Assembly (NCBI RefSeq): GCF_003086295.3
Contig: NC_092044.1
Span: forward strand, 3,746,843-3,810,842
Length of the DNA stretch: 64,000 nucleotides
From: Arachis hypogaea
Lineage: Eukaryota; Streptophyta; Magnoliopsida; Fabales; Fabaceae
Direction: 5' to 3'
Shown: positions 1-64,000 of the stretch, piece by piece
Position numbering within the stretch: position 1 is the first letter of the stretch
Layout: each line of letters begins with the position of its first letter
The notes under the pieces: model-generated
Told to the model about the DNA's origin: nothing
Databases searched by the model: none
What the model saw: only the letters and a program-made list of their open reading frames with translations
Program-made: the position numbers and the translations under genes

Positions 1-361
1 TCAGAATATTTGAACACAACTGCATGAAATTTTATTTTTTGTCCTAGTTATTAGTATGAATTGAACAATGTTGTCTAGTTATCGTAGTTTGGCAAACTTA
101 TTTACATGCCAACCAGACGTTTTGTTATTTTGTGACAAATTTATGCTGTTATGTAATATTTGGAATTAAGCCAGATACATTGTTGTTTCTATTTTAGTTA
201 TAATCTATGCAGAATTACTACCTTATATAATAGGTTACTTGCAGTATTTTTTAGTTGTTCAAACTTCATAGAAAATTGGACTTAGTCCAAAATAGACTTC
301 CCATTAAACAGCCAGCAATGACAATTTTCATTACAATATCATCGTGTACATTAAATTATCT

Positions 362-879
362 TCAGCCCTTTAAGAAACATACAACAATAATAACAACAAT
401 TACACTAATTACAATAATATGCCGCAAACTCATGTATTTTTTCTTTTCAATGCATAATAGTTTCCTCTCCAACTCTTCCATTTCTTTTTCCAATTTCTGA
501 CTTCGAAGTAGTTGATCTTCAACGTCTATTCCCTCAGCATCATTTATAGCACCCAATGCTTGAGACTTCATGGCTCTAATTTTTTTCAGGTGTTCATCAA
601 GCCAAACAAAGTATTGACAGTACTGTTCTTTAACTTGGAGCAAATTTTAAGAGAATCATCCAATTAGACACATTACAATCTCATCCAACTATTGACAAAA
701 TAGTAACTTACCTTGAAGAATGGACACCCGAAAAACATTTGATTATGATTATTAGTTGATATTCTTGACTTGTAAAGAATGTCATATACGTCGCAGAAGC
801 ACTTTGACGCAATCCCATCTCGATCACATTCTCTTAGCTTGGAACAGCACATAAAGATTCCCCTCCAGGTCTTGTGCAT
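362..879 (-). CDS. GRF-type zinc-finger protein, partial or degraded gene
   Basis: Two minus-strand exons can be joined in phase: about 879-712 and 622-362, with an 89-bp GT-AG intron between. The first exon holds the Cys pair (CFCD) and ends in the GCPFFK motif. The second begins YCQYFVWLDEHL. Together they match the GRF zinc-finger pattern (CxC, then GCP, then a third Cys followed by WLDE). After a charged coiled-coil stretch (KLEKEMEELERKL) the protein ends in one hydrophobic helix (VISVIVVIIVVCFL), so it is probably tail-anchored; this layout is common in a large plant family of unknown function. Upstream, a better-looking start (MSEGSSS) at about 899 lies in another frame and runs into a stop, which suggests a frameshift near the N-terminus. 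Possibly a pseudogene. The family is seen in the sequence; the function is unknown. Confidence 0.5.
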
Positions 880-1251
880 GAAGAACTCCCTTCACTCATC
901 ATAGACGATCGCACCATCAACGGTCATGCGTTCAACCAGACATTTCGATCAAATAGGGCTCATCAGTCATGGTAACAGCATCGTTTTGAGGCACAAAGAC
1001 TATTTTGTCCATTAACAATTTGTTTCCCATCTACATCATCAGGCAAAATGGAGAGCTTAGTCTCCAGCCCTCCAGGTCAGTATTTTTCGTTGTTATTTTG
1101 AGCTCCAATTTGATGAAGGGGTATAATTGTCACGCATTTTATAAAGTGAAAAATTTAAATGTATTTTCTAATTTTGAGAAACGACAATTTTTTTATTTAA
1201 AAAGGTTAGAGACCTATTTATCTTTTACTCTAAGTATAATAATCATAAAAA
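880..1251. other. Non-coding stretch before the first CACTA element
   Basis: A+T-rich DNA between the GRF-finger gene and the terminal CACTACAAG at 1252. It may hold the 5' region of the GRF gene. I see no convincing coding exon, promoter box or repeat. Confidence 0.3.
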
Positions 1252-1399
1252 CACTACAAGAGACGCGAGACTTAGCAGTCAAAGATTGTCGACTGTTGTC
1301 TCAAACTGCTGCAACTTCATTGAATTGATGCGGTTTCTGGTGCGTAATTAAGCCCCGCTCCAATTGTTCTGACCTGAGATAGTTTTGGGCATTCACCGC

Positions 1400-2150
1400 A
1401 TCAAATAACCCTGGGAAGAGGGGTTTTGTTTCCGGTTTCCCTAAGATACCCAAAGAAAAATTTAGTAACCATAACACTTCAGTCTTTGGATCGAGAACCC
1501 CAGCAGCGCAAAGGTGAGTCAAGCACTGGTCTCCTCCTCTGCCGTCGTGGCTCTTCCCTCTGTCAATTCCAGCTTGCACATCCGCTTCATTGTTCTTTTC
1601 GGTCACCAGTCTCCTCCCTCAGCCGTGTAGCTCCCGTGCACGAAGGTAAAGTAGAAGGGGTCCGAGTCTTCTCCTTTCGTTTTCCATTTCTATCAGACAA
1701 CTCCAAAACACACAAACTGAAAAGTGAAAGGTGAAAATAACAGAGCACAACCCCCAACCCCTTTCCCTTTCCTTCTCTCCCCCTCCATCCTTCGTGTTAG
1801 TCCAAAAAATTAATTAGGGCTTCATTGACAGAACACAATCAAGTATCAACCAAAGCCGCAGCACACACACCCTCTTCCTCTCCAAATACTTGTTCTCTTG
1901 CCCCAAATACCACTTTTAGGTTTTTAGTGAAGAAAAATAGCGAACAGGGAAGGGAGTGACCGCGGCGACAGATAAAGGGCGCGTGCCCGGCTGAAGAAAT
2001 CGGCTGTGGCTCCGTGAACGACATGCGGCGACCGCGGTAACCGGAGGTGGCAGATCCTCTCCTTAGTTCCCTTGGTCTGTACTCTCCGTCTCTCTCTTCC
2101 TGTACATTTTGATTTTTTTTTCGGTATTAAAAGGATAAGTAAAGAAGCTG
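1400..2150. other. Leader-like GC-richer region inside the CACTA element
   Basis: This stretch is richer in C and CT tracts than its surroundings and looks like the promoter and 5' leader of a plant gene (pyrimidine-rich runs at 1750-1800 and 2055-2110). Short open frames occur on both strands but none matches a family I recognise. It may be the upstream part of the captured kinase gene or a separate captured fragment. Confidence 0.3.
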
Positions 2151-2410
2151 TTGTTGAACTTAGTTTTAGGGTTTTGGATTACTAGAATTGTGCTGATCTT
2201 TGCAATGAAATGGTAAAGCTGAACCTAGACTTGATGAAGTGAAGATGATGATTTGTGTGTGAGTTGAAACTAATTAATTAATTATGGGTAAATGGTTAGA
2301 GTCTGTTCCATAATGTGTCATCATATTTGATTAAATGCTTCCATTTTGCTTCATTTTGATATGATCACTTGATTTGGTTTGATTCACCTATTTATTACCA
2401 CTTTGAGCTG

Positions 2411-2411
2411 A

Positions 2412-2453
<42 letters not shown>
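2411..2453. repeat. (ATT)n microsatellite
   Basis: About fourteen uninterrupted ATT units inside the CACTA element. Confidence 0.9.
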
Positions 2454-3124
2454 TGTTTAATTTTTGATCTTCTCTTCCAAAGTATGAAGTAGGATTCTGA
2501 TTGTGAAATCGGCATGATATAATTGTGTTGTGTTGTTGAAGCATTACTACTAGTGTTTCTACATTCAGTTGTTCTCTTTTACCTTTTCTTTTCATGATCT
2601 CTTAATGGGCATGGTTTATAGTCTCGTGTGTTTATGAATTACTCAAATTTTAAAACCCAATTCTTGTTTGATCATATTTACAGTCACAGAGATCTCAAAT
2701 TTCATCTACCATAATTGATTTTAAACCTGTAACTTTATAGAAATAACAAGTCTCTCAAGAAATACTAAACAATATTTGATACCAAACTAACTCCCAATAA
2801 CAAAATAATATTCAGCATGAATTGATCTAAACTAACTCAATTGTATATGGACTTATGAAAATTATCTGACACATTTGTTATAAATATGCCAATGTTTCCT
2901 GCATCAGTTCTTTTCACTATTAATAACATTTTTTTTAATTGGAAAAATGAGTCAAAGGTGCTGTTGTACCGGAAATTTCTTAGTTCTGAATCTTGTTTTA
3001 TTCATTGCATTATTTATTGCTTGTTTTTTTCACTAGAAACAAGTAATGTAACACTAACCATAATTTTTGTTCTATTTGTAAATTGAGGAATATTTTCTCT
3101 TAATTAAGGCTTGATATTTTGCAG

Positions 3125-4605
3125 GCCACTCCTGGGTTCAGGAAGGAGGTCTTGCCCCTGATAAACCGTTGGATTCTACTGTTTTATCTCGTCTCAAGCA
3201 ATTCTCTGCGATGAACAAGTTAAAAAAGATTGCCATTTGAGTACGTACCCGATCCACTGGTTATATGATTTTTGTTCTATTCGTTTAATTTTTGAGCTCA
3301 AGAAACTATAGCATCTCTTTTCAACACTACAATTTTCATATAACATTAATGAAACAAACTCATGTAATGGATAGAAAAGCACAGTCATTTTAAACTGAAA
3401 CTGTTGTAGCATTAGGCTGTAATATTGGTTTAATTTCAGAAAATTGATATCCTAGTTTAGTAACTGCGATTCTTTTTGTTCCTTGTTCTAGATTTGTATG
3501 TGTTATTTGGTATGACTTGCAATGTTGTCCCTTGACAGGTAATTGCTGAAAGTCTCTGAGGACGAAATTACAGGACTGAAAGAAATGTTCTCGATGATAG
3601 ACACAGATAATAGTGGACAGATCACCCTTGAGGAACTGAAAAAGGGTTTGGAGAGAGTGGGTGCTAATCTTAAAGAATCTGAGCTTCTATGGTTAATGGA
3701 AGCAGTAAGTGCCTTGCATACTATCCAAATTGGCATTTCTATGTAGGCATGTTTCTTGCACTTATTAGTGTGTTGTTTAGTTCTGTAATTTTTTACAATT
3801 GTTTTAGTTGGAATTGGTTATGCTGTAAAATGATTCTTGATAGTTCCTCTATAAGTGATTTTGACATAAAGAAAAAAATTTTATTCTCCCAAAATCAATT
3901 AACTGACTCTGGTAGTTAGAAACCAAACATGTGTAAAATGGGGGAGATCAACTACTGGGGGATGAGGATCATTCTAGGTCCCCCAAACGGTGTTCCAACG
4001 ATGCATTAATGGATTTATTTGTAACTGAATATACTTCCATTCTTTTGATCGGTAGTAAACTTGGCATTGTACTATTTTTGCACTATTGTGTGCAGCTTGT
4101 TATTATTATATTTGGTGTTTCATGTGATTTACCCTTTTAGCTTTCTCCTTTAAAATCCAGGTAGACGTTGGTAACAGTGGTACACCATAGATTATGGTGA
4201 ATTTATAGCGGCAATGCTTCATCTAAACAAAATCCAGAAGGAGGATTGTCTATATGCTGCCTTCACTTATTTTGACCAAGATGGTAGTGGATACATTACA
4301 AAGGAAGAGCTTCAACAAGCTTGTGAAAAGTATGGAATTCTAGATGGTAACATAGATGATATAATACGCGAAGTTGATAAGGATAATGTAAGACATTGCA
4401 TCATATTATTATTATTGTTATAAGGACTTGGAACTTATTTTATGTCAGCTCAATATTTAAGATAGAATTGGTACACAGCATTTTTTCCTCCTTAATAAAC
4501 TTGAAATTATGTACTATTTTTCAGGATGGACGCATTAATTACAGTGAGTTTACTACAATGATGCAAGAAACTGACTTTGGCAAAATTGGTCTACCTAAAG
4601 CATGA
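3125..4605 (+). pseudogene. Calcium-dependent protein kinase (CDPK) fragment, C-terminal half
   Basis: Four exons with intact GT-AG borders (about 3125-3240, 3539-3704, 4161-4387, 4525-4605) encode the end of a CDPK. The first gives the last kinase-domain residues ([15 protein letters not shown]) and the junction segment ([13 protein letters not shown]). The second to fourth give EF hands; three are clear: [26 protein letters not shown] and DKDNDGRINYSEF. The kinase domain itself is absent. It is broken in at least three places: a stop at 3238-3240, a 2-nt loss near 3560 in the auto-inhibitory segment, and a 2-nt gain near 4190 in the second EF hand. Introns are kept, so genomic DNA was copied rather than mRNA. 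It lies wholly inside the CACTA element, consistent with gene capture. Confidence 0.85.
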
Positions 4606-4976
4606 GTAAAAATTGCTCCTATTTTTGTATTTGTCTTGATGTAGAATCAATATAATTGAGTAGTTTCATGAAGATAATTTTTTTTAATGTAGTTGTGCAA
4701 ATTGTGGGGGTTATCAACCTCCGCAATATACATTTTTTTAAACTGCTTTCGACATTGCAGCGATATTTTTAAAAAGTTCATCTGCGAAACCGCCGCAAAT
4801 TAATTATCTGATTTGCAGCGGTTGTACCAGCGGTTTTTTAAAACTGTCGCAAAATCAAATCTCCATCCCTTAATAGGCGACGCTTGTGGAACCACTGAAA
4901 TTTCGTTTCGCGGTGATTAAAAACCGCCGCAAATTCCTAAAAAAGCCCGCCGCTATTCGACGTGTCTCTTGTAGTG

Positions 4977-5728
4977 ATAAAGAGCCTAAGTGCGCTTTTT
5001 TATTTGAATCACTATCACTGGAATCCATTGTGAACGCATATCATAGCCAATTGGATCTTCAATAATCTTTGAAATTCGAAGAATAAAGAACTACCTACGA
5101 AGTAGTAGTTGGGGAATTGCATTGCCATCAACATCGATTAGGTTATAATCATCATCACCAGACAAGTATGGGAATTATTATTGTTCAATTGACCTGGATT
5201 TCGACATATATATGGGACACTACTATACTAGGCAAGTGGTAGTGTATGTATAACATTAATTTCTAATATTTATTGATAAATTTATTAATTGTTAAACTTT
5301 TTAAATGAGGCTGACTAGTTAAATGGGGGAAGAGAACAAGAACTGATCTAATTATATATTTGTACCCTTTAAGTTTAGTAAGTTTATCTAAAATGAGAAA
5401 TTAATAACATAATAAAATAAGAGGTTAATAATTAATTTTGTGACTCAATTCATTGTAATTTACTAATTTTGGACTTATATATAGCCCCGTTTTCTAAAAA
5501 AAAATGGAACAAGCTCCTTCAAAGAAAAAGAATTAGTAAAATAGAAAGCACATACAATTAAAGTTATAAATTTAATAATAATTAATTAATTATTTTATTA
5601 TTTTATCGATTTTTATTTTAGCTGATCTAAATTTTTAAGATACAAAGCAAATTGGATTTTCAAGTTGCAATAAGTAAGGACAATAATATGTGATCATCGT
5701 CGGATATATATAAAGCCAAGTCTCTGGT
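4977..5728. other. Intergenic A+T-rich stretch, no gene seen
   Basis: Between the CACTA right end and the DNA flanking the viral insertion. No splice-supported coding exon or repeat was recognised apart from short A/T runs. Confidence 0.3.
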
Positions 5729-5812
5729 GGCTATGTCTATGGTAACTAGTGGTGGCTAAGGTTACACTTTTAACTTAAAAGTGTAACCTTTCACAAAGAA
5801 AAGCGTCACCTA
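5729..5812. repeat. Left flank of the viral insertion: palindromic, CACTA-like subterminal motifs
   Basis: Contains a perfect 11-bp-arm palindrome (GTTACACTTTT, 5-bp spacer, AAAAGTGTAAC) at 5761-5787, then AAAGCGTCACCTA. These short motifs resemble the AAAAGCGTAGCCT and AAAAGTGTAGCC subterminal repeats of the large CACTA element at 37.7-48.0 kb. The right flank (12940-13075) carries related motifs in inverted orientation (CACTTTTAGTGATACGCTTTC; GGTACC, GGCACC). The viral copy may therefore sit inside an older DNA element. Confidence 0.4.
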
Positions 5813-6232
5813 ATGGAAAAAAGTAAATTAGAAGATTTAAGAGAAGAAATAATTAAGTTATCAAAATTAATAGATCAAAAATTAATGATTTTAACTAATG
5901 TCAACTGTAATGACACCGAATTCTTAAAATCAATACAAAATGATTTTTCTCAAAATCTTTATTTTACTATAAGTTTTATTGAAGGACTTCAAAAACCTGA
6001 AAAAACTTATTTTTCACACAGAATTTCTAAAAAATGTTACCATGGAAATGATTCCCCACATCTATATCATACTTTTAACCCACAATTAAATTCTATAGTA
6101 GATATGCTTGAAGAAATATTAACATCCATAAAATTTCAAAGAAATAAGGAAAAAGAGAATCCCAAGGAAGAAAAATTTCAAAACATAATTAACATAACAG
6201 ATTTAAAAGTAAAACCACCACTAAAATTATGA
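5813..6232 (+). CDS. Viral small protein, candidate virion-associated protein
   Basis: 139 residues, intact. The N-terminal third is a charged amphipathic helix (LEDLREEIIKLSKLIDQK) likely to form a coiled coil; the C-terminus is basic and ends in KPPLKL. A short coiled-coil protein with a basic tail placed just upstream of the coat gene fits the caulimovirid virion-associated (ORF III) protein, which links capsids to transmission and movement factors. Its stop codon overlaps the coat-protein start (ATGA at 6229-6232), the usual caulimovirid coupling. Identity rests on position and shape, not on a recognised motif. Confidence 0.6.
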   Translation: MEKSKLEDLREEIIKLSKLIDQKLMILTNVNCNDTEFLKSIQNDFSQNLYFTISFIEGLQKPEKTYFSHRISKKCYHGNDSPHLYHTFNPQLNSIVDMLEEILTSIKFQRNKEKENPKEEKFQNIINITDLKVKPPLKL

Positions 6233-7578
6233 ATATTGAAGAAAAATTAGAAGAAGTTACAATGCTTTTTAAACAATTAAAAATGGCTCAAGAAAATAAT
6301 ATTATGGAACATGGTTTTCAAATAGAGGAAGAATTAGTAAATTCTGAAAATATAGAAAATGAAGAACACATTCTAGATTATTCAAGTGACGAAGAACCAG
6401 CTATTCCAATACAAGTAAAGAATGAAGCTGGAACATCTAAGGATAATCAATCTCAATTTAAATGGGAAACAGGTTTTGATAATTATGCTTTTAAAAAAGG
6501 GTTTATAAATAAAGATTCAAAATATGCAAAAATACCATCAAAATACGTTCCTAAAATCCAGGAAATGAAAGGAGAAAGAATGCTCGATTTAGACTGCAAA
6601 AAGAACGAAAAAGAAATTTTCGAAAACTGGTTGAATTCCTTCTTATTAGAAGCCTTTACTAATCCAAAACTGGGTGAATTGTCTGGAAGGGACATTTGGA
6701 ATTACATAGGGTTTCATACTAAAGGAACTATAAGAGATTATATGACATCAATAGAAAACCAAATAATAGAAGAATTAGAAACAAAAACAACAGCTTATGA
6801 TAAGATATTATATATAATGATGATTCTATATAAAGAATTTTTTGGAAAAAATATTATATATCATAGACAAGAAGTCTATAATAAAGAATATCAAGAAGCA
6901 AAAAACCATTTAGCTAATATTCAGATATATGATTTATGTAATGTGGAGTCCTATATATGTGAATATAGAATACATTATTACAAATTAAAAGAAGAAGATA
7001 AAAATCATTATCTTAGTATGTACATAACAAAACTTCCATATCCTGCTAATGAATTTATAATGGGAAGATTTATAAGAGAAATAAATAGAGGAACAATTGA
7101 AAATAATTTTGGTGGAGCAACCTCTGCTATAAGAGAGGAAATAAAAGAACGTTGTATGCAAGAAGCAACTCAAAAAAGATTTGCAAATATAATCAGAATT
7201 TGCTGTCAGGATAATGAAGAGATACCTCAAAAATATGGTCTTAATAAAAATCTTCAAAGAAAAAGAAAATATCAATTTAGAAGAAGAAAATACTATCCAA
7301 ACTGGAGAAAAAAGAGATATTTTAGAAAAGAAAATAACAATAAAAACAAAAGACAAAGAAATAACTATTGCCCGAATAAAAAAGAAAATTGTAAATGTTG
7401 GTATTGCCAAGAAGAAGGACACTACGCAAATGAATGCCCGAAAAAGAAGGATAAAAAGGATCTTACTAAACAAATAGAAATTGCTAAGTCTTGTTTCATG
7501 GAACCATTAGAAGAATCTGATGATAACTTAGACTATATTTTTGAATATGTCTCGGAAACAGACTCAGAGACTGAGTAA
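6229..7578 (+). CDS. Viral coat protein precursor
   Basis: 449 residues, intact. It has the caulimovirid coat layout: an acidic N-terminal region (many Glu/Asp, residues 10-65), a central capsid region, a long Lys/Arg-rich stretch (about 340-385), a retroviral-type CCHC zinc knuckle with CWYCQEEGHYANEC at about residues 389-402, and an acidic C-terminal tail (EESDDNLDYIF to SETDSETE). The knuckle and basic tract bind viral nucleic acid; acidic ends are usually removed or modified in mature capsids. It overlaps the upstream ORF by 4 nt and the polymerase ORF by 38 nt in another frame. Confidence 0.9.
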   Translation: MNIEEKLEEVTMLFKQLKMAQENNIMEHGFQIEEELVNSENIENEEHILDYSSDEEPAIPIQVKNEAGTSKDNQSQFKWETGFDNYAFKKGFINKDSKYAKIPSKYVPKIQEMKGERMLDLDCKKNEKEIFENWLNSFLLEAFTNPKLGELSGRDIWNYIGFHTKGTIRDYMTSIENQIIEELETKTTAYDKILYIMMILYKEFFGKNIIYHRQEVYNKEYQEAKNHLANIQIYDLCNVESYICEYRIHYYKLKEEDKNHYLSMYITKLPYPANEFIMGRFIREINRGTIENNFGGATSAIREEIKERCMQEATQKRFANIIRICCQDNEEIPQKYGLNKNLQRKRKYQFRRRKYYPNWRKKRYFRKENNNKNKRQRNNYCPNKKENCKCWYCQEEGHYANECPKKKDKKDLTKQIEIAKSCFMEPLEESDDNLDYIFEYVSETDSETE

Positions 7579-9538
7579 TAATGCTACATTTATTACTATA
7601 AAAATAACAGAAAAGTTTATAAATGCTTTCATAGATTCTGGGGCAACACAATGCTTTGCTAGTTCAAGTATAAAACTTGATTGGAAAAAATTAAAGAAAC
7701 CATTAAAAGTTAGAATAGTTGACAAATCAATACATAAAATTGACCAAAAAGCAGAGATGGTTGAAATTTTTATTCAAAATTATAGGTTCATTGTTCCATC
7801 TATATATATGTTAGATTCTGGAATGGATTTTATCATAGGAAATAACTTTTTAAAGCTATATCATCCATTCATTCAAGAATTAACATATATAGTTTTAAAA
7901 GCTCCACACGATTCTTTAATAAATCAAAAATCAAAACGTATAAAAATACCAACTACTACTATAGATAAGATCTTAAAGTTTAAAATATTTTCTATATTAG
8001 AAACATGTTATTTAAATCTATACTTTCAGATAAATATTCCAAAAAATAATCTTGAAATAAAGATAGAAGAACTCTTGGATGAAATTTGTGCTGAAAATCC
8101 TTTAGATATTAAAAATACAAATAACGAATTAGTAAGCATTAAATTAAAAGATCCCACAAAAGAGATAAATGTTCCAAATAAAATTCCTTATTCCGCGAGA
8201 GATAGAGAAGAGTTCTCATTAGAGTGTAAAGACCTTTTGGAAAAAGGAATTATAAGATTAAGTAAAAGTCCTCATGCGGCTCCAACTTTTTACGTTGAAA
8301 ACAATAATGAAATTAAAAGGGAAAAACGAAGAATGGTAATAAACTATAAAAAAATGAATGAAGCAACTATTGGTGATGCTCATAAACTTCCAAGAAAAGA
8401 TTCTATTTTAGAAAAAATCAAAGGAGCAACTTGGTTTTCATCTCTTGATGCAAAATCAGGATATTGGCAACTTCGTTTAGACAAAGAAACAAAGAAATTA
8501 ACTGCTTTTACTTGCCCAACAAAGGAATCAACAAGTGTGTTGCTTTATGAATGGAATGTATTACCATTCGGATTAAAGCAAGCCCCAGGTATTTATCAAA
8601 GATTTATGGAAGAAAATCTAAAAGAGTTAAATGAATTTGTTTTAGTATACATTGATGATATACTAATTTTTACAAAACAGGATAAAGAAGATCATCTTCA
8701 AAAATTATTAATAGTTTTAGAAAGATGCAAGGAAAAAGGATTAGTTCTTAGTAAAAAGAAAGCAAGAATAGCAAAACAAGAAATAGAGTTCCTTGGATTA
8801 ATTCTATCTACTCAAGGAAAGCTAAAACTTCAACCAAATATTCTAGAAAAGGTAAATTTATTTCCTAATAAAATAGAAGATAGAAAACAATTACAAAGAT
8901 TTTTAGGGTGTATAAATTATATTTCTGATCAGGGATTTTTAAAGAATATAACAGAATACACTAAAAGCTTATTTCCAAAAATAATTACTAAAAAAGTATG
9001 GAAATGGGATGAAAAAGATAGCATACAAATTCAAAGAATTAAAGAATTATGTGAAAAACTTCCAGAACTTTATATTCCAGAAGAAAATGACTACTTAATA
9101 GTAGAAACAGATGCTTCAGACATAACCTGGTCAGGATGTCTAAAAGCTAAGAAAGCTATAAAAAGTTTGGAACAAGAAAAAGAATCACTAGATTCTAAAT
9201 ATCCCCCAAAGGAATTACTTTGCAGGTATATTTCAGGGACTTTTACTCCAACAGAACAGAGATATACTACTCATGAAAGGGAAACTCTAGCAGCAATTAA
9301 ATCTCTTAAGAAATGGAAAATTGATTTACTACCCAAAGAATTTACATTAAGGACAGATTCAAGTTATTTAACAGGATTCATACGATATAATTTGAAAGTT
9401 GATTATAATCATGGACGATTGGTAAGATGGCAATTATTTTTGTTACAATATCCAATAAAAATTGAATATATTAAGGGTGACAAAAATGTTATTGCAGATA
9501 CATTAACAAGAGAATGGAGTTCGTCTACAACGCATTAA
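7541..9538 (+). CDS. Viral polyprotein: aspartic protease, reverse transcriptase, RNase H
   Basis: 665 residues, intact. An aspartic-protease active site (FIDSGATQC, residues about 30-38) is followed by the reverse transcriptase, with the FSSLDAKSGYWQL motif and the catalytic YIDD box at about residues 370-373. The RNase H domain carries the ETDAS, ERETLAAI and LRTDSSYL motifs in order. Domain order and length match caulimovirid ORF V. The catalytic residues I can see are all present. The end overlaps the start of the transactivator ORF by 25 nt. The protein copies the pregenomic RNA into DNA, primed by tRNA-Met at the site at 12922. Confidence 0.95.
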   Translation: MNMSRKQTQRLSNNATFITIKITEKFINAFIDSGATQCFASSSIKLDWKKLKKPLKVRIVDKSIHKIDQKAEMVEIFIQNYRFIVPSIYMLDSGMDFIIGNNFLKLYHPFIQELTYIVLKAPHDSLINQKSKRIKIPTTTIDKILKFKIFSILETCYLNLYFQINIPKNNLEIKIEELLDEICAENPLDIKNTNNELVSIKLKDPTKEINVPNKIPYSARDREEFSLECKDLLEKGIIRLSKSPHAAPTFYVENNNEIKREKRRMVINYKKMNEATIGDAHKLPRKDSILEKIKGATWFSSLDAKSGYWQLRLDKETKKLTAFTCPTKESTSVLLYEWNVLPFGLKQAPGIYQRFMEENLKELNEFVLVYIDDILIFTKQDKEDHLQKLLIVLERCKEKGLVLSKKKARIAKQEIEFLGLILSTQGKLKLQPNILEKVNLFPNKIEDRKQLQRFLGCINYISDQGFLKNITEYTKSLFPKIITKKVWKWDEKDSIQIQRIKELCEKLPELYIPEENDYLIVETDASDITWSGCLKAKKAIKSLEQEKESLDSKYPPKELLCRYISGTFTPTEQRYTTHERETLAAIKSLKKWKIDLLPKEFTLRTDSSYLTGFIRYNLKVDYNHGRLVRWQLFLLQYPIKIEYIKGDKNVIADTLTREWSSSTTH

Positions 9539-10866
9539 ATCAAGAAATTCAAAAATACGAACAAGAACTCGAAAAATGCAAGCATTGTCAGCAAATAAGG
9601 ACACAGATCCAATCCCTCAAGAAGGCCATCGAAGCAATGAAATCAACACAACAACCAAAACCATCAGAGTTCAGCCAGCTAAGCGTGGTGGACAAATCAG
9701 GTGAGGAAAAAATTCCAGAAAATAAAACAATTGCTGAAATTATCAAAAAATCCACCCAAGATAAAAAATATTATGTAATTTATAATGGCCCCATGAAAGG
9801 AGTATATGATGCCTGAGAAAAAGCAGCACCATTTACACAGCAATCAAGGATAATTCATAAAGGAGGGTTTTTAACACTGGAAGAGGCAAAGGAATCTTTT
9901 AGAGAATATGAAGCTCTTCATCCAGAGCAAACCCTAAAAAGAGTAGATAAAGCTCCAATTCAAACCCAGAGAACATGGATAATAAGAAACATTCCTACAA
10001 GGGCTGAAATCAAGGAAAAGAAAAGGGTTTGTAGATCAAATCTCAGAGAAACCCTTAACATAGTCTTGAATTGGACTGCAGAAAAGAGGGCGATCTTGGG
10101 ATATTATCCTATTGCCAAAGAACAGCTAACAAAGCTGGTTATATTTCCAGAGGCTTCCCCATCTGACACCTATCAGTTTTTCTAGTATGGATTAATTGAT
10201 ACAATCTTAATTTTTAATGATTTGAAAATTATTAGTGAGTTTCCTGCAGGATTTATTGATGCAGTAAAAAGATTTAAAAATATGATTGACAACGTAAATC
10301 CAAGGGATATATCCCTAAAATTTACTAATAGTCAACCTCTTTTTAATGAAGAAGAAGAATGCTTGGTTCCAGCACATCAAGTGATCTTCATGTCCGTCTT
10401 CCCAAGAAATTTTCAACCAATTGATCAAGTTCAAGATTTAACAATCTACAGTCATGAAGGAAGACTAGCTAGCACACTAGCAAGGGTCTTCGAAAGAACT
10501 CAAAAGATAACAAGGGAATCTCACACAAGAATCAATTATAAAAGCAGAAATACTTTGCTTGTGTCCAGTAAAAGGAATGAAATTGAAGAAAGAGAGATGA
10601 GACTCTTAGTGGAATTTGAATCAGCATTCTACAACTTATCTGGACTCTTAGAAAAGCTCCCCGAAGGGATAAAGAGGAATCTCTGCTATTTGATAAAAGA
10701 CAGAGAAGACCACAAGTGCCAGCTATGTGTCTCAGAGTTATCTGAAGAAAGCATTAATAAAACGGAATCAACCCACATGATAAAGGAAGAAGACAACGCA
10801 TCTGAAGGTCACATGATGAAAGAGGAGGACAGCACATCTGAAGCATCTCTCAACATTATTGCATAG
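9514..10866 (+). pseudogene. Viral transactivator/inclusion-body protein gene, two in-frame stops
   Basis: One reading frame runs from 9514 to 10866 and is interrupted only by TGA at 9814-9816 and TAG at 10183-10185, with no frameshift between the pieces. The N-terminal piece has a coiled-coil-like helix and ends in a segment (YYVIYNGPMKGVYDA) recognisable as the conserved core of caulimovirid ORF VI proteins, which let ribosomes reinitiate on polycistronic viral RNA and build inclusion bodies. The later part keeps plausible protein sequence and a short repeat near the end (two similar MIKEED and MMKEED segments). Both stops are of a kind a single transition can create, as expected from decay of methylated cytosines in silenced DNA. 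As it stands it would give only a 100-residue product. Confidence 0.85.
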
Positions 10867-11000
10867 TGACGTAAGCGCTTAGGTCATAGAGCACCAACAA
10901 TGTAGCTGGTGCAAGATAATAAACAATAACGTAAGCAATGACGTCATAAGAAGGGTAAGGATGGGAATTGTCCATCAGACCCAACCATTATAAATAGGTT
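10865..11000 (+). promoter_or_regulatory. Pararetroviral pregenomic RNA promoter with as-1-like element and TATA box
   Basis: TATAAATA lies at 10990-10997. Upstream, at about 10928-10946, is a paired motif (AACGTAAGCAATGACGTCA) shaped like the CaMV 35S as-1 element, with two TGACG-like half sites; another TGACGTAAGC sits at about 10867. TGACG sites bind TGA-class bZIP factors. Position between the transactivator and the movement protein matches the full-length-RNA promoter of the family. Transcription would start about 30 bp after the TATA box. Confidence 0.75.
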
Positions 11001-11142
11001 GCTTAGGCAATTGTAGAAGGCATCAAACAATAGAAAGCAGAAGGCTAAGAGTACTCATATGCTAGGAGAGCAAGGAGGAAGCGGCCGAGGCGATTCTATA
11101 GTTTGAAGAAGAATTCCCTTAGGAAATACCAATACTAAACTC

Positions 11143-11180
11143 CCCTCTGGAGTTAGTATCTACAATCTCCCCTCTGGAGA
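11143..11180 (+). repeat. Direct repeat of a CTCC...GGAG hairpin motif in the viral leader
   Basis: CTCCCCTCTGGAG occurs twice, about 25 bp apart, between the TATA box and the poly(A) signal. Each copy can pair CTCC with GGAG. It lies in the part of the transcript expected to be repeated at both RNA ends, so it may matter for leader structure; that role is inference. Confidence 0.55.
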
Positions 11181-11207
11181 TAAAAACATCTTATATAAAA
11201 TATTCTA

Positions 11208-11213
11208 AATAAA
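11208..11213 (+). terminator. Viral poly(A) signal AATAAA
   Basis: AATAAA lies about 210 bp downstream of the viral TATA box and just before the movement-protein gene. In this family the signal is bypassed near the 5' end and used on the second pass round the circular genome. Confidence 0.65.
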
Positions 11214-11260
11214 GGAAGTTTTTCTCCAGATAGGTATGCCTTTATCTTAATCTCATAGTT

Positions 11261-12178
11261 ATGAATTATTTAGAAAGTTTAGAATTAACGGAAGAATCTG
11301 ATTATTATAGACTATCTGCCTTATTAGATAATGAAAAACAGGCTGTTCTAAAAACAGAATTAAATCTCAAATCAAATGAAAATTTTAATAAACAAAATCT
11401 TTTAAAAGAAGTTTTTAATAGAAAAAATATAATATACTATGGAAAAATTCAACTTGAAGCCCCTATAAAGATAAAATCTGCTAATGGAGAACTTGAAATA
11501 GCTCTGATAAATGATGAAGAATTGAGTAAACAGATTGAGAAAATTAAGGATCAACAAAAAAGATCTAAAATTGGATGGATTCATATTAGTACTATACAAG
11601 TCTTAATCAAATCTACATATATGAAAGGAATTAATTCACCAATAAGCTTAGCAATTTGTGACAAAAGAATTACTGATGACCCAATAGATCAAATAATTGG
11701 AATTGTTCATGAAAATTTGGCAAACGTAAATGTTAAATTCAATGCCCATCTTGGATATGCTATACCTTTATCAACTGAAAATCTTGGAAGATCTATAAGT
11801 TTGGCTTATAAATTTCACAGAAAGAATCTAATGGAACAAGACGAAGAACCATTTTCAATTACATATGCAATAAATTATGCTTTAACAAATAGCCATCATA
11901 GTATAATATTTAAAAACAGAGAAAGAATTTATGTCGATGAATTATTTCAGAAAATTGTAAAAATAGAAATACCAAAATATAAAGCTATTAAAAACCCAGT
12001 TCTTTTACTAAAAGAACCATCAGGAAAATTAGTTTCATCGAATTTTCAAATAAGAGAATCCAAAATTAATAGCCCTTTAAGTTTATCTAAGTTAAAAATT
12101 AAAGAAGAAAATTCTGAAATAAAAGAATTAACAAAAAAGGTCGAAAAATTAAATGAAACCCTAAACACTAAGTTATGA
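11261..12178 (+). CDS. Viral movement protein
   Basis: 305 residues, intact. First ORF after the promoter, the usual place for the caulimovirid movement protein of the 30K superfamily. The middle holds a hydrophobic beta-rich region (IGWIHISTIQVLIKS, then a GYAIPLSTENLG segment) typical of the 30K fold; the end is a charged coiled coil (EIKELTKKVEKLNETLN), the part that in CaMV binds the virion-associated protein. It overlaps the next ORF by 4 nt (ATGA at 12175). It would act at plasmodesmata. Confidence 0.85.
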   Translation: MNYLESLELTEESDYYRLSALLDNEKQAVLKTELNLKSNENFNKQNLLKEVFNRKNIIYYGKIQLEAPIKIKSANGELEIALINDEELSKQIEKIKDQQKRSKIGWIHISTIQVLIKSTYMKGINSPISLAICDKRITDDPIDQIIGIVHENLANVNVKFNAHLGYAIPLSTENLGRSISLAYKFHRKNLMEQDEEPFSITYAINYALTNSHHSIIFKNRERIYVDELFQKIVKIEIPKYKAIKNPVLLLKEPSGKLVSSNFQIRESKINSPLSLSKLKIKEENSEIKELTKKVEKLNETLNTKL

Positions 12179-12411
12179 CAATAAATAAAGAGAAAATATA
12201 TGTAACCTATCAAGACAAGAAACAAGAGCTCTTTGAAAGAAAAAATCGGTTGAATTATTTACAGTTTTCTGAAATAAATCAAAGAGCATTTGAAACTCTA
12301 AAAATAATCTATGACAAATTGAAAGGAGAAGTTGAAGAGTTAGAAAAATTAATAGAATCTCTAGAAAATAATGATGAATCGATGATAGAATTTGCAGAAA
12401 TTCTAAGATAA
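12175..12411 (+). CDS. Viral small ORF, coiled-coil protein of unknown role
   Basis: 78 residues, intact. Rich in Glu, Lys and Leu, with heptad-like spacing (LKGEVEELEKLIESLE). Coupled to the movement-protein stop through ATGA. By position it could equal the soymovirus ORF Ib, but I recognise no motif. Confidence 0.6.
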   Translation: MTINKEKIYVTYQDKKQELFERKNRLNYLQFSEINQRAFETLKIIYDKLKGEVEELEKLIESLENNDESMIEFAEILR

Positions 12412-12414
12412 CTA

Positions 12415-12606
12415 ATGAAGTATACAAAGATTGAAAGACCAGAAAATAAAATAAAAAGAAAAAGTGCGAAAAAATTAAAAAGTAAAATAAAGGAATATAA
12501 AAGAGAATTAAATAATCTTCAATTCGAAATTAATGACCTTATAATAAAAAGGATAGAAATAAGAACAAATATAAACAAGTTGGAGCTAAACTTAAAAAAT
12601 TTATAA
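12415..12606 (+). CDS. Viral small ORF, basic coiled-coil protein
   Basis: 63 residues, very Lys-rich (about a quarter of residues) with alternating hydrophobic positions, consistent with one long helix. It starts 3 nt after the previous stop and ends directly against the next start codon. Function unknown. Confidence 0.5.
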   Translation: MKYTKIERPENKIKRKSAKKLKSKIKEYKRELNNLQFEINDLIIKRIEIRTNINKLELNLKNL

Positions 12607-12834
12607 ATGTCTGGAACACCATATTATGATTTAAAAGAATTAAAGCTGTTAAAAGAAAAAATGGAGAATGAAATTGAAAAATTAAACAGATATTTAGAAA
12701 CAGGAGAAAGTGAAGAAATAAAAGAAGTTATTGAGGATTTGAGAAATTATATTAAAGAAAAAGACAAACAGATAAAAGATTTTATATACAATAATCCATG
12801 CAAAAAAGAATATTATAAACTAAAACAAGATTGA
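12607..12834 (+). CDS. Viral small ORF preceding the primer-binding site
   Basis: 75 residues, charged helical protein (KLLKEKMENEIEKLNRYLE). Its ATG follows the previous TAA without a gap. It is the last ORF before the tRNA primer-binding site. Function unknown; such tight packing fits translation by reinitiation. Confidence 0.5.
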   Translation: MSGTPYYDLKELKLLKEKMENEIEKLNRYLETGESEEIKEVIEDLRNYIKEKDKQIKDFIYNNPCKKEYYKLKQD

Positions 12835-12921
12835 AAAATTATGGTCAATACTTTTTATAAAGCACCTATACAAATAGAAATTTCGAAAAAGAAATTAAAA
12901 GAAAAATTCAAATTAAAAATT

Positions 12922-12939
12922 TGGTATCAGAGCCAAGTT
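12922..12939 (+). promoter_or_regulatory. tRNA-Met primer-binding site of the pararetrovirus
   Basis: TGGTATCAGAGCCAAGTT matches the complement of the 3' end of plant initiator tRNA-Met (TGGTATCAGAGCC plus most following bases), the standard minus-strand primer site of Caulimoviridae. It lies about 85 nt after the last small ORF, not in the RNA leader, and within about 20-150 nt of the right edge of the insertion. Confidence 0.9.
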
Positions 12940-13075
12940 AACGATTAAGGGTAACACATTCTCTTTAAACAACACTTTTAGTGATACGCTTTCAGTTACC
13001 AAATGTCCACAACTAATTGGTAAACTTCTTTGTAGTCACCATAGGTACAATAAGATAGTAGGTACCATAGAAGGC
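12940..13075. repeat. Right flank of the viral insertion with inverted CACTA-like motifs
   Basis: Contains CACTTTTAGTGATACGCTTTC and several GGTAC/GTCACC/GGCACC motifs that resemble, inverted, those in the left flank at 5729-5812. The exact virus-host junction cannot be fixed by eye and may lie inside this interval. Confidence 0.4.
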
Positions 13076-13079
13076 ACCT

Positions 13080-13920
13080 ATATATAATTATCTATATCTA
13101 TATCGTTGGAGATGAAAACTAAGAAACTGAAATTGAGAGATGGAAATTGAAAGATAGAGACTAGATTAAGTTTCTGTGTTGTATTTAGTATAAAATATAT
13201 TGGATTGAATTATGTTTTAGTATTATGTTTAATTTAAGATAAATATAGAGATTAAAGAGTAAATTTAAAATTTGAAAAGTTAAATAAGAATATTTTTAAA
13301 AAATAATATTATTAAAATTTCAGTTTCTATGGTAACAAATTTTAGTTTCTTGTATTCCTATTTTCTAGAGATATTAAAATGACTAAAATTTTAAATTTTA
13401 GAATTGAAATTTTAATTACGGTATCTAATTATCAAATATAACACTGAATCCTAATTCTTTAATCTCAATCTCGATTTTTAAAAGCAAACGCCACCTTAGA
13501 TCCAAGAATATTTGGCATATGTCTGACCGAGCTACAATATAATTGGTGAAGTGCAAGACAACAATAATCTCCAAAATTATTTACGATTTCATAAAAGTTT
13601 TTTTTAAAGCAAACATGAATTCATATAGGTTTATTTTTGTCTATTAAAATTCTATTTTTATTTAAAAAATAAAATAATAAATATTGAACTCTAATTAATA
13701 ATAAAAATTTTAATATTATCTTATAAAATAATCTCTCTTGAAAACTTAACCGATTAAATAGAGATACATAAATACATATATCAAATCTATTGAGTAATTC
13801 CTCTTTCAACTATAGTTATAACATACTCAAGTACGTGAACAAGTTTAAAAATACATTCAATATCTTGTACAAGTTTACATCTAGAGATAATATATATAAG
13901 TAATAATAAACCCTAAACTA
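13080..13920. other. A+T-rich intergenic stretch, nothing recognised
   Basis: Long A/T runs between the viral insertion and the 3' side of the receptor kinase. Short open frames here have no family features. Confidence 0.3.
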
Positions 13921-14060
13921 TAAAGTACATCGTCCCAAAAGCTTTAGCTGATAGAAAAAGATAACACTAATGATTATATTTTTAATACTTTTTAAATTTC
14001 TATTGTACACATTGTACAAATATTTCATTGGCTCCCTATACTTTCTCTTGTTGTTATTAC
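13921..14060 (-). repeat. Dispersed repeat copy 1 (TATAGGGAGCCAAT family)
   Basis: Read on the minus strand it gives a TATAGGGAGCCAATGAAATA start, a TGTACAATGTGTACAATAG segment and a CTATCAGCTAAA-CTTTTGGGA segment. The same order occurs at 25823-25950 and 34906-35010 on the plus strand. It lies immediately downstream of the receptor-kinase gene. The element class is unknown. Confidence 0.65.
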
Positions 14061-14119
14061 CTGGCCTTCCTACAAGAGAAAATTCTGTTTCAAGTTGCAT
14101 GGACATGTGAGGTGCAATG

Positions 14120-17100
14120 CTAACCATTTTCAAGAAATAGGAAATCCTTTAGGTCTAAAAGGACTTGACTTATGTCTGGTCTTTGAGCTGAAACTCTTGT
14201 GCAACACAAGGCAATCTCAAAAACTTTCCTTAAAGAGTCAACATTAAAGTCTCCTTGTTGCAACAACCTTGAATCAACAATGTTTTGAATATCATCACCT
14301 CTTTCAACTATGGGCCTAACCCATTCAAGTATGTGAATGGCACCATCATCTCTTACTATTATTGCAGCTTCACCCGTCATCAATTCAAGCAGAATTATTC
14401 CCAAGCTATAAACGTCGCTCTTTTTATTCAAGTATCCAACCCTATGAAACCTATTTAATTATATCAACAAACAATTATAAACAATTTAAGTGACTATTAA
14501 CATATATACATATAATTAATAAATCTAACCATGGTTATTGTACACTTTCTTATATATGTATTATTATATAACATTAATAGGTCTATTTTATATATTTTTA
14601 ACAAATAAAATAATTACATCTTTTATTAATTACATATTTTATATAACATTTTATATAATTCCAATACAAAATTTGTTTTCTAGTGCTCGTTCTCACATTT
14701 TTAACAATTAATACAATTTATAGTTGAAGTTTATTAGACAAAAAATTAAACTTTGGGAACACGTATTAAACATATTCTATTATTTAACTATTTATCAATG
14801 TTTATGTTCTATAAAAGTAGAAATTAAATAATGCGATAAATTAATTATTTAGAATCTAATTTAATTAATTATATATGATATTTTTATATTCAAATAAAAT
14901 ATTTAAGAAGACTCATTTTATGCATTATCAAACCATAATTCACTACAAGGTAATTTATTCTCTAATTTTTAAATTCAAAAAATACCGAACAATTGTCTAA
15001 ATAAAATACTTCTTAGCTAGACAAATTAGGTATTGGTAGGGCTGGAAATGAGTCAAGTCAGCTCATGAGTCAGTTTGAACTCGACTCATTAATAGCTCGA
15101 TAAGCTAAACTCGTAAGGTGATGAGCCGAGTTTGAACTTGGAATTGAGCTCATAAATTAAATTAATCGAGCTTGAGTTTGGATAAATTCAGCTCATTAGC
15201 TTAGCTTGTGAGCTAGCTCGCTCAATTATATATATAATATTAAAAGTATAGATAAATACGTATAGGATATGCGTATTAATAATTTAATATATATATATAT
15301 ATACATAAAATAGTAATATATAATTTTATATATATATATATATATTCATATTCTTAATTATTTAAAATTTTATAGTCATTTTTTATATATAATTTTGATG
15401 TAAGACATAAATAAAAAATTTATAATTGATAGATAGATAATATATAAAATTTATCTTTTTTAAATATTTTTTAATATATATGAGTTATAATTTATTGATA
15501 TAGAATTATAGATTATGTTCCTATTATTTGAGCCAACTCATGAGCTTTCGTTGAGTCGATCTTGAATTTATGAAATAAGTTTGATTGTTAATGAGTTAAG
15601 TCGTGAGCCAAATTTAATTTTCGTAAGCTAAATTTAAACTTAGTCTAACTTGTCTGACTTCCAACCCTAGGTATTTAATAAAAATCATATAACTAAATGG
15701 TGACAAAATTCAGTAGAGTTAATTAAATTACTTGATTAAATATATAGTCACATAATTAACTATCTAACTCCCATGAGTTTGATGAAATTTAAGTGTGAGC
15801 AAATGATTGGAATTTGTTTTTAATTAATTTCTTCATCACTTTAATTATTGTATTAACTATTAAGTATTGCTTACTCTGGATCAATGTAGCCTGGTGTGCC
15901 AGCAGGGCGAGTTGATATGTGAGAATCATCATCATTAGGAAAAGCTCTACTAAGACCAAAATCAGATATCTTGGCATGATTCCACTTATCTAGTAATATG
16001 TTTGAAGTCTTCAAATCTCTATGTACAATAGCTGTCTTACAACCATTATGCAAATAATCTAGTCCTGAAAGTTCATAACAAATTCACACGTGTAACAAAC
16101 ATTATGAACCATGACAACTAATAAAAATGTAATAATGTTATATATATATAGTTGAAAAACACATACCATTCGCCACATCAATTGCAATATTAAGTCTCTC
16201 ATCCCACTTCAACACATTTGGATGTTGCTCTGCACATGGAATAGGAATGACTTAAATAAAAATGTAAGGCAACGTTTTATTGTAGTTTTTAATTAATATT
16301 TAGGTTAAGTATAAATTTTATTTCTAATGTTTAAAGCGTTTTATTTTTATCTTAAATATCTTATTTTGTTTTATTTTTTTGACAAAGTAAAAAATTTTCT
16401 TTTAAAAATATTATTTTTTTTGTTATGATTTTTTTAAGGTTAAATTATACAGTTAGTCTCTACACTTTAAAAATTTATAACTGAGTTCCTAAAGAGAATT
16501 AAAATTTGTAATTTAGTCTTTATTACCAGTCAAAAAGTGTTGATTTAATAGAATATTCTCAAAATATACTGAGAATATTTTGTTAAAATAAAGAATATGT
16601 TGAGAATATTCTGTTAAATCAAACTTTTTTTAACGACGAAAATTAAATTACAAATTTTAATTCTCTTTAAGGATTCAATTATAAACTTTTAAAGTGTAAA
16701 GACTAATTTATAATTTTACTAAAAGTGTAAAGACCAATTGTGTAATTTAACTTTTTTTAAGTAGCAACAAAAATTGTAGTCCTAGTTGGTATAGTAGTAG
16801 TTGTAATAATTTGAAAGTAAAAATAATATAATAAAAAAAGATAATAATATAAAAAATATTTTTAGAAAAAAAGATAGTTTCGATCATAAAACTAAAATAA
16901 AATGAAATAAAATATTTGAGATAAAAAATTATAATGTTTTAAATATTAAAAACAAAACTAAAATTTAATCAAAATGTTAGAGACTAAAACTGATATTTTA
17001 TCCAAACAATGTACAAGAAAACATTATAAAATGAAATTAAAGCATATGCATATGCACGTTATATCTTATAACAAAGAAAAAATGGTTATTATTGTTCCAC

Positions 17101-20100
17101 TTGGATGAAGTATGTACTTGATAAATGTCGATGGAGATTTCCATTTGCCATGTATTCATAAATCAATGCTTTAATCTCTCCTTCATCACAATAGCCAACG
17201 AGGGACACCAAGTTCCTATGACGAATACTCCTATGGAGTTCTACCTGCATTTCAAAATTAAAATACATTTTGAGATTATTCATGAAAATATTTTTTTTTC
17301 AAGATATATAAGACTCAAATAATTTGTTCTTGAAATTTTATGTGATAACTACTTTGGATCTTTGAATCCTAAAAACAATAGTTCTTCGTGAATAAAGTTA
17401 ATCCTTAGCTTCTATTATATTATTAATCTAGTTAATAGAAAATACTTATATGCATAGTTAATAGTGAGTTTGGATTGATTTTTTTAAAAAAGTATTTATT
17501 TATTTTTATTTTAAAAAAATTAATAAATAAAAGTTATTTCATATTTAATAAGACTTTTTGAAAAGTGTTTTCAGATATTTAAAAGGTAAGGTATTGGTTA
17601 TTTATAAAAAATATTTTAAAAAAATATATATTTAAATATATTTAAAATTTAATAAAAATATTTTATTTTTTATAAAAAATATTATTTTACTCAAATAAAT
17701 TAATTAAAACCAACACTAAATGTAATTGTAGGTTTTGATAGCTCACATAACACAAAAAAATGTTGAACTTAATTTGTTTTGTAGGGTTACTTTGAAAATT
17801 TTATTAAAAAATCAATAAAAAAAATTAGGATTTAGATATTTTTATCGTACGAAATCTATTTTTTATAGGTACAACGTTAATTTTTTTAATTTATAGATAC
17901 TTTTGTCAGCATTCGTAAACTTCATGATTACTTTTGATAGTTTTTTCATAACAAAAATATCAACTTAATTAATGTTTATAAAACTCATAAACCAAATAAA
18001 CCTGGATTGTTGTTATTTTGCTCAATTTTAACAGGAGTTAATAAACTAACCTCTGATTGGAATTCTTTGAAGCCTTGTGTGGAAGATACCGAAAGCAATT
18101 TGACGGCAGCTTGAGTGTGATCTTGTAGAACGCCAAGATAAACTTTTCCAAATCCTCCTTCTCCAATTATTGTTTTTAAGTTATCAGTAATATTCAGAAT
18201 CTCACTATAACTGAATGCTTTTTGTTTTGACTCCAAACATACTTCTTTTCTACAATCCAACTTGTCTTTGGTGGGAATATGTAGAGTTGGACCTTTTAAT
18301 GTACAATGACATAATATAAATATGAAAAAAAAATGTAACGTAAGAACTCAATTAAAAAAAATATATAAATTTAATTGAAAATTTGATAAAATTATAAAAA
18401 TCAATAAAATAATTAAACCTAAAATTTATAATATAATTATTGTAGATAATCTAGCAAGGATTATTTATTTTGAAGTTTCTTAACCAAAAAGTAAAACTAA
18501 ACCTTTTAAATATGTAAAGTATAATTTTGAAAACAAAATTGTCAAACTTGAATATGATTTTTTGATGAATATTAAAAACAAAAAATATATTTTATCCAAA
18601 TAAATATAATTCCAAACATATATATGTAATACACATCAAAATATAAACATGCAAATTGAATATTATTTCATTGCAACAATATCATTTGTTATTAACTACT
18701 ATAAAGGAGGATTTGATCTTACCTTTCTGTCTTCTTTTTGATATCCAAAATCCAAGGACAATGAAAAGGATGACAATTAAAGCTGGAAATGATGCAATAA
18801 GTGGTACAAAAAAGTTCTTCTTATTGCATGAATATTTCTTACATAGATTAGGATTATCAGCCACACTGAAAAGGGATTTCAGGGGTGCCATGACTTTAGT
18901 TATTACATATATACATAAATTACTAACCAACTTAGAAAGGGTAACCCATAAATTATAAAAAGTACCTTAATTGCAAAGACTTATTATCTGCCTTCTTCAA
19001 TAGAGCCTCAGGAATTAAACCTGAAAGCTTGTTCTTAGTTAAATTACTGCAAAGATAATGAGATACAATTTAATCTCACTTATAAGGTCCATATATAAAT
19101 CTTTTTTTTCTTAAATATAAATTATTTTTATATTTTTTGAAATTTATCAAATTATAATAAAGATTAAAAAGCCAAAAATTTATGTAACTTTTTATTTTTT
19201 TAAAATTTTATAAAGGACTTTCTTAGGTAGATAATAGCTTTTGTGAACAATAGGTTCTAAAATTAACCCAATAAAATAAAAATACACTGCACTTTCAAAT
19301 TATTCATCTAAATCTTAATTAGAATAATCATCCGCATACCAAATGAATTGAATATCTGATATATCCATTGTTCACGTTATTTAATATTTTTATTATCTAC
19401 TGTATATATATTTTTTTTATAAACTTACAGAACTTTTAATTTCGGCAACTCTGCTAAAAATTCAGGCACAGGTCCTTCCAACTCATTGTCAGACAAATCC
19501 CTGAAACATATATAGTAATACTTTAATTTGTGAGAAAAATAAGTAACTTATTCCCCCAAAACTTGCTTCTGTATACATAAGAGAATTCTAGTTCTATACT
19601 CACAAAAATTCTAGTTCTGTAAAATATGAGAACGAAATATTTATCTGCCCACTCAATTTGCTTGACCTGAGGTTCCTGCATGCTCGTGATTTACAATTTA
19701 TTGGTAATAAATTAAAAAAAAGTGCAAATATTAAATTTACATATAAATTTATACATGGAAATTAAACAAACTTTCATTATATATCTTGTATATTTCTCAA
19801 AGCTAATAAGCTTAGAACTCACAAAGATTTGATCCTTGCATTTTTGTGTGAGGTACAATTGAGACCCTCCCATGTAAACTGTGTAGGACGACATGGATCA
19901 CCTTGCCAATTCAACTTTGTAATTTGGTAAGCGCTTTTTATGTCCTCTATTGCACACACTAAATGCAATACATACAATAAATATATACATAAATAGAATT
20001 CACGCAATGGTGGTAAAAAATATTAATATTAGGACAAATTATTTCGGTTAGATTTTATTTATGATTATGTTCAAAATGTCTTATTTTTATATTATTTCAT

Positions 20101-20153
20101 TCTATTTTTGTTCTCTAATTAAAATTATTTTTTTAAATAATAATAATAATAAA

Positions 20154-20211
<58 letters not shown>

Positions 20212-22167
20212 TCACTCCTGTAAGTATTGGAATTATGATTTTATTTATTTTTGTTCTTATCTAAAAAAAATCACAAGAAAAAAAGTTTAAATAAATAATA
20301 AAAATAAAATAAAATAAAATATTTAAAATATTAGACATAAGATTAAGATTTAACTTAAATATTATGATTAAAATAATACTGTTATTATAATTAAATACAT
20401 ATGTAAAAAAATAAAAAATATAATAAAAAAATTAGTTAAAATAAGAATCAGAATTTAATAATTTATCTTATTTAATATTTATTGGTTATTGTTAAAATTT
20501 ATGAATATTAAATAAAATAAATTTAAACTTTTTTTGGATTTTCTAACATTATAAAAAAAATAAAAAAATTTACTCAATGTAATTTCATACCGTCTTTTGC
20601 GTCAGTTGGGAAATCAATCTCCGGTACGAACCGATAGATCTCAAGGGCGTTGAGGATTGGGGGAGCTTCTGATCCTGAAGTTGCACTAATGCTAACATTA
20701 ATATCACCATGTGCTGTATATGCAGAACTAACAGTGACTGGTTTCAAGTATTCAAGAACCAACGGTTCTGAGAGAATGCTTTGCGAGTTAAGGGTGATGT
20801 CAATTATTCTTTTTTTTCCAACCCCAAGTTGCTCAATTTCAGCAAAGTGGAAGTATGTATAATACCCGCTAGAGTTTTCAACTTCGATTCCAAGCACACT
20901 GCTATAACTAAATTCCAAGGCATCAGAAACAATCTGTGATGTTGCAACACTCCTCATTACTTTGGACGGTACTTTATAAGAATCTGATTTATTGCTTCCA
21001 ATATCAATGGCGGTTGAGTAGTTATCTAATTCCAAGCTTTGCCAACTATCTACATCGCGATCATAACGCCAAATCCGGTCATACACATCATCTTTGTACC
21101 TAACAAATTTTTCACAAACAACATGGTTGTCATTAGAACTTCAAGCTCGTCAAATTACTAGTTTATTAGTTTACGGGTTCAACCAATAAATGACTGTTTA
21201 AATTTTTTAAGGTGAAAATTTATGTGCAGTCAACTTCACATGAAGTTGATGGTTAAGAGCCGTTAGATGAAAATTTAGTCAAATCATTCAAATCATCTAA
21301 CCGTTCTCAACTATCAACTTTACATAAAGTCGACTTCACTTGAGGCATTGATTACCTGACATACTCAGGTGCATCAAGGGAGGCGATGTCAGTCCGTAAA
21401 TACAACAGTAGCGGTGAATTGGTGGTCGAGTTGAGAGCATAAACAGAGCTACTCAAAGGGCGTAGTTCCAAAGAAGAAATGCAAGGAGTGGATTGGCCAG
21501 TTTTTACAAGACAAATTTGTATGGAGTCACTGGTGTGAGTGTATATAATCTCAGTGAAAGACCAATAAGACTCAGAATCAAGACTCACTGTGTCCCACAG
21601 ATTCACTCCAAGATGAATATCAAATGTCATGTTTTGATTTTTGCCATCATAGTTGTTATATATGAATATCGCCCTAATTAGATACCTTTGTTGTTGTGGC
21701 ACTCTCGTCAGAGTGTAGCAGTTTCTCACTCCTTCGGGAAAGCATCTCGCCGTTCTCGACGCTTTCCCAAAGTATGGATCGTTTAAATTCGAACTCCCTG
21801 CTACTTTCCAATTCTCTCCTGTTTCTACAAATTTTTTATCGCTCTCGTACCAAATTCCAGTTCCTTTGTCCAAGTATTCTCTGTTCGATCCACAATCAAT
21901 CGTGATGAACCCTACCAAGTATGAACGTAATGTGTTAGGATATAATTATTTATATACAACTGTATATATATCTTTAGAATAAATAGTCTTATAATTTAGT
22001 TGATCTTCATAATTAACTAAGAAAATGCTATTTAATTATTACGATGATGATCTCAAGCATTATAAAGTCTCGAGACCTGGAGCATTAGCAGCTACTGCTC
22101 CTTTAACGAGTATAAAGGAAGCACATAAGCTGAAAACCAGAATCCAGTGTATTATTGCTCTCTCCAT
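14120..22167 (-). CDS. Malectin-like LRR receptor kinase (LRR-I type), complete 13-exon gene
   Basis: Exons, minus strand: 22167-22077, 21911-21356, 21099-20591, 19958-19823, 19675-19604, 19500-19429, 19046-18966, 18865-18723, 18292-18051, 17244-17118, 16229-16167, 16064-15875, 14441-14120. The lengths sum to 2604 nt, exactly 868 codons including the stop. Exon 1 is a signal peptide ([18 protein letters not shown]). Exons 2-3 form the malectin-like domain (GFITIDCG to ALEIYRFV). Exon 4 has the WQGDPC motif; exons 5-7 are short leucine-rich repeats; exon 8 holds the transmembrane helix ([21 protein letters not shown]) and basic stop-transfer. The kinase has [30 protein letters not shown] and GTPGYIDPE, so it looks catalytically competent. 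Compared with the paralogue, the last 20 or so residues are replaced after a frame change at about 14130. It would sit in the plasma membrane as a receptor for an extracellular or cell-wall ligand; the ligand is unknown. Confidence 0.88.
14442..15036. other. Intron 12 of the receptor kinase, 3' part
   Basis: A+T-rich intron DNA with no further coding signal; it continues upstream past a hAT-like element at 15037-15669. Confidence 0.4.
15037..15669. mobile_element. Non-autonomous hAT-like element in the receptor-kinase intron
   Basis: Left terminus TAGGGCTGGAAATGAGTCAAG; the right terminus read on the minus strand gives TAGGGTTGGAAGTCAGACAAG, an imperfect 21-bp terminal inverted repeat. Internal repeats of GAGCTCG-like and CTCATGAG-like motifs fit hAT subterminal regions. 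The flanking octamers GGTATTGG and GGTATTTA agree at 6 of 8 positions, consistent with an aged 8-bp duplication. No coding capacity (633 bp). Confidence 0.65.
16434..16765. mobile_element. Fold-back MITE in a receptor-kinase intron
   Basis: The two halves are near-complementary. The left arm has AGGTTAAATTATACAGTTAG, CTTTAAAAATTTATAA and AGAGAATTAAAATTTGTAAT; the right arm has their inverted forms in mirror order. The centre carries alternating GAGAATATT motifs. About 330 bp, no coding capacity. Confidence 0.7.
20156..20211. repeat. (ATT)n microsatellite in intron 3 of the receptor kinase
   Basis: About eighteen uninterrupted ATT units. The apparent poly-Tyr reading frame across it is an artefact of the repeat. 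Confidence 0.95.
21216..21347. mobile_element. Legume-type palindromic MITE next to the exon 2 splice donor
   Basis: Arms carry GTCAACTTCACATGAAGTTG and, inverted, CAACTTTACATAAAGTCGAC, around a centre with GCCGTTAGATGA and TCATCTAACCGTTCTC. I recognise this as a common peanut/legume MITE type. Its edge lies within about 10 bp of the exon 2 donor at 21355, so it forms nearly the whole start of intron 2. Confidence 0.7.
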
Positions 22168-22300
22168 GCTTGAGCACAATAATGCGCCAATAAGAACCAT
22201 AGAATTTGCAAGTCAGGCCGGCCAGAAGTTGGTGATCGATTTCAACTAAACTAGACCGGGCGCCATATATATATAGCCACAAATTAAGAAAATATCTACT
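22168..22300 (-). promoter_or_regulatory. Putative promoter of the receptor kinase
   Basis: A TATA-like run (CTATATATATAT on the minus strand, about 22264-22276) lies about 100 bp upstream of the signal-peptide start codon at 22167. No other element is recognised. Confidence 0.35.
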
Positions 22301-23611
22301 CATATATAAGAATAAGAGTAAATATCTGTTATAAGGTTCATTGCCATTTTGAATTTGGGAGAGTGTTGACCACGAAATAGTCCAAGTCGTCTACGAAGAA
22401 ATTAAGGAAGTGGGTGGCAGTCGTGATCATCATTAATTAATAGTGATCTACATACTATTAGAGTATAAATATCTCGATGAAACTAGCATACAGATTGCAG
22501 ATGTAAGTTTCTTTCGTCATAAATTTATTTGCCCCTCTATTTCATTCGTGGTCAACCTAACGGTAGACCGTAGACATTAATATGCGTGTGAAAGCTACTG
22601 CTACTCCAACAGATTTAATTTATAGAGCTTCTTTAAAGTTCTATAAATTAAAGTCCTTTTTGAAATGATTACCGGAAATAAAATTCTTTTTCAGGTATTA
22701 GCCTTTTTAGACTTATAACAAATTTTAAGAAGCTAAATTAAATTAGTATGTTCAAAATTACTAAATTAGTCATTTTAATATGTTTATTTTACTGTAGCTA
22801 TGATGGTTGTAGTGTTTCAAAAAATATTGTTAAAATTAAATTAAAGTTTTCTTATTATTTAGCAACATTTTAAAAAGATATTATTAAAATATAAAAAATG
22901 TGACTTTAATTTTAATAGATAACTATTATAGTTACCATAATCGTAGACATACTAAAATTCATAAGCTAAAATAGTCTAAATGTAATTTTATTATTTTGCC
23001 GCAACTTATTTAAGCTGTGTTTGGACATTATTTTATATAATTGTTCATCGATAACAATTCAAATGAAAATAATTAAACTAATCTTCATATAAAGAGTAAT
23101 TTGTGTTGTATTTTTTTTTTAATCTTTTTACTTTTGATAGCGTCTTATGTTTTTTATGACTTATGTAATATTGAATTTAAATATTTTCTATTTATATTTG
23201 AATTTTTCTGAGGTTTTGAATTACTAAAAAAAAAATCAAAATTTATGAAAATCAAAATCACTTGTACACATAAATATCCAAATAAATAGAATGAACTAGT
23301 TGTTTAAAAATTGTGATTAGAAATATAATCATTCATATTATTTTCTTCTATTAATTTAAATTTTTAGAACGAGTGGTATTATGATATAGTATTAAAGTTT
23401 CATGTACCAAAAGTTAGAGTTCGGTCAATCTTTGGTAAACCCATAAATAAGAAAAATAGAATAAGATAAATTAAAAAAAAAGATAAAACCTATAAAAATC
23501 AAACAAAGAAAGAGCTTATATTTAAAGAAAAATATTAGAGTTATATTTATTCACGTTATTTTTTTTATCAGTTTAAATTTTTCAGATTAATTGTTAGCTA
23601 TTACATGCTAG
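22301..23611. other. Intergenic region between the two receptor kinases
   Basis: Upstream region of the complete receptor kinase and 3' side of the pseudogene. A+T-rich; no further gene or bounded repeat was recognised. Confidence 0.35.
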
Positions 23612-24119
23612 CTATCTACCGGAGATCAAAGAACACTCAGTTTCAATGTGTACGGACACCTCAGGCGTATCAAAAGATAAGCATTCCTTCAGCTCTACAA
23701 GGACTTGATTTATGTCTGGTCTTTCAGCTGCAGTTGGTGAAGCGCAAGACACTGCAATCTGTACAACTTTTCTTGCGGAATCAACGTTGAATTCTCCTTG
23801 CAACAACCTTGAATCAACAATGTTTTGAATGTCATCATCATCACCACTTTCAAATATGGGCCTAACCCATTCAAGTATGTGAATGGCTTCTCCTTTGGCT
23901 TCTCTTGATATTGCAGGTCTCCCGCTTATCAACTCAAGCAGAATGATGCCAGTGCTGTAAATATCGCTTTTCTTATTCAAACATCCAACCCTTTGAAACC
24001 TGTTCATATATAGTAACAAAACAATATATAACTTATTTAGATATAAAAAATATTAAGTGCATATGAAAAACAGGTATCAAATTAATCTTTATGTATCTGG
24101 ATATAAATATAAAGGTAAT

Positions 24120-24420
24120 ATTCGATTTGATCTTTAAAATTTTTAGAAAAAAGGACAAACAGGTCCCTAACTTTTTGTCCTGCATATATTTTCGTCCCTG
24201 ACCATTAAAAAAAATACTTTTAAGTCCTTGACCTTCTTAAAATTTGGACGGATCAGTCTCTGGCGGAGACATTTGGACAGATCAGTCCCTGACGGAGGCA
24301 TTTGGGCGGAGGGATTTAAAAGTATTTTTCAATGGTTAGAGACAAAAATGCCCACAGAACAAAAGGTCAAGGACCTATTTGTCTTTTTCACAAATTTTTA
24401 ACATTCATCAAGGCAGTCTT
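24120..24420. mobile_element. Fold-back MITE in the pseudogene intron
   Basis: The left arm (GACAAACAGGTCCCTAACTT, TTTTCGTCCCTGACCATT, ATACTTTTAAGTCCTTGACC) and the right arm (inverted GACAAATAGGTCCTTGACC, TTTTTGTCTCTAACCATTG, ATACTTTTAAATCCC) pair over most of about 300 bp. The centre repeats a GGACGGATCAGTC motif twice. No coding capacity. Confidence 0.7.
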
Positions 24421-24493
24421 TTATTTTCAAAAATAACCAAACTAGTATCTAAATTTATAAATTGTGAATCTCCTTTCTGTTTAAGTTAACTGT

Positions 24494-24584
24494 TGTTTAC
24501 ACCAATGAGATAGTTCAAATAGCATAATTTTTTCATATTGTTGTGGGTTGAGTCTCCCTATCTTTATTAAAAAAAAAGGTTAAC
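24494..24584 (+). mobile_element. SINE-like element, second copy (degenerate)
   Basis: Contains GAGATAGTTCAAATAG (A-box-like), GGGTTGAGTCTCCCTATCTTT (B-box-like) and an A-rich 3' tail, in the same order as the SINE at 49233-49327. GTTAACTGTT on the left and GTTAACTATT after the tail may be the decayed target duplication. Confidence 0.5.
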
Positions 24585-25738
24585 TATTAGGATTTATATT
24601 TTTAGGATTAATTTGATTTTTTCTGAAAATCAAGACTATTTTGATAAGCATTAGAAATTTCAAAAGATCAAACTGGACATTATTTTTATAAATATGTGTG
24701 TTATTTTAATGTGTATTTTGTATCTCAGTATGTATTTTATATATGTGATTTAATTGCTGATTTACTATATTCATGTAGCAATAATTATATTTTAACAAGA
24801 TAAAAGTATAGAAAAATTTTCAAATGTACTGAAAATAGTTGTTTTAACCGTTGATTTCAATTAATATATATTATATATATTTTTTATAATTTAGATTAAC
24901 GGTTAAAACAACTGGAACACCGTTGTTTTCGTTACTCTTAAAACTCTTCCAAAAGTATAAACATTTTCACACAAACCGCGAATGTTCAACTAATTAAAAG
25001 GTATTTGCAAATCTAATTTTAATTTATTTGCTTGTGCAGTTGCTTACTCTGGATCAATATAACCTGGGGTACCAGCAGGACAGGTTGATATGTGAGAATC
25101 AATATCATTACGAAAAGCTCTACTTATACCAAAATCAGCTATCTTGGCATGCTTCCACTCATCTAGCAATATATTTGAAGTCTTCAAATCTATGTACGAT
25201 TGATGGATTGCAACCATTATGCAAATAATTTAGTCCTGATACCGAATCCATAACAAAATATGATTTGTTATATATATATATATAAAAATGACAAGAGCAG
25301 AAAGAAACACAAATTGCGACAAAACAGAAATAAATTGGATCCGGTTGAATACCATTCACTGCATCAATTGCTATGTTGAGTCTCTCATTCCAATTCAATA
25401 CATATGGGTTTTGCCCTGCACACAATTCAAGAATAGCATGCTAATTTTATTTTTGTTAATGACATAAAAAAATTGTTATGTTAAGGAGATAAAAAATAAT
25501 CAGAATTTATCTTATCTAATATTTATTAATTATTGTAACAACAATTAATAAAAATTAAATAAAATAAATTTTAGTTATTTTTTATTAATATTTTTTTGGT
25601 ACTAAATATTTTCAAAAGAAATATAGACATGCTAATATTATGTCTTGTGTGTTGCTTTGTGTTTTTGTTCCTTATCAAGACACTGCTTTAATACGCCATC
25701 CATTCTATATATATAAGAGAACATCATTAGTGCTTGTC

Positions 25739-25751
25739 ATTATTATTATTA

Positions 25752-25797
<46 letters not shown>
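25739..25797. repeat. (ATT)n microsatellite in the pseudogene intron
   Basis: A long ATT run with a single GTT interruption near its start. Confidence 0.9.
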
Positions 25798-25798
<1 letters not shown>

Positions 25799-25822
25799 AA
25801 TGAAACTGCATATTGTTAAGAA

Positions 25823-25950
25823 AAAGTATAGGGAGCCAATAAAATATTTGTATAATGTGTATAATAGATTTTAGGAATGTTTGATTCAGTATTAGAGATA
25901 TAACCATTAGTGTTACATTTTTCTATCAGCTTAAACTTTTGAGATGAGTG
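25823..25950 (+). repeat. Dispersed repeat copy 2 (TATAGGGAGCCAAT family)
   Basis: Same motif order as the copy at 13921-14060: TATAGGGAGCCAATAAAATA, TGTATAATGTGTATAATAG, ATATAACCATTAGTGTTA, CTATCAGCTTAAACTTTTGAGA. Similar sequence may continue to about 26100. Confidence 0.65.
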
Positions 25951-28900
25951 GTTTGATCTTTGATGACATGGTATTAGAGTTTTAAATCCGAAAAGTTAAG
26001 AGTTCAATCTTTGGTAGTGATGTTCATTTTATTCATATTGAGCCAAAGATTTAGTCCATTATATATATTATACACTTAGACTATTGGCTCCCTAATAGTA
26101 CATATTTATTTTAAAATCTTGAATAGTACTATATATTTATACCAATAATATTTTTCAAGCTTTCTTTTTACTAATTTTAAGAATTGAAGAATTTTTTAAA
26201 AATAATAATTTGTATTAGATGGAGATTATTAGACTCACAGACTCACATACATGGAGTTTTTTTTAATTAATAATTAAAAATTATTAAATAATAATTTGAT
26301 ATATTTAATTAAGTTGTTATCTTACAATTTATAATTTTCAATTTTAGGCACAAACAATCACATAAAAATAAATGGATGAAAATAATTTGACTTGAGTTTC
26401 TAGATAGGTAAATTGGTATTAAATCTAGCATATGCTTATTATGATAAAAGGACAAAAGATAGATTATTATACTTGACAAATGTTGCCGGAGATTTCCATT
26501 GGACATATATTCATAAATCAATGCTTTATTCTCTCCTTCATCACAATACCCAACGAGAGAGACTAAGTTCCTATGACGAATAAGGCTATGAAGATGTACC
26601 TGCATTTGAAATTTAGCCCCTAAAAAACTTGATGAGAGTATGCATTGGGAGATCAGATTAATTATTCATGCATGCCAATCACTATAAGAAATAATATAAT
26701 TATCGATACAAAAAATGAACAGTCAAGTTTACTAAAAATATTAAAATCGACGATGGAATCGTCTATTAATTTAACGATCTTAATATTATCATTATCAACA
26801 ATGATATGAAAAGATTTTTTTTCAATAAAAAGATATCTCGTTTATTTTAATATTTATAATATTGCCAATTTTTGACATCAATAAATTTAGATAATATTTT
26901 TTTTAAAAAATTAAACAAATGGTGTTAGATTTATTATATAAAATAGATAACTAAAATCGACAAATTTATGATCGATCTAACCTCTGATTGAAACTCCGTA
27001 TAACCTTGCCGTGATGACGGAGAAAGCAACTTGATAGCAACTTGAGTGTGATCCGGTAAAATGCCAAAATAAACTTTTCCAAATCCTCCTTCTCCAATCA
27101 TTGTTTTGAAGTTATCAGTGATAGAGACAATCTCATTGTAAGTGAATGCTGCTTGTTTTAATTTCAACGATGCTCCCTCTTTAATAATATGTGCTTCTAT
27201 TGTTATAAAAAAAATTAGAATCAAAATTAATCATGCATGGAAATATATACGTAAAAATGTTCAACAAAAAACAAAAAATTCATTCTAACTTATACAACTT
27301 ATTATTTATTTACAGTCATGTTAAGTGTACTAATATCAGCTATTAATATTAGTTAAATTATATATGTATTTATACATAAATATATAGTGATAAATTTTTG
27401 TATGTAAATAATATTTTTAATTTATTTATTAACTAAAAATATATATACACTAAAATTAATTACTATATATTTATGTATAAATATATATATTATTTAATTA
27501 ATTTTTAATATATATTTTATATTTCAGCATATATTTTATATTAATAATTAATTAGTATTTTTGATAATTGATTTTAATATATATTTAAAATAATTGATTT
27601 GTTAAATACTTTATTTTTTCTGTATTTTTGTTTTGTCATTGTATGCATATTATTATTAAATTTTTAATAATTTCAGTATGTGTGTGTGAGATTGTAGTTA
27701 ATTGATGATTATAGTTTTGTTCAAAGAGCAATCATCCTTTACCTTATATTAGAATGGAAATTAAAGAGGATATATACAATGGAGGAGTACCTTTTTCTTT
27801 TCGTCTTCTTTGGAATATCCAAAATCCAGGGATCAAAAGGATTAAAATTAAAGCTGCTGCAAGAGATGCCATGAGTGGTGTAACAAACTTCTTATTGTTG
27901 CATGAATCCTTTACGCAGAGATTAGGATTACCACCAACACTGATTAGCCACAAACAAGTGATTATAATATTTTTCTTAGAGATATAATTATTTATATTAT
28001 TATTTCTTTTTATTGGCTTAAGTTTTTGGGACGAGTAATTTCATTTCATTATACGAATTCTATGTTTGAAAAATTTAGAATTTCATATTTAATTAGTAAA
28101 TTCTAAAAATAAAAAAATTATGAAATTATTTTTTTAAAAATTTAAATTGAATTTTTATAAATATTTTTTTATTTATCTTATACTATTTTTTCTTCTTTTA
28201 AAAATAACAATAGAACTTTAGACTTTTATGTTATACAAATTTTAATATTATAGTATAAAATTACATTTTTTTAAATTTTAATTTAATAAACAGAAACATA
28301 TAAATAATTATATCTCAAATAATATAACTATAGGTTTCGTGACAAATTAATATATTTGTTTATATTATTGATATTTACATGCATGTATAGTCCATCGCCA
28401 TGTATAGCAGCATTGGGAAAATGTTGAACCAGAGATTCAGAAAATATGAAAACGAACCTTAATTGCAAACTTGCATCTGCAACCTTCTTTCGGAGAGCCT
28501 TAGGAATTAAACCCGAAAGGTTGTTTCCTGTCAAATTACTGCACATATAATGAAATATTATATGTAATTTTAAAAGCCAGCAAATCGATCTGAAATATTA
28601 AATTTATATATATTTTTTTATATAAGAACCTACTCCTAAGTTCCAAAGACACAAGTTAGAAGATGACTATGTGTGATGGTAGCTATTGCCAATAATCAAA
28701 TTGCTACGAAACGAAGCTATATATGAAATTTATTTTCCATTTTTAGTGTTTTTTTAGTATCAATTTTCTTTATCATAAAAATGAATTATTTCAACAAGTT
28801 AAGCTAGCTGTTAGGTACAATAATTTATATCTAACGCATTTTCTCATATAGGATTCTTTTAAATTTGAAGCACATGAATGATTACAGATATAGGATATTT

Positions 28901-29540
28901 CCCTCTGATTATTTTGTGTTGATTTTTTTTTAATTATGTTTTGATCTCTAAAATTGAACTGTAGATTTTTTTGGCATAAAAACTCTCTACTACTGTATTA
29001 TAAATTATTTATTTTAAAAACTTAAACTATTTATATTTAATAGAAATATATAAATAATTATATCTTACATTTTTTTACTTTCCTAATAATATGTAAAATT
29101 AATGTATTTTAAAATCATGATTATTATTATCTTGATTATCCACTAATATTGACAGAATTCGTTATCAAAATACTTGATATCATAGTTATCAGACCCGACT
29201 CAATCCGGTCGGTTCAACCGAAATCCAGTCACTCGGTTACTTAACCAGGTCGAACCACACGTTGAACCGGAAATATAATTGATCCGAAAAAATTCGGTTT
29301 ATCCGGTCGGGTTTTAATGAAAACCGGCGACTCAAACGGGTTATTTGATCCGGTCCGGGTGGTACAAATTTTTTTTTATTTGTATGCTAAAACGACGTCG
29401 TTCTAATATCTCCTCCTTTTTCATTGAAATGAAACCCTAGGCTATCCCCCCTTCCCCCATTGCCTCATATCTCTGATCTCCCTAATGGCAGTAATGTAGT
29501 ATCTCTTGAGTCTTGAGAGTTGAGTGAGTGGCTGAGACTC

Positions 29541-29834
29541 TGAGTTCATCAATCGGCCTCATCAGTCACCGCCGAAGTCACCAGTCACCGCCGATACCCC
29601 CCTCAGCCAACCTTGTCTCTCTGTCACCCTCGTCGTCACTCTCCACGGCGTCGTTCCTTCTCCCGGCCGTCACTGCTTCTCCCCTCACCTCGCCATCCTC
29701 TGAGTTCATCAATCGGCCTCATCAGTCACCGCCGATACCCCCTCAGCCAACCTCGTCTCTCCGTCACCCTCGTCGTCACTCTCCGCGGCGTCGTTCCTTC
29801 TCCCGGCCGTCACTGCTTCTCCCCTCACCTCGCC
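29541..29834. repeat. Tandem duplication in the hAT leader (about 160-bp unit)
   Basis: The segment starting TGAGTTCATCAATCGGCC at 29541 is repeated from 29701, with the second copy slightly shorter. GC-rich, Ser/Pro/Arg-coding in all frames, probably untranslated leader. Confidence 0.85.
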
Positions 29835-30062
29835 GTGTTCGTTGCTATATTGGTCGTTTGTGGGTTGTGCTTCTTGTGCTTCTACTTCACTGCTTTTGCT
29901 TCTGTCCTTTCTCGGCGCCTCACCTGGTCGTCAAAAAGCTCAGAGCTTGTGCTCCCTCAGGTCAGTGCCTCTGCTATTGACCTATTGACTATTGTTATGG
30001 AATCTGTTGATATATTAGTTAAAATTGTTCTTGAATTGTATTGTTACGGGTTGCTGAATGGT

Positions 30063-30300
30063 ATTAGTTAAAATCTGTTCTTGAATTGGTATATTAGTTA
30101 AGATCTGGTTGATATATTAGTTTAATTTGTTCTTGAATTTTAGTTAAAATTGTTCTTGAATTGTATTGTTGCTGGTTGGTATTAGTTAAAATCTGTTCTT
30201 GAATTGGTATATTAGTTAAAATCTGGTTGATATATTGGTTAAATTTGTTCTTGAATTTTAGTTAAAATTGTTCTTGAATTGTATTATTGCTGGTTGCTGG
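30063..30300. repeat. Tandem repeat in the hAT element (about 118-bp unit)
   Basis: Two near-identical units built from ATTAGTTAAAATCTGTTCTTG and GATATATTAGTTT-type motifs. They lie between the GC-rich leader and the BED-finger exon. Confidence 0.75.
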
Positions 30301-30632
30301 TTAGTATATTAGTTAAAATCTGTTGTAATGTTGCTGGTTAAAATCTGTTGAATTGTTGCTGGTTGCTGTATTCTCCCTGTTGCTGTTGCTGGTTGCTGTG
30401 TTGGTAATTTAGTATATAGTTTTTTAGTTGCTGGTTGCTGCTAATTGCTATTGTATTTTACTGTGGTTTTTTTAGAGCTGTTGTTGTTTATTGTTGATTT
30501 GTTTAGAGTTGCTGTTAGTTGAATCAGGGAACTTTGGTGAAATGGTAGTGGTTGTTGTGTTTCTTAAAAACTGATTTAAGCAAATCCTTTGTTGATGAAA
30601 ATATTTTTGGTTTCTTTGCTAGAATTTTAAAT

Positions 30633-31541
30633 ATGGCTTCATCTCAAACACCATCAGAAATGCCACCATCTCATGAACAAGCATCATCAGCAACTCCTAC
30701 CCCTGATCTTACCACTAAAAGAGTTTATAATAATAGAGGAAAGACTGATCCAGCTTGGAGTCATTGTAAACAAATTGTGGAAAAAACAGGGAAAATTACT
30801 ATGATGTGCATATATTGTGACAAACCTGTTAGGGGAGGTGGGATTAATCGATTTAAGTATCACTTGGCTGGAAAAGAAGGAGATGTTGAGAAGTGCAAAA
30901 AGGTTCCACCTGCTGTTGCTCATCAATTTGGGCAAAATATTGAAGAATTTATGAATAAGAAAAGGAAAACTCAAGAAAATTATGCAGAAAGTTATGGAGC
31001 ATGTGATGATATTGAGGCTATAACAAAGGTATCTTCTATATTATTTATCTAATTTTAAAAAGCATTGTTCATTAAAATTTAATCTTTAGTTTAGTAATTA
31101 CATAACTTGATAACATAGGAATCAAATGAGAAAGCAAAGTTATGATCCAATTTGTTTTGATACATTTGATGACCATTCGGATTGGATATTGGAAGATTCA
31201 TCGCCGTTTTTAACTGCTGAAGAGGTTGATGCTCTACAAAATGATTTGACAAATATGTCCATTCAACCAACTTTGGATGATCTTGGTAAATTCTTCAATT
31301 GCTTGAATATTTTAATTGTCAGTTACTATTACGAATTATTCTTGATATTGATTTCATGATTTGTCAAAAATACACAAATGTAGATCAATTAAATTTGGAA
31401 GATGACCAAGATAATGATGGACCAAGTAACAATGCTATGGAAGATATGGATACAAATCAAAATGAAGAAAATGTTGATCAAGCTCCTAATTTACCCTGTG
31501 AAGATGTTGATGTGGACTTTGGGCTCACCCCTTGGACTTGA
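30633..31541 (+). pseudogene. hAT transposase remnant: BED zinc finger plus C-terminal tail
   Basis: Exon 1 (about 30633-31028) starts MASSQTPSEMPP and encodes a BED finger (KTDPAWSHC, then CIYCDKPVRGGGINRFKYHL) that binds transposon ends. Exon 2 (about 31121-31287) gives YDPICFDTFDDHSDWILED, and exon 3 (about 31381-31541) an acidic tail ending in FGLTPWT. These look like the two ends of a hAT transposase; the RNase-H-like core and dimerisation domain that should lie between them are missing. It could bind element ends but not transpose. Whether it is translated is unknown. Confidence 0.75.
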
Positions 31542-31860
31542 TTTAATGATTGTGTTATCTTTAACTTGCTCTTGTTGATTTAAATTGAGAACATATTTTA
31601 TACTAGAAACAAGTTTATTAACTCTTCTTTTAGATTATTAGTTATGTTTAAGACTTGATATTTGATTATTAATGTTTGTAAGACTCACATTTTAAGTTTT
31701 AAGACATTATTTTAATTTTATTAATATAATTTTATATTTTTTTAGTTATGACCGAGTTAATCGGGTGAATTAGTGACCCACCGGTTGAACCAGTGATCCG
31801 GTAATCCGGTCATATGACCGGATTGATTACCGGTTCGGTTCTGATAACTATGCTTGATAT

Positions 31861-32646
31861 CATCATGTGTTGAACATTCTTTTTCTTTTTGTGAGGACTA
31901 AGTCTAATTTTTGGGTGTCTCTTTGCACTCATTGTACCACAACTCTAATCAGATTTTTAGGGTCATTGAGAGGTAGAGAGTATAGCCACCAAAGTGAGGG
32001 AGAAGAGGAAAAATAGAATTTTTGTTTTTATGCAAAGCAGTAAATTTCAAATAGTAGTTTCTTATTTGTTCACCATTGGATCGGCTTCTTGAAATTTAAA
32101 CTGCGTGTTTCTCTCATCTTATTCTTTATTCTGGACGGTAAAGATGTTGATTGAAGATCTGCAGTGGGAGAAATTGGAAACGAACAGCAATTATGCTTTT
32201 TTTTGGATATTTTTCATGCATCTTCTTTCTTCTCATTTATAAGTTTTGGTACTTTAGTGTTTTGACTGGTTATATGCATTATTTATGTTTTGTTTGAGAC
32301 TCTCTTGTACCTCATTTGATTATAGTAGAACTATTTTATTGGTCTTGATGATTCGTAATTTTTACCTCTCATAATTGGAGATTTTTCACATTAAAATTTC
32401 GGTATTTTTATTATTGTTTTACTTGCTATGTTTGCTTATTTACAGTTGCTACCATATTGTGTTGTGAATGTTTTTATATTATTCTTGTAGTTGGATATTT
32501 GTATTATTTCTGCCGCAACTAGACTCTTTTATCATAGTGGTCGGTTTTAATTTAAAGAATATTATTAATTGATTGTTAATATAAAAGCATAATCACCATA
32601 AAACTGGCAAAGTTAAATAAAAAATTAAGATTTTAGTTGAACTTAC
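31861..32646. other. Pseudogene intron sequence, nothing further recognised
   Basis: Continuation of the receptor-kinase pseudogene intron upstream of the hAT insertion. A+T-rich with no coding or bounded repeat signal. Confidence 0.35.
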
Positions 32647-33287
32647 AGAACTTTTAACTTTGACAGATCTCCCAAAAATTCAGGCAGAGATCCTTCCAAC
32701 TCGTTATTAGATAAATCCCTGAAACATGAACACATAAATTTATTGGTAAAAATAAGTGGCATACTTCAACTTATTAACACAACATTAATCAGCCACGATT
32801 ATAGGTTATCACTGCTTACAAGTATTCTAGTTCCGTGAGACATGAGAATGATGAATTTATCTTCCCTCTCAGTTTGCTTGAGCTCAGATTCCTATATTAT
32901 AATTCATAATATAATTCGGCAACCAACCCATACATTTAAGTTGAAATAAATTGCAAGATAAAAATGAACATGACGATGATGATGGTGCATACAATCAAGC
33001 AATGGCTTAATTAATTTGACATTAATATTAGCTTATTAGTACTTACAATGACGTGATCCTTGGATTGGTTTGATAGTTGCAAGTGAGACCCTCCCATGCA
33101 AATTGATCTGGAAGACATGGATCTCCTTGCCAACTTAACCTAGATATCTGGTACGCACTTTTGATGTCCTTCATACCACCAACTAATAATAAACACAATT
33201 CACCATGCTAATTAATTAAGTTAAACAATTTCTTAAACCTTCCTTAAAACCCAAGTTATAAATTATTTAGTTTAGTTTTACAAAAAT

Positions 33288-33436
33288 GTTATTCGTACAC
33301 TAAAATCAGCCACTAATATATTTATATATAAATATATGTGTGGTTTAATTTATTTTTAATGCGTATTTATATTTCAATATGTATTTTATACTAGTAGTTA
33401 ATTTTAGTAGCTGATTTTGATGTATATATAATATAG
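33288..33436. mobile_element. MITE (AATCAGCCACTAATA family), copy in the pseudogene intron
   Basis: It begins ACACTAAAATCAGCCACTAA and ends with the inverted TTAGTAGCTGATTTTGATGT, with an internal ATGTGTGGTTTAATTTATTT segment. It is closely alike to the copy at 51866-52013. Confidence 0.75.
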
Positions 33437-34905
33437 TTATTAATTTTAATATATTAATAGTGTAAAATATTTTATAGCCCAACTAGTCATTTAATTATAT
33501 TTGTTCTTTACTTCCTTTAAATGACCATTCACGCGATTAATATATAAAATAATTATTTTTAGTGATGTAACATTATGTAATTGAATATACATAAAAAATT
33601 TATTTTACAATGTCAATAAGTGTATTAGAATTAAATTTATATACATAAATTAATGTATTGTTTAACATGCTCATCCAAATATTCATTTATTCTAACCGCA
33701 GAAAAAGTAAAAGTCATTTAAAAATTTTAAATGAATGTGTTAATTAAAATAATTCTACCCCATAGTTTATATAGACTTTTATTTATATATGAAAAAATAT
33801 AATTAACATGGAAGAATTTATACTTTTTGTTCATCAATATGATATACCAAAATTTAACCACTAAAATAACTCACATATTTATCTATAAAAACCTAAAACA
33901 TTTAATATTAATGTAACAATTATATTATGTATATACTAAAATCAATTAGCAATATAAAATAAAATAAATATTAAAAAATTATTAAAATTTATTATTTTTT
34001 ATCATCACTTAATTATTAATATAATTTTTTATTTTAATTTTTTTAATTTAATAATTCAACAACATATTTCATGTCATACTTTTAAACATTAATAATTAGT
34101 TCATTGTCAAAACTAATAAATTTTGATATCTCTAATATTTCTCAATAACATATATATTAAAATACAAAATATATACTATAAATAAATTAAATATATAATA
34201 ACTAATTTTAATAGTTAATTTTAGTGTGTAAATATAATTTTTGTTATCACAATAGTTACCAAATAATAAAAGAAAAAAACAACAAATTAAAATAATTACA
34301 TACATACCATCTCTTGGGTCAGTTGGAGAATCGATTTGCGTGATCAACTTATAGACCTCAAAGGCGTTGAGGATAGGAGGAGCTTCCGATCCTAACGCTG
34401 CACTAATACTAAAAGTAGCACTAACTTGTGCTGTGTATGAAGAACCAACAGTAACTGGTTTCAGGTATTCAAGAACCAAGGGTTGTGAGTGTATGCTTTG
34501 CGAATTAAGGGCTATGTTAATTAATCTTTTTCTCCCAGCCGTGAGTTTCTGAATTTCCCCAAAGTGGAAGTACACATAATACTCTGTAGCGTCATCAAGC
34601 TCTATTAACAAAGTGGAGAGGCCCAATTCTAAGGGATGCGACATATTCAGTGATTGCGCAGCAGTTTTCATTACTTGGGATGGTAACTTATAAGCATCAA
34701 CATCAATGGCCGTCGAGTTATCATCTAATACCAAGCTTCGCCAAGTATCTAGCTACGTCACGATCATACCTCCAAATCCGGTCATAAACATCATCTCTGT
34801 ACCTAATAATAATAACAAGTCCTGTTAGTTTCTATAGTTATAGGAATTTGTGGTTAAGTTTTTATCATTTAAAGTTTTTTATAGTTCTTTAGATTATTTT
34901 TAAGG

Positions 34906-35010
34906 GAAAGTATGAGGACACAATAGAATATTTGTATAATGTGTACAATAGAGGTTTAGAGAGTATTAGAGATATAACCATTACTGTTATTTTTTTCTAT
35001 TAGCTGAAAC
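34906..35010 (+). repeat. Dispersed repeat copy 3 (TATAGGGAGCCAAT family)
   Basis: Shares AATATTTGTATAATGTGTAC, ATATAACCATTA and CTATTAGCTGAAACTTTTGA with the copies at 13921 and 25823. It lies just upstream of the truncated 5' end of the pseudogene, possibly near the breakpoint that removed its first exons. Confidence 0.6.
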
Positions 35011-35693
35011 TTTTGAGATGAGTGGTATTATAACATAGTATTAAATCTTTAGATCTAGATAATATAAGAGATGTTCATTTCATAACTCATAGCCATTGTA
35101 CACATTGTACAAATAAGCTATTATCTTTCTAACAGGACTCTATTTTTAATTTTATAATTTAACTTTATCGTATTAAAAATATTAAAATTAATAAAAAAAT
35201 TCAAATTAAAAGTACCTACACTACTAAATTCCTAAATCTAAATGTTTTCTTTTATTTTATTCGATTAATTCTAATTTTTTGATATAACTAGATCTTAACT
35301 ACAGAAATTAAAATAATATAAACTCAATTGAAAGTTTTTAAAATATAGAGATTTAATTATAAATTTAATAAAATTATAAAAATCAATTGATTAATTTAAC
35401 TTAATAATAATAATTTTTGATGCACAATAAATATGAAGTAAATTTATGTGTTTATCTAATTACGTAATTTTATAAAATAAAATAAATATTTTTTGTAATT
35501 TTATTAGATAATCAATAAGGTACTAACCAACAAGTATTTTTAAATTATACATCATACTAATTAATTTTATTAATTAGTGATTATTTAAATTTTATTTTTT
35601 AAAAAATACAAAATTAATAATTATTAATTACATGTTAAATTTTAATTTGGCTCCTGAAATTTAGTACGATACTTAAAATAACTCCCACAATTT

Positions 35694-36085
35694 CGTTAAA
35701 ACCCTCAAATTTGTAATTGTGGCTCCGTCTTGCCCCTGCGATAATCTCTGTCACCAAAATGCTTATCTGACGCAATTGCATGACACGGTGGATACTACTT
35801 AAACAACAGTGCATTGATTTCGCACCCAAACCCTTTGGAAACAATGTCGTTTCAGTTTTTTGTGGGTTAAAACTCTCTTTTTTTCCACTACGACAATCAT
35901 AAGTTGCAAAATATCAAGAAAATCCTTACACTACGTGGTTTCCAAAGGGTTTAGGCGCGAAACTAATGCACCGTCGTTTAAGTAATGTCCATCATGTCAT
36001 GTAATTGCGCTAAATCAGCATTTTAGTGACGGAGATGATAACAGGGGCAAACTTGAGTCACAATTGTAAATTTGAGGGTTTTAAT
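35694..36085. repeat. Long inverted repeat (about 150-bp arms), interrupted on the right
   Basis: The left arm (35694-35842) contains TTAAAACCCTCAAATTTGTA, ATGCTTATCTGACGCAATTG and AAACCCTTTGGAAAC. The right arm (35936-36085) contains their inverted counterparts in mirror order. The spacer is about 90 bp. Left of the left arm, GGCTCCTGAAATTTAGTACG probably belongs to the element, but its counterpart is missing on the right, where a CCGGT-rich transposon end begins at about 36086. Confidence 0.75.
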
Positions 36086-36420
36086 CAAGGTTCTGAAAAT
36101 TAGACCGGACTGACCGGTTCAACCATGAACCGGCAATGCAAGTGGTCCGGTCCTTCTCCAATAACGGCTGGAGAGAAAACTATCGGAAAATCGGTGAACC
36201 GGTCAAAAATCGGCCGGTTGAGCCGGACCGATGATTGGCCGGTTACTCTAAAACGACGCCGTTTTTTAATTGGTTTTAAAAAAAAAATTGAACCCGACCC
36301 GGACCCACTCATGAACCACCCCCTCCCTTCTTCCCCCATTCATTCATCTCAGTCTCACTCCACTCGTGAACGGTAAACCCTAGCCCTCTGAAGCAAAGGA
36401 ATAAGTACCCTAGCCCAGTA
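36086..36420. mobile_element. Left end of another hAT-like element (CCGGT-rich), partner end not found
   Basis: It begins AAGGTTCTGAAAATTAGACC and is packed with ACCGGTT/CCGGACC motifs, like the subterminal DNA of the hAT element at 29.2-31.9 kb, then passes into a GC-rich leader. No matching inverted end was seen before the CACTA element at 37743. Confidence 0.5.
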
Positions 36421-37742
36421 GCCCTCCATTGTCGCCGCGGTTCTCAGGTCGTCAGCGCCACCGCTGTCGCGAGGTCCTCAGTATCGTCGCTTCTTCCTCT
36501 TCCCCGTGTCCGGAATCCAGTCACTCGGTAGATCCTCTTCGTCTTCGCTGGCCTCTCGAACCCAGGTGAGTGACTCCTCATCTTCATCTTCTCTGAACTT
36601 CTTCTTCAATTTTTGTTCCATAATTCTTCAATTCATCTTGGGTCTTGGCTTGAAGTTTGGTTCTTCAGTTCTTCTTCTTTGGTCTTCAGTCTTCGTTCTT
36701 CGGTCTTCTTTGTATGTATAGTTTTGATTGCTGTGGAAATTTGTATGTATGGATTGGTTACTAATGCAGGAAACTTACTCTGTTATGTCATTTGTATCAA
36801 CCAAAGTCCAGAACATCTAATACAGTAATTGTTACTCTGTTTTAGTGTTTTGCTATTTTGTAATTGGCTAATTGATCGATGGCTCTGATAGTGTTTTACT
36901 AGTTTACCAGTTGCAGATGGCTCCTAATTTGTTTGTTGTAATATTGTTGAATGTTGTAGGTTATTTTAATTGTGTTTCATATTTGTTTTTAATTGTGTTG
37001 TGGCTCATGCTTTAGGTTAAGAACATGGTTAATTATTGTGTTGTGGCTCCTGTTTTTAATTGCTAATGGCTCCTAACTTGTTATTTTTCATTATGTTATG
37101 GCTGTTTTTAATTTCATATCTGTTTTTAATTGTGTTGTGACTCCTGCTTTAGGTTAAGAACATGGTTAATCTGCATATATATATCATTATTATCACAATT
37201 CACAACTATGATTATCTCATATATAAACTTGATTTCTCCATCTTCTTCTCAATTGTTTTTATGTGTTAGTTGCATGATGATACAGTATTACATAGGTACG
37301 GATTTTGTCCTACAATAGCATTTTTAGATTAAAATAAATTATTAATATTAGATCAAGAATTAAGATTATTTTTAAACTTGTGATTCTAATTTACTGATTA
37401 TTGATTTTGAATGTTATGATTATTGATTAGTGATGTGTTGTTGAGTTATTGTGTAATCTTAGTGGAATCTCCTCTTTCTCTTGAATTCTGGAAACAACAT
37501 CATGGGTTTGCTTAACCTAAGGCTCAATTATAATGCTGCTTATACTGCTATTCACTCTCTTTTCTCTTTCAACAATCACTCATCTATCACAATTTCTTCT
37601 TATCAGTTCAATTGTTTCCTCATTTCATTTCATGTAATCATATATTCATGTTCTTTTTCTCTTTCATAATTAGTTACTCTTTAATTTTTATTCATTGAAA
37701 AAATAATTTGTCTATTTAATTTAGTTTCATTTCTGTCTTGCT
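36421..37742. other. Leader-like then T-rich stretch, no gene recognised
   Basis: A GC-rich segment to about 36580 followed by T-rich DNA with repeated GTGTTGTGGCTC and TTTTTAATTG motifs (36990-37140), probably the body of the truncated element at 36086. Short open frames here have no family features. Confidence 0.35.
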
Positions 37743-37759
37743 CACTACAAGAAAAATAC

Positions 37760-38040
37760 CCATTCAGCCACACTTTTTTTAGGCTACATTTGAAAAGCGT
37801 AGCCTATTCATAGAATAGGCTACGCTTTTTCCCGTGTTGCCTTTTTATAAGAGAAAAGGATACACAAATGCGGCATCATTTAAAAAGCGTAGTCTTGGGT
37901 ATTATAGAAATCACTTATAAAGCATAGCCGTAGGTTGATATCAATAGGTTCACTTTTCGTATCAAAAGAGACGCTTTTAAAGGGTAGCCTATTTGTTAAG
38001 TTTTGGGTGCATTTTAAAAGTGATGCCTAATGTATCTAGA
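37760..38040. repeat. Left subterminal repeat array of the CACTA element
   Basis: Several copies of AAAAGCGTAG(C/T)C in both orientations, including a local palindrome around 37795-37830. These are expected binding sites for the element's own DNA-binding protein. Confidence 0.8.
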
Positions 38041-40791
38041 GCAAAAAACTTAACACTTAGTAAATTTTTTCATTTTTTTCCTGAAAGCAAACTGATGAGT
38101 TACTAGTTACTCGTACATTTTTTATGTTTCAGTAATATTTAATATACTTTGTAAGACATCACGTGGTCAATTATCTTGTCTCTAATTTTAGTCTAATTTA
38201 TAAAACTTATTTTTTAAATTAAATATTTAATATTTAAAATTCATTTTTTAATAATTTTAAATTAAATATTAATTTTTTATTTTTAATAAATTAAGCACTA
38301 AATTTTAGATATTATAACAATCACCAACATTATATAGCGAGGAATGATATATACAACATTTTTTTGTACATCTCTCTTCTATACCACCTACTTTTGGTAT
38401 TAAAAACATTCGATAACAAGTAAGATAATATAAAAGGATTGTATGTAAAAAAAAAAGTATTAAAAAAGAAGAATTTGTAAATGATGAAAAAAAGGTTAAA
38501 CTTAATCCTTAAAGGACCAGTTTTCCAGTGTAAAAAAAAGAACCAGTTTGAAAAACATAAAACTAGTAGCTCAAATGGATTTGTATTGAGTTTTTTTTTC
38601 CTTTCAAATTTTGTATAGGATGAATTACATACACTCACCTTCATCCTCGTAAAACCCTCTCACTCTCGCCATTCAGAGTCGTCTCCTCCCATTCACGGCT
38701 CACCTGCACGTATCCACATTGACCGTCGTCACTCCTCTTCGCCATCGCTTGCACTGATTGAAGCTGTGCCGCCCTCACCATCATCGCTGTGCAGCCCTCA
38801 CCATCGTTGCTGCGCCGCTCTCACCATCGTCATCTCCGTGCTTCTCATCATCGTCTTTGCTGTGCTCACATCATTGAATAGGTATGTATTGATTTCTATT
38901 TGCTTCTGAAATTGATCAGTGGCTTAGGGTTCCTATTTTAGGGGTTTTAATTTGGGGCTTTTAATCTCTCAAAATATGGGTTTGTGAACTGTAATTTGAT
39001 AACATGCATGCTGTTGTTGATGAAGATGTGTGGTATTTTAGGGTTTGTGAACTGTGATTTAATATACAGCTTGTCTATTTTCTCTGTATTTTTGTTTCTG
39101 AGACTGAATCCAAATGCAGCGTTAATAAGCTTTTGTTTCTGTGATTTCTCAATGAATAAGTTGGCTTCCGTTTTTCTGTTTTTAGCTTCCTGTTTTTAGC
39201 TTCCTGTTTCTAACAGAGTTCTTGCAGTTTGAACGGTTTCTTGGTTAGCCAGAAACAGAACTGGTGTGAAGAATGTAAAGAATGAAAGAGGACAAGGAGT
39301 AGAGAAGTAGAAGACGAAGAAGAAAGGTGAGCTGAATGAGCTATAACATTTGCACTCATTGACTCCATTGACGCCACCGCAGCAAGTAATCCGTTGTAGC
39401 AGGTAACTCTTATGCGCATTCTCTTTTTCTTTTTTCTGTAGCCTATGATTGGATTCAACAATGGAGCTTCTCTTTATATTATTTCACTTTTGCGATTACG
39501 TTTCTCTATGTTTGAACTTTGAAGTGAAAGTGCAAAATCTCTTTAGGACTCGCTATTCAAATTTATAATGTGTTTCATTGCTTGCTTCAGTGTGTAATTT
39601 CATGATTTAACTTTTTTCTATATTCAATAGGTGAACGGTGAGCATTTAGGACCAGAATGATTGAATGTTGGTTGTTGATTAATAAATTACTGTTTGAATT
39701 TGCATTGTAATAAATAATTGAGTTCATATTTAAACAGCCTAATTACAGAATATTAGGCTTTAATGAAGCTTTTTCGCCAATGAGGTTTTCTTTTCTATGA
39801 TTTATGAGGAAAGTTCATTTTGAAAATTAAGCTTATTTTGTTTGGTACACAAGTTAATAATAGATTTACTTGGGATTTGATTACTCATCCATTTGGTCAG
39901 TTAATTTGTTGCATTTCATTCTAATTTTTGAAATGGCGAAAATATGCACGCGCTGCATTCTATGATTCTCTGCACTATGTACTTATTTCTTCTTGTTTTC
40001 CAGTTGAATCAAAGTATTTTCTGGAAAGTTTTCTCTGCTTTCATCATAATTCATAGCTGTGGGTTTAGTGTTGGTCTTTGATTGTTGGAGCATTTTGAGG
40101 ACTTGCTCATTGAAGAAGCAAATTGATGCTGAAGCTCATGCTGTTCATGTTTGACTTGCAGAGCTTAGTTTGGTTGCTTCCTTCAAAAGGCATGTGACGT
40201 GAGCACAAGTTTAAATAAATACATAGTGATGAAATTGAAAACTCATTAATAATAATAATAAGGTTTATATAATATGGACCTGTAAGTGTAACAAGTGGCT
40301 TGATTCCTGCATGTTCAGCTAGTGCCTTTTATGCACTGATCTTGACTCATATGAAATAGCAAGCATCTCTCTATAAGATTCTGAACCTGCATTATCATTA
40401 TTTTCCATGCATGTCAATATAAAATAACTAGTACTAAATTAGAACCAATGTCCAAAATGTAAAGAAATTAAAGTATGAGTGAAAAAAACTAGTTATAATA
40501 GTTAGAGTAATTATCTATTATTAGAAACTACTTTTTGTTATTTTTGTTAACTTGAGGAGTATATATAAATAGCTCTTCTATATACTTGTGTGATAGATAA
40601 CAATGAATATCCAATACAGTTTTCTAATATTTTCTTTTTCATAATCTTTTCCTTTCTGTCAAATATTTGAATTCTTTCTCATGAGTTCAAATTCTGTTCT
40701 TAGCTCAAACACTATCAGTTACTTTCAGAATTTCATGTTAGTGATATCAGAATTACATGATTATGAGTTCAAGTTTTTCCATATTATTTAA

Positions 40792-40983
<192 letters not shown>

Positions 40984-41014
40984 TAATTTATTTTTAATTT
41001 TATATTTTTTAAAT

Positions 41015-41092
41015 TAAGATTTAAAACTTAAATTTTAACATATATTTTATACTGATCATTAATTTTAGTGGCTGATTTTAGTGACTTAACAT
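41015..41092. repeat. Truncated MITE relic (AATCAGCCACTAATA family)
   Basis: The segment with TATATTTTATACTGATCATT and TTTTAGTGGCTGATTTTAGTG matches one end of the MITEs at 33288 and 51866; the other end is not seen. Confidence 0.45.
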
Positions 41093-42531
41093 AATCGTAT
41101 CAATTTATAATGCTATTTTATACAAAGATATCAACATGAGAGTATTCAATGTATAATACTATTTGGGTTCACATTTAAATATGGTGGTGACTTTTACACC
41201 AAGCAATGCAAAAGGAAAAACACTATTCGCCTAATTAATTTTTATTCAAAAAAAAAAAATGTCGGTGTGGAAGCTATAGTTCCAGCAGCTTCAATGTATA
41301 TTATGATGATAGTGAAAAAAGAAAATTATCATGTGCTTGTTATTGGAATATGAAATTATATCCTCTTTCTGTAGAGCAAATAAAGAAGTTTTAAATTAAA
41401 ATAATTATTTTAAGTAAAATATGATCATTTTTATTTTACGATAATAATATTAATAGTAGTTTCTAAAACTAAAAAACCGGGTGTTGTAATTTAAATTTAA
41501 TCATTATAATTAATGTATTAATTCTAGTGTATGTAAAACAATTTATGCACATGTATAAGATATTAAAATTATAATCTTCTAACTAAGGTGCACGAACTGG
41601 GGTAGGTTAATGATGATTATTGTGGGTCACCTTGTTCTTCATAATATTAGTACTAATATATTATAATAATAATTTAATTATTCTGTTTGTCTTCAATTAG
41701 TTGTTTTTGAATTGTGACTTCAACTCTTTAGAATATTTTATCACTTGAGAAATTATACTATGTTATAGTTGATGTTCTGAAGAAAAAACCAGAGTATGGA
41801 CTCTATTTGATTTGTGCATTACTTCAAAACTTGTTGATTTTTTCTACTTTGGATTCTTCTTCCTTTTTCCTTGTGAGATTCATGCTTTGGATTTGAATTT
41901 TGGGCTGTTATCAGATTGCTTGAGAATAGATACTCTACAAATTAAAATTTTTTTAATCCAACTGTTTGATCATTTTCTTGTTCCAGATTTGAGCTACAAT
42001 AGTCAATAGGTTATTGAATTTAGAATGATAAGTAATGCCATTCAAATAAGTTTAATAAATATCTCATAAAGTAGTTTCACCTTCTTTAATTTCTCGTCTC
42101 TGGATGCCAATATTAATTACTTTTTCACCTTCATTTGGGCCTTACACACACACAATCCCATGCCATTTGTGGACTCCCTAATTGACCCCTTTCCCGACGC
42201 CCATGAGTCACCCCCTACCCTGCTGCTTCTATAGTTATAATTAACCCCTTCCCCTAATCTGCTTTTATAGGCAGAATTTTAATTCCACTTTACATCTATT
42301 CTATCCTTTTCTTTTTTGGGTGCTCTCTCTATCATTTGGATTTGCTTCCTTTTGCTGCAATTCCTTTTGTATTTTATTTAATTTTTCCCCCTTAAAATTC
42401 TCCTTTTATTCTTGTTGCTCTTGGACATAAAATTATTATGAAAAACCACTTGAGATGTGTGATGTAGCAGTATCTATGATTTTTAGCTTTTTTCCTGACA
42501 TTTCACTTTGATTTGTGTATGTCCTATTATT

Positions 42532-42690
42532 TTCCAAATAAGTTACCGACCTGAATTGAATTCTGAAAAGCAAGATTTCTTCCTTTTATTTTCAGTTACT
42601 CAGTTACTCATGCTTTAGATTTGAATTTTGGGCAGTTATCAGATTGCTTTTATTTTCCAAATAAGTTACTGACCTGAATTGAGTTTTTTT
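42532..42690. repeat. Tandem duplication inside the CACTA element
   Basis: TTTTCCAAATAAGTTACCGACC at about 42532 recurs at about 42652 with one base changed. A CATGCTTTGGATTTGAATTT segment at 41881 recurs at about 42609, so the region arose by more than one local duplication. Confidence 0.6.
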
Positions 42691-43226
42691 TTATTTTTTT
42701 TCCTTTCATTTTAATTATATCAGTTTAGAATTTATGAAAATAAATCTAGACTAAATATGATTATAGTCTAATCTCTTAGAATTTTACTTGGTAACAAACA
42801 GATTAAAGTTTTTGGTTAAAGCTCCCAAGTGGATTTTGTCAAAACGTTGATCGTGTCATGGCAAGGTACAATGCATACTTTTTCTTTTCACTTTATTATT
42901 ATGCTATTAATTCATGTGTAGCTCCACCTTGATTGCTTTATTAGTTATGAATTTACAATTTAACTTATTATTTATGTACTATAAATTCTTTGTTTTCCTT
43001 AATTTGTTTTGCTTCAGCGAGTTTCTAGTAAAATATTTAGAGAATTACTTCTAAGACTAGGAACTATTTCCTAAGCTAACTACAAAGCTATGAAAGTCCG
43101 TTTCATAGCCCATGCCCCTTATATTTCATAACACCCTTCCTCCTCTATTCTTGTTATCTTCACTTTGCGACCCCTTATAAATTTTCCTCTAAAAAAATTT
43201 AATAATTATCGATTAGGTTTTGTGAT

Positions 43227-45824
43227 ATGCCAAAGGATTGGATGGATCTACCGAGGTATAGCGAAGAGTATATCAATGGTGTTATTAGTTTCTTAGAATT
43301 TGCATACTCTGAGGGAGAACCGGATAGACAACAAATTCAATGTCCTTGTAAGAGGTGTTGTAACATTGAGTGGTATAGAAGAGATGTGGTATTTGACCAT
43401 TTAGTAGCCGACGGGTTTGTTAAGGGATATAGAACATGGATTAATCACGGGGAATGGACAATCCCAATGGTGGTTGATGATGACACGGATGATGAAGGTG
43501 CACGTGATGACATCGAAGGACTGCTTAATGATGCATTTGGAGATCATGCTGAGGGTGTTACTGTAGGTCCAAATGAAGAGGCTAAAAAGTTTTATAATTT
43601 AATAGATGGGGCAAGTCAAGAGTTATACCCGGGCTGCAAGAAATTTTCTACATTATCTTTTACCATCCGCCTGTACTTGTTAAAGTGTTTGCACGGTTGG
43701 AGCAATGCCTCCTTCACTTCCCTTCTAGAGCTATTGAAAGAGGCAATGCCTGAAATTAACATACCTCCATCTTTCCATAAGACGAAGGCTATGATAAGAG
43801 ATTTAGGTCTGGATTATAAAAAAATCGATGCTTGTCCTAATGATTGCCTCCTGTATAGGAAAGAACTAAAGGATGAAACACAATGTCGTGTGTGTGGAAC
43901 ATCTCGATATACTGAAAATTCTAGTGATAATAGCGAGAACCAACCTCACAAGAAAGGTCGTCCTATTCCTGCAAAGACGCTGAGATACTTTCCTATAATT
44001 CCAAGACTTCAGAGATTATTTATGTGCTCAAAAACGGCAGCTAGTCTGAGGTGGCATGATGAGGAGCGCGTTAAAGATGGGACGTTAAAGCATCCTGCTG
44101 ATGGCCTGGCATGGAAGAACTTTGATGAAATGAATGAAGATTTTGCAAAAGAATCACGCAATATTAGACTAGGCTTGTCAAGTGATGGGTTCAACCCATT
44201 TCGTAGCATGAATATTTCATGGAGCACGTGGCCCGTAATGTTGATGGTATACAACTTGCCCCCGTGGATGTGCATGAAACCTGAATATTGTATGCTTTCT
44301 TTGCTTATTCCTGGGCCACAATCACCTGGCAAAGATATTGACGTGTATCTACAACCATTGATAGAAGACTTGAAGTAGTTGTGGGAAATAGGGGTGGAAA
44401 CTTATGATGCATCAAAGAATGAGAATTTTCAAATGCGAGCAGCTCTTTTGTGGACAATCAATGATTTTCCTGCGTATGCTATGTTGTCTGGGTGGAGTAC
44501 AAAGGGAAAATTGGCTTGCCCTTGTTGCAACAAAAATACCTCTTCTTTACAACTAAAACATAGTCGGAAGACAGTTTATATGGACCATCGTGTCTTTTTA
44601 CCCATGGATCATCCATGGAGAACCAATACAAGGTCTTTTAATGGGAAGCAAGAATTAAGACCCCCTCCACCTGTTATAGAAGGAACGGAAATTTTTGAGA
44701 TGCTACAAAATGTTGAGAATGTTTTCGGGAAGAAGCAAAGTACATCAAATAGTTTCTTATGGAATTGGAAAAAAAGATCAATTTTCTTTGAATTGCCTTA
44801 CTGGCACAAGAACCCACTGCGTCACAACTTAGATGTCATGCACATAGAGAAGAACATACTTGACAGTATAATTGGAATCCTTTTGGATATCCCAGGCAAG
44901 ACAAAGGATCATCTGAATGCTCGATATGACTTAAAAGATTTGGGGATCTGGAAAAATCTTCAACCAAAGGAGGTGAATAATGGCAAGAGAACAAAGTTGG
45001 CAAAGGCATGCTTTTCTATGACTGCTGCAGAGAAGTCAATTTTTTGTGGTGTTTTGAAGACAACAAAACTACCTGATGGTAGTGCTTCGAATATATCACG
45101 GTGTGTACATCTAGGAGAAAGAAAAATTTCTGGGTATAAGACCCATGATGCTCATTTTTTGTTACACTACTTACTACCAGTACCGATTAAAAGCATCATT
45201 CCTGATCACGTGGCCATTCCGTTGATTCGACTAAGTTCCTTTTTTCGTTGCTTATGCAAAAAGTTAATCACACTGGAAGAGATAGATCGACTGGAGTTAG
45301 AGATTGTGGAAACATTATGCCACCTTGAGAGGATCTTTCCCCCTAGTTTTTTTGACATAATGGTTCATCTTCCCATTCATTTAGCAAATGAGGTGAGATT
45401 GGGTGGTCCGGTACAGTTTCGTTGGATGTATCCTCCAGAAAGGTACATGTGTACATTAAAGTCGTATGTACGCAACAAAAGTCGCCCCGAAGGTTCTATT
45501 GCAGAGGCATATCAGGCTGAAGAGTGCTTAACTTTCTGCTCAAGATACTTGCATGGAGGTGTGCGAACAAGACTTAATAAGCGACCTCGGAATGATGATG
45601 ATCCTAATGACGACGAAGTTTTGTCTTCAAAGTTGTTTTCTAACAAAGGTCGTTCGTTAGGCGTGGGAAATGGAGAACCAATTAATCTCGATGACATATC
45701 AACTTCTCAAGCCCATGTGTATGTATTATACAATTGTTTCCACATCGCATGGGGCCAATCAATTTCGGAAGAGTACGAATGGCTCTGGTATACTTATTTA
45801 ATATTTGTGCTGGGATTTGTTTAG
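43227..45824 (+). pseudogene. CACTA transposase (TNP2 type), interrupted by one in-frame stop
   Basis: One frame of 865 codons broken only by TAG at 44376-44378. Residues 1-75 form the transposase-associated domain (MPKDWMDLPRYSEEY, then CPCKRCCN). The tnp2 catalytic region follows (HGWSNASFTSLLELLKEAMP, WSTWPVMLMVYNLPPWMCMK), and after the stop continues LWEIGVETYDA and the zinc-like KLACPCCN. The HNLDVMHIEKNI segment and a C-terminal domain with LPIHLANEVRLGGPVQFRWM are intact. Near 45785 the frame probably ends at a splice donor. The stop cuts the protein in the catalytic region, so this copy should be inactive unless read through. The start was chosen as the first ATG before the associated domain. 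Confidence 0.88.
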
Positions 45825-45878
45825 TTAATTTTAGTTATGTTGTTATAGACTGACTTATTTAAGGCTTTATTTTGTAGC

Positions 45879-47117
45879 GCGCGACAAAGGAAACAAATGA
45901 GGAACCAAAAAGGTTTGAAATGTTCCTTGCTACTCGAACAAGTCGGAAAAGGAAGGAAATTGATCAGGAAACACAAGATGCAATTGTATGAGAGTTCATT
46001 GAATTACTAATGATTATAAGTCAAATTTAGGATACGGTAATTAATTCTATTTCAAATGTTTCTTTTAATTAGGATGAATTCCAAAACCGCCAAGCTGCTG
46101 GTGAAACAGATGAGGAAGCTTTTGAGTCTTTATTTGGAAAAGAACAACCAGGTCGGGTTAGGTGCTATGGAAGATCTGTTACACGAAGTGACTTAAAAAA
46201 GCATGCAGAAATTTCTGAACTCAAGCAACAACACCAAGAGGAAGTCACATCTTTGAAGGCTGAACTTGGAGACATGAAAGCCAAACAGCAGCACCAAGAG
46301 GCTGACCTTCATGGATTGCGAAACATGATTAAGTTACTAGTTCAGCGATCTGAACCTGGAATGAGGCCGGAAGAAATTGAAGCTTTGTTACGAGATGCCC
46401 AACACTCTCCAATTGATGCAAATAGCGCTCATGGATCAACACATATTCCAAACATAAATATGGTATGACCAGTTTTTTTTATTCCCTAATATTTGTTTAT
46501 ATATTGTTAATTGTTAATTAGGATTCTGAATATCTACTGTTAAGTTTAAAATTTTTATTTGTTAGAACTTAGGAGGATGCCAAATTTTTTAATTTGAACT
46601 GAAATTGAAGAAGATGAAAGCTGTGATTTGGGCTTTTTGGTTTTGTTTTTTCGTTATGTAATTTTATTATTATTGTTATCAGGGTGGAAGTTGTAATTTT
46701 TCTGGTTTTTCTGATTTTTCTGGTTTTGTTTTTTCATGCTATTATGCGCTGCTTGTCACTTGCACAATGCACTTGAGTTTCTGATTTTAGTTCCCATTTA
46801 GTATGAAGTCGTGTTACTCCGTTTTTTAGTTATGTTCTTTATGGTGATTTATAGTATTCCCTGAATATGATTGTTATTTTAAAGCAAAAGACTTTGGTTT
46901 ATTTAATTATTTATTCAAACATAGTATGGTTTTGTTTCTTATTTTATGTTTTTGGTGAAATGAAAAGAAGAGTAGTTTCAATTATCCTATGCCGCTCGGA
47001 TATTGTATATGTTATTAATATGTTAATAATTACTTTTTTCTTGTTGTACTTTTTCAAATTATAATTATTTTTCTATATAATTATGCAGGATAATTCTAAA
47101 GATGCGAGTGAAGATTG
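45879..47117 (+). CDS. Second CACTA coding segment (plant transposase, Ptta/En/Spm-type tail)
   Basis: Exon-like blocks follow the transposase: about 45879-45987 (EEPKRFEMFLATRTSRKRKE), 46073-46462 (EAFESLFGKEQPGRVRCYGR, then a long coiled coil ISELKQQHQEEVTSLKAEL) and a short last exon ending at 47117. The FGKE-PGRVRCYGR motif followed by a coiled coil is typical of the second product of legume CACTA elements, a DNA-binding/oligomerisation protein. The first part of this gene is not recognised, so it may be incomplete or spliced to the transposase message. Confidence 0.6.
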
Positions 47118-47518
47118 AGATGCTGATCATGATGGTTTAGTGACAAAGATGGAAATTAAAAGATGTATGGTTGATGATGATATCTTTTATTAGAAGCTAA
47201 GATACATTTATATGATATAATATTTTGGTTTTTCCTAGTTTATTAGCAGTAAACTCTAAGTGCATTATATGAGTATACTTATTCTAGTTTGAGATGTATG
47301 AATACTCAAAATTATGATCATCCCAATATTTTTGTTTCATTGTATAATTATATTTTGTTTCAGTATAATTTTTATTATTTAAAGATTATTGTATGGTATT
47401 ATTATATATGTATTCATTTTTATTTTATAATAATTAACTAATTTAATTAAAAATACAGGATTATATATAATTATATTCTCAAATATTAGATTTTAGATAA
47501 AAAAATTGTTAGAAATTT

Positions 47519-47543
47519 ATATATATATATATATATATATATA
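47519..47543. repeat. (TA)n microsatellite
   Basis: An uninterrupted TA run just before the right subterminal array of the CACTA element. Confidence 0.8.
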
Positions 47544-47569
47544 AACAGAAATTAAAAAAAATGAGGGAC

Positions 47570-47945
47570 AAAAGGCTACACTTATATAGAGTAGCTATAG
47601 GCATACTATTTGTTACATTTATAAAGTGATGCAAAAGTGTAGCCTATTCTTTAGAATTATGGTAATCATTAGTGCTGAAAAGTGATGCAAAAGTGTAGCC
47701 TATTCTTTAGAATTATGGTAATCATTAGTGCTGAAAAACGTAGCTTTTGGTCCTGAACAGCATCACTTAAAAAGCGTACCCTATTCTCAAAGGCCAGAAG
47801 CGTAGCCTTTGATACAGAAAAGCATAGCCTTTGAGAATAGGCAACACTAGTATAGGCATCGCCAACAAAAGTGTCTCCGAAGCCTAAAAAGCGTAGCCTT
47901 TTCCTAAGACATCATTTTTTTCATTTTTGGCTACACTTTTCAAGT
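47570..47945. repeat. Right subterminal repeat array of the CACTA element
   Basis: At least eight motifs of the AAAAGCGTAGCCT/AAAAGTGTAGCC type in both orientations. A segment of about 65 bp (AAGTGATGCAAAAGTGTAGC to TCATTAGTGCTG) is tandemly duplicated at 47624-47740. Confidence 0.85.
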
Positions 47946-47974
47946 GTACCTGAATGGGTGTTTTTCTTGTAGTG

Positions 47975-48667
47975 TCCGGAAGAGAAAAAGGGAGACTGCG
48001 ATGGAGAGGAAGAGGGAGGAGGTTGCGTTGGGTAGGGGGAGAGCTGCGATGGGGAGGGAGATGGAGGGAAAATTTGAGTTGGAGAGAGAGGAATTAGGGT
48101 TTGAATGATGGTTTGCCAAGTTACTAAAATATGGTGGTTATAGTAGCATTGTGCTTGCTGGAGATTTGCTTTAATGAGTTTGGGGACATGTTTGTCAAAT
48201 TTTAAAATTTTTTAGAAACTATTTTATCAATAACAAAAGTTAAGTACTATTTTATCAGCGTTAGAATTTTTCGAGTACTAATTTAATATTTACCTCTAAA
48301 ATCTTTGTATAGAGACTTAATTAAAAAAAATATATATATAAAAAATTAATTAAAAATTTAATAAAATTATAAAAACCGATAGAATAATATTCCATTTTAG
48401 ATGATATAAATATGTAGAGAAAGGATCACTAACTATCTAATCAGGAGAATAGTAGACCAAATGAAATATAATCCTATGAAGACTTGCATTATGTGATCAA
48501 GAGAGATCAATTAGTATAAATAATACATGACATACATAATTTAATAGTTTCATCATTTTATCTATGTAATCGATTTCATTCCCCTTGCGGAATAAGATTA
48601 TTTTATATAGTTAAAAATCTCATTTTCACTCTCATATTTTAAATAAAAAAATATTAGTCATGTCCAT

Positions 48668-48706
<39 letters not shown>

Positions 48707-49218
48707 ATAAGAGTGACCATTTTTTTAATCATATAAAATAATGATATTCTCTTCCATTTTTTTATAAAGTCCATATATTTATGAATGATATTACGACTAT
48801 TGAAATTTTTTATTTATATTTAAAAAAATAAAAAATAATGTTTATTTTCTATTTTTAGTTTTTAAAGGTATAAATAAAGAAATTAAAAAATATTTGTTTA
48901 AAAAGATGAAAACATAAAAAAATTAATATTTTTATAAAATATTAAATTTTATTAAACATCTATAAAAAGTAAACAAAATTAATTTCATTAATCATAAAAT
49001 ATTTACTTTTTAAATTTATAGATGTTTAATACAATTTAATATTTATTTTAATAATTTTATACCATTAAAAATAATTAATTTAAAAAGTAGATATAAAATA
49101 AAAAATTAATAAATATAAAAATAATATTTAATTGAATATTTTAGATTATATATATAAATTAAAAAATATAATATATAGTTATGTAATATATTTAAAAGAT
49201 AGAATAATACATAACAAG
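47975..49218. other. Non-coding stretch with A/T-rich repeats
   Basis: A purine-rich segment (GGAGAGGAAGAGGGAGG type) follows the CACTA end, then A+T-rich DNA with a (TA)n run at about 48674-48703. No gene recognised. Confidence 0.4.
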
Positions 49219-49341
49219 AAGTAGTCTCATCTGCGAATGAGTAATAGCTCAAATGACATAGTCTCTCCATACTCAATTAAGAGGTTACAGGTTAGGTTCG
49301 AGTCTCCTATCTTTAGTTTAAAAAAAAAAGTAGTCTCATCT
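49219..49341 (+). mobile_element. Short SINE with perfect 14-bp target duplication
   Basis: AAGTAGTCTCATCT occurs at 49219-49232 and again at 49328-49341. Between them is a 95-bp body with an A-box-like TAGCTCAAATGACATAG, a B-box-like GGTTCGAGTCTCC and a 3' run of As. This is the signature of an RNA polymerase III-derived retroposon of tRNA origin mobilised by LINE machinery. It is not a functional tRNA: no acceptor stem or anticodon arm pairs. Confidence 0.85.
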
Positions 49342-51591
49342 AATGCTAGTCAAATTCTCTAACATTTTTCAAGTCTTCTATTCGAATCTCACTCCAATAT
49401 AATAACATAAATACTATAATAGTAAAGATAATTTTACTTTTCAAGGTGTAAAAAATGAGATGAAAATTAATAAAATTAAGTAATATAAAAAATTTAAATT
49501 AACTATAAAATAATTAAAAAATTATAGAAAGACTAATTTAATTAATTTTATCATGTTATTTCTATATATATTTTCTTCAAGTTATATTTAAAAATAAATA
49601 AATAATTCTCCTTCAAACTAAGAAAAAAACTATATAGACCATCAATAAAAAACGGGTGATATCTAATTTTAAAAACAAATTTATTTTTACTCTTCTCTTC
49701 ATACTTATTTCATTATTATTTCGCAAATAAATACAACAAAATAAAAAAACATTTATCGAAACTATACTATTTTTTTTCGGACTTCCAATAACAACGTAGG
49801 GACTATCAATAAAAAATATAGGCCAACAAATCAATGAATCATCATAAGGGATCAATTTATTATTAAAAAAATTTTGGACTACACTATAAACACACATAAT
49901 TCTTGTACGACTGTAATACTAGCACAAATTTAGAATTTTGTCAATGAATCGTTAAAGAACCATAAAATTTTTTCTCCATGGTAGACAAATCCTTGTTTGG
50001 AATGTTTTTCATTTCCACATAATCATTTTTTTTATGTTTACAATTCTAGATATCATATGAGAATTCCAAAAGTAATGATATGATGGGCCTGGGCTAGATA
50101 TCAACAAATGAATGTCATAACTTAATCGGCCTAACGAAAGAATATAAAAAATATCCTCCCTCCACCGACCAAAAAAAAAAATTTTTCCTCCCTCACTGAA
50201 AAAAACAAAATTGACCCAAAAAACACATGTTGATAAAAATAAAAAGGAATTACCAAAAAAAAAGAAAGGAAATGTTGTTCATATGTCATAACTTTCTATT
50301 ATTTTTAATTGTTATATATGAGTTATTAGTTTTGGACATTTATATTAAAATAAAAAAATATTTTTTATATATGGTTTCATTTAGGTGATATAGTGAAATA
50401 TATAAGATACGTTCTTCTTATTAGACGCTATTTCATCTCATCTCTTAGTCTTGTCAGTTTTCATTCACCGTTAGTTCTTCTCACGTACATATGTCACTAA
50501 CATATAAACTGTTTTCTCTTCTCACCTTTTGTTCTTCGTCTCAATCCTAAATAGCACCTGTTACTCAATGCATATAAGCTCTGCACGTAATTATGCAAGA
50601 GGAATTTACGTATTTCTTTTGAACATAAAGAAACTTTATAGATGATCATAACAATGTTACTCAGATCAATGGTTATTTTTTATCTTCAGTTTTGATCAAT
50701 GTATTCACAATTTCCAGTTGATTAAAAAAAAAGTTGAGTTAATAAGGTGAGTTAGTTAGCCAATAGTGGGAGGTTAATGAAGGTCATTGTTATGTAATGA
50801 AGTTTAATCCAAGAAAACAACCGACAAAATTTAAAAGCATAAGATTCAGATCCGATTTTGAACCTTACCTATTATTCTTCATGAGTATTTAGCTTTTGGC
50901 CTTAAAAGTTAAAATAGAGGCCACTATTCAGACACTCCTTGCAGAAAGATACTAAGATTCTTCTATCACTACTGTTCTTTTTGTCAATGGTTCTATTAGT
51001 TATCATAGGTCTGCAAAATTATGCTCAATTACCATGATTGCATTCTTGTTTCCTTAACCCTGTGCCTTGTTCTTTCTTTTTTTTCTTCCTTCTCTCTAGC
51101 AGGACATCAATCATGTATATTATGAGACGGAATTTAGGACAGAATGGTGTCGTGTGAATTCAACAAATTACTGACATACTTTCACATATACTTGGGACCT
51201 CGAATGGGATTGGAATACACAAAATAGCATACACCACACACAGATTTTGAAGACCCTAGGAACAACATATTCCTAGGTAGCTGTGGCTGAATCAGTTAAT
51301 TTTGATGTAACAATCTAACATGGTATTAGCAGTTCATAAATCTATCTACAAAGCAGAAATCAATTAAAGAAAAATTCATTGATTCAAGAAAAAGTTGAAT
51401 AGGTGAACAATAATTACTTATCTACTTATTTGTTCATTAAACAATATATCAAGTAACCACAAAAATAATTCAAAGAATACAAGTTCTTTTCTTTTCATTC
51501 AATTTAATCAGCTTATAAATATATCCATGCAATTGTCCCTGAAGTTCTTTTCTTTTCATTCAAAATAAAAAGAATATGTAGAGCAAACTCA
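49342..51591. other. Intergenic stretch, no gene recognised
   Basis: A+T-rich, with a few short open frames that lack family motifs, splice logic or codon bias. No bounded repeat was seen. Confidence 0.35.
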
Positions 51592-51648
51592 CAACTGAAA
51601 TGCCACCTGCTATTGCAGCATTTGCAGCTTCATAGGCCACTTCTGCAC
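51592..51648 (-). pseudogene. Orphan exon-like fragment, possibly KDPG-aldolase-like
   Basis: On the minus strand an acceptor-like CATACAG precedes a short open stretch reading SAEVAYEAANAAIAGGISVV, followed by the donor-like GTT|GTGAGT. The pattern (A--A--AA-AAI-GGISV) resembles the beginning of 2-keto-3-deoxy-6-phosphogluconate aldolase-like proteins. Only about 19 residues are visible and no neighbouring exon was found, so identity is tentative. Confidence 0.3.
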
Positions 51649-51865
51649 TGTATGAAAGTGAAAAAGAAAAATTGAGGTCAAGGGTAACTGTAATTGAATA
51701 CATTTATCTATAGGGTTAGTCTTTCTTAGCACACTCTTGATTAAACTCCAATACATTATCAATATTATAAAAAAAAAGCTGGAATTGACATCAACCACCA
51801 ACTGAAGCAAACAAGAAGCAGGAATGAAATCTGACATCCACACAAATATATTATTAAATAGAGAA

Positions 51866-52013
51866 ATGCTATTTGTACACCAAAATCAGCCACCAATATA
51901 TTTATGTATAAATACATGTGTGGTTTAATTTATTTTTAATGTGTATTTATATTCCAGCATGTATTTTATACTGTTAGCTAACTTGGCTGATTTTGGTGTA
52001 CACGTAGCACAAC
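51866..52013. mobile_element. MITE (AATCAGCCACTAATA family), intact copy
   Basis: It starts TTTGTACACCAAAATCAGCC and ends with the inverted GGCTGATTTTGGTGTACACG, about 150 bp, with an internal ATGTGTGGTTTAATTTATTT segment shared with the copy at 33288. Confidence 0.8.
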
Positions 52014-53054
52014 CTTATTAAATAAAAAAAAAAAGTAGTCTTGGCAAAATGCCATGTTAAGAAGAATCAAAATTGAAAATATGAAAAAAAAACATTAAAT
52101 AAAAAAGAAGAGCAGAAAAAAGAGAAACTTGTTACACTAGAATTTTCAATCTAAAAGATTGTTTTGTTAGGTGAAGATGCTTGAAACTGAAAGATGAACA
52201 TCTTTGTAATCTTGAGTTAAAGCTTATTAAAATTAAAAAGAAAAATCATATGTTTATTGGATTAAATAAAAATTATTATTAATATTATTATTAATGATAG
52301 ACAGTAATTTTTTAACTTTGTTCTATTTTGTTTTCTGATTGCTTATTTGACTAGAGTGATATATTGTTTATTTTTAGTTTCCCTCAGTTCTTTATAGAAT
52401 ATGAAAATATTTCTCTTTAATTTTGAATTCCTTTGACTTACTAAACTCTATTTTAAAAGCTTTCTCTTGAAAAAAAAAAAGACCAATTTTATCGAAAATA
52501 TTTAAAATTGCCAACTGGATAATTTAACATTTACATCAATATTTCTTTTTAATATATAATTTGGATACCATCTAAATTTTAATGGCACGATTGAAATATG
52601 AGATGAAAGCATTGCACTAACTCAAATTCCAAACGAAGTTAGCCTCTGAACCCTGGTTCTTTGTTATGTACATGATTCCAAACTAAGAAGCAGAAGCACC
52701 TTGCCAAGATTTGTATATATCCAAACAAATTGATTAAATTAATTATGGCATAATATTAATTAACAATGCAAGTACAACATTCTAAATTAATTTCCAAAAT
52801 CATTTATATTAAAGTGTACCATGGATGAGACCAGTTAAGTGAAGTCAATTTTTATTAGGGTAATCTTTTCTTATAACTTCAACTGTTTGTAACAAATGTT
52901 GAATTTAAAATTCATTTAAATTAGTATCTACCACTTTATCAAGAAGTTCACAATATTTCCATATGTTTACCTCTGCTTTATTTAATTGTTCATACTCCTC
53001 CCTCATTTTTTTCACCTGTATATAAAAAATTTAAAATTTTAATATATTTGAAAT
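52014..53054. other. Intergenic stretch, no gene recognised
   Basis: A+T-rich DNA between the MITE and the first Mutator-like element. Confidence 0.35.
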
Positions 53055-53063
53055 TAAAATTAA

Positions 53064-53880
53064 GGCTACGGATTTCTTACTCCTAACTTTATACAGGAGT
53101 ATGATTCACCATCAATAAAATATTTACAAAATGAATCCCGTTTTTTATTTTTGAAAGAATTAATAATTAAACATTTGCCCTCTGCATTTTTTGTTTTACA
53201 CATTCCTCCTGTTTCTTTTAATCTGAGTTTCAAAGAGGAGACTCCAAAGCTCTGCTAGGGCTTTTGCCCCTCTGCGTCCATCAACGTCGCTCGTTCCTTG
53301 GTCCTGCCCCTCCGCGGTAGCTCGCTCTCTGATCCTCTCCCTGCGCCGTGGTCGTTCTCTGATCTCTCCATTCGCAGGATTGCTCGTTCTCCCCTGTATC
53401 GTGCTTGTTCTCTGATCGTCGACGCCGCAACAAGCTGCCGCCGCCGCCGCTACACTCGGGTCCACCACTTCATTGTTTTCTGTCGCCTCTCTGTTCCTCT
53501 TCTTCGCCAGCGTCTCTGATCTCTGTCCTTCTCCCTCCACCTCTCCCTCTGCAATCTACTCCTTTAAGGTTCCATTTTGTTTTTATTTTTATTGTACTTT
53601 ATTTTCTATTCTATGAAAAAATTTTATGTGAATTTGAATGTTCTTCGTTTGCCAGAGTATTGAATGTTGTTTTGATTTCAAAAGAATTTGATAAGAAACC
53701 AGTAAAAAGTTTCAAAATGGATTAGGAGTCCTTGATTATGCTTTAATGATTGAATTTGATTGTTGTGATTTGGTTGGTAGTAACTCTTTTGATTTCTAAT
53801 TGAATAAGGCTCCTACTTTTTTGTGGAAGTAGGGCAATGATTGTGAAGATCTAAAATACAATACATGGTGTCTTGTATGA
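53064..53880 (+). repeat. Left terminal inverted repeat of Mutator-like element A
   Basis: Matches 57350-58184 in reverse orientation throughout, with few substitutions and one short extra segment in the right copy (about 57400-57425). It contains a GC-rich block that reads open on both strands for 73-114 codons; because both repeats keep these frames the reading could be chance from composition. Confidence 0.9.
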
Positions 53881-53997
53881 TGGGGACATTGGGGTTAGTA
53901 TGAGTTAACCAAACATTTTTCCTTATCAGTTAGTTTGACTTTCTATACTCAAATATTTCAGGCTTCAAAGTTCATGTTCTCTTTTCTTATTCTGTAG

Positions 53998-54738
53998 TTA
54001 TGTTGCACTGGAGTAGGCATGCATTGGAATGCTGACTGAGAAGAGTGATGTTTATAGCCTTGGGATACTTATTTTGGAAATAATTACCGGAAGAAGTCCC
54101 GTTGATTATAGTAAATCCCAAGGAGAGATTAGAGGCTATAACCAATAATAGTATACAGTTTTGGTTTTAATCTTCTTACACTGTTCTATGCTGATTATTT
54201 TCTCCTTTTTTCTATTTTTCTAACTAGAATTTGGTATATTTGCAGGTTAATTTAATTGAATGGTTGAAAGCTATGGTTGGCAATAGAAAATCAGAGGAAC
54301 TCATTGATCCGAACCTTCCTGAAAAGCCATCTTCAAAGGTTCTTAAGCTTTGCTCTGTTGGTTGCTCTTAAATGTGTTGATCCAGATGCCACAAAGAGAC
54401 CTAAAATCGGACAAATAATCCACATGCTTGAGGTCGACGAGATCCTATTCAGTGATGTATGTTCTTTCCCTTTCTTGAACTCTGTATTATACATAACTGG
54501 AGAGCAAAAGCAAGATGATTCAGCATTGCTATAATCTGATTCTCATTTATCACTATTTTATCATTCTTTCTTGTAGGAACGGAGGACTGGAGGGGAATCG
54601 TTGCGATCCCATGGCAATTATCATCATGAGCAAAAGGACTCTAACAGAGATAGAAAGCGAATAGGTGAAGAGATCACTGATTGAAGTGAAGATGATAATA
54701 GCAGTAAAAATCTTGTCCATCCCACTAGGTTGAGATGA
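53998..54738 (+). pseudogene. Captured receptor-like kinase fragment (C-terminal kinase half)
   Basis: Three exon blocks: about 53998-54127 ([33 protein letters not shown]), 54246-54456 (VNLIEWLKAMVGNRKSEEL, then ALKCVDPDATKRPK) and 54577-54738 (ERRTGGESLRSHG to HPTRLR). They match the end of the kinase domain and tail of the plant family of TM-proximal receptor-like kinases typified by Arabidopsis At2g42960 and At3g59110. Lesions: a TAG at the start of the first block, loss of a recognisable donor after it, a frameshift near 54345, and a TGA in the tail. Introns are kept, so it was copied as genomic DNA. It cannot encode a kinase. Confidence 0.85.
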
Positions 54739-56048
54739 TAGTTGTTAAATGGTAAATGTAGCTATGTATTTATTATTTTTGGTTTTAGTAGTTTGCCTAT
54801 ATTAATTTCTACCTCAATCTGAACAATATGCAATGAGTGTATTTTTGCTGCATAATTTTTCCTCCCACCACAATTTGGGATTCATTGTATACTCATTCAT
54901 TATTACTAAAAATCAAAATTTTGATGTCGTCCTTCTGATTTATAAGACAAAAAGTAGCTCAAGTGTTTTATAAAAAGTAATAACATTTTCAAGTTGCTCA
55001 AACTGTAGTATCAAATTATCGTTGTCTCATTCTGGTCCCATCATAACTTATGGCCCCATCATAAATTAAATGCTTGTCATTTTGTGAGTGTAGTTGTTAT
55101 GAGCACTAAACCACCCAATGCGAGAGATAAAAAAAATCCGCGGCAAGGTAAAAATTTTCACTATTTTCCAAATCAAAGCTACAAACAAGTCTCAAAAGTC
55201 AAAACTTACAAGCACTACTAAGCATACATGCAGAATTCTTGTACAAGAACATAAACGCATAAACTAATTGGTGAAATCAATGATACAATAGACGGCCGTT
55301 GCTTACGAACTTTTTGGCTAGAGAGCTCGGATTGCAATCACACCTCAAAGTTGAAGGACTATGAGTGAAGAACTACAGGTAAACCAGAAAAGAATTTAAC
55401 CATCCGATCATTCATTCGTTCAGGTTAATACACTAATTGTGATGTAGAGGGACTCTGCAAAAAGTGTTTGCTTGGGCCTCACACAAAGGAAAATGATCAT
55501 AACCTGCTTGATAAATACACAATGATGTATTATTCCTTTTTAGCTTCAAAAGCAGAATCGAAAGGGACAAATTTAGCTTGAGAAAAGATTGACACAAAAT
55601 AATAATACCACAATGCAAAATTTTACAAAAGTACTTGCATGCTTACCAAGTTGCAACTGCTACAGAAGCTGCCTAATGCACATTTTAATGGTTGAATCCA
55701 GATAGAAAGTAGATCCTCCACTATAGCAATTATCTATTTCTTGATGTCCCTGGAAAATCTATTTGAGTTGGTATTTATATGAAATGATATGAGATAGAGC
55801 AGCTTCAAAGGGAAAAAAATTAAAAATCTATTTATAAGTGATTTGCAAGTTTTGAAAAGGATGATAACTTTCTAAGGGGGAAAAACTAAGAATATAACTA
55901 AACTTATACATCCTCAATCAGAGGCTTCAAAACTCAAGAAAGGGAGCAAATTGAGTTTATAGAACTTCTAAGATCGTTCCTACTACCGAGTACCAATGCA
56001 TATCCTATGGTGCATGGAATATAAGTGATAGTTCGAAGAGTTACTTAC

Positions 56049-56249
56049 AGAATGTTGAATATGGATAATCATGATAGTAAGTACACTTCCTTCCTTCATC
56101 TTCTCTATAAGAAGGTGAAAAAATGTCTAGCACAGCACAAGGTGTTATTGCTGTGAAACAGTGCAGATTTCCACCATGCTTTGGATATAAAATTGATGTC
56201 TCGCATGGTGCAGTCATGACCTTATCAACAGCTAGCTTAGCCAGTCTAA
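56049..56249 (-). pseudogene. Captured plant cysteine oxidase (PCO) exon
   Basis: A 201-bp minus-strand exon with an acceptor (TTGTTGTAG) and donor (T|GTAAGT) reads RLAKLAVDKVMTAPCETSIL, then YPKHGGNLHCFTAITPCAVL and DIFSPSYREDEGRKCTYYHD without a stop. The GGN-HCF-AITPCA--D--SP-Y and G--CTYY motifs are those of plant cysteine oxidases, the oxygen-sensing enzymes that oxidise N-terminal Cys of ERF-VII factors; the His in NLHCF is one of the iron ligands in the family. No other PCO exon is recognised. It runs opposite to the kinase fragment in the same element, so it is a second, independent capture. Confidence 0.85.
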
Positions 56250-57349
56250 CTACAACAAAAATAAATTACAACAAAATCATTTTAAAACATGGATGCAGAA
56301 CAACAAGTTTTATAAGGCACTAAATATGATATCATATTGTTTAATAATGTTGATAAAAAGATCTCCTGAATGAGATATACAATTATGCAATTTTAAGTCC
56401 TCAACAGTAGTAGCAATTAGTCATAGGAAATTCTATAGAAAAATGATTAATCTCCCTAATACTCTTACTAATAATTCCCCTAACTAATAGATTTAGAAAA
56501 TCTTGAATGCTTTTTTTAATATATATATATTTACAAGGCATTGAATACCTTTACTTTTTCACTTAATACTCTTTTTTAATTTAATATTAGAAGGACCATT
56601 AGGAGTACATGTTAGGAAGATGTATCATTACTCAGTGCTTTTTATATTTACATGCTCTCATACAAAAGTGTGGGACAAGACAAAAATGTGTTACAGCGAC
56701 AAATTAGCAAAAAAAAAAAATTATTGTTCATAAGATTGAGAGTGCAATTTAACTTTGACCTGTTGATTTTATGTTTATTGTATTTTTGCTTTTATGGGAG
56801 AATTGTTGGTTATTTTTTGTTTAATTGATCTGCATATATTTTATACTAAAGGCTTCCTTTTATTGAGTATATCAAAAAAGGAAATTGAAATAAGTATGAA
56901 TTTGGCAGTGTACTATTACATATAAGTGGCAATTATCTGCCTTTGATTTTGCTACTAATCGAAATTCTTTGTTCCTTTAATTGATTATATCACACAGTAG
57001 CAATAACAAAAAGAGAGGTCAACGGGCAGTTGGACTTGATAAAAGTGGCAGAGGGCTCCATCAATTTCGTATGAAAGGTTTTTTGTTTACCCTCTTTGAT
57101 TGATTTGTTCTTCAACAAATTGATTCCAATTAACAATAACCTAGCAATTAAATCAAAATATTTCTGAAGTTTAAACTAACAAGTTTTACAAAATACATTA
57201 TGAGGTAATATCAATCAAATCTCTTCTCTTAGTCATCCTTATTTTATTTTATTTTATTTTCCCAGTAAATCAGCATAATTGGAAACATTATTGACTTCCT
57301 AATGATACAATCTCTGAAATTTACTCCTAATTCAATGAGTTCCCTCATG

Positions 57350-58184
57350 CAAGACACCATGTATTGTATTTTAGTTTTCCACAATCATTGCCCTACTTCC
57401 ACAATAGAGGTTAAACTTCAAACAAGAAAAAAGTAGGAACCTTATTCAATTAGAAATCAAAAGAGTTACTACCAACCAAGTCACAACAATCAAATTCAAT
57501 CATTCAAGCATAATCAAGGACTCCTAATCCATTTTGAAACTTTTCACTGGTTTATTATCAAATTCTTTTGAAATAAAAACAACATTCAATACTCTGGCAA
57601 ACGAAGAACATTCAAATTCACATAAATTTTTTATAGAAAAGAAAATAAAGTACAATAAAAATAAAAACAAAATGGAACCTTAAAGGAGTAGGTCGCAGAG
57701 GCAGAGGTGGAGAAAGAAGGACAGAGATCAGAGTCGCTGGTGAAGAAGAGGAACAGAGAGGCGACAGAAAACAATGAAGTGGTGGAGCCGAGTGTAGCGG
57801 CGGCGGCGGCAGCGTGTTGCGGCGTCGACAACCAGAGAACAAGCACCATACAGGGGAGAACGAGCAATCCCGCGGATGGAGAGATCAGAGAACGACCACG
57901 GCGCAGGGAGAGGATCAGAGAGCGAGCTATCGCGGAGGGGCAGGACCAAGGAACGAGCGACGTTGATGGACGCAGAGGGACAAAAGCCCTAGCAGAGCTT
58001 TGGAGTCTCCTCTTTGAAACTCAGATTAAAAGAAACAGGAGGAATGTGTAAAACAAAAAAATGCAGAGGGCAAATGTTTAATTATAAATTCTTTCAAAAA
58101 TAAAAAATGGAGTTCATTTTGTAAATATTTTACTGATGGTGAATCATACTCCTATACAAAATTAGGAGTAAGAAATCGGTGGCC
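57350..58184 (-). repeat. Right terminal inverted repeat of Mutator-like element A
   Basis: Inverted partner of 53064-53880. The plus-strand reading contains a 114-codon open frame from 57707 (MEKEGQRSESLVKKRNREAT) whose counterpart in the left repeat (minus strand, 53540-53196) differs at only about ten residues. Confidence 0.9.
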
Positions 58185-58323
58185 TAAAATTAAACATGTG
58201 ATCAAGAATTTCTTATAGATGCTTATGAAATCATAGCATTGATAAGTATGATTTTTTCTGTAGAAGTTCTCCACTCTTTCTTATCTCATACTTTCCACAT
58301 CATAATTCCTAAGAATAATAATA

Positions 58324-58545
58324 GGCTACGGATTCGTTACTTCTACTTTTATGTGAGAGTAACATTAACCATCATAAAAATATTTATAAATAGCACCCCG
58401 TTTTTATATTTTTGGAAGAATTTATAATTAAACATTTACCTCTGTATTTTTTCTTTTTACACATTCTTCCTTTTTCTTTTAATCATAGTTTCAAAAGAGA
58501 CGAGACATTTGGTTCTGCTAGGGTTTTTGCCTCCTTCTACCAGGT
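58324..58545 (+). repeat. Left terminal inverted repeat of Mutator-like element B
   Basis: About 200 bp matching, inverted, the outer part of 62380-62965 and, directly, the start of element A. Similarity is lost after the GCTAGGGTTTTTGCCTC motif. Confidence 0.75.
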
Positions 58546-59566
58546 CGCTGGTTCTCTATTCTTCTCCCTCTGTGGTCCCTATCTCTTATCATCGTGCACC
58601 GTCGTTGGTTCTCTGTTCCTCACCGTGTGTCGTCGCTACTGCTCTGCTCCTCCCCGTGTCTCGCGGTCATTGGTGGGTGATCTCGCCGTGTCTACTCGAA
58701 GTCGAAGCAACATTTCTTCTCTTGTCTGGACTCACTCTGGCTCTCTACTTTAGTTCGGTAGTTCAATTCAGGTATCTCTCTCAATTTAGTTACTTTCTTC
58801 TCGAAGTTTCAATTTTTTAATTAAGAAATGGAAATAATATGAAAGAGTCTAATCTGCCGCCGCACAAAACGCCGTTTTTTGCTCTTGCGAGCTTCTCCTC
58901 CTTCCTGGAGCTTTTGCTCTGGTAGCTTCTCCTTATCCATTAACGTGCCTTCGCCTCCTCGATCTATTTCTCAATTTGCGTTCTAACTTCTCACTTTTAG
59001 ATCTGTAACTAAATTCACATCCTCTTGTTCTGATTTCTTCAATGATTGTTATATGCTAATTATTCTAATTACATCCTCTCTCAATAATATTTTCGATTTC
59101 GATTTTGAATTCACTCTTAATTATTTTTTCTAGCATTTCATCTTTCATGAGGCTTTGATAATTGATTGGATGCTCTTTATTTCTAACTCTGTATGTTCTC
59201 CAGTTTTTCGGCTGCATAACAAATGTTTTGCTGATAATCTGTTTCCTGTCTCCTTACTTTTGCAGCCTTCCCCAATTAAATCTTGTTTAAAATATGGATG
59301 ATGGACTGCTGAATCTTTATTGCTGTTTTTGGTATTTTATTTCTTTAAATTTTTTTGTGGCTAGTCTGATAGGATGTCCTTAAAATTTGTAGTATTTTAG
59401 GCTATCCCTGAAATTTAATAGATACCATAACTTCAGGATATCTTTTCAATATATTGCGGAATGAATTAGTCCAACACTTCCCATTATACATCCTCATGAC
59501 TTACCCTTTCAGATTGTTTCATCACTTTCCTGTGTACTAATCATATTTTCGTTTTCCATTTTAAAG

Positions 59567-59815
59567 GCCAAGCAGCACCTTGCCCTTCTATGTTTGGGAG
59601 AGATTGGTAGGAGGAAGGATCTTAGTGCACATGCTCATATAAAAAATATTGTCATTGAATCCTTCCAATCTTCTTTTGAAGAGATAAAGTCTGCTGCCTC
59701 TTATGCTCTTGGTAATATCGCTGTTGGCAACCTTCCAAAAAATTTGCCATTTATCTTGGATCAGATTAATAATCAGCAGAAGAAACAGTATCTCTTGCTT
59801 CATTCTTTGAAGGAG
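59567..59815 (+). pseudogene. CAND1: Captured CAND1 exon
   Basis: A 249-bp (83-codon) exon with acceptor (TTTTAAAG) and donor (GAG|GTGTGG) reads AKQHLALLCLGEIGRRKDLS, then ESFQSSFEEIKSAASYALGN and LPFILDQINNQQKKQYLLLH, ending HSLKE, with no stop. I recognise this as a HEAT-repeat segment of CAND1, the cullin-associated protein that exchanges substrate receptors on SCF ubiquitin ligases. Only this exon of a very long gene is present, so no CAND1 can be made. It lies inside Mutator-like element B. Confidence 0.88.
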
Positions 59816-60349
59816 GTGTGGCTCAATGTGTGGTTGTTCTGTGCCTTGCTGTTGGGGATCAGAAGTGTTCATTGATGCATTCACATTTTAGTTAGATTAG
59901 CTAGGTAGTTTAAGTAGTTTTAGCTTAATTTCATGCATTTATTCAAAATAAACAAGCATTTGAATGAAGTTTCTTATTATACATTAATATATCAAGGACT
60001 AAATGATTTTGTAGTTGATTCTATGCAAATGACATAAGAAAGTGTTGAATAGTTGAATTATAAAAATTGGATACATTATATTTCGCTTCTATGTTTGAAT
60101 AAATTGAATTGGATACATAAGAACTCGTCCACAGTAAAAGAATTAGTCTTAATCTTGTTTTGGCAAGCAATTAATCTTGTCAATTTTTAAATACAACACA
60201 AATAACAAACTACAATAGCATAGACAAGGTTATGTGACAACTAAAATGCTATGAAAAATAAAGAATTACAACAAAAATACAATAATACATATGAGTTCCA
60301 ATTAGAAAAGAGAGAAGAAAGAAAATAAATATGCATTCAATATCATGTT

Positions 60350-60430
60350 TCTGAAATTTAAATATTTTTAAAGTTTAAACTAACAAGTTTCACAAAAGGC
60401 ATCATAAGATAAAATCAATTAAATTCCTTC
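60350..60430. repeat. Internal segment shared by Mutator-like elements A and B
   Basis: AAAGTTTAAACTAACAAGTT and the following 60 bp occur here and, slightly changed, at about 57160-57230 in element A, so the two elements share interior DNA as well as ends. Confidence 0.55.
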
Positions 60431-61774
60431 AAGAGTGCATCTTCGTCCAAAACTACACAAGCCAACACAATTTTCCTTGACTGCTCCATTGTTGTATACC
60501 AATACGGTGGGCGGTGGGCAGATTGGGAATGCAATCAGTTGATATTATCTTAACAAATTTATTTTGTTACAGGATATCTTGTGACAAATTCTTCAATGCA
60601 CTGCATCAAAATTCCACATTCAGCAATGTCAAAAATAAAGTACAACAAACTTCAATAACAAGCACAAGAAGCATAAAAATAAAATTAAACAAATTTGGAT
60701 TACCCAAGTAATTTATAGATATTATATGAGGACGTGTGGTGTTCAGAAATATTTCCTGAAATTTGAACTTAGAAATGTCATCTAGCATACCCATCTTTGT
60801 AAAGGATGACAACCACCCAAACATCAGAGGAAGCCTGTGAAACCTCTCAAACAAAATCAGATCCTAAAATTGGAACCACTGATCCAAATCTCAACTTCAG
60901 CTGCTTCCTTCGTCTCAGCCAATCTCTTCTTCCTGTTAAAGCACAATGCCTAGTAATGTGGTTATTGATAATAATGAGTCCAAGATTCTTGTGACTATGG
61001 CAGGGGATGGAAACCCTTCCTACTTAGTTGAACCAATTGCTTCTTTGAATTGTTGCACTTGTGATTGTGAAGCTAATCCAACACCACCTTTATCAAGTTT
61101 AATCAATGAAAAAATACTGATGAATTGATTAGAAACAGATTCACAATGATTTTTGTTATGGTGCTTCTTCTTCACCTTTCACATTCGAGTAGTTTTTAGG
61201 TTCCCTGAATATGTCAGGCAATTAAGAGTATCTATGTAATAATCACAATGATTTATATCATAAGATATAGAATAAAAACAAGACTTAATCTACTTACACC
61301 TAATTCATCATTCATTCCCATGCCAAACTTCCAATTTATCAAAGCTTCATGACTTCAATTTTATCTAAGCTTCATGACTTCAAATGAACTCTAGAGTTTG
61401 ATATCTTTATTCGAAATTATTTGTTAAGAATATTAAATTTATCAAAAAATCATAATTAATCAGACATTATGAAAGGTGTACACAGACACTCTAACATTTG
61501 AGCAAATTAAGAGAAGTTCAACAAGCAAGTTCGCATAAACATTAATGCAAAGATTTCAATACATCCCTAAAATATGCATGAGTTAAGTAAAAACATATTG
61601 AAGGGACTACAGAAGCTCACAGATTCAAAACATTAAGATCCTTCAATAGTTTTCTTAAGCGGGAATCAAAGTTGGATACAACAGTCATCTTAACTGTGCC
61701 AGTGTTTATCATCTTACTATGATAGGAGGGACAAACTTAAAAGAAAACAATGGTTAAGGAGGAAAAAGATATAC

Positions 61775-61864
61775 TTGATTCGTGAAACTTCCAACATCCT
61801 TGAGAAGAGTAGTTGTTTCATAAGCTCCATCTGAAAGATGCCACACATCTCCATTTGCACAATA
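61775..61864 (-). pseudogene. Unidentified captured exon 2
   Basis: A 90-bp open block on the minus strand with acceptor (CATGTCAG) and donor (CAA|GTATAT) reading YCANGDVWHLSDGAYETTTL and LKDVGSFTNQ. Not recognised. It probably follows the exon at 62222-62312 in the same source gene. Confidence 0.45.
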
Positions 61865-62221
61865 CTGACATGAATAACGCTAAGTTCAGAAACAAGCATG
61901 TGTCATATTGTATATTTGAAATTTGAAGGCATGTGTCAGGTACTTTTAAAATCTCCTACTAATTTATTTTTCTTGGATAAGTATGCAATAGTATATAAAT
62001 AAATAGAAACAACAGATGAATTCTGAGGAATGAACAAGAAGGAAGACCAGAAGATGAACAATTAAAAAGGATAGATATTATCAAAGTATTCAAGGTTTTG
62101 AATCTTTTGATAGGTAAGAACTGAATTTTTCAAAACGGTTGTGCAATTCATAGATAAATTAACTTTATTAAGAGAATCATCATAAATTGGGACTAATATA
62201 ACAAATAGAGCAGTCTCCTAC

Positions 62222-62312
62222 GTAAAATGGTCACATTGTAAACTTCTTCAAAATAATCTTCATCACTGGAACCAGGGACTTCAGAAATTACACAAAATGG
62301 CCTCCCATCTCC
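62222..62312 (-). pseudogene. Unidentified captured exon 1
   Basis: A 91-bp open block on the minus strand with acceptor (TTTTAACAG) and donor (TAC|GTAGGA) reading GDGRPFCVISEVPGSSDEDY and FEEVYNVTIL. The codon pattern and splice borders look like a real plant exon but I do not recognise the protein. Confidence 0.45.
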
Positions 62313-62379
62313 CTGTTAAAATACAAGTATAAAATATAAGAGAGTGTGTAGTAATGATATGACTGCATAAAATTCTTTT

Positions 62380-62965
62380 GAAATCAAAATAACATTCAGA
62401 TAAAATTATTAAACACATAAATAAATCTATTGCCAATGGAAATTGCACATTTGCGCACACTTCTCAGAATCCATACTGTGACAAACGAAGAACATTCAAA
62501 TTCACATAAAATTATCATAGAAAAGAAAATAAAGTAAAATAAAAATAAAAATAAAATGGAGGGAGAAGCAGAGATCAGAGTCGCTGGTGAAGAAGGGGAA
62601 CAGAGAAACGACAGAAAATGATAAAGTGGTATACCCAAGTGTAGCGGCGGCGGCAGAAACGTGTTGCGGCGTCGAGGATCAGAAAACAAACACGGTGCAG
62701 GGGAGAACGAGGAAGCAGCACGGATAGAGAGGAACATAGAACAACCAAGGCGAGTAAAAGAGGCAAAAACCTAGCAAAGCTAAGGATTTCTTCTTTGAAT
62801 ATGGAATTGAAAGAAACAGGAGAAATGTGTAAAACAAAAAAAATAGAGGGACAAATATTTAATTATTAATTAATTTAAAAATAGAAAATGGGGTCTATTT
62901 TGTAAATATTTTGTTAGTGGTTAATCATACTCCCACATAAAAGTGGGAGTAAGGAATCCATAGCT
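62380..62965 (-). repeat. Right terminal inverted repeat of Mutator-like element B
   Basis: Inverted relative to 58324-58545 at its outer end, and alike along its whole length to the repeats of element A, including the GACGCCGCAACACG and CCGCCGCCG leader motifs. Confidence 0.8.
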
Positions 62966-62984
62966 ATAATAATAATAATAAGAG

Positions 62985-63830
62985 TAATGTTAGGGAACAA
63001 AAGAGTATTAGCCAAAAACCAGCTAAATACGTTGGGGTGAATCCAAAATTTCTACGAGTTAATATATATAGATGTTTCTTCTGTTAAGTATCAAGAATGT
63101 TTCTTTTTCATACTAAATGGATGTTCTTTTATATATTTTTCGAATTTTTTTATATTACAAATGTTTCTTTAAAATTTTATATTTTTTTTAAATTATAACT
63201 GGATATTTCTTTTGTTAAATATTAGGATGCTTTTTTTCATATTAAATGAATATTTTTTTATATTTATGTAATTGTTTAAAAATTCCTTTTGACTAAGATC
63301 AAGTGTGTAATTTGCAGTCAACACCCTTCTCTTTGACCACCCGGTCATTCTTTTAGAATCACATCCGAAACCAAATTCCCACTCCAACCGAGAGCCCACC
63401 TCCTCTGTCTGTCACCTTCCTTCATCTCTTGTACTTCTTCTTTTGTTTAGTCCAGCTAAAAAAACAAAATTTCTGCATCTCTTTTTTGGTTGTTGGCGGT
63501 GCCCGGGGCACACAGTTGCAGTGCTGACAGCAAGTTCTATAGGCTTTGCGGTAGAGATTTGGACGAGATGATAACCGACACTTTGCAGCACATACTCCGT
63601 TACAGAGGTGCGTTCTAGTGAGGAGGCAGAGGAATTTGTGTGTGATTGTTGGAGGTGAGTAGGTTAATATGAGAGAGAAAGAGAAGGTTTTTATAGTTTT
63701 AATTAGGTTTTAATTAAGTTTTAAATTTTGAATTTAAAAAATTTAAAATTAATTAATTATTAATATAAATTAACATAGTTTTGTTTAATTTTTTGCTGGT
63801 AATTTTTTGGTTCTATATACTTTTTCTAAT
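62985..63830. mobile_element. Possible further element with imperfect inverted ends
   Basis: The left side (TAATGTTAGGGAACAAAAGA, TTAGCCAAAAACCAGC) resembles, inverted, the right side near 63780-63825 (GCTGGTAATTTTTTGGTTCT, ATACTTTTTCTAAT). The GTTAGGGAACAAAA start is familiar from peanut MITEs. The interior has a GC-richer leader-like block at 63330-63660 but no recognised gene. Weak evidence. Confidence 0.35.
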
Positions 63831-64000
63831 AATAATAATTTAGCCACGTGTAGACACGTGCCCGATCTAATTAATTTTTTTTAGTGACTGTTGTATCTAT
63901 TTCTAAGAGCCAAAAATATTATTTATTTTATGTGTACATTGAAGTGCAAATAAAATTAGGGGCGTACCATGGCGTTATTCTACAACAATTTAATTAAAAG

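What the first reader, a model, noticed from the sequence alone, without database searches (positions are those of the whole stretch)
5813..12940. Almost intact endogenous pararetrovirus with soymovirus-like gene order
Every expected caulimovirid part is present in one linear copy: promoter, poly(A) signal, movement protein, three small ORFs, primer-binding site, coat protein and protease/RT/RNase H. All ORFs but one are uninterrupted. Most endogenous caulimovirids in plant genomes are fragmented, so this is unusual. Position of the primer-binding site after the movement-protein block points to soymovirus-like ancestry, which may be undescribed as an endogenous lineage in this host.
Basis: partly seen in the sequence, partly recalled or inferred. 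Interest (0 to 1): 0.88.

Follow-up and report, generated by a model that had tools for sequence, protein, structure and literature searches.

The report
Peanut virus that inserts like transposon
This is one of many near-identical copies of a plant virus built into the peanut genome, and unlike the usual built-in viruses of its family the copies have exact ends and a 9-letter repeat on each side, as if a jumping-gene enzyme had put them there.

Summary
The RT groups with soymoviruses, sister to Cestrum yellow leaf curling virus. The host is Arachis hypogaea. The lineage is in print as an Arachis-only RT cluster, Soymovirus-01, 391 sequences (PMC9794742). It is not a lone copy: 67 RT places were scored. 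The true ends are 5714 and 13078, flanked by a 9-bp target-site duplication. Of copies with both ends found, 21 of 25 with the window's ends and 11 of 18 with a second pair of ends carry an exact 9-bp duplication. Empty sites for three of four copies queried show one 9-mer. Fixed ends, 9-bp duplications and AT-rich targets fit Mutator-type transposition, not end joining. Variants shared between copies show coding constraint, and disabling lesions are mostly private, so the copies seem to descend from replicating virus. Best reading: viral DNA inserted, many times, by a host Mutator-type transposase, which I have not identified. My searches found no such report.

The parts
5705..5713 (.). left copy of the 9-bp target-site duplication, TATATATAA
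   Evidence: identical to 13079-13087; same design in 21 of 25 window-type copies
5714..5812 (+). left terminal module with fixed left end; degenerate inverted repeat of the right end
   Evidence: all 40 scored left-edge matches (of 929 first-look candidates) start between window 5700 and 5714; inverted similarity to right end, 2 of 1000 shuffles as good
5813..6232 (+). 139-aa ORF after the PBS and before CP; role unknown, by position like ORF III of caulimoviruses (recalled)
   Evidence: no Pfam family above cut-off
6229..7578 (+). coat protein with CCHC zinc knuckle, open
7541..9538 (+). protease, reverse transcriptase, RNase H, open
9514..10866 (+). ORF VI (transactivator-like), broken by in-frame stops in this copy
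   Evidence: pieces compared apart align in order to the TAV part of P0025
10867..11260 (+). intergenic region: TGACG motifs 10867 and 10939, TATA box 10989, AATAAA 11208, leader that folds (z -2.65)
   Evidence: motifs by eye and recalled; fold
11261..12178 (+). movement protein, open
   Evidence: PF01107
12175..12834 (+). three small ORFs (78, 63, 75 aa)
   Evidence: no Pfam family above cut-off
12922..12939 (+). tRNA-iMet primer-binding site
   Evidence: 12-base core unique in window; longer match by eye
12993..13078 (+). right terminal module with fixed right end ...ATAGAAGGCACC; not alignable between copy types A and B
13079..13087 (.). right copy of the 9-bp target-site duplication, TATATATAA

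Best explanation
It is a provirus of an endogenous soymovirus lineage of Arachis. Shown: copies at dispersed sites have fixed ends, mostly a 9-bp target-site duplication, and empty counterparts with one 9-mer. Shown: variants shared between copies are biased to synonymous change while stops and indels are mostly private. Inferred: viral DNA that had gone through reverse transcription was inserted again and again by a transposase of Mutator (MULE) type supplied in trans by the host, which recognised degenerate inverted repeats lying between the PBS and the 139-aa ORF. Inferred: two kinds of end modules (A, B) sit on closely related cores and have been exchanged at least once. Once inserted, copies decay nearly neutrally.
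For: Fixed ends: in the first ten copies 10 right edges stop at 13079-13090 and 8 left edges at 5705-5714 by BLAST, to the base when anchored; all 40 scored left edges genome-wide. TSD, offsets of up to 4 bases allowed: type A 21 of 25 exact (re-paired flanks mean 2.3, max 6), type B 11 of 18 exact (mean 0.0, max 0); no offset, 17 of 22 type A exact against mean 0.41, max 3. Empty sites for three of four copies queried, one 60 of 60 identical around the junction. Inverted repeats: B1 0, A 2, B2 14 of 1000 shuffles as good. TSDs are 96% and 83% AT, flanks 77% and 75%. The peanut MITE AhMITE1 also has 9-bp AT-rich TSDs (PMC9277781 passages); MULE TSDs are 8-11 bp (PMC6446971 passages). MULE transposase domains are in the genome: 150 of 150 scored over cut-off, of 11,471 candidates, some in frames over 800 codons. 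Replication before insertion: synonymous share of shared variants RT 33 of 54, CP 16 of 26, against 0.21 and 0.20 expected (p 1e-10, 4e-6); stop gains 27 of 477 private against 3 of 168 shared; indels 18 private, 2 shared.
Against: No transposase and no autonomous element with these ends was identified. The inverted repeats are degenerate; B2 is weak. Of 51 copies looked at, 8 lacked one or both ends; of 43 with both, six score below 7.9 of 9 (L053, L085, L101, L103, L125, L129) and L061 reaches 7.94 only off register; L053 and L061 show the 9-mer by eye after a small indel. Six type A sites are pure TA runs, where a TSD is uninformative. The window copy's own C19 counterpart is diverged at the junction. 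The 30 RT loci are those with the best protein scores, which favours synonymous change; private changes too have a slight synonymous excess (p 0.003-0.009). Variants with two carriers are only 47% synonymous, and with more copies CP shared variants fall to 23 of 45. ORF VI does not separate private from shared (Fisher p 0.25). Resemblance of the ends to AhMITE1 is clear for one of six.
Confidence: 0.6

Rival explanations
1. DNA-only spread: one provirus was captured between MULE ends and moved as a non-autonomous Pack-MULE-like element without further virus replication.
For: Fixed ends, TSDs, inverted repeats and host MULE transposases are all explained. Variants with two carriers are 49 N, 45 S, 1 stop.
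Against: Synonymous share rises with carrier number, 31%, 47%, 57%, 81% for 1, 2, 3-4, 5+ carriers; disabling lesions are seldom shared. Two end modules on mixed cores need recombination.
Confidence: 0.2
2. Mixed case: a few insertions of different viral variants by transposase, then amplification of some of them as DNA.
For: Intermediate synonymous share of low-frequency shared variants.
Against: Few shared stops or indels; 500-bp flanks of 43 copies show only three weak similarities to each other (67-80%), so no segmental duplication among them.
Confidence: 0.12
3. Passive capture by end joining at TA repeats, the standard account for endogenous caulimovirids.
For: Many insertions lie in TA-rich DNA, as reported for florendoviruses (PMC4241990 passages).
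Against: Same ends at unlinked sites, constant 9-bp duplications, empty sites without loss or filler.
Confidence: 0.02
4. Insertion by an integrase of an LTR retrotransposon acting in trans.
For: A retrotransposon route and hijack of a transposon-derived integrase have been suggested for caulimovirids (PMC10377300 passages).
Against: LTR elements make 4-6 bp duplications and mostly end 5'-TG..CA-3' (PMC12440569 passages); here 9 bp and other termini.
Confidence: 0.03

Closest known systems
Cestrum yellow leaf curling virus (genus Soymovirus)
   Same: RT sister group (support 100/99), 61% identity over 97% of the protein
   Different: pol differs at 39% of residues, so by the 80% nucleotide rule quoted in PMC13308828 very likely another species (inferred, nucleotides not compared)
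Soymovirus-01 RT cluster of Arachis (PMC9794742)
   Same: same host genus and virus genus, many open RTs; very probably this family (sequences not compared)
   Different: the passages I saw treat RT domains; none gives ends, TSDs or genome structure of this cluster
Endogenous florendoviruses and other endogenous caulimovirids
   Same: integrated pararetroviruses, TA-rich sites
   Different: described as mostly fragmented, with gain or loss of short stretches at the site (PMC4241990 passages); here ends are fixed with 9-bp TSDs
Teratorn (piggyBac-herpesvirus fusion, medaka)
   Same: virus genome bounded by DNA-transposon ends; its authors call it the first such fusion (PMC10175614 passages)
   Different: herpesvirus that carries its own transposase; here a pararetrovirus with no transposase gene
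AhMITE1 of peanut (9-bp TSD MITE)
   Same: 9-bp AT-rich TSD; its end begins GGTG as the right end here does
   Different: 205 bp with 25-bp repeats; of six ends here one resembles its repeat clearly (B1 right, 2 of 1000 shuffles), the others 42-831 of 1000

Membership tests
Genus Soymovirus | RT groups with SbCMV, PCSV, BRRV, CmYLCV | tested here: met
   20 rows set apart by a 100/100 branch from 19 caulimovirus-side rows; no rows of cavemo-, solendo-, petu- or badnaviruses were in the tree
Genus Soymovirus | order MP, small ORFs, CP, PR-RT-RH, TAV, large intergenic promoter region | tested here: met
Genus Soymovirus | PBS downstream of the MP gene, among the small ORFs | tested here: met
   12922; compare WCSV-1, SbCMV, PCSV in PMC6482551
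Genus Soymovirus | isometric virions, episomal circular genome | not testable with these tools
   no particles or reads
Endogenous caulimovirid captured by end joining | variable breakpoints, no constant TSD | tested here: not met
Mutator-like element (MULE) | TSD of 8-11 bp | tested here: met
   9 bp in 32 of 43 copies with both ends; empty sites
Mutator-like element (MULE) | terminal inverted repeats | tested here: inconclusive
   degenerate: 0, 2 and 14 of 1000 shuffles as good for B1, A, B2; non-TIR MULEs exist
Mutator-like element (MULE) | transposase in the element | tested here: not met
   no transposase family in the nine ORFs or pieces scanned; at most a non-autonomous element
Mutator-like element (MULE) | moved by a MULE transposase in trans | not tested
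   transposase domains exist in the genome, none linked to these ends

The most novel reading that the evidence does not exclude
A plant pararetrovirus lineage has acquired, and swapped, transposon ends and so gained a regular proviral stage: reverse-transcribed viral DNA is inserted precisely by a host Mutator-type transposase. It would be the first coordinated integration known in Caulimoviridae (as far as my searches go) and one of the very few fusions of a virus with a cut-and-paste transposon.
Probability: 0.5. Interest if true: 0.92.

Novelty: new variant of a known kind. Interest (0 to 1): 0.8.

Why it matters
How caulimovirids, which lack an integrase, enter plant chromosomes is called speculative in a 2023 review (PMC10377300 passage). 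Here the junctions can be read: fixed ends, a 9-bp stagger and clean empty sites point to one class of enzyme. That makes the question directly testable, explains how a family of near-identical copies could arise without rearrangement, and would add a pararetrovirus to the very short list of viruses fused with DNA transposons.

Tried and rejected
Integration opened at the minus-strand discontinuity: rejected, the right end lies 156 bases past the PBS start and TSDs stay unexplained. Second viral fragment in the window: none beyond one 35-base match of chance type. IMG/VR scan for relatives: none confirmed. Pfam on ORF VI pieces: no hit above cut-off; a named RT-TAV protein was used instead. 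First codon analysis was void because loci lay in both orientations; replaced. Same ends elsewhere in the window, up to 3 mismatches: none. Literature: searches and passages of the papers cited gave no report of TSDs, fixed ends or MULE transposition for a caulimovirid; no paper was read whole, and most subscription papers are not held. Not done because did not complete: junction-pattern search and genome-wide right-edge search. A MULE with matching ends was not sought by sequence.
Full report
What is there. The window lies on contig C9, 120,499,698 bases, of a 2.56-Gb assembly. Proteins named Arachis hypogaea lie on contigs of exactly the lengths of C9 and C13, so the host is peanut. Between 5714 and 13078 lies a linear caulimovirid of 7,365 bases: 139-aa ORF, CP, PR-RT-RH, ORF VI, intergenic region with TATA box and AATAAA (read by eye), MP, three small ORFs, PBS. 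All these ORFs but ORF VI are open. ORF VI pieces, compared apart, align in order with the TAV part of an Artemisia protein.

What virus. In a tree of 39 polymerases the window copy is sister to Cestrum yellow leaf curling virus (100/99), among 20 soymovirus-side rows set apart by a 100/100 branch (root by midpoint). Identity to CmYLCV is 61%, to SbCMV 51%, to Peanut chlorotic streak virus 43%. It is therefore not a copy of the soymovirus named after peanut. Genera other than Soymovirus, Caulimovirus and the unassigned Rudbeckia virus are not in the tree.

Known or not. De Tomas and Vicient 2022 (PMC9794742; passages) list Soymovirus-01: 391 open RTs, genus Arachis only, 3 species by my reading of the table columns. 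A paper on A. duranensis and A. ipaensis tabulates pararetrovirus repeats (PMC6189423; one passage). I found nothing on ends or insertion mechanism of this family.

Copy number. 67 RT places were scored out of 63,369 first-look candidates, at 97-100% protein identity; 39 of 67 have no stop in the matched frame (my count). Two of the 67 are C15 twins of C5 copies at identical coordinates. The left edge has 929 first-look candidates, 40 scored. Of the 30 loci cut out (the window copy and one twin included), 11 keep CP, 18 RT and 15 ORF VI open by length, 4 all three: intact copies exist.

Fixed ends. I fetched both edges of 50 of the other RT copies as separate pieces. In the first ten, right edges stop at 13079-13090 (10 of 10) and left edges at 5705-5714 (8 of 10) by BLAST; anchored, they agree to the base. 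Genome-wide all 40 scored left-edge matches begin between window 5700 and 5714. Of 51 copies including the window, 43 have both ends: 25 type A (window ends) and 18 type B (modules B1, B2); 8 lack one or both (L043, L049, L067, L077, L091, L097, L105, L119).

Target-site duplication. With offsets up to 4 bases, type A: 21 of 25 exact 9-mers, 23 of 25 at 8 or more, L061 among these only off register; re-paired flanks give 2.3 and 5.9 on average (maxima 6 and 11). Type B: 11 of 18 exact, 14 of 18 at 8 or more; re-paired flanks give 0.0 and 0.3 (maxima 0 and 2). With no offset, 17 of 22 type A sites of the first set are exact, against a mean of 0.41 and maximum of 3 in 2000 re-pairings. L053 and L061 show the 9-mer by eye after a small indel at the right end. 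L085, L101, L103, L125, L129 show none; the left flank of L085 carries a second element end in inverse orientation. Six type A 9-mers are pure TA runs. Examples that are not: TAACTAGAA, TCTTTATTA, ACATTTCAG, TAGGTTTTA, ATAATTCAA.

Empty sites. Joined host flanks of four copies, element left out, were searched in the genome (four of the six prepared). The C1 copy has an empty site on C11: 291 of 307 identical, 60 of 60 around the junction, one TCTTTATTA. The C4 copy has one on C14: 239 of 255, with TAACTAGAG. The C3 copy lies in a repeat with empty members on C13 (236 of 275) and C16 (261 of 300, one TATTTAATA). The window copy's counterpart on C19 lacks the element but is diverged at the junction (176 of 226). 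So insertion added the element plus 9 bp and, in the best case, nothing else.

Ends as inverted repeats. Left and right ends match in inverse orientation better than shuffles: B1 0, A 2, B2 14 of 1000 as good (score 43 against a maximum of 39 in 1000). Five of six ends begin GG. The repeats are degenerate.

Two end modules. Types A and B share the core but cannot be aligned past window 12992 or before about 5764. On a quick tree of the adjacent core (12301-12920; 49 rows) type A is not one clade: 21 of 25 type A rows fall in one starred clade (99), while L061, L071, L079 and L107 fall among type B rows, L107 inside a starred clade (98). The tool's counts of forced changes (A 5, B 3) include six rows of unknown type and are upper readings. 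At least one exchange of ends between cores seems needed; recombination in the virus is the simplest cause. Type A copies lie on C1-C10 (24 of 25) and unplaced C149 (1), one of them with a C15 twin; type B on C1-C10 (9 of 18) and C11-C20 (9 of 18) (copies; types). The copies were ranked by similarity to the window copy, so absence of type A from C11-C20 is not proof.

Virus replication before insertion. In 28 of the 30 RT loci (twin and the one type B copy left out; L025 and L027 not typed by ends), shared variants are biased to synonymous change: RT (28 copies) 33 of 54 against 0.207 expected (p 1e-10), private 56 of 188 (p 0.003); CP (15 ungapped copies) 16 of 26 against 0.20 (p 4e-6), private 25 of 76 (p 0.009); ORF VI (20 copies) 17 of 35 against 0.268 (p 0.0065), private 52 of 138, the two not different (Fisher 0.25). 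With gaps allowed, the synonymous share rises with carriers: 149 of 477, 45 of 95, 27 of 47, 21 of 26; CP shared is then 23 of 45. Stop gains: 27 private, 3 shared; indels 18 private, 2 shared, long indels not counted. CP was not part of the search score that chose the loci. Four-gamete conflicts (193 of 1431 site pairs in RT, 65 of 325 in CP, 97 of 595 in ORF VI) fit recombination or recurrent change. Mean private divergence of 7.1 changes per 1,998 sites in 26 copies gives 0.27-0.51 Myr with recalled rates of 1.3e-8 to 7e-9, biased young by the choice of copies.

Mechanism. A constant 9-bp stagger, fixed ends and AT-rich targets fit a Mutator-type transposase: MULE TSDs are 8-11 bp, AhMITE1 of peanut has 9-bp AT-rich TSDs, and the genome holds MULE transposase domains, 150 of 150 scored over cut-off out of 11,471 candidates. 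The element encodes none that I could find. Shown: ends, TSDs, empty sites, coding bias of shared variants. Inferred: the enzyme, and that its substrate was reverse-transcribed viral DNA.

Verdict. What is new is insertion like a DNA transposon, which goes against the accepted picture of passive, disorderly capture for this family (PMC4241990, PMC10377300; passages).

Noticed in passing
G000 C5:98877491 and C5:98884901; junction in L131 (201 bases): Two elements lie head to tail, the right end of one and the left end of the next separated by a short TA run.
   Followed up: partly
G000 C5 and C15, about 1.6-3.6 Mb: Virus copies and MULE domains have identical coordinates on C5 and C15, as after a homoeologous exchange.
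   Followed up: partly
window 43227-45824: Two long ORFs of a transposon; relatives of the first in Arachis carry PF02992 and PF13963; CACTA-like by recall.
   Followed up: partly
window 3543-4605: ORFs with EF-hand-like stretches about 1.1 kb left of the element; look like exons of a calcium-dependent protein kinase (recalled, not searched).
   Followed up: no
window 5758-5790: Perfect 16-bp hairpin inside the left end module; 35 short self-match rows show it in other copies.
   Followed up: no
window 7541-9538, RT just before YEWNVLPFG: A few extra residues compared with CmYLCV and SbCMV, shared with P0001.
   Followed up: no
L085 left flank; L087 and L120: An element end in inverse orientation beside another copy; two copies on C14 and C9 lie in similar DNA in opposite orientation.
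   Followed up: partly
P0001, P0121: RT and MP at 98% identity on short ENA contigs (1864 and 1262 bases) with 70 and 57 member sequences; may be transcripts, not determined.
   Followed up: no
P0122: An MP at 60% identity on a 1416-base ENA contig: another, unnamed relative.
   Followed up: no
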